From Paludibacter sp. (GTDB lineage Bacteria; Bacteroidota; Bacteroidia; Bacteroidales; Paludibacteraceae): a DNA stretch of 43,181 nucleotides. Positions 1 through 43,181 of this stretch are shown in pieces (position 1 is the stretch's first letter; every line of letters begins with the position of its first letter). The stretch is taken from NCBI GenBank assembly GCA_027364655.1, contig DAHXOX010000057.1, positions 1 through 43,181 on the forward strand, written 5' to 3'. The translations under genes were made by a program, and so were the position numbers. Under the pieces are notes generated by a model. It saw nothing but the letters and a program-made list of their open reading frames with translations. It was not told where the DNA came from and searched no databases.

Positions 1-1
1 A

Positions 2-355
2 AGCTCAGTCACCATTATAGAAGATTACGCCTTTAACGGATGCACAAAACTAACGGGTGATTTGGTTTTCCCTAATTCAGTGTACTCTATCGGCGATTAC
101 TCTTTTCAAAATTGCACCGGATTGAATGGCAAATTAACAATCGGAAGTTCGGTCGTCGCCATTGGCAGCTATGCATTTGCAGGTTGCAGCAAAATTCAAA
201 CAATCTATTCATTACGGGTAAAGCCACCCGTTTTAACCGGCACAAACGTATTTACAAACATTCCAACCACGGATAAGTTGTACGTGCCTGTCGGATCGGG
301 AAACATATACAAAGGGACCTCTCAATGGAGTGTTTTTGAGGTTATTGAACAATAG
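2..355 (+). CDS. BspA-like leucine-rich repeat surface protein, C-terminal fragment
   Basis: The frame is open from the window edge to the stop at 353-355, so this is the 3' end of a longer gene. The visible part holds about three LRR_5 (BspA / Treponema-type) units of the pattern 'I-x-x-Y-A-F-x-x-C-x-x-L', for example around 'SYAFAGC'. A final segment 'TNVFTNIPTTDKLYVPVG' is the usual last rung of BspA proteins, where a place name for a value (V-P-V-G) closes the array. Such proteins are secreted or surface attached in Bacteroidota and often bind host or polymer ligands; that role is family knowledge, not visible here. The end 'WSVFEVIEQ' is the standard C-terminus of the family, so the protein is complete at this end. 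Confidence 0.85.
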   Translation, partial: SSVTIIEDYAFNGCTKLTGDLVFPNSVYSIGDYSFQNCTGLNGKLTIGSSVVAIGSYAFAGCSKIQTIYSLRVKPPVLTGTNVFTNIPTTDKLYVPVGSGNIYKGTSQWSVFEVIEQ

Positions 356-384
356 AAAAATAAAACTGAAAATGAGTTTTTCAT

Positions 385-418
385 AAAGCTCTTTCCATCG
401 CAGGGAAGAGCTTTTTTT
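385..418 (+). terminator. Intrinsic terminator of the BspA-like gene
   Basis: A 12-bp stem (385-396 with 403-414, one G-U pair) closes a six-base loop ATCGCA and runs into seven T. It starts 30 bp after the stop codon. It overlaps the last codon of yaaA on the other strand by a few bases, so the two convergent genes share this spot. Confidence 0.85.
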
Positions 419-1166
419 ATCGCACAAAAACCCATTCATTTTGAGAAGACAGGTCGGTTGAGAAGAGATACCCTTGCTCCATAAAGGCTTTTATATGTTC
501 ATGATCTCTCAGTTGATTTTCGATAATGAATCGAGTCATTATCCCTCGGGCTTCTTTGGCATAAAGGCTGTTGATGACTAATTTCCCCTGTTTCTCTTGT
601 TTAAAAATCGGCGTGATCACTTTAATAGAGTCGACAATTTTAGTTTCATCCACGATACGGAAATATTCTGCCGAAGCAAGATTGATGAGAATACCATCGT
701 CAGCACTTATCGTATTTATTAAAATATCAGTAAGACGTTCGCTCCAGAAAGCATAAAGATCGGCAGCTAACCCGCTATTCATATCGAGTCGATAAGGACG
801 AATGGCGTCAAACGGTCGCAACCAACCATAAAGCGCAGAAAAAATGCGAAGATGATTCTCGGCGAAGTCATATTGTTCAACGGTAAAAGCGGCTGGATTC
901 AGCTTGTTAAATACAGTACCACTATAGGCAAACAAAGCAGCTTTCGCAGGTTGGTCGGCGGCAAAGAAACGTTGATAAGATTCATACGTGGAATAGGCTA
1001 ATCGAACGCTGAGATGTTCGCGTTGCACAATCTCCGTTACTGAGAAAGATTGCAATTCACGCATCAAAGTATCTGCTTCTTTTGCAAACTGAGGCGTGGT
1101 GAGTTTTGCCAATGAAGCGCCGCCACTAAAATTCATTGTTTTGGATGGAGAAAGTAATATGATCAT
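417..1166 (-). CDS. yaaA: YaaA-family peroxide stress response protein (DUF328/UPF0246)
   Basis: The 249-aa protein begins 'MIILLSPSKTMNF', matching the family signature (L-I-S-P-A-K-T in Escherichia coli), and keeps the central 'FSALYGWLRPFDAIRPYRL' block typical of YaaA. Escherichia coli YaaA limits intracellular iron and DNA damage during hydrogen peroxide stress; the fold binds DNA. I chose the start at 1166 because the ten extra residues possible upstream do not belong to the family. It stands alone on the minus strand, convergent with the BspA-like gene and divergent from thrA. No clear TAnnTTTG box is visible just upstream on its strand. Confidence 0.93.
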   Translation of the reverse strand: MIILLSPSKTMNFSGGASLAKLTTPQFAKEADTLMRELQSFSVTEIVQREHLSVRLAYSTYESYQRFFAADQPAKAALFAYSGTVFNKLNPAAFTVEQYDFAENHLRIFSALYGWLRPFDAIRPYRLDMNSGLAADLYAFWSERLTDILINTISADDGILINLASAEYFRIVDETKIVDSIKVITPIFKQEKQGKLVINSLYAKEARGIMTRFIIENQLRDHEHIKAFMEQGYLFSTDLSSQNEWVFVR

Positions 1167-1544
1167 GGCAAAACCATTTAAATGCCGATTAAACATCGTT
1201 GCAAAACCTATTAAAACAAGAATGCTGGAATTACAGTCGCATCATTTATTGCAACAAGTTGTCCGTACAAACTTCGGGAAAAATGTTGAATGTTGAATCA
1301 ATGTAAACGCATCCTTACAGAAAAAATAAACATTTCCACTAAAAACAGGTATCACAATGCGTCATCAAATACCGAAAGGAAAAGAAATAGTGATTGAAAA
1401 TAATCGCTTAAAGTGCTTTAATGCCTTATTTTTATTGCAATTAAGCGCCATTTTGTTACATTCTTCTAAAAATGTATCTTTGTGAAATGAAGAAACGCGC
1501 TTTGCGTTTGTCTATTTCACAACTCATCTAAAAACAGAAAGAAT
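1167..1544. other. Intergenic region between yaaA and thrA
   Basis: This gap of 378 bp has no convincing gene. It holds the thrA promoter at 1452-1482. Two dyads flank that promoter: CGCTTAA at 1405-1411 with TTAAGCG at 1441-1447, and GTGAAAT at 1482-1488 with ATTTCAC at 1514-1520. The second one encloses AAACGC/GCGTTT (1493-1498 and 1504-1509). The rest shows nothing I can name. Confidence 0.6.
1452..1482 (+). promoter_or_regulatory. thrA promoter
   Basis: TTTG at 1452-1455, a 19-bp spacer and TATCTTTG at 1475-1482 match the primary sigma factor consensus of Bacteroidota almost perfectly. The start codon lies 62 bp after the -7 box, giving a leader of about 55 nt that includes the hairpin AAACGC/GCGTTT at 1493-1509. 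Confidence 0.8.
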
Positions 1545-3980
1545 ATGAAGGTCTTAAAGTTTGGTGGAACATCCGTAGGTTCCATCGAAAGCATTCTGGA
1601 GGTAAAAAAGATTGTTGAATCGCAGCAGGAAGCGGTTGTGGTAGTAGTTTCGGCATTCAAAGGAGTGACCGATCAACTCTACCATTTGGCGCATTTGGCT
1701 TCGCAAGGCGACCCATCTTACCAACATGAATTTCAAGCATTAGCACAGCGTCATATAGCAACAATAGAACACGTGGTGCCTGTTGATAAACGCGCATCCA
1801 TAACAACCAAAGTGACACAATTGATGGAGGAACTATCCAACATCTTGCGTGGCATTTTTCTCATTCAGGATCTGACACCCAAAATCACTGACACCATTAC
1901 CAGCTATGGCGAACGGGTTTCGGCACTGATTATCGGTCAGGTAATTGACGAAGCGGTCACGTACGATTCACGTCAGTTTATCAAAACCATGCCGCAGTTT
2001 ACCAAACATATCGTCGATTTTGAACATACCAACGCCCTCATACATGAACATTTCAGCAAAGAAGTGCCGGTGGTTGTTTGCGGTGGATTCATTGCCACTG
2101 ACAAAGAAACCGGCAACATTACCAATTTGGGACGCGGTGGTTCCGATTACACGGCGGCCATTTTAGCCGCAGCGCTCAATGCTACCAGCTTAGAAATTTG
2201 GACGGATGTCGATGGCTTTATGACTGCCGATCCGCGCATCATCAACAACACCTACGTGATTGAAAAACTTACCTTCACGGAAGCTATGGAGTTGTGCAAT
2301 TTCGGGGCGAAAGTGATTTATCCCCCGACCATTTATCCGGCTTATCACAAAAACATACCGATTCGCATAAAAAACACCTTCAATCCCACAGCAACAGGTA
2401 CTTATATCTCGTGCGATCATTCGAACGATATTGGGAAATCAATCAAAGGTATTTCATCCATCAATGACACCTGCCTGATAACGGTTCAGGGGTTGGGTAT
2501 GGTGGGTGTTATCGGGGTAAATTACCGCATATTCAGGGCATTGGCCAAAGCCGGCATCAGCGTGTTTTTGGTTTCGCAAGCCTCTTCGGAAAACAACACT
2601 TCGTTTGCCGTGCGGAATAGCGATGCTGATTTAGCCGTCAAAGTATTGGACGAAGAGTTTGCCAAGGAGATTGAACAAGGAGAAATGAACAATGCTCTTG
2701 CCGAAAGGGATTTAGCCACGGTTGCCATCGTGGGAGAGAATATGAAACGCACGCCAGGCATTGCCGGAAAACTTTTCGGAACGCTGGGGCGCAATGGCAT
2801 CAATGTAATTGCTTGTGCACAAGGCGCTTCCGAGACAAACATCTCGTTTGTCACCGATCTGAAATCGTTGCGCAAAGCGTTGAACGTCATTCACGATTCA
2901 TTTTTCTTGTCCGATTATCAGGTACTGAATGTTTTCCTTATCGGTACCGGAACGGTTGGAGGTAGTTTGCTGGAGCAAATCCGCCAACAACAGCCTAAGT
3001 TAATGGCGAAAAAAGGATTGAAACTCAACGTGGTTGGCATTGCCAACGCCGAAAATGCCCTTTTCGACAGGGACGGAATTCAACTTGATCAATATCATGA
3101 AAGACTTCAGACAAACGGCAAACCGACATCACCCGAATTGTTGCGCGACGAAATATTGGGCATGAACATTTTCAACTCTGTGTTTGTCGATTGCACTGCC
3201 AGCCCCGAAGTGGCATCTATCTACAAAGAATTGCTGTCGAACAATGTATCCGTAGTTGCAGCCAACAAGATTGCAGCTTCATCGGAGTATGCAACCTATG
3301 CCGAACTAAAGTCGATTGCCGGCAAGCGAGGAATCAAATTCTTATTCGAGACTAATGTGGGAGCCGGATTGCCCATTATGAACACCATCAACAACCTAAT
3401 TAATTCCGGCGATCGCATCTTAAAAATGGAAGCTGTGCTTTCGGGAACGTTGAACTATATTTTCAACACATTAAGCGCAGAAAATACGCTCAGCAAAACC
3501 ATCAGAATGGCCAAAGAAGCCGGCTATTCGGAGCCCGATCCTCGCATCGATTTGAGTGGAAAAGATGTCATTCGCAAACTTATTATTTTGAGTCGCGAAG
3601 CCGGATACAAAGTGGAACAGTCGGATGTGACATGCCATTTGTTTATTCCTGATCGCTATTTTCAAGGCTCGTTAGAAGATTTTTGGAAAACCATTGGAGA
3701 ATTAGATGCCGAGTTTGAACAACACCGACAACGATTGGAGACAGAACATAAACGACTCCGTTTTGTGGCCACGATGGAAGAAGGCAAATGCAGTGTCGGT
3801 TTGCAAGAGGTGGATATGCACCATCCGCTCTATGATTTGGAAGGCAGCAATAACATCCTGATGCTTACGACGGAACGTTACAACGATTATCCTATGATCA
3901 TTAAAGGATATGGCGCCGGCGCCAATGTAACTGCTGCCGGTGTCTTTGCCGACATTATCAGCATTGCCAACATTCGATAG
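1545..3980 (+). CDS. thrA: Bifunctional aspartate kinase / homoserine dehydrogenase I
   Basis: The 811-aa protein catalyses the first and third steps from aspartate to threonine and methionine in the cytosol. The aspartokinase part opens with 'KFGGTSVG' (residues 5-12) and keeps 'TDVDGFMTADPR' near residues 220-231. Two ACT-type regulatory segments follow at about 310-455. The homoserine dehydrogenase part has the NAD(P) loop 'GTGTVGG' near 467-473, 'LSGTLNYIFN' near 631-640 and 'GYSEPDPRIDLSGKD' near 660-675. Length and domain order equal the family norm. In many Bacteroidota thrA is followed by an apgM-like gene and thrC; here it is followed by 480 bp of non-coding DNA, so it looks monocistronic. 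Feedback control by threonine through the ACT part is expected from the family. Confidence 0.97.
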   Translation: MKVLKFGGTSVGSIESILEVKKIVESQQEAVVVVVSAFKGVTDQLYHLAHLASQGDPSYQHEFQALAQRHIATIEHVVPVDKRASITTKVTQLMEELSNILRGIFLIQDLTPKITDTITSYGERVSALIIGQVIDEAVTYDSRQFIKTMPQFTKHIVDFEHTNALIHEHFSKEVPVVVCGGFIATDKETGNITNLGRGGSDYTAAILAAALNATSLEIWTDVDGFMTADPRIINNTYVIEKLTFTEAMELCNFGAKVIYPPTIYPAYHKNIPIRIKNTFNPTATGTYISCDHSNDIGKSIKGISSINDTCLITVQGLGMVGVIGVNYRIFRALAKAGISVFLVSQASSENNTSFAVRNSDADLAVKVLDEEFAKEIEQGEMNNALAERDLATVAIVGENMKRTPGIAGKLFGTLGRNGINVIACAQGASETNISFVTDLKSLRKALNVIHDSFFLSDYQVLNVFLIGTGTVGGSLLEQIRQQQPKLMAKKGLKLNVVGIANAENALFDRDGIQLDQYHERLQTNGKPTSPELLRDEILGMNIFNSVFVDCTASPEVASIYKELLSNNVSVVAANKIAASSEYATYAELKSIAGKRGIKFLFETNVGAGLPIMNTINNLINSGDRILKMEAVLSGTLNYIFNTLSAENTLSKTIRMAKEAGYSEPDPRIDLSGKDVIRKLIILSREAGYKVEQSDVTCHLFIPDRYFQGSLEDFWKTIGELDAEFEQHRQRLETEHKRLRFVATMEEGKCSVGLQEVDMHHPLYDLEGSNNILMLTTERYNDYPMIIKGYGAGANVTAAGVFADIISIANIR

Positions 3981-4461
3981 CAAGACTACGAAAAATCAAA
4001 GGTGTTAAGTTCCTTTTTTTGCCTTTGACACTACGGCATGGTACCCATTGGTTGCCATGTCGTTTTCATTATCCGTTACTCCTAATTTTCTTTCTATTTT
4101 CAGCAAACAATTGGGCCTTCAATTATGAATCGTTTACAAACCAGTTTTACTATATGTTTGTAGCTGTTTTGAAATTACACACTGCTATGAGTTCTGGTAA
4201 GGAACATTCGCGTTTATAGATGTATGCGTTGAGCAACGTCGAAACGAACCGTCAGAAAGTTCAGATCGTAGCATGACTTAACCATGGTTTTTGTGGAACT
4301 TACTTCTGGAGAGTTTTCTTTTTATAGGATATGTTTACCTGGCATTTATGCGTCACCTCAATAATCTTTCTTATATTTGCTTCGTTCTATCAAAAAAGCG
4401 ATTCTTGTAGTTATTCGCTTTGATGATTGATGAATACTCTTGAATCCTTGCGTAAAAAAGT
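3981..4461. other. Intergenic region between thrA and dnaX
   Basis: This stretch of 481 bp has no supported gene. A weak hairpin AAAGG/CCTTT followed by T residues near 3998-4020 may end thrA. TATATTTG at 4372-4379 may be the dnaX -7 box. A 66-codon open frame at 4019-4219 shows no family signature or start signal and is not called. Confidence 0.55.
4372..4379 (+). promoter_or_regulatory. Probable dnaX -7 box
   Basis: TATATTTG fits TAnnTTTG and lies 82 bp before the dnaX start. No good TTTG box is present 19-21 bp upstream, so the call rests on the -7 element alone. Confidence 0.45.
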
Positions 4462-6198
4462 ATGAATAATTTTATTGTTTCAGCTCGAAAATATCGTCCG
4501 GCTACCTTTGCTTCGGTGGTTGGACAAGCTGCTTTGACAGCCACTTTAAAAAATGCTGTTAGAACAAACCATTTAGCCCATGCTTACTTGTTTTGCGGGC
4601 CTCGTGGCGTAGGGAAAACATCATGTGCGCGTATTTTTGCTAAAACTATTAACTGCGAGCACCTTACATCTGATTTTGAAGCATGTAACGAATGTGAATC
4701 TTGTCGCACATTCAATGAACAACGTTCCTATAATATTCATGAATTAGACGCAGCGTCTAATAATTCAGTTGACGATATTCGTTCCTTAGTGGAACAAGTC
4801 CGTATCCCACCACAAATTGGACATTATAGCGTTTATATCATCGATGAAGTGCACATGCTTTCGCAATCGGCGTTTAACGCTTTTCTAAAAACACTGGAAG
4901 AACCGCCTGCCCATGCTATTTTCATTCTTGCCACAACTGAAAAGCATAAAATCATTCCCACGATTCTTTCTCGTTGTCAAATATATGATTTTGTGAGGAT
5001 TGGCATTAATGACATTGTGGAGCATTTGATGCAAATTGCTACCAACGAAGGTATTGCGGTAGAACCTGAAGCATTGAATGTCATTGCTCAAAAAGCGGAT
5101 GGCGGAATGCGCGATGCACTTTCGATTTTCGATCAAGTCGTCAGTTATTGTGGAGATAAAATCACGTACCAAGCGGTGATTGAAAACTTGAATGTGTTAG
5201 ATTATGATTATTATTTTCGATTAACGGATAGTTTTTTAAGCAATCGGGTTGCCGATTCCTTGATATTGTTCAATGAAATCCTTAATAAAGGGTTTGATGC
5301 TCAAAATTTTGTAACCGGAATAAGTAGCTATTTCCGCGATTTACTTATGTGCAAAGATGGGGCAACGGTTATATTACTCGAAATGGCAAACGCCATCAAA
5401 GATCTTTACGTCAAGCAGGCCCAGCAATGCAGTACCGAATTTTTATATTACGCTTTAACGCTTTCAAACGAGTGTGATATAAATTTTCGAACCAGTCGTA
5501 ACAAGCGTCTGCTTACCGAACTGCTATTGATCAGACTTTGTCAATGGAATGATAAAAAAAAAGATCAATTAGCTGACAATGCTGAACCCAAACCAATTGA
5601 AAAAATTAATGTGGTAGTAAATAATACGGCTACTGCGCCTAATAGTGGCGTTCAAAACACACCCCCAACATCTACCGGTTACTTAAAGGCGAAAACGCCA
5701 TCCCCTACTCCGTTACCTGAAACTTCAAAACAGGCATCTTCAATTCCACCTTCTATTTCAATTCATTCTACTGCTGCAGACTCATCTTCGCAAGTTTCTG
5801 ATATTGCACCGCCAAAATACAAAGCTAAACAACACGAATCGTTTACTGAACAAGCTTTGCATCAAGCATGGCGAACGTTTGCCGATGAAAAAATACCAGA
5901 AAAAGTACATGCTAAAAATTTCATGATCAATAGATTGCCAAATTTGGTGAATGAAGATACCATACGCATTATGTTCGATCAACCTTTGCAAAAGAAATCG
6001 TTTGCCGAAGTTCAAGATGAGCTGAAAACCTATTTAGCAGAACAACTTCGCAATGATTATCTTACATTTGAAGTAGAAGTCGATGAAACTGATCAAAAAA
6101 ATGCTCTTTTTACATCACAAGATCGATATGCATGGTTAGCAGAAAAAAACAGCGCTTTAGGACATCTGAGGAAAGAATTTAAACTCGAAATTGATTAA
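4462..6198 (+). CDS. dnaX: DNA polymerase III subunit gamma/tau
   Basis: This 578-aa AAA+ ATPase is the motor subunit of the clamp loader and, in its long form, links polymerase cores at the fork. Visible motifs are the Walker A loop 'GPRGVGKT' (46-53), four zinc-binding cysteines (65, 75, 78, 81), Walker B 'VYIIDEVH' (124-131) and the sensor 'ILSRCQIYDF' region. The collar domain runs to about residue 362. A proline/serine/threonine-rich linker (about 375-450) and a less conserved C-terminal tau-like part follow. At 5554-5562 nine A in a row encode Lys365-367; both alternative frames stop within five codons, so a gamma-sized product of about 370 aa is possible (see findings). It has its own gap upstream and appears to be transcribed alone. 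Confidence 0.96.
   Translation: MNNFIVSARKYRPATFASVVGQAALTATLKNAVRTNHLAHAYLFCGPRGVGKTSCARIFAKTINCEHLTSDFEACNECESCRTFNEQRSYNIHELDAASNNSVDDIRSLVEQVRIPPQIGHYSVYIIDEVHMLSQSAFNAFLKTLEEPPAHAIFILATTEKHKIIPTILSRCQIYDFVRIGINDIVEHLMQIATNEGIAVEPEALNVIAQKADGGMRDALSIFDQVVSYCGDKITYQAVIENLNVLDYDYYFRLTDSFLSNRVADSLILFNEILNKGFDAQNFVTGISSYFRDLLMCKDGATVILLEMANAIKDLYVKQAQQCSTEFLYYALTLSNECDINFRTSRNKRLLTELLLIRLCQWNDKKKDQLADNAEPKPIEKINVVVNNTATAPNSGVQNTPPTSTGYLKAKTPSPTPLPETSKQASSIPPSISIHSTAADSSSQVSDIAPPKYKAKQHESFTEQALHQAWRTFADEKIPEKVHAKNFMINRLPNLVNEDTIRIMFDQPLQKKSFAEVQDELKTYLAEQLRNDYLTFEVEVDETDQKNALFTSQDRYAWLAEKNSALGHLRKEFKLEID
5554..5576 (+). promoter_or_regulatory. Candidate frameshift / transcriptional slippage site in dnaX
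   Basis: Nine A residues (5554-5562) sit directly after the clamp-loader ATPase/collar region. A -1 shift gives R-S-I-S then TGA at 5574-5576. A +1 shift gives I-N then TAG at 5570-5572. TCAATT at 5565-5570 can pair with AATTGA at 5595-5600 just downstream. Position and outcome match known dnaX gamma-forming sites, but the event itself is inferred. Confidence 0.5.
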
Positions 6199-6237
6199 AC
6201 CAACTTTTACGAATCCTCAGCCGGTGGTAGCAAATGC

Positions 6238-6276
6238 TTGTTGCGTGCAACAATTGGAATAATTTGTGTACATTTG
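6238..6276 (+). promoter_or_regulatory. Promoter and palindrome of the small lipoprotein gene
   Basis: TACATTTG at 6269-6276 fits the -7 box and lies 31 bp before the start codon. A palindrome of seven-base arms, TTGTTGC and GCAACAA, with centre GT occupies 6238-6253, where the -33 region would be. No properly spaced TTTG is visible, so a bound regulator could assist or block polymerase here. Confidence 0.45.
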
Positions 6277-6307
6277 CAGTCAACTTAACATAACCACTTC
6301 ATTCGAT

Positions 6308-6661
6308 ATGAAATATATCCGTTTGTTATTTGCATCATTGATAATCACATTGTTAGCATATTCTTGCAACCCTGCAGGGACTGTTCCCGAAGGAACAGGA
6401 GCTATTTTATCATCATCAACAACTATCTTCAAACCTACCATTTCAGTGCGTTGGAGCGGTCGTATGCTTGTGTGTAACAACAGCGCAAACACGTATACAG
6501 CATATCAATGGTATTTAAATAACCAACCCATCTCCGGTGCAACCGGTCAATATTTTACTCAGGAAACAGGACTCAATGGCTCTTATTTTGTGATTGTTAC
6601 CGCACAAAATGGGACGCAATTATCATCGGATACGCTTTCTCTTCACACGGCTCCTTATTAA
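6308..6661 (+). CDS. Small lipoprotein with an immunoglobulin-like domain
   Basis: The 117-aa product starts 'MKYIRLLFASLIITLLAYSC', a lipoprotein signal with the modified cysteine at residue 20. The mature part resembles the Ig-like modules common in Bacteroidota surface proteins: 'YQWYLNNQPISGATGQYF' followed by 'GSYFVIVTAQNG' is the typical strand pattern with the core tryptophan. I used the ATG at 6308 because an upstream in-frame ATG adds residues that overlap the promoter and spoil the signal peptide. A single Ig-like module with no other domain suggests a small envelope protein; the ligand is unknown. It precedes a beta-barrel gene by 114 bp and may be cotranscribed with it. Confidence 0.75.
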   Translation: MKYIRLLFASLIITLLAYSCNPAGTVPEGTGAILSSSTTIFKPTISVRWSGRMLVCNNSANTYTAYQWYLNNQPISGATGQYFTQETGLNGSYFVIVTAQNGTQLSSDTLSLHTAPY

Positions 6662-6775
6662 CACGCATCAAGTTCATTAAAGCACCTATTTCAACAATCA
6701 ACGTTGTATTCTATTTTATGTCGATTGTCCGATTTTACCAATAACTATAGAATTCACTTTATTCTCTTCTTTATA

Positions 6776-7681
6776 ATGAAAAAATCGCTCCTTATATGGG
6801 TATTTTTGGGTTCAACCATTGCATTGTTTGCGCAAAATGTACCCTATTTTAAAGGCTTTGAATTGAACGGTTCCGCATCTTTAGGAGTCAACACATTGAG
6901 CTATGCCAATTCAGCCGGCACTAGATCGGATGGACCAGGTATGGGATTAGGAATAGGAGTGGCTTTCTTTAAAACTCAACATTGGGGAATTTCTACCGGA
7001 CTTTCATTCACTAACTACACCACTTTTGCTTCTTTCCCAAATAATTACACGTTTACAAATCCGACCGTTGACAGTGATGGATTACCCTATAATTTAAATT
7101 TCAAATTGAATGGAGTTAATGAATTAGACGAAGTATATCAAATGGCCATCCCCTTGATGATTCATTATCGTTACTACTTGCCTACCGGCAATGCGCTGTA
7201 TGCAGCCGGTGGAATTAAAATATCATTTCCGCTCGGTTCTACATACCGAGTTACATCTGGTAGCGTTACTACAACGGGCTATTATCCCGATTTAAATGCC
7301 ACTATGTCAAATATTCCATGGTTAGGTTTTACATCAAACAACTTATCCGGCATTCATGGAACAACGCCATTCAAAAGCACATATATGGCATCATTTGAGC
7401 TGGGCTACTTAGTAAAGCGCAAAAAAAACAGCTTCTTGACTTTCAGTCTTTATGGTGATCTCGGATTAAACAATATGCGTCGTACTTACACTTCAACGCC
7501 ATTAATGTTTAATTATTTTCAATACGCAGGACTACCTTCTTCTAATTTTATAGATCAAGCCAAATTATACTCGATTGGGATCAAGGTAAGTTGGAATATC
7601 AATTTAAGCGGACCAAGCCTTCCGACTATAACCAACACGCCAACAAAGGGACAAAACAAGCCTACGCATTCTATGAAATAA
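6776..7681 (+). CDS. Outer-membrane beta-barrel protein
   Basis: The 301-aa protein has a signal peptide 'MKKSLLIWVFLGSTIALFAQ' with cleavage expected after F-A-Q. The mature part is rich in alternating hydrophobic and polar residues with Gly/Tyr/Asn turns ('GMGLGIGVAFFKTQHWGIS', 'YAAGGIKISFPLG'), as in the PorT / OmpA-like small barrels of Bacteroidota. I started at 6776 since upstream residues precede a normal signal peptide. The C-terminus after the last strand is a short Thr/Pro/Asn tail. The specific function cannot be told; it could be a structural or transport barrel. It sits between the small lipoprotein and the yebC gene, all on the same strand. Confidence 0.7.
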   Translation: MKKSLLIWVFLGSTIALFAQNVPYFKGFELNGSASLGVNTLSYANSAGTRSDGPGMGLGIGVAFFKTQHWGISTGLSFTNYTTFASFPNNYTFTNPTVDSDGLPYNLNFKLNGVNELDEVYQMAIPLMIHYRYYLPTGNALYAAGGIKISFPLGSTYRVTSGSVTTTGYYPDLNATMSNIPWLGFTSNNLSGIHGTTPFKSTYMASFELGYLVKRKKNSFLTFSLYGDLGLNNMRRTYTSTPLMFNYFQYAGLPSSNFIDQAKLYSIGIKVSWNINLSGPSLPTITNTPTKGQNKPTHSMK

Positions 7682-7776
7682 TATATTCTTAGACATACTG
7701 TACAATCAAGGATAGAGATCATTAATGAAACAATTATAACACAAAATAAGCACTTTATTATCATTGCATTATCAAT

Positions 7777-8493
7777 ATGGGAAGAGCATTTGAATATCGA
7801 AAAGCACGTAAGATGAAACGTTGGGGAAACATGGCCCGCGTGTTCACCAAGTTGGGAAAGGAAATATCCATTGCAGTTAAATCAGGTGGTCCTGATCCAA
7901 ACAATAATCCTCGACTACGAGCATTAATCCAAAATGCCAAGGCAGAGAACATGCCTAAAGAAAATGTAGAACGTGCCATCAAAAAAGCGACATCAAAAGA
8001 CGAAGCCGATTACAAAGAGATGTTGTATGAAGGTTATGCCCCGCATGGCATCGCCATTGTTGTAGAAACAGCTACAGACAATCCTACACGTACGGTTGCT
8101 AATGTACGTAACCATTTCAATAAATTAGGAGGTTCGTTGGGAATTACTGGCAGTCTTTCCTTTTTGTTTGATCGAAAAAGTGTTTTTCGCATTGCCACAA
8201 AAGAAGGAGTAAATTTAGAAGATTTAGAGCTGGAATTGATTGACTTTGGCGTGGATGAAATTTTTGAAGAAGACGACAATTTATTGTTATATGGTGAATT
8301 TGAATCTTTCAACCGGATTCAGAAATGGTTAGAAGAAAATGAATTTGAAATTCTAAGCGCTGAATTTGAACGTATTCCAAATGACACTAAAGAATTGAAT
8401 GAAGAACAACAAGCACAGGTCATGAAACTCATCGATCGATTGGAAGAAGACGAAGATGTTCAGAATGTGTTCCATAATATGAAAGAATTATAA
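7777..8493 (+). CDS. YebC/PmpR family regulatory protein (TACO1-like)
   Basis: The 238-aa protein shows the full YebC signature: N-terminal 'MGRAFEYRKARKMKRW', then 'KLGKEISIAVKSGGPDPNNN', 'AENMPKENVERAIKKA' and 'YEGYAPHGIAIVVE'. It ends with the acidic helix 'LIDRLEEDEDVQNVFHNM'. Family members are cytosolic; some act as DNA-binding regulators, and others help ribosomes through proline-rich stretches, so the exact role here is open. The basic N-terminus is more arginine rich than usual ('RKARKMKRW'), which is common in Bacteroidota. Length is normal. Next comes a secreted protein 40 bp downstream; no operon logic is evident. Confidence 0.93.
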   Translation: MGRAFEYRKARKMKRWGNMARVFTKLGKEISIAVKSGGPDPNNNPRLRALIQNAKAENMPKENVERAIKKATSKDEADYKEMLYEGYAPHGIAIVVETATDNPTRTVANVRNHFNKLGGSLGITGSLSFLFDRKSVFRIATKEGVNLEDLELELIDFGVDEIFEEDDNLLLYGEFESFNRIQKWLEENEFEILSAEFERIPNDTKELNEEQQAQVMKLIDRLEEDEDVQNVFHNMKEL

Positions 8494-8533
8494 TGTTACT
8501 TTCCTCATTTCACGAGAATAGCGTCTAATTTTT

Positions 8534-9382
8534 ATGCGTCGGCTCCGTTCCATATTTTTGCTTTTGAGTGTGGGTTGGCTTGCTCATGCACAAATAGTTT
8601 CGACAAATCAGTCGGAAAATTTATTACATAGCCTTTTCAATCGGCTTTATACAGCCAAAAACGATATCCATCGTCAAGTCATCAATGATTCTATCTGTAA
8701 AGAATTTACCCAAACGTTTTCGCAATCAGCATCGTTTGATTACCCGTTTGATTCATTACAATATGTAGGGAAAGTCTATTCGACAGATCACGCATTACGA
8801 ATTTATTCATGGAATTACATTACACAATCAGGTAATTATCATTTTGAATGTTTTATTCAACGAAAACAGGATGATGCTGTGTTTCGATTAAAACAACCTA
8901 TGTCAGTTTATTTGCCACAGGAACAAGGGAAGGTGCTTCCAGACAATTGGTATGGAGCACTCTACTATAGCGTAATACCATATAAATATCACAAAAAGAC
9001 GGAATATTTATTATTAGGTTGGTCGCGATACTCTGAAAGCCGCAATTTCAAAATGATAGATGTGCTTTCTTTTGAAAATAATCAAATTAGTTTGGGAGAA
9101 CCTATATTTCATGTCAATGAATCGATTTTATCACGAGTCGTCATTCCTTACACATCGCGTTACGCCCTCACTCTTCAATATGATGAAAAGGATAAGATGA
9201 TCATTTTTAATCATCTACATATTTCGTCGGTTGATGGCAAATCAATCGCCATCCCTGATGAAAATTTTTCAGCTTACTTGGTAACTAAAGCAGGGTTAAA
9301 ATTCAAAGAAGAGCTTCTACTAAAAGACAAACACATATCACACATACGATCTCATTACAAAGCTCCAGATTCGGTGGAATAG
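8534..9382 (+). CDS. Secreted conserved hypothetical protein
   Basis: The 282-aa product has a signal peptide 'MRRLRSIFLLLSVGWLAHAQ', with cleavage likely at A-H-A. The mature part has alternating beta strands, many aromatic residues and patterns such as 'YVGKVYSTDHALRIYSWNY' and 'KTEYLLLGWSRYSESRNFKMI'. This looks like a periplasmic beta-rich domain found next to housekeeping genes in Bacteroidota. I do not recognise a named family and assign no function. It lacks a lipobox and has no further membrane segment, so it should be periplasmic or exported. It starts 40 bp after yebC and ends 150 bp before rplS, with the rplS promoter in between. Confidence 0.65.
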   Translation: MRRLRSIFLLLSVGWLAHAQIVSTNQSENLLHSLFNRLYTAKNDIHRQVINDSICKEFTQTFSQSASFDYPFDSLQYVGKVYSTDHALRIYSWNYITQSGNYHFECFIQRKQDDAVFRLKQPMSVYLPQEQGKVLPDNWYGALYYSVIPYKYHKKTEYLLLGWSRYSESRNFKMIDVLSFENNQISLGEPIFHVNESILSRVVIPYTSRYALTLQYDEKDKMIIFNHLHISSVDGKSIAIPDENFSAYLVTKAGLKFKEELLLKDKHISHIRSHYKAPDSVE

Positions 9383-9442
9383 AACCCTCAATCAATGGCA
9401 AAAGTAAATTCAGAATCCGACATAAATTTCAGAAAATAATTG

Positions 9443-9509
9443 TATCTTTGCGGCTCATTTGGGCGCAATCGCTGGCAGTAAAGAGAGAACTGTTATGTTG
9501 CGGCTAATT
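9443..9509 (+). promoter_or_regulatory. rplS promoter and leader with a 12-base direct repeat
   Basis: TATCTTTG at 9443-9450 fits the -7 box; a TTTC rather than TTTG lies about where the -33 box should be. The leader carries TTGCGGCTCATT at 9448-9459 and again TTGCGGCTAATT at 9498-9509, 50 bp apart with one difference. The region could form structure that controls L19 synthesis, but nothing more is shown. Confidence 0.55.
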
Positions 9510-9532
9510 CTTAATTAAATAATTGAAATAGA

Positions 9533-9880
9533 ATGGATTTAGTTAAAGTTGCAGAACAAGCATTCGCAATTGAACGTACTCTTCCTGCATTCAAAAGTGG
9601 TGACACGATCACAGTTGCTTATCGCATTATTGAAGGGAACAAAGAGCGTATTCAGCAGTATAAAGGAGTCGTTATCAAAATCTCCGGACATGGAGATAAA
9701 AAACGCTTTACTGTTCGAAAAATGTCAGAAAACGTAGGCGTTGAACGGATTTTTCCTATGGATTCTCCTTTTATTGAAAGCATTAGCGTAAATAAAGTTG
9801 GGAAAGTACGTCGGGCAAAATTATATTACCTGCGTGCATTAACAGGTAAAAAAGCTCGCATCAAAGAAAAACGTGTCTAA
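9533..9880 (+). CDS. rplS: Large ribosomal subunit protein bL19
   Basis: The 115-aa protein has the conserved L19 core '[20 protein letters not shown]', '[10 protein letters not shown]', '[20 protein letters not shown]' and '[20 protein letters not shown]'. L19 lies at the interface of the two ribosomal subunits. The length is normal. It is a single-gene unit: a promoter at 9443 and a strong terminator at 9905-9935 bracket it, unlike the rpsP-rimM-trmD-rplS operon of many other phyla. Confidence 0.97.
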
Positions 9881-9904
9881 TAAATAGTGACTAATTTTCA
9901 AATA

Positions 9905-9935
9905 AAAAAGGAAGCTCAATGAGTTTCCTTTTTTT
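9905..9935 (+). terminator. Intrinsic terminator of rplS
   Basis: A 13-bp stem (9905-9917 with 9921-9933, one G-U pair) closes the loop AAT, and seven T end the structure. It starts 25 bp after the rplS stop. The A-rich 5' arm could make it work on the other strand too, but no minus-strand gene is near. Confidence 0.9.
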
Positions 9936-9987
9936 GAATCATTGATATCTATCTACAGAATTATCTATAAATCATCGGGTTTCTGTC

Positions 9988-10716
9988 ATGAATTTAGTCA
10001 TAGATCAAGGTAATACATTGACAAAAATCGCCGTCTTCGATCAAGCCAATTTGCTTTACGAAACGGTTACAACCAAGATTGATCCTGAAGAAATGAGTTC
10101 TCTGATGGTGCAATTTTCTATTGAACGGGCAATCGTTTGTTCAGTTGCACAATTCTCAAAACAAATTCTGGCGTTATTTGAGAAGAAAGGAATCCGATAT
10201 TTTTTGCTCACTCCAGAAACGGCATTACCTATCTCAAATCGGTATCAATCACCTGAGACGTTGGGAAGTGATCGCATTGCCGCTGCCGTTGGCGCTAATT
10301 TTTTGAAACCAGATGCTAATTTACTCATAATTGACATGGGAACCGCTATAACGTACGATGTGGTGACTTCAAACAATGAATATCGGGGCGGGAACATTTC
10401 CCCGGGTTTAACCAGCCGATTTCGGGCTTTACATGACTATACCCATAAACTTCCTATGCTTAAACCCGATATCCATTTCCCTGATTTTGTAGGAACATCT
10501 ACAGACAAAGCCATTTTATCAGGTGTAATGTATGGTATCTTGTTTGAACTTGAAGGGGTAATAGACAACCTAACGCACGAGTATGCTCCTCTTTCTGTTT
10601 TTTTAACGGGTGGCGATTCAATTTACTTTGAAAGCAGCTTAAAAACACCCATCTTTGCAGTGAAAAATTTAGTATTAGTAGGACTCAACCGAATTTTAAA
10701 CCATAATGCATTTTAA
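9988..10716 (+). CDS. coaX: Type III pantothenate kinase
   Basis: This 242-aa ASKHA-fold kinase phosphorylates pantothenate, the first step of coenzyme A synthesis; type III enzymes are not inhibited by CoA and need a monovalent cation. Visible motifs are 'DQGNTLTKIAVF' (phosphate loop, residues 6-17), 'ETLGSDRIAAAVGA' (about 89-102), 'DMGTAITYDVV' (about 117-127) and 'GGNISPGL'. The length is at the short end but complete. The next gene starts inside its last codons (11-bp overlap), indicating one transcript with the outer-membrane protein, lptC and the CBS transporter, a gene order common in Bacteroidales. Confidence 0.95.
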   Translation: MNLVIDQGNTLTKIAVFDQANLLYETVTTKIDPEEMSSLMVQFSIERAIVCSVAQFSKQILALFEKKGIRYFLLTPETALPISNRYQSPETLGSDRIAAAVGANFLKPDANLLIIDMGTAITYDVVTSNNEYRGGNISPGLTSRFRALHDYTHKLPMLKPDIHFPDFVGTSTDKAILSGVMYGILFELEGVIDNLTHEYAPLSVFLTGGDSIYFESSLKTPIFAVKNLVLVGLNRILNHNAF

Positions 10717-11995
10717 CAGAATCGTTTGTGCACTCGCTGCAACACTTGTTTGCCTCTCATTGACGGCACAAAACAACACTAATTCTCCGTATTCACGTTA
10801 TGGATATGGAGAACTTCGCGATCCGGGATTTGGAAGAAGTCAAGCAATGGGTGGATTGGGCATTGGCCTACGAAACAACACGACCATTAGTACAGCCAAT
10901 CCGGCATCATATTCTGCCATTGATTCATTGACTTTTTTAATGGATTTTGGAATTTCAGGATTGAAATCCAGTTTTTCAGATCAAGGAAATCATGCTTCCA
11001 CGTTTAATGGCGGTTTAGATTACGTTGCCTTTGAATTTCCTTTTTCAAAATGGCTTGCTGCAAGTGTCGGGTTGCTTCCCTACTCAGTTGCCGGCTATAA
11101 TTTTACGTCACAAGGTCGCTTAAAAGATTTGACACATACCTCACAAGACCTTCCTGGACGAACTGATACCGTGCTTTATCTACAATCATTCAACGGAAAT
11201 GGAAGCATCTCTCAGTTTTATGGAGGGTTATCATTGAAACTTGGGCGACATTTTGCAGTCGGTGTTAATGCTAGCTATCTTTTTGGCAGCAACAACTATT
11301 ATAAATCTTTATCGATAGCTGATTCTTCAGATGCAAGTCATACTTTCGCTTCTACAGTACAAACACTTAATTTACATGTAAGTACATTAAGTTTGCGGTA
11401 TGGACTTCAATATACAACCAATCTAAATAAAAATGATGAATTGACTTTGGGAGCTATGTTTGAACCAAAAGTTGGCCTTCATGGTCATTATTCAATGAAC
11501 ACGTATGGCATAGATACCGTATCTGTCAATAATATTCAAAGTTCTAATTATTTTGAAACACCTACTCAATTTGGTTTTGGAGCTTCGTATATTTTTGACA
11601 ATCGCATTACCGTAGGAGCTGATCTCTTGGTTCAACAATGGGCAAAATCAAAATATTTTGGTCAAATTGATACACTTAAAAATCGTGTAAAATTTTCGTT
11701 AGGTGGCGAATATGTTGCAAATCCTTATGGTCAAGCCTATTGGCAACGCATGCGATTTAGACTTGGTGCCAATTATTCATCTTCCTATATCAGTGTGAAT
11801 GGATATTCCCCAAATATGATGAGCTTATCTTGTGGCTTTGGATTTCCGCTTAAAACATCACGTTCGCTCATTAACACGACCTTTGAATATGGCATTATCG
11901 GAAAATCGAGTAGTACCTCTTTGCGAGAAAATTATTTTCGATTTTCACTTGATTTAACATTAGACGAGTTCTGGTTCTTTAAACGTAAATTATAA
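10706..11995 (+). CDS. Conserved outer-membrane beta-barrel protein of the coaX-lptC cluster
   Basis: The 429-aa protein starts 'MHFNRIVCALAATLVCLSLTAQ', a signal peptide, and then has 'NSPYSRYGYGELRDPGFGRSQ' and 'MGGLGIGLRNNTTISTANPAS'. That opening, with an early SRYG motif and an A-M-G-G-L-G block, recalls FadL/PorV-like barrels of Bacteroidota. The rest is long alternating beta strands ending with 'FRFSLDLTLDEFWFFKRKL', a strand that may serve as the barrel insertion signal. It overlaps coaX by 11 bp and is followed 7 bp later by lptC. Its conserved place next to an LPS transport gene suggests an envelope job, but no substrate can be given. Confidence 0.78.
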   Translation: MHFNRIVCALAATLVCLSLTAQNNTNSPYSRYGYGELRDPGFGRSQAMGGLGIGLRNNTTISTANPASYSAIDSLTFLMDFGISGLKSSFSDQGNHASTFNGGLDYVAFEFPFSKWLAASVGLLPYSVAGYNFTSQGRLKDLTHTSQDLPGRTDTVLYLQSFNGNGSISQFYGGLSLKLGRHFAVGVNASYLFGSNNYYKSLSIADSSDASHTFASTVQTLNLHVSTLSLRYGLQYTTNLNKNDELTLGAMFEPKVGLHGHYSMNTYGIDTVSVNNIQSSNYFETPTQFGFGASYIFDNRITVGADLLVQQWAKSKYFGQIDTLKNRVKFSLGGEYVANPYGQAYWQRMRFRLGANYSSSYISVNGYSPNMMSLSCGFGFPLKTSRSLINTTFEYGIIGKSSSTSLRENYFRFSLDLTLDEFWFFKRKL

Positions 11996-12002
11996 TGACT
12001 TG

Positions 12003-12614
12003 ATGAGGGTTCATTCACAACTAAAACACCAGTTTAAGTCTCTCTTATTCCAAAAAAAAAGCATAACAACTGCCCTGCTGGTGGTTGTTTTGTGCTTTAT
12101 GGTTGCTTGTTCTGATATACATCCTGCTACGGTTACTATTTCAATCGATCGTGCAAAATTGCCAAGCATGATTGCAACGCAAGTGACAACGTTAATTTCT
12201 GATTCCGGCATTACACGTTATCGCATTACAACACCAGTGTGGTACATTTATGATCGTGTAGCAGAGCCATATTGGTATTTTCCGAAAGGGATATTCTTAC
12301 AGCGTTTTGACGAAAGCTATCATGTCGACGGATCAATTCGTTGCGATAGTGCACGTTATTTTCAAGGAAAACAGCTTTGGGAATTAGATGGGAAAGTAAA
12401 AGCAATGAATTTACAAGGAGAAACCTTTGAGACGCCACAGCTATTCTGGAATCAACGTGACCAACGGATCTATTCCGATTCATTGATTCGTGTGACTCAG
12501 CATGTAAAAATCATTATAGGAGTCGGTTTTGATTCAAATCAAGCTCTCACAAAATATACAATTCGCAACCCTGAAGGAATTATTCCTGTAAATCCAACAA
12601 CACCTCCCAAATAA
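12003..12614 (+). CDS. lptC: LPS export ABC transporter periplasmic protein LptC
   Basis: The 203-aa protein has an N-terminal hydrophobic segment (about 20-36) ending 'CFMVACSD', so it may be a lipoprotein with Cys36 or stay membrane anchored. The periplasmic part matches the Bacteroidota LptC form: 'DSGITRYRITTPVWYIYD', 'YFPKGIFLQRFDE', 'DSARYFQGKQLWELDGKVK', 'NLQGETFETPQLFWNQ'. LptC receives lipopolysaccharide from LptBFG and passes it to the LptA bridge. A TTG three bases upstream could also start the frame; ATG at 12003 is preferred. It lies in the coaX run, 9 bp before the CBS transporter. Confidence 0.88.
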   Translation: MRVHSQLKHQFKSLLFQKKSITTALLVVVLCFMVACSDIHPATVTISIDRAKLPSMIATQVTTLISDSGITRYRITTPVWYIYDRVAEPYWYFPKGIFLQRFDESYHVDGSIRCDSARYFQGKQLWELDGKVKAMNLQGETFETPQLFWNQRDQRIYSDSLIRVTQHVKIIIGVGFDSNQALTKYTIRNPEGIIPVNPTTPPK

Positions 12615-12623
12615 TCATTGATC

Positions 12624-13895
12624 ATGTGGTTTTATCTGCTGATTTTTGTTGCATTTCTATTTGCTGCTTTTTTCTCAGGAATGGAAATTGCTTTTACCTC
12701 TTCAAATCAATTACGTTTTGAATTAGAAAAGGTCAAAAACAGACTTTCCTCTATATTGATAGCATTCTTTTTTCGTCATCAGGAAGAATTCATTGTCACT
12801 ACTTTGGTGGGAAATACGATAGCTATCGTTATTTTTACCAGCAAAATAGCTGAAATAACTACACCTTTAATTTCTTTTACGAATAATCAACTCCTAATTG
12901 ATATCATCCAAACGCTCATTGTTGCCAGCCTGCTATTGCTTTTCGGCGAATACTTGCCTAAAATCATTTGTAGATCCAATCCTAATTTGTTCTTGCGTTC
13001 CTTAGTTCCCTTGTTTAGCCTATTTTATATCCTCTTTTATCCCATAGTTTGGATATTCATTCAACTGTATTTGATTATTTTCAAACTGTTTCATGTATCG
13101 CTAAACCAAAATACTGACATCTCATTTTCACGCGTTGATTTTGATTATCTGATTCAGGAAAGTATCAGTCAAAAAGCAGAAAAAGAGGATATTGCCAACA
13201 CAGAAGTAGAAATTTTACAAAATGCACTCGATTTCTCATCTGTCAAGTTGCGCGATTGCATCGTTCCTCGTACTGAGTTAGTGGCAGTAAATCTACAAAC
13301 GGCTACAACCGATCAATTGAAACAACTTTTTGTAGAAACTGGTCATTCCAAAATTATCTTATATCAAAATGACATTGATAATATCGTTGGGTATATTCAT
13401 TCATCGGAAATGTTGCGTCACCCTGACACGTGGAAAAATTACATCAATAACGTTCCTATTGTTCCGGAGACTATGCCCGCGCATCGATTGATGAAATTGT
13501 TAAATCAATTACATAAGAGTTTAGCCATTGTTGTAGATGAGTTTGGCGGAACAGCAGGCATAGTCACGATGGAAGATATTTTAGAAGAAATTTTTGGAGA
13601 AATAGAAGATGAGCATGACAAAAATGCTTTGGTCGTAAAACAGATCGATTTATACACATATTTGCTTTCTGCTCGCTTGGAGATTGAAGCTATCAACCAT
13701 CAATTTCATCTTGGATTACCAGAATCAGATGATTACATCACTCTTGCAGGCCTGATTTTACATTACCATCAACATTTACCTAAAGCAAACGAAACGATTC
13801 AAGTAAGAAATTTTGAGTTTCGGATTCTGAAAATGGAACAAAACAGGATAGATTTAGTAAAACTATTGGTCAAACATTCGCCTGAAAGAAGCTAA
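12624..13895 (+). CDS. CNNM/HlyC-CorC family transporter (DUF21 + CBS pair + CorC_HlyC)
   Basis: The 423-aa membrane protein starts with a DUF21 (CNNM) domain of about four membrane segments (residues 1-160, including 'FFSGMEIAFTSSNQLRFE'). Two CBS motifs follow ('CIVPRTELVAVN' and the 'VVDEFGGTAGIVTMEDILEE' block), then a C-terminal CorC_HlyC domain ending near 'RIDLVKLL'. Family members are linked to magnesium or cobalt efflux; in gliding Bacteroidota a paralogue is GldE. I cannot choose between these roles. The frame also opens with TTG at 12618, but ATG at 12624 is likelier. Its last 26 bp overlap the end of rsmD, which converges from the other strand. Confidence 0.88.
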   Translation: MWFYLLIFVAFLFAAFFSGMEIAFTSSNQLRFELEKVKNRLSSILIAFFFRHQEEFIVTTLVGNTIAIVIFTSKIAEITTPLISFTNNQLLIDIIQTLIVASLLLLFGEYLPKIICRSNPNLFLRSLVPLFSLFYILFYPIVWIFIQLYLIIFKLFHVSLNQNTDISFSRVDFDYLIQESISQKAEKEDIANTEVEILQNALDFSSVKLRDCIVPRTELVAVNLQTATTDQLKQLFVETGHSKIILYQNDIDNIVGYIHSSEMLRHPDTWKNYINNVPIVPETMPAHRLMKLLNQLHKSLAIVVDEFGGTAGIVTMEDILEEIFGEIEDEHDKNALVVKQIDLYTYLLSARLEIEAINHQFHLGLPESDDYITLAGLILHYHQHLPKANETIQVRNFEFRILKMEQNRIDLVKLLVKHSPERS

Positions 13896-14415
13896 AATGT
13901 ACATTACCATAAGAACGTGTTTCCACAAAGTTTGGATGTTTTGCAAAATCATGTTTTGCAGAATGTTCCAAAATAAACACGCCTTCCTCCTTCAAAAGCT
14001 GGTGTTGAAAAATTAAATCGGGTAAGGTTGGAAGTTCGTTCATAGCATAAGGAGGATCAGCAAATACAATGTCAAACTTAGGATGATGAGTCCCTTTGAC
14101 ATATCGAAAAACGTCCATCCTCATAGGATGAAGCATATCTTTTACCCCTAGCTCGTTCATGGTTTGATGAATGAAACTTAAATGACGTTCACTCATTTCT
14201 ACTGCAACCACGTTTTTGACACCACGGGAAACGAATTCATAACTGATGCTTCCTGTTCCCGCAAACAAGTCGAGAGCAGATGTTGACGACCAATCAAAAC
14301 GGTTGTTGAGCACATTAAAAAGCGATTCCTTGGCGAAATCGGTTGTTGGACGTGCCGTAATATTAGTTGGAGGTGTAAATCGCCGACCTTTGAAAATGCC
14401 ACTAATTATTCGCAT
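13870..14415 (-). CDS. rsmD: 16S rRNA (guanine(966)-N2)-methyltransferase RsmD
   Basis: This 181-aa enzyme methylates G966 of 16S rRNA with S-adenosylmethionine. It begins 'MRIISGIFKGRRF', has the cofactor loop 'LDLFAGTGS' (49-57) and the catalytic 'DPPY' (120-123). It also keeps 'RPTTDFAKESLFNVL' (22-36), typical of RsmD. The start overlaps the end of the DUF3822 gene by 10 bp, a pairing that is standard in Bacteroidota and implies one transcript. The 3' end overlaps the CBS transporter gene by 26 bp, so the two convergent mRNAs share antisense ends. Confidence 0.95.
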   Translation of the reverse strand: MRIISGIFKGRRFTPPTNITARPTTDFAKESLFNVLNNRFDWSSTSALDLFAGTGSISYEFVSRGVKNVVAVEMSERHLSFIHQTMNELGVKDMLHPMRMDVFRYVKGTHHPKFDIVFADPPYAMNELPTLPDLIFQHQLLKEEGVFILEHSAKHDFAKHPNFVETRSYGNVHFSFFQANV

Positions 14416-15227
14416 AATAAAATATAAAACGAGCCAATAAAAGGTTGAAAATAATCTTCCGGTGCATCTTTTGCTACTGATAAAAACGAAGGTAAAGGCA
14501 AAAGCAGCACGTTGCTAAAATAAGACGTAAGATATGCGATGTGTTCGTTTACAAGAGGCTTATTGCCATTTACATAAAGAGTCATTTTAGAACCATCTAA
14601 CTCTAACTGCTCTATCAAACGAACTGTCCAATAAAGCATATCTTCTTGATTTATAGACTTGAAATAATTTGAAAACAAGATTTTTCCACCATCTGCAATA
14701 GTTAGAAATATCGCTTCCTGATAGATTTCAATTAATATAATGGGATGAAATGAATTTTGTGATAGCTGATGGGCTGCCAAAATAAAAGATGTGGACACAT
14801 GATATTGTACAGCTTGAGGCAATATTCTGTTTCTCAATGTGTGCAATTCTTCGGGAATTGAAAAGAGATTCATCATTTCAGTTGAAACTATTGCATTCGT
14901 TTCAATAAACGCCCTCTGTGATAAATCAGTACAAAATTGGAGCAACGCCTGTTTGTTGTTTTGATCGTAAAAAGGAATCGGCACAAGCAGGTTATCTTCC
15001 GAAAAAAACAGAATACTTGCCTGCCCAAACGCGCTTAATTTCCATTGATTCAATTCTGTTTCAATATCAGAAAAAGAATGATAAATTCCTCGACCTCCTG
15101 CAACTACCGTGGTAGTTTGTTTTTCCACAATACACCAAGACCAAATTGATTGATTGATGGTCAATATGAAATGATAAGAAAAAAGCAGTTCATGTTGAAA
15201 TTGTTCGGAAAGGAAACGATCATTCAT
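14406..15227 (-). CDS. DUF3822 family protein
   Basis: The 273-aa protein fits DUF3822, a Bacteroidota-only family encoded just before rsmD. It has an actin/ASKHA-like alternation of strands and helices, with 'SFILAAHQLSQNSFHPIILI' and 'AIFLTIADGGKILFSNYF' near the middle and a final 'PFIGSFYILLCE'. The family's function is not established; the tight link to rsmD is the only clue. No signal peptide or membrane segment is evident, so it should be cytosolic. The start at 15227 is the only ATG that keeps the family N-terminus. Confidence 0.8.
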   Translation of the reverse strand: MNDRFLSEQFQHELLFSYHFILTINQSIWSWCIVEKQTTTVVAGGRGIYHSFSDIETELNQWKLSAFGQASILFFSEDNLLVPIPFYDQNNKQALLQFCTDLSQRAFIETNAIVSTEMMNLFSIPEELHTLRNRILPQAVQYHVSTSFILAAHQLSQNSFHPIILIEIYQEAIFLTIADGGKILFSNYFKSINQEDMLYWTVRLIEQLELDGSKMTLYVNGNKPLVNEHIAYLTSYFSNVLLLPLPSFLSVAKDAPEDYFQPFIGSFYILLCE

Positions 15228-15446
15228 AAGTTATAATTAAGCCACAGCTAAATGGAAACCAGTTTGAACTGCAAAAGTAATAAAAAAATGGATGAGTCAC
15301 GTCTCATTATTTTAATGTTAAAAAAATAGACAAAACGAAGAGCTGTTGCAAATGTCGATATTCATTAAATCCTAATTCACGGACTTATTATTTCAAAAAT
15401 AATGGCACTTACAACACGCGAAATTTCATATTTAAGTGATTAGTGT

Positions 15447-15454
15447 TATCTTTG
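15447..15454 (+). promoter_or_regulatory. -7 box of the His-rich protein gene
   Basis: TATCTTTG lies 18 bp before the GTG start codon, which leaves a leader of only about a dozen bases. It supports the GTG start and the reality of the small gene. No clear TTTG box is seen 19-21 bp upstream. Confidence 0.5.
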
Positions 15455-15472
15455 CCGTTAAAATAGTGATTT

Positions 15473-15883
15473 GTGAAACATAACCGACAAATAGGACTCT
15501 TATTTAAACTACTACTCATCATTGGGTTGTATGCTTTTGCTTTGGGTTTTTCACAAGTCTCTTATGGAGAACGCACTGCACACCACTATCATTTTGTATC
15601 CAAGATCAAGGGTAAGGTCAAGTCTAAACCTACCATTATAAAAAGTCAATTCCACCCTCAAAAAGCAAGGACGCCTCTTCCTGCACACAAAAAGACTTGC
15701 ACAACGCATATTTTAGCCATTTATCCACTACATCAATTTCATACTTTAGGATACCTTCCAACAACGTATCATTTCTCAATTTTGACACTTGTTGCTAAGA
15801 TTCAAACCACATATTGCTTTGAAACTCATTATCAGCATTCAAAGTCAATTGATTCTCTTCGCGCTCCTCCGATAATGGCCTAA
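15473..15883 (+). CDS. Small secreted histidine-rich protein, unknown function
   Basis: A GTG codon 18 bp after a TATCTTTG box opens a 136-aa frame. It starts with 'KHNRQ', a hydrophobic segment 'LLFKLLLIIGLYAFALGF' and a basic, His-rich remainder ('HHYHF', 'HKKTCTTH', 'LHQFH', 'THYQH'; about a dozen His). The C-terminus 'SLRAPPIMA' recalls the 'R-A/G-P-P' endings of small secreted proteins encoded beside metal-efflux or TonB genes, such as DUF2946 members, but I cannot assign it to a family. Metal binding is therefore only a guess. No efflux genes follow; the next 470 bp are non-coding. It may be a remnant of a metal locus or a real orphan. Confidence 0.5.
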   Translation: MKHNRQIGLLFKLLLIIGLYAFALGFSQVSYGERTAHHYHFVSKIKGKVKSKPTIIKSQFHPQKARTPLPAHKKTCTTHILAIYPLHQFHTLGYLPTTYHFSILTLVAKIQTTYCFETHYQHSKSIDSLRAPPIMA

Positions 15884-16223
15884 TCGGCCAGTTCTTTATT
15901 ATAAGAATTCTGTCAAAGGCATCTTCTCTGTTTTGTTTTTTTATCGTATCGGTTTTCGGCAATTTACGTTGTTGACTTATCGAGAGATTTCAGTTTGTTA
16001 CTGAACTTAATAGTGTATGTTTTTCAGCTACAATACCTTCCAACTATCTATTAGCTTGTGAGTATTTTGCTTGTTACATTTCATCTCGAACAACATATCT
16101 GTTTAGTATAAGAATTTAAAGCTGTGACAAAAAGAATCCTTCGTAAAATACTTATGCAACTTGTTTTGACAGTAAATTAAAAATGGGATGAAAAACGGTT
16201 CGTTTTTTAATTAGACACCCATG

Positions 16224-16261
16224 AACACCTCCGTACATAGGCAATGCGGAGGTGTTTTTTT
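16224..16261 (+). terminator. Strong intrinsic terminator without a nearby gene
   Basis: AACACCTCCG at 16224-16233 pairs perfectly with CGGAGGTGTT at 16247-16256, with a 13-base loop and seven T. It lies 340 bp after the stop of the His-rich protein and shortly before the GT39 promoter. Confidence 0.88.
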
Positions 16262-16313
16262 GCCATCATTTTGAGCTCGCATAACATCGAATAATTCAAA
16301 AATAAATTTTGAG

Positions 16314-16321
16314 TATCTTTG
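16314..16321 (+). promoter_or_regulatory. -7 box of the GT39 gene
   Basis: TATCTTTG fits the consensus and sits 41 bp before the chosen ATG at 16363. It lies inside the first codons of the longest possible frame (from 16309), which argues for the later start. Confidence 0.6.
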
Positions 16322-16362
16322 CCTCATTCAATTCAACTATCAATCAAAACAACCTCATTCGA

Positions 16363-17850
16363 ATGAAGAAAAATGAATTTATCGGAGTTATTCTCCTTTT
16401 CTCATTATTACGACTTCTCCTTGCGTCGCTGATGGGCTTGATGCCACAAGATGCTTACTATTTTTATTATAGCGATCATTTAGCGCTTTCCTACTTCGAT
16501 CATCCACCCATGATTGCCTATATGTTGAAGTTTTTCAGTCTCATCTTAGGTAAAAGCGCATTGTCACTGCATCTTGCCGATTTTATTATTACCTCATTTA
16601 CACTTTATTTCTTCTATCTCTTTTTGCGTGAATTGCTCCAGGGAGAAGCCTTGCGCAAAGCTTTTTTGCTAATTGCTGCTACACCCATGATCACAGTGTT
16701 ATGCATCAATAGCACTCCAGACGTGCCCTTGCTGTTTTTTTGGTCGTTGAGTCTATTACTCATGTATAGAGCAATTATACATAATAGATTACTTGATTGG
16801 ATTTTAGCAGGGATAGCTGTTGGCTTGACCTTTGACAGTAAATACACTGGTCTACTTATGTTTGGTGGAATGTTTCTATTTTTGCTGCTATCGCATGAAC
16901 ATCGACGCAAATTGATTTCATGGCAATTCCTGCTTTTTATTGTTTTCTTTTTTTTGACGGTATCGCCGGTAGCAATTTGGAATATTGATAATCACTTCAT
17001 TTCGTTCAAATATCAATCCACACAACGAGCATCCGGCATAGAAGCCTTTCATTTTCAGCCAAAATTATTTCTCGGGAGTTTCGGTTCTCAATTACTCTTG
17101 GTTTTGCCTGTGTTCTTTTTACTCATTTTCAAAGCCACCTACAATCTGTCTAAGCAATGGTTATCTCATTTCCGTTTGGACGAAAAACAACTTTTTGCAG
17201 CCTCATTTTCATTGCCAACTATTCTCTTTTTCACCGCCATTTCATTGTTTTATTGGGTAAAAATCAATTGGATGATGCCTGCTTTCCTTTCGGCAACAGT
17301 GATAACCGTGATCTATTTTAAATCATGGAAAGCTATTCGTTGGCAAATCGGCATATCACTTTTCATTCACTTATTGGCCATAGTTGAGATTGGGTTTATG
17401 CCTTTTCCTGTCCATTCGGACGACACATGGTGGGGATGGAAACAATTGGCAAACAAAGTGGAAAATATCCACCAAGACTATCCTGGATACTTCATCTTTT
17501 CCGACGATTCATATAAAACAGCAGCGGTTCTCAACTTCTACTTACCTCAACATGTTTATGCAGGGAATTTGATAGAACAAGATGCCTATCAGTTTGCTTT
17601 GAACGACACAGCATTGCACGCATTATCTAACTGCGATGGATTATATGTTACATCAGCACTCAACAAGCACAATCAATCGCTTAAAGGAGCTGAAAAAACC
17701 ATGTTGCTGCATTATTTCAGAAGTGTTCAACCGCTTGACTCTATTCTATTGAAAGATCGTCAAGGAACGATACGTCGTCGTTTTGCTGTGTATGCTTGTC
17801 AAGGTTATAAGCCTCCTATTCACGATACACAACAGCCTGTTAAGCATTAA
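16363..17850 (+). CDS. GT39/ArnT-like membrane glycosyltransferase
   Basis: The 495-aa protein has about eleven hydrophobic segments and the family's first-loop motif with an acidic residue ('MPQDAYYFYYSDH', Asp30) followed by 'YFDHPPM' (45-51). Such enzymes take a sugar from a polyprenyl phosphate donor and attach it to lipid A, protein or another acceptor on the periplasmic side. The soluble C-terminal part (about 355-495) would be periplasmic. I placed the start at 16363 because the longer frame begins inside the promoter. The polyprenol-phosphate mannose synthase-like GT2 genes at 28600 and 40103 could make a donor for it; that link is inferred. It converges on the PBP4 gene. Confidence 0.85.
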   Translation: MKKNEFIGVILLFSLLRLLLASLMGLMPQDAYYFYYSDHLALSYFDHPPMIAYMLKFFSLILGKSALSLHLADFIITSFTLYFFYLFLRELLQGEALRKAFLLIAATPMITVLCINSTPDVPLLFFWSLSLLLMYRAIIHNRLLDWILAGIAVGLTFDSKYTGLLMFGGMFLFLLLSHEHRRKLISWQFLLFIVFFFLTVSPVAIWNIDNHFISFKYQSTQRASGIEAFHFQPKLFLGSFGSQLLLVLPVFFLLIFKATYNLSKQWLSHFRLDEKQLFAASFSLPTILFFTAISLFYWVKINWMMPAFLSATVITVIYFKSWKAIRWQIGISLFIHLLAIVEIGFMPFPVHSDDTWWGWKQLANKVENIHQDYPGYFIFSDDSYKTAAVLNFYLPQHVYAGNLIEQDAYQFALNDTALHALSNCDGLYVTSALNKHNQSLKGAEKTMLLHYFRSVQPLDSILLKDRQGTIRRRFAVYACQGYKPPIHDTQQPVKH

Positions 17851-17907
17851 TTCAAGCTCAATCGTGGTTGACAAAGGGCATAGGATTGATCTTAACTCGT
17901 CAAAACG

Positions 17908-19365
17908 CTAAGGAAGCGATAACAAAAACTTTTCAATAGCTTTTTGCACATTGGAGGCAGCTCCCTTGAAACTATTTGTCATGATGGAAAAAGCATATTC
18001 TTTGTTGTTGTGTTCCAAGTAACCAGAATAACAAAGTACTCGTTTGATGGAGCCACTTTTTGCATGTACTTTCCCTTCGAGTGGTGTGTTTGCTAAAAAA
18101 TTACGGAGAGTTCCACTTTTGCCTGCAATGGGTAAAGAATTAAAAAGTTGATTTCCATAAGCATTCTCTTTGCGCATATAAATCAACAAATGAACAAAGA
18201 ATTTAGGGGTAACCCCATCAAAAGGAGATAGCCCACTACCGTCCTCAATAAACAAAGATGTTGTGTCAGCTTGATGTGATGCCCAAAACTGTTTAACTAC
18301 TTCCGTAGCCTCTTCCCGTGTAGCTACGGGATGGGAGATTAATGCTAAACGCTTGAAAATATGTTCAGCAAAAAGATTATTGCTTTCTGTATTGGTTTTA
18401 TCAATTATGGCGTTCAAATCTGGCGAATAGTGAACATAGAACTGAGTTCTTATACGGTGTAATGTAGGAAGAGTGTCAGTAGGAATGCCACTGACAAGTA
18501 TTTCTTGCTGATTTAATTGATCGGTAAAAAAGGATGCAAGAGCAAGTGGCGGATTTGGCAAATCGCCTTTGACAACAAAAGATGCTCTATTAGCCGGTAA
18601 CGTGCCTGTTATAGTGCGCTGATAACTGAAAGGAGCGCCATGCAAATAACTACGATCAGCGTTGATTGAAGAAGCCGTCAAATAATTATGGAAAATGATA
18701 GGATGAAAACTGGGTGAAATAGCAATGATAGTTGGTGTTGAGCCAATACTATCCGTACGAAATGTCAATCTATACAGATTATCATCAAGCGAAAGCCCAT
18801 AAACACCTGCAGCATAATAATTTCCCATATCTTCCCAAACCCAATTAGGCGGGATTACTTCCTTATCGAATGCAGAAACATCAGCTACGACACGACCATC
18901 CACAGCTTTAATGCCCATTTTCTTGACTGCCATAACCCACTTATCAATAAAATCAACATTATTAAAATCTTTAGAACCGATGGTAGGATCGCCACTGCCT
19001 ACAATATAAATATTTCCGTGTAAAATTCCTCTTAGATCGATATGGCCATCAAATTCCAGCATCGTGGAAAAACGATAATCAGGGCCTAATAAGTTTAATG
19101 CAGTGGCCGTTGTGATTAATTTAAAATTAGAACCTGGTATCAAAGCCTTATCTGATCGATATTCAACAATGGTTTTGTTTGTTTGCACCTCTTTCACAAG
19201 AATGCCTATATTTGCACACGACAGCTCTGGTGTATTGAGAAAAACAGTCAAAGCACGAGACTTTCCACTGGTATCAATAGATGAAAATAGAAGAACAATA
19301 CACATCAGGTATGTCCATATTCTTTGTTGTCTAAACGTGAAATCTATAAATATAATTTGCATCAT
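17908..19365 (-). CDS. dacB: D-alanyl-D-alanine carboxypeptidase/endopeptidase (PBP4, family S13)
   Basis: The 485-aa periplasmic enzyme trims or opens peptidoglycan cross-links. The S13 motifs are all present: S-x-x-K as 'SNFK' (79-82), S-x-N as 'SNN' (328-330) and K-S-G in 'HAKSGSI' (434-440), where many relatives have K-T-G. A signal segment lies at about 14-32 ('IWTYLMCIVLLFSS'); the protein could also start at Met2 or Met21. The long insert between the first two motifs is normal for PBP4. Transcription probably starts at the minus-strand box CAAAATTA (19522-19529, TAATTTTG on that strand), giving a leader of about 150 nt. Confidence 0.93.
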   Translation of the reverse strand: MMQIIFIDFTFRQQRIWTYLMCIVLLFSSIDTSGKSRALTVFLNTPELSCANIGILVKEVQTNKTIVEYRSDKALIPGSNFKLITTATALNLLGPDYRFSTMLEFDGHIDLRGILHGNIYIVGSGDPTIGSKDFNNVDFIDKWVMAVKKMGIKAVDGRVVADVSAFDKEVIPPNWVWEDMGNYYAAGVYGLSLDDNLYRLTFRTDSIGSTPTIIAISPSFHPIIFHNYLTASSINADRSYLHGAPFSYQRTITGTLPANRASFVVKGDLPNPPLALASFFTDQLNQQEILVSGIPTDTLPTLHRIRTQFYVHYSPDLNAIIDKTNTESNNLFAEHIFKRLALISHPVATREEATEVVKQFWASHQADTTSLFIEDGSGLSPFDGVTPKFFVHLLIYMRKENAYGNQLFNSLPIAGKSGTLRNFLANTPLEGKVHAKSGSIKRVLCYSGYLEHNNKEYAFSIMTNSFKGAASNVQKAIEKFLLSLP

Positions 19366-19922
19366 GACAATTAATTAAATGACGTATCAGCATTTAATTC
19401 TCTTCATTCCGATTATGATTAAAGATTTTGTAAAGTAGAACAACCATCAATCGGATTAAAAAATCGCTCTAAAGTTATTGCTTCTTTTCGGAAAATTCGA
19501 CTTCTATAAGACATAACAAATCAAAATTACACATTCTTCCATAGTGTGAATCAACCATCTATTTGTATATATTACTAATTTATAAATAATTACAACTTTA
19601 TCTTATAATTGAAATTCAGGAAAATCCCTTTATGTTATTATAGGGTAATGATTGATTTATCAGAAAAATGAACTAAATTTGCAGCTTAACTAAATATACA
19701 GAAATAAACATACAATTTTTGTCTCTATGAAATAGACGTTTCGTTGCATCTGTTTGTTAAATAGATTGCTAATTGATATTATATAGATAGAAATAAGCGA
19801 TACGAAATAAACCATCAATCAATTTAACAATAATTCATTTATTTTAACTCGTCAAAAGGGGGATCAACTTCGTAAAATCGCGTTTATTTGCAAACATAAT
19901 ACAGATTTTTTTGATAAAAGCC
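19366..19922. other. AT-rich intergenic region
   Basis: This gap of 557 bp is very AT rich and has no supported gene. CAAAATTA at 19522-19529 is a likely minus-strand -7 box for dacB. TTG at 19653-19655, 18 bp and TAAATTTG at 19674-19681 form a plus-strand promoter-like pair 240 bp before the next gene, so that gene may have a long leader. I see no tRNA or terminator. Confidence 0.55.
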
Positions 19923-20870
19923 ATGAAAAAAATTTTGTTTATCGTTTTTATTCTTGCAAGCACTTTCCTTCATGCAACGGTCTATTATGGGCGCAATGCA
20001 AAAGAATTAGTCTTTGTTACACTCAAGGATTCAATAGCGGCTATTGAAGTTTGTAGAATAAATAATATCAGGCAGCCAAGAACATACCTTGATACTTTAT
20101 ATTTTGACAATCAGGGTTTTAGAAAAGGAATTGCACGTTTAGTTTGGCAAAATGAAAAATTACTTTTTTTGCCCGACAATATTTTATTATCCACCATTGT
20201 TTCAGACACAGCATACGCTAACATTAGAAAGGACGGTTATCGTAAAGGATTTGCCTCCTTGTTAGCATTAAAATACGCATGGGTTGGTCAAGACAATTGG
20301 CGTCAAATGAATGAAAACCTCGATAAAACAACCGTCCCGATACCTACGTCTGCTTTAAATAAGCTGTATTACAGAAACATCCAACAGAAGGCAAGAATTT
20401 TTGAAAATGAAATTGTGCCACATTATGCAACCACGTTTGATCGGGTAATAATCACGGACAATACCCTCCTCTCAAATTATCGATATGTCGACTCATCAGA
20501 ACCAAAAGTTATTCAGTTCATTTGGAATCAACTTTGCGATAATCAATTAGTATTTAAAAAATTCTCTCTATGGTATCTGATACCTTTTCCTGTCATCTAT
20601 GTTGGGTTGGGATTGGTTAATCCTGTTTTTTTCTTTGTGGTGCCTCCTGCTGTAGCAACATGGGTTGCAATTACGCATTGGGTACCCCCAATTGTTTCTC
20701 ATTTAGATATTCATAAAGCATACATCATTCGTTTTTATCATCAAGGGAAAGAAGTATTGAGAGTAAAAGTTAAAAACAACGCCATATACTACCAAAATCA
20801 CTATTACGCATTATCACGTGATTTTAGATCGTCTTTGGGGAGCATTGATCAAACCATAATGAATCATTAA
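19923..20870 (+). CDS. Unknown exported protein with a membrane hairpin
   Basis: The 315-aa product starts 'MKKILFIVFILASTFLHATV', a signal peptide. Segments 'YYGRNAKELVFVTLKDSIAA' and 'LDTLYFDNQGFRKGIARLVW' look like a beta-rich domain, and 'KDGYRKGFASLLALKYAWVG' partly repeats the G-F-R-K-G pattern. Residues about 217-247 are strongly hydrophobic ('FPVIYVGLGLVNPVFFFVVP'), enough to cross the membrane once or twice. A last soluble part contains 'YHQGKEVLRVKVKNNAIYYQ'. I recognise no family. An in-frame TTG at 19911 is a less likely start. It is isolated by long gaps on both sides. Confidence 0.6.
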   Translation: MKKILFIVFILASTFLHATVYYGRNAKELVFVTLKDSIAAIEVCRINNIRQPRTYLDTLYFDNQGFRKGIARLVWQNEKLLFLPDNILLSTIVSDTAYANIRKDGYRKGFASLLALKYAWVGQDNWRQMNENLDKTTVPIPTSALNKLYYRNIQQKARIFENEIVPHYATTFDRVIITDNTLLSNYRYVDSSEPKVIQFIWNQLCDNQLVFKKFSLWYLIPFPVIYVGLGLVNPVFFFVVPPAVATWVAITHWVPPIVSHLDIHKAYIIRFYHQGKEVLRVKVKNNAIYYQNHYYALSRDFRSSLGSIDQTIMNH

Positions 20871-20960
20871 GATTTTGGTAATTAAATCATTTTATCAACT
20901 CAACCATTCTTCCATCTTATCATTTTTCCAGAAATTGAAAGAAGTTCAACTTTTGTGATG

Positions 20961-21158
20961 TATATTTGTTGAATAAATAACAATAGACATTTCACACATA
21001 AGATGGATTCATGCTCAACAACTTCTATGGCTTGAGCAAACTGAACTTTTCAACGTGTCGTCATCAATTTCAGAGACAACCTTGAATAAGCATCTTATAG
21101 AAACAAGCGTTTTCCGTTTAATGAACTGAGCATGTAAATTACCTACATCCCCAAGAGT
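20961..21158 (+). promoter_or_regulatory. Promoter and structured leader of the flavodoxin-DUF2007 gene
   Basis: TATATTTG at 20961-20968 is a good -7 box, giving a leader of about 185 nt. Within it 20998-21005 pairs with 21091-21098 (8 bp), and 21010-21017 pairs with 21127-21134 (8 bp). Each competes with a local hairpin: 21012-21018 with 21032-21038 (7 bp), and 21086-21090 with 21094-21098 (5 bp). Such switching pairs are seen in RNA regulators; no known riboswitch class is recognised. Confidence 0.4.
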
Positions 21159-21932
21159 ATGAAAATTGCGATTTTGTACATTTCCAAACATGGTACCACC
21201 AAAAAAATTGCTAAACAAATTGCTGACGCTTTAGCAGAACATGAGTGTGAAGTTATAGATATCAAAAAATATAAACATCCTGATTTAGAAAAGTTTGATT
21301 ATTTAATTCTTGGAAGTTCCATTTATGCCGGCAAAATTCAACAGCCCATGAACAATTTTTGCCATCAGTATCTTTCTCAACTGCAACCGAAAGTAATTGG
21401 CCTTTTTGTGTGTGGAATGCAACCAACGGAAGAACAACGGGAACAAGAATTGATTCGTGCTTTTCCACCTGAATTATTTGAGAAAACGACCACTAAAAGT
21501 TTTTTGGGAGGTGAGTTCTTATTTGAAAAAATGAGTATGTGGGAACGTTGGATTGTTAGACACATCTCGAAAGTTAGCAATTCGGTTTCAATGATCAATG
21601 ACAATGCTGTAAAACAATTCATTGCCAAACTACAATCCCATTTGTTTATAGCAAGTTTAGATGACAAAACAAGCGCTTTAGATATGGATACATTGTCAGA
21701 AACAGAAGACGACGACTTGCCAGTTGAGGTTTTTTCGGGTGAAATGTGGGAATGTGGTATGGTAAAAAGCCTTTTGGAAGATGCCGGAATTGAAGCTTTT
21801 CTCAATAACGAAAATTTTGGAAATGTAGCTCCTTGGATTGCAGGAGCTGCTGTAAACGTGGTCGTAACCAAACATCATTTTCAAGCTGCAGCTGCTATTG
21901 TACAACAGTTTATCAAAAACAACGAAACGTAA
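21159..21932 (+). CDS. Flavodoxin-domain protein fused to a DUF2007 domain
   Basis: Residues 1-160 form a flavodoxin fold of the HemG type (flavodoxin_5): 'MKIAILYISKHGTTKKIAK' is the FMN phosphate loop, and 'FDYLILGSSIYAGKIQQPMN' and 'IGLFVCGMQP' match the next binding loops. HemG oxidises protoporphyrinogen IX in enterobacteria; relatives do other redox work, so a role in heme synthesis is only possible. An acidic linker (about 172-190, 'SETEDDDLP') leads to a DUF2007 domain (about 188-257) with 'EVFSGEMWECGMVKSLLEDA' and 'APWIAGAAVNVVVTKHHF'. DUF2007 proteins are usually small and free standing. The following epimerase gene begins 1 bp after its stop, so the two are cotranscribed. Confidence 0.82.
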   Translation: MKIAILYISKHGTTKKIAKQIADALAEHECEVIDIKKYKHPDLEKFDYLILGSSIYAGKIQQPMNNFCHQYLSQLQPKVIGLFVCGMQPTEEQREQELIRAFPPELFEKTTTKSFLGGEFLFEKMSMWERWIVRHISKVSNSVSMINDNAVKQFIAKLQSHLFIASLDDKTSALDMDTLSETEDDDLPVEVFSGEMWECGMVKSLLEDAGIEAFLNNENFGNVAPWIAGAAVNVVVTKHHFQAAAAIVQQFIKNNET

Positions 21933-21933
21933 T

Positions 21934-22860
21934 ATGCAAGAAAAAACAAAACCTACAATTGTTTTAGCAGGCGGAACCGGGTTTATAGGCAAACATACCG
22001 CTTCTTATTTTTCGCAAATTGGCTATCAAGTTATTGTTCTGACACGCGGGGAAAATCGTTATGAAAATGCTATTCGTTTTGTTCATTGGGATGCAAAAAC
22101 ACCTGACAATTGGTGGCATTTATTGGAACATACATCTGCCGTTTTTAATTTTACCGGCCACAGCATTCAATCTGTGCCTTCCGAAGCAAATCGTCGCAAA
22201 ATCATAGAAAGTCGCATTCAATCAGTCAAAGCGCTAACAACTGCTATTTTACGATGTCAAAGCCCACCTCCTTTGTTTGTTCAAATGAGCGCTGTTGGTT
22301 ATTATGGCAATACTTTGCATTTTTGCACGGAACGAGCACCAATGGGAAAAGGCTTTATGGCAGAAGTTTGTGCACAGTGGGAAAAGACTTTTTTAGAAGT
22401 CAAACTACCGGCGACACGTCAAATTGTTTTTCGTCTGGGCGTTGTGCTGGCAAAAGATGGTGGAGCATTACCTCCTTTAATCAATTTAACGAAGTTGTTT
22501 TTAGGAGCACCGATTGGATCTGGGAAACAAGGCATTAGCTGGATTCACATTGACGATTTGATGCAACTGTTCCGTTGCTCGCTTTACAAACACACGATGG
22601 ATGGAATTTACAATATTACTGCCGCTCAACCTGTATCTAACAAAATGTTTATGAAATCCTTACGCCATATTTTGAATCGTCCATGGGTGCCCTCTGTTCC
22701 CTCGTTCATAGCTTCTAAAGTGGCGCTTTGGGGCATGAAAACAGATCCTGAAGTGTTATTAACAGGTTGTTATGCTGTTCCAAGACGTTTAGCAGAAGAA
22801 GGTTGTATGATGCAATTTAATGAATTGGAAGGAGCATTGAAGGATATAATCCTGCGTTAA
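21934..22860 (+). CDS. TIGR01777 family NAD(P)-dependent epimerase-like protein
   Basis: The 308-aa protein has the SDR nucleotide loop 'VLAGGTGFIGKHTA' near residue 10, 'FNFTGHSI' and 'SAVGYYGN', with the C-terminal DUF1731 domain ('LNRPWVPSVPSFIASKVALW', 'EVLLTGCYAVPRRLAEEGC'). These define the TIGR01777 (YfcH/SulA-like) group; the reaction is unknown. I chose ATG at 21934, one base after the flavodoxin stop, because twelve extra upstream residues would lie inside that gene. Coupling to a flavodoxin suggests a redox or cell-stress role, which is inference only. Confidence 0.9.
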   Translation: MQEKTKPTIVLAGGTGFIGKHTASYFSQIGYQVIVLTRGENRYENAIRFVHWDAKTPDNWWHLLEHTSAVFNFTGHSIQSVPSEANRRKIIESRIQSVKALTTAILRCQSPPPLFVQMSAVGYYGNTLHFCTERAPMGKGFMAEVCAQWEKTFLEVKLPATRQIVFRLGVVLAKDGGALPPLINLTKLFLGAPIGSGKQGISWIHIDDLMQLFRCSLYKHTMDGIYNITAAQPVSNKMFMKSLRHILNRPWVPSVPSFIASKVALWGMKTDPEVLLTGCYAVPRRLAEEGCMMQFNELEGALKDIILR

Positions 22861-22971
22861 ACTTCTTTTTATGAGATTATTGATTGTCTATGTTTTAGCT
22901 TCTACTTATTGCATTCACTTCCTTTACTATTCTTCGATCTGATTAAAAGCATGTTTTTATTACGGAATACG

Positions 22972-22999
22972 TTGCACATGGAAGTTTTTTGTATTTTTG
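22972..22999 (+). promoter_or_regulatory. pyrC promoter
   Basis: TTG at 22972-22974, a 17-bp spacer and TATTTTTG at 22992-22999 resemble the consensus with a slightly short spacer. The start codon follows 97 bp later. Confidence 0.5.
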
Positions 23000-23096
23000 T
23001 GGCGGTTTCCGCAACAAGGAATTACTGATTTTTTCATTGTAACCTTTTGCTCAAAACACCTTAATCACTAAAACCCGCATTTTAACGAATCATTCA

Positions 23097-24449
23097 ATGA
23101 ACAAACAGGGCATCATCATTTACAACGCCAAAATTTTTACTGAAAAAAATACATTCCGCGGCTCTCTTCGTATTGAAGGAGATGTAATTGCTGAAATTTT
23201 TAAAGGAGAAGTTCCAGAAACTATTTTACAAAAAAATCAAGTCATAGATGCCTCTGATCTTTGGCTTTTACCCGGAGTAATTGACAGTCACGTTCATTTT
23301 CGAGATCCTGGATTGACGGAAAAAGCAGATATTGCAACAGAATCGAAAGCTGCATTGGCCGGAGGAGTAACATCATTTATTGACATGCCCAACACGATTC
23401 CACCGACAACAACCAATGTAGCATGGGAAACAAAACAAAACATTGCAGCTGAAAAATCGCTGATCAATTATGGGTTCTTTTTAGGAGCAACCCCAAACAA
23501 TCTCAATGAACTTTTACAAGCCGATCCACAAAAAATTCCCGGAATTAAAATGTATCTTGGATCGACGACGGGAAATTTAGTTGTTGACAAAAATATCGTA
23601 CAGCAGTTGATGACTTCATCTCAACATTTGTTAGTGGCACATGCCGAAGATGATGTTGTGATTCAACGTAATAGCACAATGTATCGTGAACAATTCGGAG
23701 AGGCTGTGCCATTCAGTTATCATCCAATGATTCGTTCCACAGAAGCATGTTACAAAACGACGGCATCCTTAGTAGAAATGGCAATGCGAAATCGCTCGCG
23801 ACTACACATTGCCCATGTAAGCACAGTAAATGAATTAGCCCTTTTTGATGGATCGAAGCCACTATCCGAAAAACTAATTACGGCTGAAGCATGTATCCCT
23901 TATCTTTGGTTTGACCAACGTGATTACGATCAATTAGGTGCAAAAATTAAATCAAATCCTGCCATCAAAACAGAAAATGATAAAAAAGCATTGCTACAGG
24001 CTCTTACAACAAACAAAATAGATACAATTGCAACCGACCATGCGCCTCATCTTTTAAGTGAGAAAACAAGCTCTTATTTTCAAACTCCTTCCGGCATACC
24101 ATCCATTCAATATTCACTCCCTCTTATGTTAGAGTTGGTGCGTCATGGGCAAGTAAGCATTGAAAAAGTGATTGAGAAAATGTGTTATGCACCGGCAACA
24201 TTGTTCCGCATTCACCGTCGTGGTTATATCAGAAAAGGTTTTTTTGCTGACTTAATATTGGTTGATCCCAACAATACCTGGACTATCACTCCAGAAACTA
24301 CACTTTCAAAATGTGGTTGGTCTCCTTACGAAGGAGTTTCGCTTCATGCAAAAGTTACTCATACCTTTGTCAACGGTGTACTTCTATTCGAAAATGATAA
24401 AGTTGTAGATAGCTCAAAAGGAAAAGCATTATCGTTTAATATTAAATAA
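23097..24449 (+). CDS. pyrC: Dihydroorotase
   Basis: This 450-aa amidohydrolase closes carbamoyl aspartate to dihydroorotate in pyrimidine synthesis. The metal site is visible as 'DSHVHFRDPG' (His65, His67), the lysine of 'PGIKMYLGST' that becomes carboxylated (near 156), 'HIAHVST' and 'ATDHAPH'. The length and the 'DMPNTIPPTTT' segment place it in the class I / multifunctional-type group, as is usual in Bacteroidota. An allantoinase is the main alternative but less likely without purine genes. In many Bacteroidales pyrC follows the DUF4199-GT2 pair; here that pair is 15 kb away. The next gene starts directly after its stop codon. Confidence 0.92.
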   Translation: MNKQGIIIYNAKIFTEKNTFRGSLRIEGDVIAEIFKGEVPETILQKNQVIDASDLWLLPGVIDSHVHFRDPGLTEKADIATESKAALAGGVTSFIDMPNTIPPTTTNVAWETKQNIAAEKSLINYGFFLGATPNNLNELLQADPQKIPGIKMYLGSTTGNLVVDKNIVQQLMTSSQHLLVAHAEDDVVIQRNSTMYREQFGEAVPFSYHPMIRSTEACYKTTASLVEMAMRNRSRLHIAHVSTVNELALFDGSKPLSEKLITAEACIPYLWFDQRDYDQLGAKIKSNPAIKTENDKKALLQALTTNKIDTIATDHAPHLLSEKTSSYFQTPSGIPSIQYSLPLMLELVRHGQVSIEKVIEKMCYAPATLFRIHRRGYIRKGFFADLILVDPNNTWTITPETTLSKCGWSPYEGVSLHAKVTHTFVNGVLLFENDKVVDSSKGKALSFNIK

Positions 24450-24908
24450 ATGACTCTACGTTCTTTTGAATCTCCCATCGGATGGATATCTGTTGAAGGT
24501 TTGGCCAATGAAATTGTATCCATCTCATTTGCTGAGCAAAAACCTGAAACTATTGGTGATGAAGATGAGGCTGTAAATGAAGGAATCGCTCAATTGAAAG
24601 ATTATTTTGTCGGAGAACGGAGAACGTTTTCTTTACGTCTAAGACTTCAAGGCACTGCCTTTCAACAAAAAGTTTGGCGAGCATTACAAACAATTCCTTT
24701 TGGAGAAACACGATCTTATCAAACCGTAGCGCAACTTATTGACAGACCTAAAGCATGTCGAGCTGTGGGCAATGCCAACCATCACAATCCTTTCCCGATT
24801 GTTGTGCCTTGTCATCGTGTGATAGGAAGTTCAGGATTATTAAGCGGTTATAATGGTGGCACTGAACGCAAACAATGGTTATTAGCTCACGAAAACATCC
24901 AAGTGTAA
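24450..24908 (+). CDS. ogt: Methylated-DNA--[protein]-cysteine S-methyltransferase
   Basis: This 152-aa suicide enzyme removes alkyl groups from O6 of guanine. The acceptor motif is 'VVPCHRVIG' with Cys121, and 'GETRSYQTVAQLIDRP' with 'AVGNANHHNPF' forms the DNA-binding part. The N-terminal domain is short, as in Ogt-type proteins. Its ATG touches the pyrC stop codon with no gap, so translation is coupled and it is made from the pyrC transcript. A photolyase gene, another direct-reversal DNA repair enzyme, lies 930 bp away on the other strand. Confidence 0.93.
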   Translation: MTLRSFESPIGWISVEGLANEIVSISFAEQKPETIGDEDEAVNEGIAQLKDYFVGERRTFSLRLRLQGTAFQQKVWRALQTIPFGETRSYQTVAQLIDRPKACRAVGNANHHNPFPIVVPCHRVIGSSGLLSGYNGGTERKQWLLAHENIQV

Positions 24909-24927
24909 GACACGATTATATACTTGA

Positions 24928-25734
24928 TTAATTATCAGCATGTCGCGTTTTTGAAATTCCACTGTCTGAAAGTTCTTCTACTTGTCCTTTACCATACAAG
25001 GTAAGTCCTCCTATTCCCGAATTTTTGACATAAAAGGCTTGTGCTGCTCTGATTGAAGTACCGCCAACAGCGCTGTTTGTCAAATGAACCACTTGGCAAA
25101 AAAGTAGTTTCGCATCAAAATTACCAACACTTTGGTTTTTCATCATTGCTTCGTTACATTTTCCGGATAACACGGTTTCTCCCACGGCATGATTATCTAA
25201 TGATAGAGAATCTGTCTGCAAATAGAGATTCAATCTTCCAACTGCATGATTGTTTACTGAAATTACCTTAGCTTCAATCTGTAAATCAGTTTTTCCGACA
25301 GCATGATTATTAAGGGTGAAGTAAGGCGTATGCAACGTGTCTTGCATTGTCAACCTCCCAACAGAATGATTGTTTAACACTAATAATGAATCTACGTACA
25401 CGTCAATTTTCCCTTTCACTTTTGTCGAGAAATTGGTGTTTTTGGGGACAGAAATAGAAAGCGACGAACCATCAGAAACTACAGTGACGTACGATTGCAA
25501 GTTATCATCTATCTCAACGACAACTCGATTTTGTTTTGAAGGAATAATGACAACATTTAATGGCACGGCTACGTTTAATCGACTAAAAGATGACACTGGT
25601 CGTTCTTGTTTAATCACTTTTCCGGAACCCGAAATAGTGCGTCCATTAATATAATTACACGAAAATAACATCATGCCGAGTGACACAATTAGCAATAAAC
25701 GAATCATTTGAGTTACAGCAATAAAAGGTTTCAT
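24928..25734 (-). CDS. DUF2807 (head GIN domain) lipoprotein with an N-H-A-V-G repeat ladder
   Basis: The 268-aa protein has a lipoprotein signal ending 'MMLFSC' (Cys26). It then has the DUF2807 opening 'SGSGKVIKQERPVSSFSRL' and 'VAVPLNVVIIPSK'. From residue 121 onward a five- to six-residue motif recurs at 121, 142, 161, 180, 199, 219 and 237 (NNHSVG, NNHAVG, NNHAVG, DNHAVG, KNQSVG, TNSAVG, KNSGIG), spaced 18-21 residues. This implies a right-handed beta-helix with one motif per turn. DUF2807 proteins are thought to be adhesin-like or envelope proteins; their role is unclear. I started at 25734 because the longer frame adds a stretch before the signal peptide. It converges on ogt. Confidence 0.85.
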   Translation of the reverse strand: MKPFIAVTQMIRLLLIVSLGMMLFSCNYINGRTISGSGKVIKQERPVSSFSRLNVAVPLNVVIIPSKQNRVVVEIDDNLQSYVTVVSDGSSLSISVPKNTNFSTKVKGKIDVYVDSLLVLNNHSVGRLTMQDTLHTPYFTLNNHAVGKTDLQIEAKVISVNNHAVGRLNLYLQTDSLSLDNHAVGETVLSGKCNEAMMKNQSVGNFDAKLLFCQVVHLTNSAVGGTSIRAAQAFYVKNSGIGGLTLYGKGQVEELSDSGISKTRHADN

Positions 25735-25838
25735 AAGCATTTGTTTTAGATAAGTGAATGATTTAGGCTTTTCTATTAGACGTACAAACGATAGCAAATG
25801 GATGAATACTGCAACGGAAAATAATAAAATGAGAAAAA

Positions 25839-27191
25839 TTATTCAAACGTATTATTTTGAATATACCGATTTACATCGAATTTTGATTTGCAGCCAGAAT
25901 AACTCATATAACGAATTTTCCCGAAAATTGGACGTGAAAACCAGGCTCTATCATGCACACCGCCGATACTCCAGGCAATACCAGCATATCCATTGGGATC
26001 ACGTCCATCAAGTGAGTATTTATCGTTCAAATAGATAGCATATTGCAAAGCAGTTTCAACGGAAAGCGTCCATTCAAGAATCTTTTTAGCCCAATACATA
26101 CGCATATATCCGTGCATTTTCCCTTTGTGAATCAATTCGCGTTGTGCAGCATTCCAAAGTACATCGTGCGTTATTCCGGCATCTAATTCATCGAGTGTGT
26201 ATAAATAAGTTCTCACATCCTGTCGATGCAGTTCTATGTCCTTTTTTGCCCATGCCGGAAATCCGTTAACTTGATCATAGAAAGCATTGTAAAAGCAAAA
26301 ATTATCGGCCAATTCTTTTCTAACAATTAACTCTTCAAGAAAGGCTTCTCGATCTTCGTAAGCTGATTCATTTAGCACCTCTAATGCTATTCGTTGAGCT
26401 GAAATGTGGCCAAAATGGAGATAAGGAGACATTTGCGACTGTCCATCTATTTCAGGATGGTTATGTTGTGCAATGTAAACAGGCATTTTTGATTCTATAA
26501 ATTGGTGCAGCATGGCTTTAGCAGCCTCTTCCCCGGGTTGAAGCCAAGTAATCGGCGAAATGCATTCCAACGAAGAAAGGAGTGCTTCGATTTCATCCCA
26601 ATTGATCGGAAATGTTGCGATTGCATGTTTTGGCTCTTGTGAGCGAAGTTTTGGAAATTCAGTAAGAAATTCCGGCAACATCCGTTTAATTTTGGGACGC
26701 AAGGTGTAAGCGCCAAACTCGGCTTTTTGCGACACAAAATGACATGGCACAATATTGTGTGCATCTACTTCATAATGAGTAATGCCATCAATCTGATTAA
26801 TGCTTTCAATCCATTGTCGTTTGTGCCGTAACGGATCAAAGTCAGACACAACAACCGTTACACCATGATCTTTGATAAACTGCTCAAAAACCTTCATAGG
26901 TTGATCATCTATCAAAAGCACAAAAGGAATATTTTTCTCTATAAGTGCTTTTTCAACCTGCTTCAAGCCTTTAATCAGAAAATCAAAGTGTCGTTGATTT
27001 GCGTTGGGATAATGAGGCACTAAAGTAAACACAACCCAAAGAGCAGTTTCTCTTTCATCGGCCTGTTGCTGCGCAAAAAGTAACGCCCAATTATCTTGCA
27101 CGCGCTGTTCACGACTCATGCGATATACAATCAGTCCTTCATGTGGCTTGCTCGATTTATGTACGATAATACGCCTGGAATCAACAATCAT
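25839..27191 (-). CDS. phrB: Class II deoxyribodipyrimidine (CPD) photolyase
   Basis: This 450-aa flavoenzyme uses blue light to split UV-made pyrimidine dimers. The class II features are 'YRMSREQRVQDNWALLFA' (about 23-40) and the C-terminal FAD region 'YSLDGRDPNGYAGIAWSIGG' with 'WFSRPIFGKIRYMSYSGC'. Class II enzymes are common in archaea, metazoa and some bacteria; they are less frequent than class I in bacteria but occur in Bacteroidota. The length is complete. It is divergent from the Nramp gene, with a minus-strand -7 box CAAATATA at 27237-27244. Its presence suggests that the organism or its ancestors meet light. Confidence 0.93.
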   Translation of the reverse strand: MIVDSRRIIVHKSSKPHEGLIVYRMSREQRVQDNWALLFAQQQADERETALWVVFTLVPHYPNANQRHFDFLIKGLKQVEKALIEKNIPFVLLIDDQPMKVFEQFIKDHGVTVVVSDFDPLRHKRQWIESINQIDGITHYEVDAHNIVPCHFVSQKAEFGAYTLRPKIKRMLPEFLTEFPKLRSQEPKHAIATFPINWDEIEALLSSLECISPITWLQPGEEAAKAMLHQFIESKMPVYIAQHNHPEIDGQSQMSPYLHFGHISAQRIALEVLNESAYEDREAFLEELIVRKELADNFCFYNAFYDQVNGFPAWAKKDIELHRQDVRTYLYTLDELDAGITHDVLWNAAQRELIHKGKMHGYMRMYWAKKILEWTLSVETALQYAIYLNDKYSLDGRDPNGYAGIAWSIGGVHDRAWFSRPIFGKIRYMSYSGCKSKFDVNRYIQNNTFE

Positions 27192-27236
27192 GTTTATAAA
27201 TTAATGATTTACAAGTATTTTGGCTCTTTTGAAGTA

Positions 27237-27244
27237 CAAATATA
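27237..27244 (-). promoter_or_regulatory. -7 box of the photolyase gene
   Basis: The top strand reads CAAATATA, which is TATATTTG on the coding strand, 45 bp before the start codon. No good -33 box is visible. Confidence 0.5.
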
Positions 27245-27261
27245 AGAAATTACGATACTCA

Positions 27262-27293
27262 TTTGCCGTTTTCGACATTAAATAGTAACATTG
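27262..27293 (+). promoter_or_regulatory. mntH promoter
   Basis: TTTG at 27262-27265, a 20-bp spacer and TAACATTG at 27286-27293 (one base off TAnnTTTG) lie 21 bp before the start codon. The short intergenic space is shared with the divergent photolyase promoter. I see no clear MntR- or Fur-type operator. Confidence 0.55.
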
Positions 27294-27314
27294 CAAAAAT
27301 AAAAAGTTATAACA

Positions 27315-28577
27315 ATGGGGTTTTTCGACATAAAAGACTGGCAAAAACAGTCGCATCATCCTTCAAAAAAGGCTTTTGAAATATTCAAGTATATTGGTCC
27401 CGGTCTTTTAGTAACTGTGGGATTTATCGATCCCGGCAATTGGGCAACAAACTTTGTCGGTGGAGCAGAATACGGGTACACTCTCTTGTGGGTGATTACT
27501 CTAAGCACATTCATGCTGATAGTGTTACAACATAATGTAGCGCATTTAGGCATTGTCACAGGCTTATGTCTTTCAGAAGCCGTCAATTATCATTTACCGC
27601 ATAAACTATCCCGGCCTATCCTTATTTCTGCGGTTATGGCATCGATCTCCACCTCATTAGCCGAATTGTTGGGTGCAGCCATTGCGTTACAAATGCTGTT
27701 CGGGCTTCCGATTATAATTGGCGTTGTTTTGTCTGCCATGTTGGTCATCCTATTTATTTTCACCAATTCATATCGCAAAATCGAACGATGGATCATTGGG
27801 TTTGTTTCCATCATCGGCATTTCGTTTGTCTATGAATTATCATTGGTACATGTTGAATGGCTACAAGTTGCCACTGATTCTTTTGTCCCTCAAATACCAA
27901 AAGGTTCTTTATTAATGATTCTCAGTGTTTTAGGTGCCGTCGTGATGCCACACAATTTGTTTCTACACTCCGAGATCATTCAAAGCCGTCAATTAAACAA
28001 ACGAAATGATGCTTCTATCCAAAAATTGCTGAAATATGAATTTTTCGATACGTTATTTTCAATGATTGCCGGCTGGGGAATTAATATTGCGATGTTTGTC
28101 ATGGCGGCTGCCATCTTTTTCACTCATCATCAACCTATTGACCAATTACAACAAGCCCATCAACTACTTACGCCACTTTTAGGCAATAGTGCTTCTAACA
28201 TCTTTGCTATTGCACTTTTATTTTCAGGGATAGCTTCTTCGGTAACTTCAGGCATGGCAGGCGGATCTATTTTTACAGGACTTTTTGCAGAACCATTTGA
28301 TATTAAAGACAATCACTCCAAATTAGGCGTTTTGATCTCCATTGTAGGAGCAACTGTACTGCTGTTTTTTGTAACTAACCCGTTGAACGCGTTGATTTTG
28401 TCCCAAATGATTTTAAGTATTCAACTTCCTATCACCATTCTTGCTCAAGTTTATCTCACTTCGTCGCCAAAAGTAATGGGCAAATATGCCAATAAAAAAA
28501 GAACGATAATCCTGATCGGGATCATCGCTATTATCGTCATTGCCCTCAATATTGGGCTATTAATCACTTCATTTTAA
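27315..28577 (+). CDS. mntH: Nramp-family divalent metal (Mn2+/Fe2+) transporter
   Basis: The 420-aa inner-membrane protein has eleven or so membrane segments and both Nramp metal-site motifs: 'DPGN' (39-42) in the first segment and 'AVVMPHN' (208-214) in the sixth. The Asp, Asn, Ala and Met ligands are therefore kept, as expected for transition-metal uptake driven by protons. Methionine at the site argues against a magnesium-type member. It lacks any fused regulator domain. It is a single gene and converges with the GT2 gene 22 bp away. Manganese uptake would fit with the oxidative-stress genes in the window, but that is inference. Confidence 0.93.
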   Translation: MGFFDIKDWQKQSHHPSKKAFEIFKYIGPGLLVTVGFIDPGNWATNFVGGAEYGYTLLWVITLSTFMLIVLQHNVAHLGIVTGLCLSEAVNYHLPHKLSRPILISAVMASISTSLAELLGAAIALQMLFGLPIIIGVVLSAMLVILFIFTNSYRKIERWIIGFVSIIGISFVYELSLVHVEWLQVATDSFVPQIPKGSLLMILSVLGAVVMPHNLFLHSEIIQSRQLNKRNDASIQKLLKYEFFDTLFSMIAGWGINIAMFVMAAAIFFTHHQPIDQLQQAHQLLTPLLGNSASNIFAIALLFSGIASSVTSGMAGGSIFTGLFAEPFDIKDNHSKLGVLISIVGATVLLFFVTNPLNALILSQMILSIQLPITILAQVYLTSSPKVMGKYANKKRTIILIGIIAIIVIALNIGLLITSF

Positions 28578-28599
28578 TACGGAAGCCGAAAAAAAATCA

Positions 28600-29343
28600 T
28601 TAAACTTGCTTTTGCGGATATTTTCTGAAATAACTTTGCAATTTCAGCTTTAGAACACCAATAAATGCTTCTCCAAAAATACCTCCATTCATTTTTGAAA
28701 CACCCAAAACACGATTTGCAAATACAATAGGTACTTCTTTTATTTGAAAGCCACACTTGAACGCAGTAAATTTCATTTCAATCTGAAAAGCATATCCCTT
28801 GAAATGAATCTTATCCAATTCAATAGTTTCCAAGACCTGACGGCGATAGCATTTAAATCCTGCAGTAGTATCAAAAATACGCATTCCGGTAACAATACGA
28901 ACGTAGCTTGATGCAAAATAGGACATGATGACGCGAGCTATCGGCCAATTAATCACATTGATCACATGATTTACATAGCGCGAACCTATAGCCATGTCAG
29001 CACCTTCGTTAGCACACGCATCATACAAGCGAAGTAAATCGTTCGGGTTGTGCGAAAAGTCAGCGTCCATTTCAAACACGAAATCATATTTGTGTTCAAT
29101 AGCCCACCGAAAACCGGCAATATAAGCTGTGCCAAGTCCCTGTTTTCCTTGTCGTTCAACTATAAATAATGATTGAGGAAAGACCTTTTGCAACGTTTTT
29201 ACAATATTGGCTGTCCCATCAGGAGAACCATCATCAATAATCAATATATGAAAAGGTTTAGACAAAGCAAAAACCGCACGAATAATGGCTTCTACGTTCT
29301 CTTTCTCATTGTAAGTAGGGATAATAACAATGCTATCAGTCAC
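28600..29343 (-). CDS. Polyprenol monophosphomannose synthase-like GT2 glycosyltransferase
   Basis: The 247-aa soluble GT2 enzyme lacks C-terminal membrane helices. It opens 'DSIVIIPTYNEKENVEAII' and has 'DDGSPDGT' (37-44), 'GLGTAYIAGFRWAI' and the metal motif 'MDADFSHNP' (92-100), the pattern of dolichyl-phosphate mannose synthase (DPM1). It should transfer a sugar from a nucleotide to a polyprenyl phosphate on the inner face of the membrane, giving a donor for GT39-type enzymes such as the one at 16363. The exact sugar is unknown. A minus-strand TATCTTCG box (top strand CGAAGATA, 29385-29392) is a possible promoter. Confidence 0.9.
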   Translation of the reverse strand: MTDSIVIIPTYNEKENVEAIIRAVFALSKPFHILIIDDGSPDGTANIVKTLQKVFPQSLFIVERQGKQGLGTAYIAGFRWAIEHKYDFVFEMDADFSHNPNDLLRLYDACANEGADMAIGSRYVNHVINVINWPIARVIMSYFASSYVRIVTGMRIFDTTAGFKCYRRQVLETIELDKIHFKGYAFQIEMKFTAFKCGFQIKEVPIVFANRVLGVSKMNGGIFGEAFIGVLKLKLQSYFRKYPQKQV

Positions 29344-29455
29344 AATAATGAATTTTGAAGTGAAGAAATAGGATATTAAGTTTGCGAAGATAAGAACAAA
29401 TTGCCGAATTTTGCATATCTATTCGCAATTTGTAAGACTTTCAATGATCGTTTGA

Positions 29456-29644
29456 CTAAAGAGGTTGTAAAAAATTTATTCTACCTTTGATGCTCAGAAA
29501 GCACATAAAAATTTTGATTACGTACTGTTTTTTTGCATCACCAGACCTTGAAAAATCAAACGATTCTAATACATTGATAATAAAATATTTATCACTTATA
29601 CATTCTAAAGCGTCATACGTCTCAGCTTTTGAAATATAATCCAT
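29456..29644 (-). CDS. Possible small protein behind a palindrome (low confidence)
   Basis: A 62-codon frame starts with ATG at 29644 directly beside a 21-bp perfect palindrome (arms of ten bases, 29644-29664). The predicted protein begins 'MDYISKAETYDALECISDKY', has mixed composition with no signal peptide, and matches no family I know. The palindrome gives the only reason to keep it. It could be a gene remnant or chance. Confidence 0.2.
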   Translation of the reverse strand: MDYISKAETYDALECISDKYFIINVLESFDFSRSGDAKKQYVIKIFMCFLSIKGRINFLQPL

Positions 29645-29763
29645 TTTACTTATAATAAGTAAAACTTGAGGGTTTTATAACTATTTGTCTGATAATACAA
29701 TATTTATTTTAGCTCATAACAAACTGTTGATTTTCAATCGGCACAATATTCTGAGATCATCGC

Positions 29764-29850
29764 ATGAATAAAATTTTACTCAAACACAACAACAACAACA
29801 CACGTGCCGCATTCGTGGATACAATGCTTCGTTTTGGAAAGAAGATTTAA
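29764..29850 (+). CDS. 28-codon open frame, doubtful
   Basis: ATG at 29764 opens a frame of 28 codons ending at TAA 29848-29850. It begins M-N-K-I-L-L-K, runs through four Asn encoded by a CAA-type repeat and ends 'FVDTMLRFGKKI'. The second half reads like real coding sequence, but nothing else supports it. It may be the stump of a lost gene or a small peptide gene. Confidence 0.15.
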   Translation: MNKILLKHNNNNTRAAFVDTMLRFGKKI

Positions 29851-29922
29851 TCAAAGCGAATGAAAATAACATAAACAAGAATGTTCGCCTGCTAAAAATT
29901 GCATAAGAAAACCACCCTATTA

Positions 29923-29965
29923 TTTGCAAAGAAGGAATTTCAAAGTATCTTCGCTAAGAAATTCC
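29923..29965 (+). promoter_or_regulatory. dxs promoter spanned by an inverted repeat
   Basis: TTTG at 29923-29926, a 19-bp spacer and TATCTTCG at 29946-29953 form the promoter, one base off consensus. GGAATTTC at 29934-29941 and GAAATTCC at 29958-29965 are perfect inverted arms on both sides of the -7 box, a typical repressor site layout. The start codon follows at 30000. Confidence 0.55.
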
Positions 29966-29999
29966 AAGTTTTCTCGTTGTTATATTAAAAGATAGTTCT

Positions 30000-31904
30000 A
30001 TGTCAACATATCCATATCCATTGCTTAACTCCATCAATTCACCTGACGATCTTAAAAAACATACTTTAGAAGAAATGCCCGCTGTTTGCGAAGAGCTTCG
30101 TTGCTTTATCATCGATGCTTTATCCAAAAATCCGGGACATTTTGCCGCAAGTCTTGGCGTCGTAGAACTTACTGTGGCGCTGCATTATGTGTTTCAAACG
30201 CCTTATGATCGCATTGTCTGGGATGTAGGCCATCAAGCATATAGCCATAAGATTTTGACTGGTCGTCGCGATGTATTCCATACCAATCGCCAGTTTCAAG
30301 GAATTAGTGGATTCCCGAAAAGGAGCGAAAGCCCTTATGACACATTTGGCGTAGGACACGCTTCCACTTCTATTTCAGCAGGATTGGGCATGTCGGTCGC
30401 CTCATCGTTGAAACATGAACTCAACCGACACGTGGTAGCTATCATCGGCGATGGCTCGCTTACCGGCGGACTTGCTTTCGAAGGGCTGAACAACGCTTCC
30501 ATCAATCCGAATAATTTGTTGATCATTCTCAATGACAATCAAATTGCAATTGATCCTGTAAAAGGCGGTATCAGTCAATATCTTGTAAACATCACCACAT
30601 CGCGTACTTATAATAAGATTAGGTTCAAGACTGCTGCTTTTTTAGAGAAAAAGAACATTCTCAACACCAAGAAAAAACATAAAATTACCAGTATCGGAAA
30701 CCAAATAAAACTTCTTTTTGCACGCCAAAATAACATTTTTGAAGGCATGCATATTCGTTATTTTGGGCCTGTGGATGGTCACGACGTGATCAATCTGATT
30801 CGTATTCTGAATGAGATAAAAGATTTCAAAGGTCCCAAAGTACTGCATATCGTTACCAAAAAAGGAAAAGGCTATAAACCGGCTGAAGAATCAGCTACTG
30901 AATGGCATGCACCGGGAAAATTCAACAAAGAAACAGGAGAGCGTGTTCATCATAACGGAGACAAAGAACCTCCGCTCTTTCAAGATGTTTTTGGAAAAAC
31001 GGTACTTGAGTTAGCTGAACTCAATGAACACATAGTTGCAGTTACTCCTGCCATGATCAGTGGTTCATCATTACATTTCATGCAGGAAAAAATGCCGGAA
31101 CGCGTCTTCGATGTTGGCATTGCTGAAGGTCATGCCGTAACTTTTTCCGCCGGACTGGCAACAGAAGGCATGCAACCTTTCTGCAATATCTATTCCACTT
31201 TTATGCAACGAGGTTATGACAACGTAATTCACGATGTGGCATTGCAAAACCTGCCGGTAGTGTTATGTCTCGATCGTGCAGGGTTGGTTGGAAGCGATGG
31301 AGCAACACATCATGGCATGTTCGATTTAGCCTATTTTCGTTGTATTCCAAATCTAACCATTTCGTCACCGCTCAACGAAATTGAACTCCGTAATTTAATG
31401 TACACAGCACAACTGCCTGAAAAAGGTGCATTTGTCATTCGATATCCACGAGGGAATGGCGTGCTGACCGATTGGCAAAAACCATTTGAAGAAATTTCAA
31501 TCGGGAAAGGAAAATGGCTAAAACAAGGAGAAGAAATCGTAATTCTTTCACTTGGCCCTATTGGCAACACCGTAATTGCCGCTATCGCCGAAGTAGAAAA
31601 ACAAGTTCATGCTTCTATTGCTCATGTCGATATGCGTTTTCTTAAACCACTTGATGAAGATATTTTGCATCATGTTGGGAAACAATTCGCCACCATCGTT
31701 ACTGTTGAAGATGGAGTTTTGGCAGGCGGCTTTGGAAGTGCCGTTACTGAATTTATGGCTGACCACGGCTACTGCCCAACAATAAAACGTATCGGAATGC
31801 CTGACCAATTTATTGAACACGGGCAACCCGCAGAACTATACCATTCTATTCAAATGGATTGTGAAGGCATCACACAAACCTTGCTAAGCATATTGCATAA
31901 ATGA
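30000..31904 (+). CDS. dxs: 1-deoxy-D-xylulose-5-phosphate synthase
   Basis: The 634-aa thiamine-diphosphate enzyme joins pyruvate and glyceraldehyde 3-phosphate in the first step of the MEP isoprenoid pathway. It shows '[18 protein letters not shown]', the cofactor motif from '[17 protein letters not shown]' (about 150) through '[10 protein letters not shown]', and the transketolase-type pyrimidine domain with '[18 protein letters not shown]'. The C-terminal domain is complete ('[14 protein letters not shown]'). The length is normal. The product feeds the polyprenyl carriers used by the cell-wall and glycosyltransferase genes of the window. DUF554 overlaps its stop by 4 bp (ATGA), so they form an operon. 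Confidence 0.97.
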
Positions 31905-32590
31905 TTGGAACGCTAGTCAACGCCTCGACGGTTATAGTCGGCGGTATTATCGGATTATTGTTGAAACAACATATTTCCAATCGGGTGTCCACAGTTTTCT
32001 TCCAAGCTATTGGACTTTTCACCATCGTATTGGGCTTAAAAATGGCACTGCAAAGCGAACATGTGATAGTGCTCATCCTTTCGCTCATTGTAGGCGCTTT
32101 TGTAGGCGAATCAATTCATTTAGATCAACAAGTGGAGCGATTCGGCACGTACGTAAAAAAACATTTCAAGGCTCGCAACGAGAAATTCACGGAAGGATTA
32201 GTCACCTCTTTTTTGTTATTTTGCACTGGCTCCATGACCATTATCGGTTCGATTCAAGAAGGATTGGGACAAGGACATGAACTTCTCTTCACTAAAGCCA
32301 TCATGGATGGGTTTTCAGCCATTCTTTTAGCAGCAGGATTTGGCATCAGCGTTCCGTTAGTTGCCATTCCGCTTCTCATTTTTCAAGGAAGCATCACCTT
32401 ATTAGCCTATTTTTTTGGTGCTCATTTTTCGATACCCATCATCACTGAGCTTACAGCAACCGGTGGCGTTTTGTTAATCGGGCTTGCGATCAACATTTTG
32501 GATATCAAAAAATTGAAAGTCACGAATATGCTGCCTTCTTTGATTTTCGTTTGTATCTTTATGTGGATAGAAATACACGTTCCTTTTTAA
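31901..32590 (+). CDS. DUF554 family membrane protein
   Basis: The 229-aa protein starts '[20 protein letters not shown]', the family signature, and has six or seven hydrophobic segments plus '[20 protein letters not shown]' and '[19 protein letters not shown]'. DUF554 (YdfK/YqgA type) proteins sit in the inner membrane; a transport role is suspected but unproven. The ATG overlaps the dxs stop in ATGA, indicating translational coupling, though no functional tie to isoprenoid synthesis is known to me. Trk potassium genes, common after dxs in Bacteroides, are absent. Confidence 0.9.
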
Positions 32591-32679
32591 CAAGAAAATA
32601 GTGTAGCAACAAAACCTGCTCATACGGAACATGTTAATACAAAACAAACTCAACTGTGTAATTTTTTTAATGCCAATTC

Positions 32680-32709
32680 TTGCAAATACAGAAAATTGCA
32701 GTATCTTTG
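32680..32709 (+). promoter_or_regulatory. tRNA-Asp promoter
   Basis: TTG at 32680-32682, a 19-bp spacer and TATCTTTG at 32702-32709 match the consensus. A perfect tandem 10-bp repeat AGAGCAATTG (32711-32720 and 32721-32730) follows at the expected transcription start. Confidence 0.7.
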
Positions 32710-32743
32710 CAGAGCAATTGAGAGCAATTGTAAGACAAACATT

Positions 32744-32817
32744 GGTGTGGTAGTTCAGCTGGTTAGAATACCTGCCTGTCACGCAGGGGGTCGCGGGTTC
32801 GAGTCCCGTCCATACCG
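32744..32817 (+). tRNA. tRNA-Asp (anticodon GTC)
   Basis: The 74-nt molecule folds as a standard cloverleaf. The acceptor stem GGTGTGG pairs with CCATACC with one G-U, and the anticodon stem CCTGC/GCAGG encloses the loop CTGTCAC with anticodon GTC at 32778-32780. The T arm has GGGTTCGAGTCCC and the discriminator base is G. CCA is not encoded (GCAA follows), so it must be added after transcription. Confidence 0.97.
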
Positions 32818-32819
32818 CA

Positions 32820-32848
32820 AAAAGCAAGTTAAACGACTTGCTTTTTTT
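32820..32848 (+). terminator. Intrinsic terminator of tRNA-Asp
   Basis: AAAAGCAAGT (32820-32829) pairs with ACTTGCTTTT (32836-32845) around a six-base loop and runs into T residues. It begins three bases after the tRNA. Confidence 0.88.
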
Positions 32849-32995
32849 GTTTTTATCAGGTTATAAAACTGAAAAACAATACTTTCAGTTTTATAAGCGA
32901 AGCTGATAATTTCTTTTTCAAATTCCATCTTCTTATCTTCGGTCGCTTTACAAAAGAAAATCTCCAACTACTATCCAATTCTGCCAAAAAAAACA

Positions 32996-33003
32996 TATAT
33001 TTG
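32996..33003 (+). promoter_or_regulatory. -7 box of the DUF151 gene
   Basis: TATATTTG lies 22 bp before the start codon, which leaves a very short leader. No clear -33 box was found. Confidence 0.5.
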
Positions 33004-33025
33004 CTACTCATTAAAAGGATACAAC

Positions 33026-33595
33026 ATGAACAATCGTGTAAAAATATCGATTCAGGGCCTCATCAGTAGCAAAACCACTATCAGAACTTTTGCGTTACTT
33101 TTGGGTGAAGAAGCAGGGACGCGACGTGTCACCATTATCATCGGCCCGATGGAAGCAGAATCGATCGCCCTGCAGCTTCAGGGCATAAAACCTCCGCGTC
33201 CGCTCACACACGACTTGTTAATTAACACCCTATCTGCGTTTAACATTCAGTTGCTCGAAGTCAACATCCATCGTTTCGAAAACGGGATATTTTATTCAGA
33301 ACTTCTTTTGTTAGGCAACGAAAAAACAGTAACCGTTGATGCCCGAACCTCTGATGCCATTGCATTAGCCGTCAGAGTAGGATGCCCTGTTTTTATGGAT
33401 CAGACTATGTTCAATGAATTTGCCATTGAAATGGAAGAAACCTCTTCAGAAACCAAAGAGGAAGAACAACATGAAACCGAAGAAGAAACGACACTGGAAG
33501 AGTTGCAGGAACAATTGAAACAAGCTATTGCCAACGAACAATACGAAGAAGCAGCCCGTTTGCGTGACACAATTAACAGCCGGACAAACCCGTAG
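33026..33595 (+). CDS. Bifunctional nuclease family protein (DUF151) with a UVR motif
   Basis: The 189-aa protein has a DUF151 domain (about 5-135) with 'RRVTIIIGPMEAESIALQLQ' and 'VDARTSDAIALAVRVGCPVF'. A Glu-rich linker (about 137-158) leads to a UvrB/UvrC-type motif at 159-187 ('LEELQEQLKQAIANEQYEEA', then 'ARLRD'). DUF151 proteins include plant and Thermotoga nucleases; whether this one cleaves RNA or DNA is unknown. The UVR motif usually mediates protein contacts in repair or protein quality control. This two-part form is common in Bacteroidota. It is a single gene, followed by a composite hairpin and the ftsQ promoter. Confidence 0.88.
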   Translation: MNNRVKISIQGLISSKTTIRTFALLLGEEAGTRRVTIIIGPMEAESIALQLQGIKPPRPLTHDLLINTLSAFNIQLLEVNIHRFENGIFYSELLLLGNEKTVTVDARTSDAIALAVRVGCPVFMDQTMFNEFAIEMEETSSETKEEEQHETEEETTLEELQEQLKQAIANEQYEEAARLRDTINSRTNP

Positions 33596-33674
33596 CCATT
33601 CTCCTTTCCAGAGATACTCCAACGAAGGTTTTCAAGGACAATTTATACCGATCATAGCTAACACATGCCGTTTC

Positions 33675-33726
33675 AAGCGCTCATTTCATGAATGATTTTC
33701 ATGGTAAATGCGATGGGGCTTTTTTT
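33675..33726 (+). terminator. Composite hairpin terminator after DUF151
   Basis: CATTTCATGAA (33682-33692) pairs with TTCATG and AAATG (33698-33710, GT bulged), loop TGATT. An outer AAGC/GCTT (33675-33678 with 33718-33721) brings the stem to a run of seven T at 33720-33726. Confidence 0.55.
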
Positions 33727-33759
33727 GCGATATGTCCACCTTGATCAAAATAGTTTTTC

Positions 33760-33767
33760 TATCTTTG
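33760..33767 (+). promoter_or_regulatory. Probable ftsQ -7 box
   Basis: TATCTTTG follows the composite terminator and precedes ftsQ by 188 bp. TTG at 33741-33743 is 16 bp upstream, closer than usual. Confidence 0.45.
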
Positions 33768-33955
33768 TCCATGAATTTAAGAAGATTGCTATATGCTGTT
33801 ATTCATGTGATAAAACCACAATCAATACGGATTTTTTGGCAAATGAAGGAAGTTATGTCTCACTCATATAAAAAAACGAGTAAGTTCGCGGGAAACGAAT
33901 CTCAAAGATTCGGGATGATTTCCATCCGATTTTAAACATAAGAAATAATTTTCGG

Positions 33956-34747
33956 ATGAAAATATCTTGGAAAATAGTATTCATTGCAATCGCCTGTTTA
34001 GCAGTCGTTTCATACATCATCGTTGCAACGTTTACATTTTCGGGAAAATCGGCTACCGAAGTGTGTCGTGGAGTACAGATATCGGTGATGGACAGTGCAA
34101 CAGCCAATTTTGTTACTTCGGACGATATAAATCGTATGTTGAAAAACCATGCCATTTCGATGTTAGGTGTCACTATGAATCAGATTCATTTATCGAACAT
34201 CGATAAGCTAATTGCAAAGAATCCTTATGTTGACAACGTGGAGTGCTACAAAACACTCGACGGCAATGTGAAAATAAATGTATGGCAACGACAACCCATC
34301 GCCGAAGTAATGGGATCGACCAATTATTACATCGATAATCAATTGAATAAATTACCTGTTTTAATAGGACATTCAGCCTTTGTTCCGATTATTTCGGGAG
34401 ACGTCAGTGACACTTTTTTGAGTCGGGATCTATTCCCTTTTGTTCAATACATTCATCAACATGAATTTTGGAGTGCTCAAATAGAACAGATTTATCTTCA
34501 GTCTGATTCGCTCATCGAATTAGTGCCTCGCTTGGGTAATTGTGTTATTAATTTAGGAACGATTGATCGATATGAACAAAAGATGAATAAGTTGATGGAA
34601 CTATATCAATATGCTTTGACACATGTAGGATGGGATCGTTATTCCTACATCGACCTGCAATATAAAGACCGCGTCATTTGTACCAAGAGAAGCCCTATTG
34701 ACAACTCTTCAGGCCAACAAAATCATTCAACAAACGATCAACAATAA
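33956..34747 (+). CDS. ftsQ: Cell division protein FtsQ
   Basis: This 263-aa bitopic membrane protein belongs to the divisome. One membrane segment lies at about 5-26, followed by a POTRA-like part ('TSDDINRMLKNHAISMLGVT', 'LIAKNPYVDNVECYKTLDGN') and 'VWQRQPIAEVMGSTNYYID', the Bacteroidota FtsQ pattern. FtsQ links FtsA/FtsZ to septal wall synthesis and normally binds FtsB and FtsL. The gene starts the ftsQ-ftsA-ftsZ run, but murC, which usually lies directly upstream in Bacteroidales, is absent; the cluster has been split here. Confidence 0.93.
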   Translation: MKISWKIVFIAIACLAVVSYIIVATFTFSGKSATEVCRGVQISVMDSATANFVTSDDINRMLKNHAISMLGVTMNQIHLSNIDKLIAKNPYVDNVECYKTLDGNVKINVWQRQPIAEVMGSTNYYIDNQLNKLPVLIGHSAFVPIISGDVSDTFLSRDLFPFVQYIHQHEFWSAQIEQIYLQSDSLIELVPRLGNCVINLGTIDRYEQKMNKLMELYQYALTHVGWDRYSYIDLQYKDRVICTKRSPIDNSSGQQNHSTNDQQ

Positions 34748-34761
34748 ACCAACCACTCGTA

Positions 34762-36042
34762 ATGGAATCAACAAACACCTATATAGCTCTCACAATCGGA
34801 AGTGCCCATACAACAGCGATTGCTGCTCAAATGAATGAAGAAGGACAACTACGTATCTTAGCATCGGAGACGCGACCTTCGGAAGGCATCCGTCATGGCG
34901 AAATCATCAATCCGAGTGCTACGGGCTTTGTTGTGAAGAACACACTCGAACTGTTGGAAAACCGGATTAAAGAGAAAATTGCCAAGGTTTATGTCGGAAT
35001 CAATGGGCGCTCACTGAAAACATTCAATACATCCATAGTGCGTGACTTTGCCGATAGAATACGCATCACTCCTGACATATTGCAAGAAATGATGCAAGAA
35101 ATTAGTCAGGCACAATTAGATGAAGGCATAATTTTCGAAATCTTTCAACAAGAAGTTCTGGTGGATAACGAACCTGAAATGGCTCCCATAGGATGTAATT
35201 GCCTGCAATTATCAACAGGATTTCGTGTAGTGGTTGGGAAATTCGAATTGAAAGAAAATATCGAAAGATGCTTTGACCGCACTGGATATGCGATCATCAA
35301 CACGCCTTTGCAACTTGTCACTACTGCCCAATCGTTACTCTCTCCATTTGAACGCGAACAGGGATGCGCTTTAGTCGATTTTGGAGCCAGCTGCACATCC
35401 ATTGCTGTCTATCATCATAACTTTATGCGATACTTGTGGGTGTTGCCGTTGGGAGGAAACAACATTACGCGCGATATTATGTCCTTAGGCGTTTCTGCAG
35501 AAATTGCCGAAGAATTAAAAATACGCTATGGGAATGCACTGCCAAACACGGTGAACGCAAATCAACGGGTTAGCGTTCGATCTGAAGTTGATGAGAGCGC
35601 TGCAATAAAGATTCCGCTTCAAACCATTGCTTTGGTTGTCGAAGCACGCATCACCGAAATAATAGATGCCATTTGGAAAGCTATTCAGCGTTCAGGTGTT
35701 GCCGACGATTTAGGCGCCGGACTTATTCTTGCCGGCAATGCTTCAAAGTTGCGCAATTTGGATCGACTATTACAAACAAAAACAAATTTGCCCGTGCGCA
35801 TAGGTTCACACAGTCGCTTTCTGGAAGATGGCACCAACACACAGTATCACGATATTTCTTTTGCGCCATCAATAGGGTTATTGCTCACAGCGGACAAAGA
35901 TTGTCTCCTTAAAATCCCCGCACAACCGGATGCTAATGAAAAAGTACCTAAAATAAAACGAAGCAATACATTGGATAAAATACGAACTAAATTGACCAAT
36001 AATATTGTAGGACTCTTCAAATATGAGGAATCCGAAGAATAG
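34762..36042 (+). CDS. ftsA: Cell division protein FtsA
   Basis: This 426-aa actin-like protein anchors FtsZ filaments to the membrane. It begins 'MESTNTYIALTIGSAHTTAI' and shows the SHS2 insert region near 80-160 ('VYVGINGRSLKTFNT'). The second phosphate loop is 'GCALVDFGASCTSIAVYHHN', and 'LGAGLILAGNASKLRNLDRL' marks the adenosine site. A C-terminal amphipathic stretch that should touch the membrane is present ('LTNNIVGLFKYEESEE'). It starts 14 bp after ftsQ and ends 147 bp before ftsZ, so ftsZ may have an extra promoter in that gap. Confidence 0.95.
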   Translation: MESTNTYIALTIGSAHTTAIAAQMNEEGQLRILASETRPSEGIRHGEIINPSATGFVVKNTLELLENRIKEKIAKVYVGINGRSLKTFNTSIVRDFADRIRITPDILQEMMQEISQAQLDEGIIFEIFQQEVLVDNEPEMAPIGCNCLQLSTGFRVVVGKFELKENIERCFDRTGYAIINTPLQLVTTAQSLLSPFEREQGCALVDFGASCTSIAVYHHNFMRYLWVLPLGGNNITRDIMSLGVSAEIAEELKIRYGNALPNTVNANQRVSVRSEVDESAAIKIPLQTIALVVEARITEIIDAIWKAIQRSGVADDLGAGLILAGNASKLRNLDRLLQTKTNLPVRIGSHSRFLEDGTNTQYHDISFAPSIGLLLTADKDCLLKIPAQPDANEKVPKIKRSNTLDKIRTKLTNNIVGLFKYEESEE

Positions 36043-36189
36043 CCCAATAAAAACAAGCAATAAAACGATATATAATTAATAGTTAAACCCTTATTTGCCA
36101 ACGCTCTCACAAAGCCTAAAAAACATGGGGGTTCCACCAGAGATCATCATGATTCAATTATTTACAAACTTATTTTCGATTAAAATACT

Positions 36190-37473
36190 ATGGAACAGAA
36201 CAATGAATTAATCGACTTCGTTCTTCCAATGGAAAGTACTTCCATTATTAAGGTGATTGGCGTGGGCGGAGGCGGAGGCAATGCCGTAAATCACATGTTT
36301 CATCGAGGCATAACCGATGTAACCTTTATTGTATGCAACACCGACAACCAGGCGTTGCAAAAATCACCCGTCCCTATTAAAATTCAATTAGGCGCTGAGG
36401 TGACTGAAGGGTTAGGTGCTGGCGGACGACCGGAACGTGCACGCGAAGCAGCTATGGAGTCGTTGGAAGAAATAGAGAAGGTGCTCAAAACCAATACAAA
36501 AATGGTTTTCATTACTGCCGGAATGGGTGGTGGAACAGGAACAGGCGCTGCACCTGTTGTGGCGAAAGTAGCAAAAGAAATGGGCATTCTCACGGTAGGT
36601 ATTGTCACCATACCATTTGCTTTCGAAGGGAAAAAGAAAATTGCACAAGCGCTTGATGGTGTCGACGAAATGGCTAAGTATGTTGATGCGCTGTTAGTGA
36701 TCAATAACGAAAAGCTAAGTCTCATTTATCCCGATCTTGAACTTCCTAACGCATTTGCCCGAGCAGACGATGTTTTGACCAATGCTGCAAAAGGGATTGC
36801 CGAGATAATTACGGTACCAGGTTATATCAACGTTGACTTTGCCGATGTCTTTACCATAATGAAAGAAGGTGGTGTCGCCATTATGAATACTGGCTATGCC
36901 GAAGGAGAAAATCGTGTTACGAAAGCAATTGAAGATGCTTTGCATTCTCCTTTGCTTAACAACAGCGATATTCGTGGCGCTAAAAAGATATTACTCAATG
37001 TCTATTGCTCTACCACCAACTCCGTAAAAATGGAAGAAGTGTCTGAGATTAATCGATTTATGGAAACCACAGGCTCTGATATCGAAGTCATTTGGGGTGC
37101 CAGCTTTGAAGACGGATTGGAAGATAAAGTGAAAATCACCATCATTGCCACCGGATTTGGCATTGATCAAATTCCTGTGATGATTGGCGATAAAAACATT
37201 GACGAACTTCAATTTGCAAAAAAACGCTTTGAAGCGCCTAAAGTAATAACTCCGGTGCCCGAAATAACGATTAAACAACCTAATCCGGTTCCAACAAAGC
37301 AATCGTCTCCCGCACAAAAACAACCATCTCATAATCAGATGGATAAATTTTATGGAAATAATCTTTCACCCAAAAGAGGCTCTCAATTGAGTTTTCAACT
37401 TGAAGATATGGATGACGACGAAGCTCTCTCAAATATTGAAAACATTCCGGCCTACAAGCGCAAACAACAGTAA
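36190..37473 (+). CDS. ftsZ: Cell division protein FtsZ
   Basis: This 427-aa tubulin-like GTPase forms the division ring. Motifs are 'GVGGGGGNAVNHM' (24-36), the tubulin signature 'GGGTGTG' (113-119) and the T7-loop region 'FADVFTIMKEGGVAIMNTG'. A Pro/Gln-rich linker (about 350-405) leads to the tail peptide 'NIPAYKRKQQ', the Bacteroidota form of the FtsA-binding end. Its length suits the phylum, whose linkers are long. It ends the ftsQ-ftsA-ftsZ run, with yqeY next. Confidence 0.98.
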   Translation: MEQNNELIDFVLPMESTSIIKVIGVGGGGGNAVNHMFHRGITDVTFIVCNTDNQALQKSPVPIKIQLGAEVTEGLGAGGRPERAREAAMESLEEIEKVLKTNTKMVFITAGMGGGTGTGAAPVVAKVAKEMGILTVGIVTIPFAFEGKKKIAQALDGVDEMAKYVDALLVINNEKLSLIYPDLELPNAFARADDVLTNAAKGIAEIITVPGYINVDFADVFTIMKEGGVAIMNTGYAEGENRVTKAIEDALHSPLLNNSDIRGAKKILLNVYCSTTNSVKMEEVSEINRFMETTGSDIEVIWGASFEDGLEDKVKITIIATGFGIDQIPVMIGDKNIDELQFAKKRFEAPKVITPVPEITIKQPNPVPTKQSSPAQKQPSHNQMDKFYGNNLSPKRGSQLSFQLEDMDDDEALSNIENIPAYKRKQQ

Positions 37474-37546
37474 AAAAAATAAATTAATTATCTAAGATAT
37501 TCTTTATCCGGAACCATTTTAAAATAATACTAAAATTCATACAATC

Positions 37547-38002
37547 ATGGGACTATTTGAAACTGTTAGCGAAGATATTAAAGCAGCCATGATGGCAAAG
37601 CAAAAGGTGCGTTTAGAAGCCTTAAGAGGCATTAAGAAAGAGTTTCTGGAAGCAAAAACAGCCAAAGGTTCGGATGGAGAACTACATGACGATGTTGCCA
37701 TGAAGATATTGCAAAAAATGGTAAAACAACGGAAAGACAGCGCAACTATTTACACAGAACAAAACAGACCCGAATTAGCTGAAAATGAACTTGCAGAAGC
37801 TGCTATCATCGAAACATACCTTCCGCAAGCTTTGAGTGAAGAAGAACTCGAACAAGCAATTCGTTCCATCATCGCCGAAGTTAACGCTACTGGACCTAAA
37901 GATATGGGCAAGGTAATGGGCATTGCAGGAAAACAACTTTCAGGGAAAGCAGAAGGAAAGCTGATTGCAGAAAAAGTGAAAACTCTTCTCAATTCATTGT
38001 AA
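37547..38002 (+). CDS. yqeY: GatB/YqeY domain-containing protein
   Basis: The 151-aa protein starts 'MGLFETVSEDIKAAMMAKQK' and ends with 'GKVMGIAGKQLSGKAEGKLI', both typical of YqeY. The fold is the helical tail of GatB that touches tRNA; free-standing YqeY may act on tRNA or amidotransferase steps, but the function is open. It follows ftsZ by 73 bp, a link seen widely in Bacteroidota, and is probably read from the same transcript. A 45-bp palindrome lies after it. Confidence 0.92.
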   Translation: MGLFETVSEDIKAAMMAKQKVRLEALRGIKKEFLEAKTAKGSDGELHDDVAMKILQKMVKQRKDSATIYTEQNRPELAENELAEAAIIETYLPQALSEEELEQAIRSIIAEVNATGPKDMGKVMGIAGKQLSGKAEGKLIAEKVKTLLNSL

Positions 38003-38047
38003 AAAAGTCAGTTATACACTTAAACAATCTCTTTCAAAGAACAATTA

Positions 38048-38109
38048 TTCTTTATTACAATATTTTCCATTGGAAATTATTGTAATAAAGAAATAACTTC
38101 TTACCTTTG
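38048..38109 (+). promoter_or_regulatory. 45-bp palindrome overlapping the marR promoter
   Basis: Bases 38048-38062 and 38078-38092 are perfect inverted arms of 15 bp, and 38064-38069 pairs with 38071-38076 inside them, with one T-T mismatch at 38063/38077. TTG at 38080-38082, 19 bp and TACCTTTG at 38102-38109 form the promoter, so the -33 box is within the right arm. AAAGAA at 38036-38041 repeats the outer arm sequence. No T run follows on the plus strand, which favours an operator over a terminator. Confidence 0.7.
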
Positions 38110-38138
38110 CGTCAGATTTGATGCTTTAGACCGATTAC

Positions 38139-38531
38139 ATGAGAGATCAGAATATTCCAATTACAACACTAACATCTTTTCGGGTGAATTGCATTTGTAC
38201 ACTGAGAAATATTTATAAAGCCGTCAATCAATGCGAAAAGGAGTTTGCCACCAAGTTTGGATTGACGTTGAATGAAGCCATGTTATTATGTTCACTGGAG
38301 ACAAAAAGCCTTTGCGCATCTGACTTGGCAGAAGCAACAGATATGCAATGTTCACAAACTTCCAAAATCTTGAAATCATTGGAAGATAAGAATTTGATAG
38401 AAAGAACCTTAGGAAAGACAGATAAAAGAAACATGTTTTTTATCTTGTCTGAAAAAGGGGAAACAATGCTTGCATCGATAAATTCATTTCAACAAGAAAT
38501 TCCTGATATTTTGAAGCCAATGTTACAATAA
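38139..38531 (+). CDS. MarR family transcriptional regulator, cysteine rich
   Basis: This 130-aa protein has a winged helix at about 55-105 ('ASDLAEATDMQCSQTSKILK', then 'DKNLIERTLGKTDKRN'), with dimer helices before and after. It has six cysteines (18, 20, 32, 51, 59, 71), many for this size, and Cys71 falls in the recognition helix. MarR proteins repress by binding palindromes and are released by ligands or thiol oxidation (as in OhrR). The palindrome directly upstream suggests that it controls its own operon. It is followed by DUF6132 and thioredoxin genes with gaps of 46 and 12 bp. Confidence 0.88.
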   Translation: MRDQNIPITTLTSFRVNCICTLRNIYKAVNQCEKEFATKFGLTLNEAMLLCSLETKSLCASDLAEATDMQCSQTSKILKSLEDKNLIERTLGKTDKRNMFFILSEKGETMLASINSFQQEIPDILKPMLQ

Positions 38532-38577
38532 TTATTTAGAAACATTCATCAACAACGTCACTAAATCATTGAACACG

Positions 38578-38805
38578 ATGAAAAAATGGATTAACTCGTT
38601 TTGGAAGAAAAACTACCTAAACATTCTTGGTATTATTCTTGGAGCCATCGGAGGCTTGCTTTATTGGCATTTTGTAGGCTGCACGTCAGGCCATTGCCCC
38701 ATCACGGGTTCTCCTGTTTACAGCACTTTGTACGGAGGCTTATTAGGTTGGCTGCTTTTCAGCATGTTCAAACCGAAATCCAAGAATAAAAAAGAGAACC
38801 CATAA
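38578..38805 (+). CDS. DUF6132 family small membrane protein
   Basis: The 75-aa protein has two hydrophobic segments (about 14-32 and 49-63) around the conserved loop 'GCTSGHCPITGSPVYST', with Cys35 and Cys40, as in the Bacteroidota family DUF6132. The basic tail (K-rich, 65-75) should face the cytosol. An in-frame TTG at 38569 is a less likely start. The function is unknown; two cysteines in a C-x4-C-P loop beside a thioredoxin gene suggest a thiol or sulfur role, which is inference. It lies between the MarR and thioredoxin genes in one operon. Confidence 0.78.
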   Translation: MKKWINSFWKKNYLNILGIILGAIGGLLYWHFVGCTSGHCPITGSPVYSTLYGGLLGWLLFSMFKPKSKNKKENP

Positions 38806-38817
38806 GTAATCATCGAT

Positions 38818-39309
38818 ATGAACCGCACAAAAAAATGGGCTGTTTTAAGCCTGATAATGTCATTGTTGATCTTTGCATGCAACACGAAAAAAGAATCAAA
38901 AAGTAGTACTAATCAAGTAAATAAAATGGGAACAATTGAACTAACAAAAGCCGAATTTTTGGCAAAAGTGATGAATTATGAAAAGAACCCACAAGAATGG
39001 GTCTTTGAAGGTGACAAACCTTGTGTTATCGATTTCTATGCTAACTGGTGCGGTCCTTGCAAAATGCTCTCTCCTATCATGGAAGAGTTGGCGGTATCGC
39101 CCGAATATGCCGGAAAAGTTGATTTTTACAAAGTGAACACCGAAGACGAACCAGAATTAGCAGCCGTGTTTGGCATTCAAAGCATTCCTTCGATTTTGTT
39201 TTGCCCCATGCACGAAAAGCCACAAATGGCACAAGGAGCATTGCCAAAAGAGACATTAAAACAAGCCATTAACGAGATATTGCTTCAGACGGCTCCCGCA
39301 AAACAATAA
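38818..39309 (+). CDS. Thioredoxin-fold lipoprotein
   Basis: The 163-aa protein has a lipoprotein signal ending 'LLIFAC' (Cys21) and a thioredoxin domain from about 40 to 158. The active site is 'WCGPC' (77-81), the cis-proline loop is 'QSIPSI' and the second half is normal. Lipid attachment places it at the membrane on the periplasmic side, unlike cytosolic TrxA. It may keep envelope proteins reduced or act with DUF6132. It is the last gene of the MarR operon; a large hairpin about 100 bp later ends the unit. Confidence 0.9.
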   Translation: MNRTKKWAVLSLIMSLLIFACNTKKESKSSTNQVNKMGTIELTKAEFLAKVMNYEKNPQEWVFEGDKPCVIDFYANWCGPCKMLSPIMEELAVSPEYAGKVDFYKVNTEDEPELAAVFGIQSIPSILFCPMHEKPQMAQGALPKETLKQAINEILLQTAPAKQ

Positions 39310-39406
39310 AATGGAACATTACCGCGAAGTTATATCTATGGAAAATAGCTGAGCAATGTTTCTCCGTAACGGATAGACTTCACTAACCGGATTAGTTTCT
39401 TATTGC

Positions 39407-39456
39407 AAGAAAAATTCCCTATTTTTGTACATCAAAAAATAGGGAATTTTCTTTTT
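39407..39456 (+). terminator. Long hairpin terminator after the thioredoxin gene
   Basis: The arms 39407-39426 and 39435-39453 pair over about 19 bp with one bulged A, loop GTACATCA, and end in a T run at 39452-39456. Arm symmetry means it could also act on the minus strand. TATTTTTG at 39420-39427 inside the stem resembles a -7 box by chance. Confidence 0.8.
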
Positions 39457-39574
39457 ATAACATCGCTTGTTGACGCTTTTGAAACTGTATGAGGATTTGC
39501 ATTGTAAACAGAAATCATCCACTCATATACCCAAGCAAATACTTTTACCCAATTAATAATTAAACCATTGATAA

Positions 39575-40084
39575 ATGAGAGCAGATATTATTAAACACGC
39601 AATGCATTATGGACTTTACCTCGGACTCTATTTGTGTGCCAAGTTTTTCTTATCAATGACGCAAAATGCTTTTCTAGGTTTTTTAGCCTTCATTATGTGG
39701 ACATCCATTCCTTTCCTAATTTATTGGGTTGTGAAAAAATACCGCGAAGAACAATTACAAGGATTCATCTCTTTTCGCAACGCATGGTCGCTCAGCTTTT
39801 GGATATTTTTCTATGGAGGATTGATTGTGGAAGTTGCTCAGTTTATTTATTACCAGTTTATTAATACGTCATTCCTTCCACAATCACTTCAACAATCGTT
39901 ACAAATTATGGATAAAATGGGAATGTCGATGCCACAACAGAATTTAGATATGATGGAGAAAATCATGATTCATCCCAATTTGTATGTTTTGACTGATTTT
40001 ACGATCTATACCTTGATTGGCGGTGCCATCGTTTCGCTTTTGATAGCAGCTATTGCAAAACATAACCCTAACCCATTTCAATAA
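39575..40084 (+). CDS. DUF4199 family membrane protein
   Basis: The 169-aa protein has four hydrophobic segments: about 10-28, 33-52, 72-92 and 140-162. The helical stretch between the last two ends 'MDKMGMSMPQQNLDMMEKIM'. This is the DUF4199 layout of Bacteroidota, usually found directly before a GT2 gene as here. The function is unknown; a role in membrane or glycolipid handling is suggested only by the neighbour. The next start codon is 18 bp away. Confidence 0.88.
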   Translation: MRADIIKHAMHYGLYLGLYLCAKFFLSMTQNAFLGFLAFIMWTSIPFLIYWVVKKYREEQLQGFISFRNAWSLSFWIFFYGGLIVEVAQFIYYQFINTSFLPQSLQQSLQIMDKMGMSMPQQNLDMMEKIMIHPNLYVLTDFTIYTLIGGAIVSLLIAAIAKHNPNPFQ

Positions 40085-40102
40085 AATTTTTCCTGTTGTA
40101 AC

Positions 40103-41053
40103 ATGGATATTTCCATCATCATACCACTCTATAACGAAGAAGAATCGCTTCCGGAATTATATACTTGGATCGATCGCGTGATGCATGAACATCAGTATGA
40201 CTACGAAATTATTTTTATTAATGACGGAAGTACCGACCATTCGTGGGCTGTGATTGAACAATTGCATCAACAATCGCCACATGTAAAAGGAATCAAATTC
40301 CGACGCAATTATGGCAAATCGCCAGCACTGTTTTCAGGATTTGAGAAAGCAAAAGGCAACGTAGTCATTACGATGGATGCCGACTTGCAAGACAGCCCTG
40401 AAGAGATACCCGATTTATACGATATGATTGTGAACCAAGGATATGATTTGGTTTCAGGTTGGAAAAAGAAACGTCACGACAGCACCTTAAGTAAAAATTT
40501 GCCTTCAAAGATATACAATGCAACGGCTCGCAAAATTACCGGACTCAAGTTGCATGATATGAATTGTGGGTTGAAAGCATATCGTAACGAAGTGATAAAG
40601 AACATAGAAGTGTATGGCGAAATGCACCGTTACATTCCATATTTAGCAAAAGTTGCCGGCTTTACTAATATTGGCGAAAAAGTTGTTTCGCACCAAGCCC
40701 GCAGATTTGGCAAATCAAAATTTGGAATAAACCGTTTTGTCAATGGGTATTTGGATTTATTTTCCCTGTGGTTTTTAGCTCGCTTTGGGAAACGTCCCAT
40801 GCACTTCTTTGGATTTTGGGGTAGCGTCATGTTTTTGCTTGGATTTATTGCCGTGCTTGCTGTTGGCTTTATGAAATGGCACGCCTTAATAACACACACT
40901 CATGCACCATTAATTACCTCAACGCCTTATTTTTATTTATCACTCACGATGATGATTGTAGGTACACAACTTTTTTTAGCCGGATTTGTCGGCGAATTGA
41001 TTTCACGAAACTCGATTGAACGAAATCATTATAATATTGAAAAGGAGATATAA
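40103..41053 (+). CDS. GT2 glycosyltransferase with two C-terminal membrane helices
   Basis: The 316-aa protein opens 'MDISIIIPLYNEEESLPELY' and has 'NDGSTD' (40-45) and the metal motif 'MDADLQDSP' (91-99). Two membrane segments at about 233-255 and 274-299 put it in the DPM1/GtrB/ArnC-like group, which moves a sugar or amino sugar onto undecaprenyl phosphate. The product would then be used by a GT39 or similar enzyme on the periplasmic side. Which sugar it uses cannot be told. It is coupled to DUF4199, as in many Bacteroidales, but the usual pyrC is missing after it. Confidence 0.92.
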   Translation: MDISIIIPLYNEEESLPELYTWIDRVMHEHQYDYEIIFINDGSTDHSWAVIEQLHQQSPHVKGIKFRRNYGKSPALFSGFEKAKGNVVITMDADLQDSPEEIPDLYDMIVNQGYDLVSGWKKKRHDSTLSKNLPSKIYNATARKITGLKLHDMNCGLKAYRNEVIKNIEVYGEMHRYIPYLAKVAGFTNIGEKVVSHQARRFGKSKFGINRFVNGYLDLFSLWFLARFGKRPMHFFGFWGSVMFLLGFIAVLAVGFMKWHALITHTHAPLITSTPYFYLSLTMMIVGTQLFLAGFVGELISRNSIERNHYNIEKEI

Positions 41054-41086
41054 TACGCTCAATCATTATACGCTTAAACACAAACA

Positions 41087-41620
41087 ATGGACATTGCATT
41101 GAACATATTGCAATTTACGATACCAGCTCTCTTAGTGTTGTTGGCAACTTATTTCACACAAAAGCAACTTTTGAAAGGTGAATCACAACGTCGCCGCACC
41201 GAGTTACTGAGGGTTTATTCTTCTACAATCACTCCGATACGTTTGCAAGCTTACGAACGACTGACATTGTTTTTAGAACGGATCTCACCTGATCAGCTGG
41301 TAATGCGCCTACCGTGCAATCAACTCACAGCAAATCAACTCCAAAGCAATGTATTGGAAACCATCCGTCAAGAAAATGAACACAACTTGTCACAACAGCT
41401 TTACGTAGGAAACGATGTCTGGATTATGGTGCAACATGCAAAAGAAAGTATGGTACAGCTTGTCAACACGTGTGCTTCACAACTAAATCCCGAAGATTCA
41501 GGCATTCGCTTAGCCACATTACTGCTCGACACGTATCATGGAGTAGATGAAACACCAATTCATGTTGCCATTGATTTGCTTAAAAGAGAGATGAATGAAC
41601 AATTTGGCTACAATCAATAA
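41087..41620 (+). CDS. Conserved Bacteroidota protein with an N-terminal anchor
   Basis: The 177-aa protein starts with a membrane segment 'ILQFTIPALLVLLATYF' (about 7-23). A helical cytosolic part follows: 'RRRTELLRVYSSTITPIRLQ', 'AYERLTLFLERI', 'LQSNVLETIRQENEHNLSQQ'. It resembles an uncharacterised Bacteroidota family (I believe DUF7935) encoded near DUF4199-GT2. No catalytic motif is evident; a coiled or helical adaptor role is possible. It starts 33 bp after the GT2 gene. Confidence 0.7.
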   Translation: MDIALNILQFTIPALLVLLATYFTQKQLLKGESQRRRTELLRVYSSTITPIRLQAYERLTLFLERISPDQLVMRLPCNQLTANQLQSNVLETIRQENEHNLSQQLYVGNDVWIMVQHAKESMVQLVNTCASQLNPEDSGIRLATLLLDTYHGVDETPIHVAIDLLKREMNEQFGYNQ

Positions 41621-41707
41621 CCATCAATTCTTGATTCCTGAAAATAAAAAGCAAGCAAATCTGCTAAAACAATAACAAAAACGATATAAACAAAACAAAC
41701 AATAGTG

Positions 41708-42220
41708 ATGAACTTTTTAGAATTAGCTTCCAAACGCACTTCGGTACGCCAATTTCAACAACGTCCTGTTGAACAAGAAAAAATGGACTATGTGTTCAAA
41801 GCCATGCAAGTTGCTCCATCAGCTGTTAATTTTCAGCCACTGAAATTTATCGTGGTAAGTGGAGAAAAAATCAGAGAACTACATACTTGTTATCCACGCA
41901 ATTGGATTGAAACAGCTCCTTTGTGCGTTATTGCATGTGGTGATCACAATCGCTCGTGGAAACGCTCCAGTGATGAAAAAGATTATTGCGATGTAGATGT
42001 CGCCATTGCGGTTACTCACCTTGTTTTAGCTGCAACAGAACAAGGGTTAGGCACTTGCTGGATAAGCAATTTCGACGCACAGCAATGTAAATTAATTTTT
42101 TCGTTGCCTAAACATTTAGAGCCGATTGCTCTTATTCCCATCGGATATTCAGACGAAAAGGAAGTCGAACAAGAAGAAAGAATACGCAAGGCAGTGAGCG
42201 ATTTGGTTGAATATCGCTAA
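41708..42220 (+). CDS. Nitroreductase family protein
   Basis: The 170-aa FMN protein begins 'MNFLELASKRTSVRQFQQRP', the usual opening with the R-x-S-x-R-x-F motif for the flavin phosphate, then 'QVAPSAVNFQPLKFIVVSG' and 'DVAIAVTHLVLAATEQGLGT'. It ends with 'LIPIGYSDEKE', as in small nitroreductases. These enzymes reduce nitro compounds, quinones or flavins with NAD(P)H; the physiological substrate is unknown. A GTG three bases upstream could also start it. It precedes the DUF6452 lipoprotein gene by 9 bp. Confidence 0.92.
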   Translation: MNFLELASKRTSVRQFQQRPVEQEKMDYVFKAMQVAPSAVNFQPLKFIVVSGEKIRELHTCYPRNWIETAPLCVIACGDHNRSWKRSSDEKDYCDVDVAIAVTHLVLAATEQGLGTCWISNFDAQQCKLIFSLPKHLEPIALIPIGYSDEKEVEQEERIRKAVSDLVEYR

Positions 42221-42229
42221 ATAATTACA

Positions 42230-42697
42230 ATGAAGCGAACATTGATCTTACTTTCACTTGGAATCATTTTGACCCTTTTTCTCACAAATTGTTCCAATAC
42301 ACAAGGTTGTCATCAAAACATTTACGTGGTGATGACTGCAGGGCTTGATTCATTACACAACGACACCATTGTGTCGACAACAATGGACAGCGTTTGGGTG
42401 AAAGGAGTAGGCAATGATTCCATACTTTACAACAATACACAATCAGTATCTCAATTGAGTTTGCCATTGCAAGAAAACAAAAACATTTCTCAATTTGTCA
42501 TTCGGAGTAATGCTATTTACGATACGCTTACATGTTATCATACAAATATTCAACAATTCATCTCACTTGAATGTGGTTGCGAGATTAACTTTCTGTTAGA
42601 CTCGGTAAAAACGACCAGACATCGCATCAAATCGGTACAAATAGTGCAGAAAAATGTCAACAATCAATCTATTGAAAATATTCAAATCTTCTATTAG
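42230..42697 (+). CDS. DUF6452 family lipoprotein
   Basis: The 155-aa protein has a signal ending 'LTNCSNT' with lipid on Cys21. The mature part has the family pattern: an early Cys ('QGCHQNIYVVM'), 'TMDSVWVKGVGNDSILYNN', 'SLECGCEINFLLDSV' and 'HRIKSVQIVQKNVNN'. DUF6452 genes are normally paired with DUF6048 in Bacteroidota, as here. The function is unknown. The next frame overlaps its end by 44 bp. Confidence 0.82.
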   Translation: MKRTLILLSLGIILTLFLTNCSNTQGCHQNIYVVMTAGLDSLHNDTIVSTTMDSVWVKGVGNDSILYNNTQSVSQLSLPLQENKNISQFVIRSNAIYDTLTCYHTNIQQFISLECGCEINFLLDSVKTTRHRIKSVQIVQKNVNNQSIENIQIFY

Positions 42698-43181
42698 TGT
42701 ATTGATAGCCCTGTTTCTGATACAGCCGTGTTTTGGTCAGACAAGAAAAGAGAAGAAAGACAAAAAGGTAAAGAAATCAGAAATTCCGCAACCTTTTTTG
42801 CGTGGCATTGCTGTGCAGGTTGATTTAGCCTCACCGATAGCCGGAAAATTGTTATCGCCTGACATTTTCTCATCCGAGGCTTCAGTGGATGTCAATCTGA
42901 GAAATACATGGTTTCCGGTATGGGAATTAGGATACGCATCTATTAATCATACGGATCAGGATGGCGCACAATTTACGACGTCAGGAGTATTCAATCGTAT
43001 TGGGTTTAATATTAGCTTCTTAAAAAACAAGGATGACAAAAAACCGGTTACATCACTCTTTTATGCCGGTATTAGATTGGGTTACACATCCTTCAACTAT
43101 AACATCAATAACCTGATTATAACCGATAATTATTGGAACACAACACAAACAATCTCGAGCAAAAATAATCATACCACGGCA
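42654..43181 (+). CDS. DUF6048 family outer-membrane protein, 5' part
   Basis: ATG at 42654 opens a frame that stays open to the window edge (176 codons, no stop), so the gene continues outside. The start has a hydrophobic signal 'LLKIFKSSISVLIALFLIQ' and cleavage near 'CFGQ'. A short Lys-rich stretch and a beta-barrel follow: 'FLRGIAVQVDLASPIAG', 'LGYASINHTDQDGAQF', 'NRIGFNISFLKN', 'FYAGIRLGYTSFNYNI'. This is the DUF6048 pattern and agrees with the DUF6452 neighbour. The 44-bp overlap with that gene implies coupled translation. Family function is unknown; a small barrel in the outer membrane is likely. Confidence 0.8.
   Translation, partial: MSTINLLKIFKSSISVLIALFLIQPCFGQTRKEKKDKKVKKSEIPQPFLRGIAVQVDLASPIAGKLLSPDIFSSEASVDVNLRNTWFPVWELGYASINHTDQDGAQFTTSGVFNRIGFNISFLKNKDDKKPVTSLFYAGIRLGYTSFNYNINNLIITDNYWNTTQTISSKNNHTTA

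Follow-up and report, generated by a model that had tools for sequence, protein, structure and literature searches.

The nine consecutive A residues at positions 5554-5562 of the window (the whole 43,181-nt stretch of Paludibacter sp. DNA that was analysed) most probably form a programmed transcriptional slippage site, by which the single dnaX gene would give rise to both the tau and the gamma subunit; judged from sequence, we put the probability of this reading at roughly 0.8. The tau reading frame of this gene lies on the forward strand at 4462-6198, codes for 578 amino acids plus stop, and matches the dnaX profiles NF011531 (831.8 bits, cut-off 685) and TIGR02397 (over residues 6-360). The part common to gamma and tau, which comprises the AAA+ ATPase, lid and collar (domains I-III, residues 1-364), is encoded at 4462-5553, with the Pfam match to domain III (PF12169) covering residues 241-364. 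The run provides codons 365-367 (AAA AAA AAA, K365-367) directly after domain III, 63% along the coding sequence, and is followed by the tau-only part (5563-6198), which would be read if the run in the mRNA holds 9 or 9+3n A. On the same strand the +1 frame is closed by a TAG at 5570-5572 and the -1 frame by a TGA at 5574-5576. The sequence-only reading had placed the run and both stops exactly to the base, and its products of 371 and 369 amino acids are reproduced in silico with mRNA runs of A10 (ending at the TGA) and A8, respectively; A11 gives 370 amino acids, ending like A8 at the TAG, these shorter products being of about 42 kDa, and A9 and A12 give 578 and 579 amino acids (65 kDa). The predicted C-terminus of gamma in the window is KKKRSIS or KKKIN.

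We propose that RNA polymerase fills its RNA-DNA hybrid of 9-10 bp with rA:dT on the run and may then realign, which would create an mRNA pool of mixed run lengths. Ordinary translation of the transcripts with 9+3n A would yield tau, and the remaining transcripts, whichever of the two other frames they are in, would lead the ribosome to a stop after a few codons and thus yield gamma, cut right after the clamp-loader collar. A nascent hairpin adjoining the run, predicted under a strict count for about half of the class genes, probably stimulates the slip and may do so by opening the hybrid at its upstream edge and by hindering backtracking. We infer that it is the polymerase and not the ribosome which slips, that the hairpin has this role, that gamma is made and used, and also what the ratio of the products would be.

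Conservation of the A run

All eight genomes of the genus, that of the window included, carry A9 or A11 at the site (loci L001 and L005-L010, plus L114, which is ended by its contig edge). The search of the family returned matches in 325 of 358 genomes, and a run of A9 or longer is present in 37 of the 41 distinct loci read, an uneven set in which 29 relatives were taken as loci and 11 were added for short or closed matches; the search of genome contigs contributed the best 80 loci of 594 stretches. An even sample of the class Bacteroidia comprised 148 genomes, of which 146 matched and 144 were usable, two having no match and two partial matches (G516, G630) being left out. Here, A9 to A12 occurs within 300 nt after residue 345 in 126 of the 144 dnaX genes (A9 in 22, A10 in 90, A11 in 13 and A12 in 1, the mode thus being 10), and 18 have no run of at least nine A. 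The sequence-only reading had looked to close relatives that might break the run; at both the genus and the class level it is largely or entirely kept. Scores of the run-bearing class genes refer below to 124 of the 126, L183 and L256 being omitted because their tau part was unavailable.

Elsewhere in the run-bearing class genes, runs of at least nine A are found nowhere upstream and five times downstream, in 219 kb of sequence, and the 124 scored genes contain 40 further positions at which a choice of synonymous codons would allow a run of this length, of which only 5 have one. AAA makes up 71.5% of the lysine codons elsewhere in the class genes. The lysine codons at the site itself (296 AAA of 327) were discarded as evidence, since the site was picked by its run and the share is therefore high by construction. 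The data suggest that the same putative slippage site has been kept across most of the class, often just 3' of a hairpin.

Relatives without the A run include L176, L177, L178 and L187 as well as L038, L042, L044 and L062. At the equivalent place L038, L042 and L062 carry G4 or G7 followed by CGTAGC, which holds a TAG in the -1 frame. These three loci were what came up when 24 relatives, the majority of which lack the run, were searched for an alternative slippery motif, and no firm result was obtained.

Stop codons and the reading frame of tau

Both frames other than that of tau reach a stop within 10 codons in 118 of the 124 scored genes, as compared to 27.4% of 6200 random positions, and the median distance to the stop is 2 codons as opposed to 9 at random positions; these figures include 39 inverted genes, in which frame 0 closes at the end of gamma, with one of the two stops present by definition. 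The closure of both shifted frames, which had been pointed out for the window before, is thus far above chance in the class. In 85 genes tau is in frame 0, as in the window; among these, a stop within 5 codons closes the -1 frame in 85/85 and the +1 frame in 71/85 (null expectations 43% and 35%, respectively), and within 10 codons the numbers are 85/85 and 82/85. Similarly, in genes with tau in the -1 frame a stop follows within 5 codons in frame 0 in 35/36 and in the +1 frame in 25/36 (p = 0.001). Under ribosomal -1 shifting the third frame would be free of constraint, whereas slippage, in which any number of A may be added or dropped, constrains it as well.

The frame that encodes tau is not the same throughout. 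Of 298 loci 294 gave a match and 289 were distinct, and counts over these 289, or over the 244 with a run, mix the sets. In 204 of the 289 loci frame 0 stays open through the tau tail and in 74 it is closed just after domain III, with no intermediates; in the remaining 11 the stretch ends before this can be read. A tau-tail profile derived from the open genes was used to place tau in the 74 closed ones, of which 57 have it in the -1 frame, 9 in the +1 frame and 1 in frame 0, and 7 gave no match. Eight of the nine +1 genes have the run, L080 being without it, so that among the 244 run-bearing distinct genes the closed ones have tau in the -1 frame in 57 cases and in the +1 frame in 8. These eight span five families, that of the window included (L115, L116, L119 and L120; L153; L196; L205; L275). 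A run of at least nine A is found in 71 of the 74 closed as compared to 167 of the 204 open genes, in a set whose loci were partly chosen because they looked closed. In the class sample 140 genes could be scored for tau: 101 have it in frame 0, 36 in the -1 frame and 3 in the +1 frame. The inverted genes thus make up 39/140 of the class genes and, as all 39 have the run, 39/124 of the run-bearing ones, and both layouts coexist inside one family.

On a tree of domains I-III the tau frame has changed at least 22 times among the 124 run-bearing genes, as compared to a mean of 34 and a minimum of 31 changes in 50 sets with shuffled frame labels. This indicates that the frame has memory and yet has been switched often while the run persisted. 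The DNA-encoded frame of tau would be free to change because transcripts in all three frames would be made anyway. In the inverted genes, which account for more than one in four of the class sample, transcripts without a slip would yield gamma, and tau would depend entirely on slipped ones. On balance we favour, with clearly less confidence than we place in the slippage site itself, the wider view that the class carries an old hairpin-plus-A10 slippage cassette which supplies all three frames, that the tau frame drifts back and forth, and that over a quarter of the class obtains tau only from mis-copied transcripts.

Two inverted loci, L121 and L123, each from a single species, have tau in the -1 frame through their run or phase and share the genus code of L011-L013, in which tau is in frame 0; they may represent either recent inversions or assembly errors. 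Frame 0 of L049 stays open for 181 codons past residue 345 and the best match to the tau tail lies further downstream in the -1 frame, as might result from a second shift or from an error.

RNA structure around the run

The predicted nascent-RNA hairpin of the window is located upstream of the run at 5524-5547 on the forward strand, with arms at 5524-5531 and 5540-5547 and a loop at 5532-5539. It has 8 pairs, two of them G-U, and the minimum free energy of the 32 nt preceding the run is -6.8 kcal/mol. Its end is 6 nt short of the run, whereas for the class and the family a stem-loop is seen adjacent to the run on its 5' side, and most family loci that were displayed have a stronger hairpin closer to the run. 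The three nearest relatives of the window fold weakly before the run (-2.7 to -4.2).

In the class the 24 nt before the run fold with a mean z of -1.20 and 40% of the genes are below -1.5, as compared to mean values of -0.02 to -0.23 and 6-12% for 24-nt windows further upstream. Recoding of the 8 codons before the run with synonymous codons weakens the fold from -4.91 kcal/mol in the native sequence to -3.23; the corresponding mean z is -0.89 as opposed to -0.21 in windows elsewhere in the genes. For 12 codons the values are -0.42 and -0.21, the hairpin signal thus fading in longer windows. Moreover, 57 of the 124 genes have a perfect stem (at least 4 pairs, -2.5 kcal/mol or better) whose end lies 0-5 nt upstream of the run, as compared to 9-30 genes (mean 17.5) in eight bins further upstream, and 67 genes are without a perfect stem under this strict count. 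An artefact of the A run could have underlain the fold of 45 nt at -40 (mean z -1.36), but an artificial A10 in random gene windows gives only -0.52, and the signal held in retests without the run and with synonymous codons. An intrinsic terminator was rejected as well, as A instead of U follows the hairpin, and on the opposite strand the run of T is ahead of it.

The sequences of the stem vary widely among the loci. Within the family of the window (37 loci giving 29 distinct rows), with the structure taken from one of the sequences, 77% of the pairs are kept as compared to 20-44% when the structure is slid along the alignment. There are 11 doubly changed cells, a number reached in 0 of 500 shuffles, which ignore relatedness; when slid by -1, the structure also has 3 pairs that are doubly changed, in 6 cells. 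A Flavobacteriales-like group (29 loci, 24 rows) shows 63% pairing as compared to 36-52% when slid, a value reached by 7 of 500 shuffles, and its double changes are not above those of shuffles (151/500 reach them). Beyond the class, a sample of the phylum (148 genomes, 146 matched; 30 loci and 20 added, 13 of other classes, 8 for a closed frame 0) contributed eight genes of other classes, L163-L170, which were chosen for their closed frame 0. They have A9 or A10 plus a stop in the third frame as well; the 5' hairpin is not clear in these eight, 3 of which fold at -5 kcal/mol or better.

Downstream of the run the sequence-only reading had proposed a pairing of TCAATT with AATTGA (5565-5570/5595-5600). 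This pairing is absent from the predicted fold of 5563-5622, which has a z of -1.76, and by eye five of the six bases of its 5' arm recur only in L005 and L006 among seven relatives of the genus. The hairpin that is supported is thus a different one and lies upstream. In the class the downstream 50-nt folds have a mean z of -0.63 as compared to -0.23 in controls, with 26% as opposed to 12% below -1.5.

Polymerase, ribosome and known systems

Could the ribosome rather than the polymerase do the shifting? A -1 ribosomal frameshift at A_AAA_AAA or A_AAA_AAG that makes gamma as in E. coli would find its heptamer in all scored genes (A_AAA_AAA is in frame in 124/124 and A_AAA_AAG in 29). It would also agree with the tighter closure of the -1 frame (85/85 within 5 codons), the location of tau in the -1 frame in most inverted genes (57), the mildly stronger 3' folds and an excess of upstream Shine-Dalgarno-like 4-mers (24/124 as compared to 13.0 expected, sd 3.2, the largest of 200 draws being 22). 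However, it would have no need of a stop in the +1 frame, which nevertheless follows within 5 codons in 71/85 genes, a single -1 shift cannot reach tau in the 8 run-bearing +1 genes, a heptamer would suffice where the mode is A10, and the clear structure is 5' of the run, where a hairpin next to the site of the shift is reported to dampen -1 frameshifting in human cells, but to promote +1 shifting in yeast (PMC6321510). The A10 mode equals the length of the RNA-DNA hybrid, which is given as 9-10 bp for the Thermus polymerase (PMC5009743), and was counted toward slippage of RNA polymerase. The use of frames in both directions, the closure of both frames, the hybrid-length run and the 5' hairpin together favour polymerase slippage, and we consider a ribosomal -1 shift improbable. 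Of the two models that the sequence-only reading had offered, that of Thermus also fits the window better than that of E. coli: only A_AAA_AAA and no A_AAA_AAG is found in frame here, both shifted frames are closed, and the genome contains both tRNA-Lys(UUU) and tRNA-Lys(CUU) (30 of 37 tRNA matches were typed), the presence of two lysine tRNAs being the state linked with polymerase slippage in Thermus (PMC5009743).

Ribosomes that slide on poly-A codons could reach both frames at translation, and sliding on lysine-encoding A stretches has been described with E. coli kinetics (PMC4363877). But a hairpin adjoining the run would presumably be covered by the ribosome, and the inverted genes, which need a slip even for tau and are many among the relatives, would depend on sliding of high efficiency; we regard this mechanism as very improbable. 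A functionless AAA-rich lysine linker that yields no gamma might be read from AAA being the commoner lysine codon and from the 21 long A/T runs in genomic ORFs described below. It leaves the rarity of long A runs elsewhere in dnaX, the stops in both frames and the inverted genes without explanation and has next to no probability. The same low rating applies to the idea that the closed frames are assembly or sequencing errors. Homopolymers are error-prone and L121 and L123 could be such cases, but errors do not readily account for 57 genes of the -1 type and 8 run-bearing ones of the +1 type, for a layout that is uniform across all scored members of f7, f9, f37, f46 and f68, or for inverted genes in the single-contig genomes G414, G452 and G566.

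Several elements of the proposed polymerase slippage are already in print, namely slippage in Thermus dnaX, the E. coli frameshift and inverted two-ORF dnaX genes. In Thermus thermophilus the polymerase slips on an A9 run that is located seven-eighths along dnaX (PMC5009743, PMC1088944, citing Larsen et al. 2000). As far as these sources describe it, this gene resembles that of the window in its A9, in having tau in one frame and near stops in both others, and in the two lysine tRNAs; in contrast to it, the run here directly follows domain III and many genes of the class have a 5' hairpin. Of these two cases, slippage has been studied by experiment in Thermus alone, the class genes being known here from their sequences. 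Antonov et al. 2013 (PMC3711429) list 17 two-ORF dnaX genes from 12 genera, 12 of them with poly-A and nine with A10, which are described as -1. They share with the inverted genes that gamma ends in frame 0 and that tau needs a slip, as well as the A10; different from these 17, the genes studied here include +1 types and both layouts within one family, and they have a 5' hairpin, which the available text of that paper does not mention for two-ORF dnaX. The E. coli gene, where a -1 ribosomal frameshift at A_AAA_AAG produces gamma and tau (PMC3711429, PMC5009743), has the pair of products in common with the window, in which, however, the +1 frame is closed too and structure is clearer 5' than 3' of the run. 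Finally, the transposase of a Roseiflexus IS is reported to slip with a one-base deletion on T5C5, stimulated by a nascent-RNA stem-loop adjacent on the 5' side (PMC5009743). This position of the stem-loop is the one seen at the class level here, whereas the slip motif is A9-A12 and resides in a housekeeping gene, not in a mobile element. A literature search, mostly of titles and abstract openings and with subscription papers largely outside it, returned none on the Bacteroidota site or on a dnaX 5' hairpin. The class-wide reach, the two-directional switching of frames with its +1 type and the 5' hairpin therefore look like the new part, the species list of Antonov et al. not being covered by this comparison.

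If the reading is correct, a large bacterial class relies on RNA polymerase slippage for a subunit of its replication machinery, and in many species tau itself requires a transcription error. Inverted dnaX genes may then be mistaken for truncated or frameshifted ones. Some 20 natural changes of frame would offer a test of how the efficiency of slippage sets the ratio of gamma to tau, the purpose of gamma would become testable in a new class, and the hairpin plus A10 would provide a simple design for testing hairpin-driven slippage.

The dnaX run is not the sole case in the genome, which contains 57 A/T runs of at least nine, 21 of them inside ORFs of at least 100 codons. These are few, and within the window A9 matches number 2 as compared to 10.7 expected from dinucleotide shuffles, which is in line with the selection against slippery runs described in PMC1088944. 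The second A9 of the window (12052-12060) is located near the start of an ORF of 204 amino acids (12000-12614), whose true start codon may be downstream. L360 (G000:C149:5645-5653) has a sense A9 close to the C-terminus of a 502-codon ORF, with stops in the shifted frames after 2 and 0 codons and an upstream fold of -4.8. A second candidate for slippage is L338 (G000:C62:4844-4852, minus strand), where a sense A9 is found at about codon 215 of a 371-codon ORF, the shifted frames stop within 2 and 4 codons, and the upstream fold is moderately stable (-5.8).
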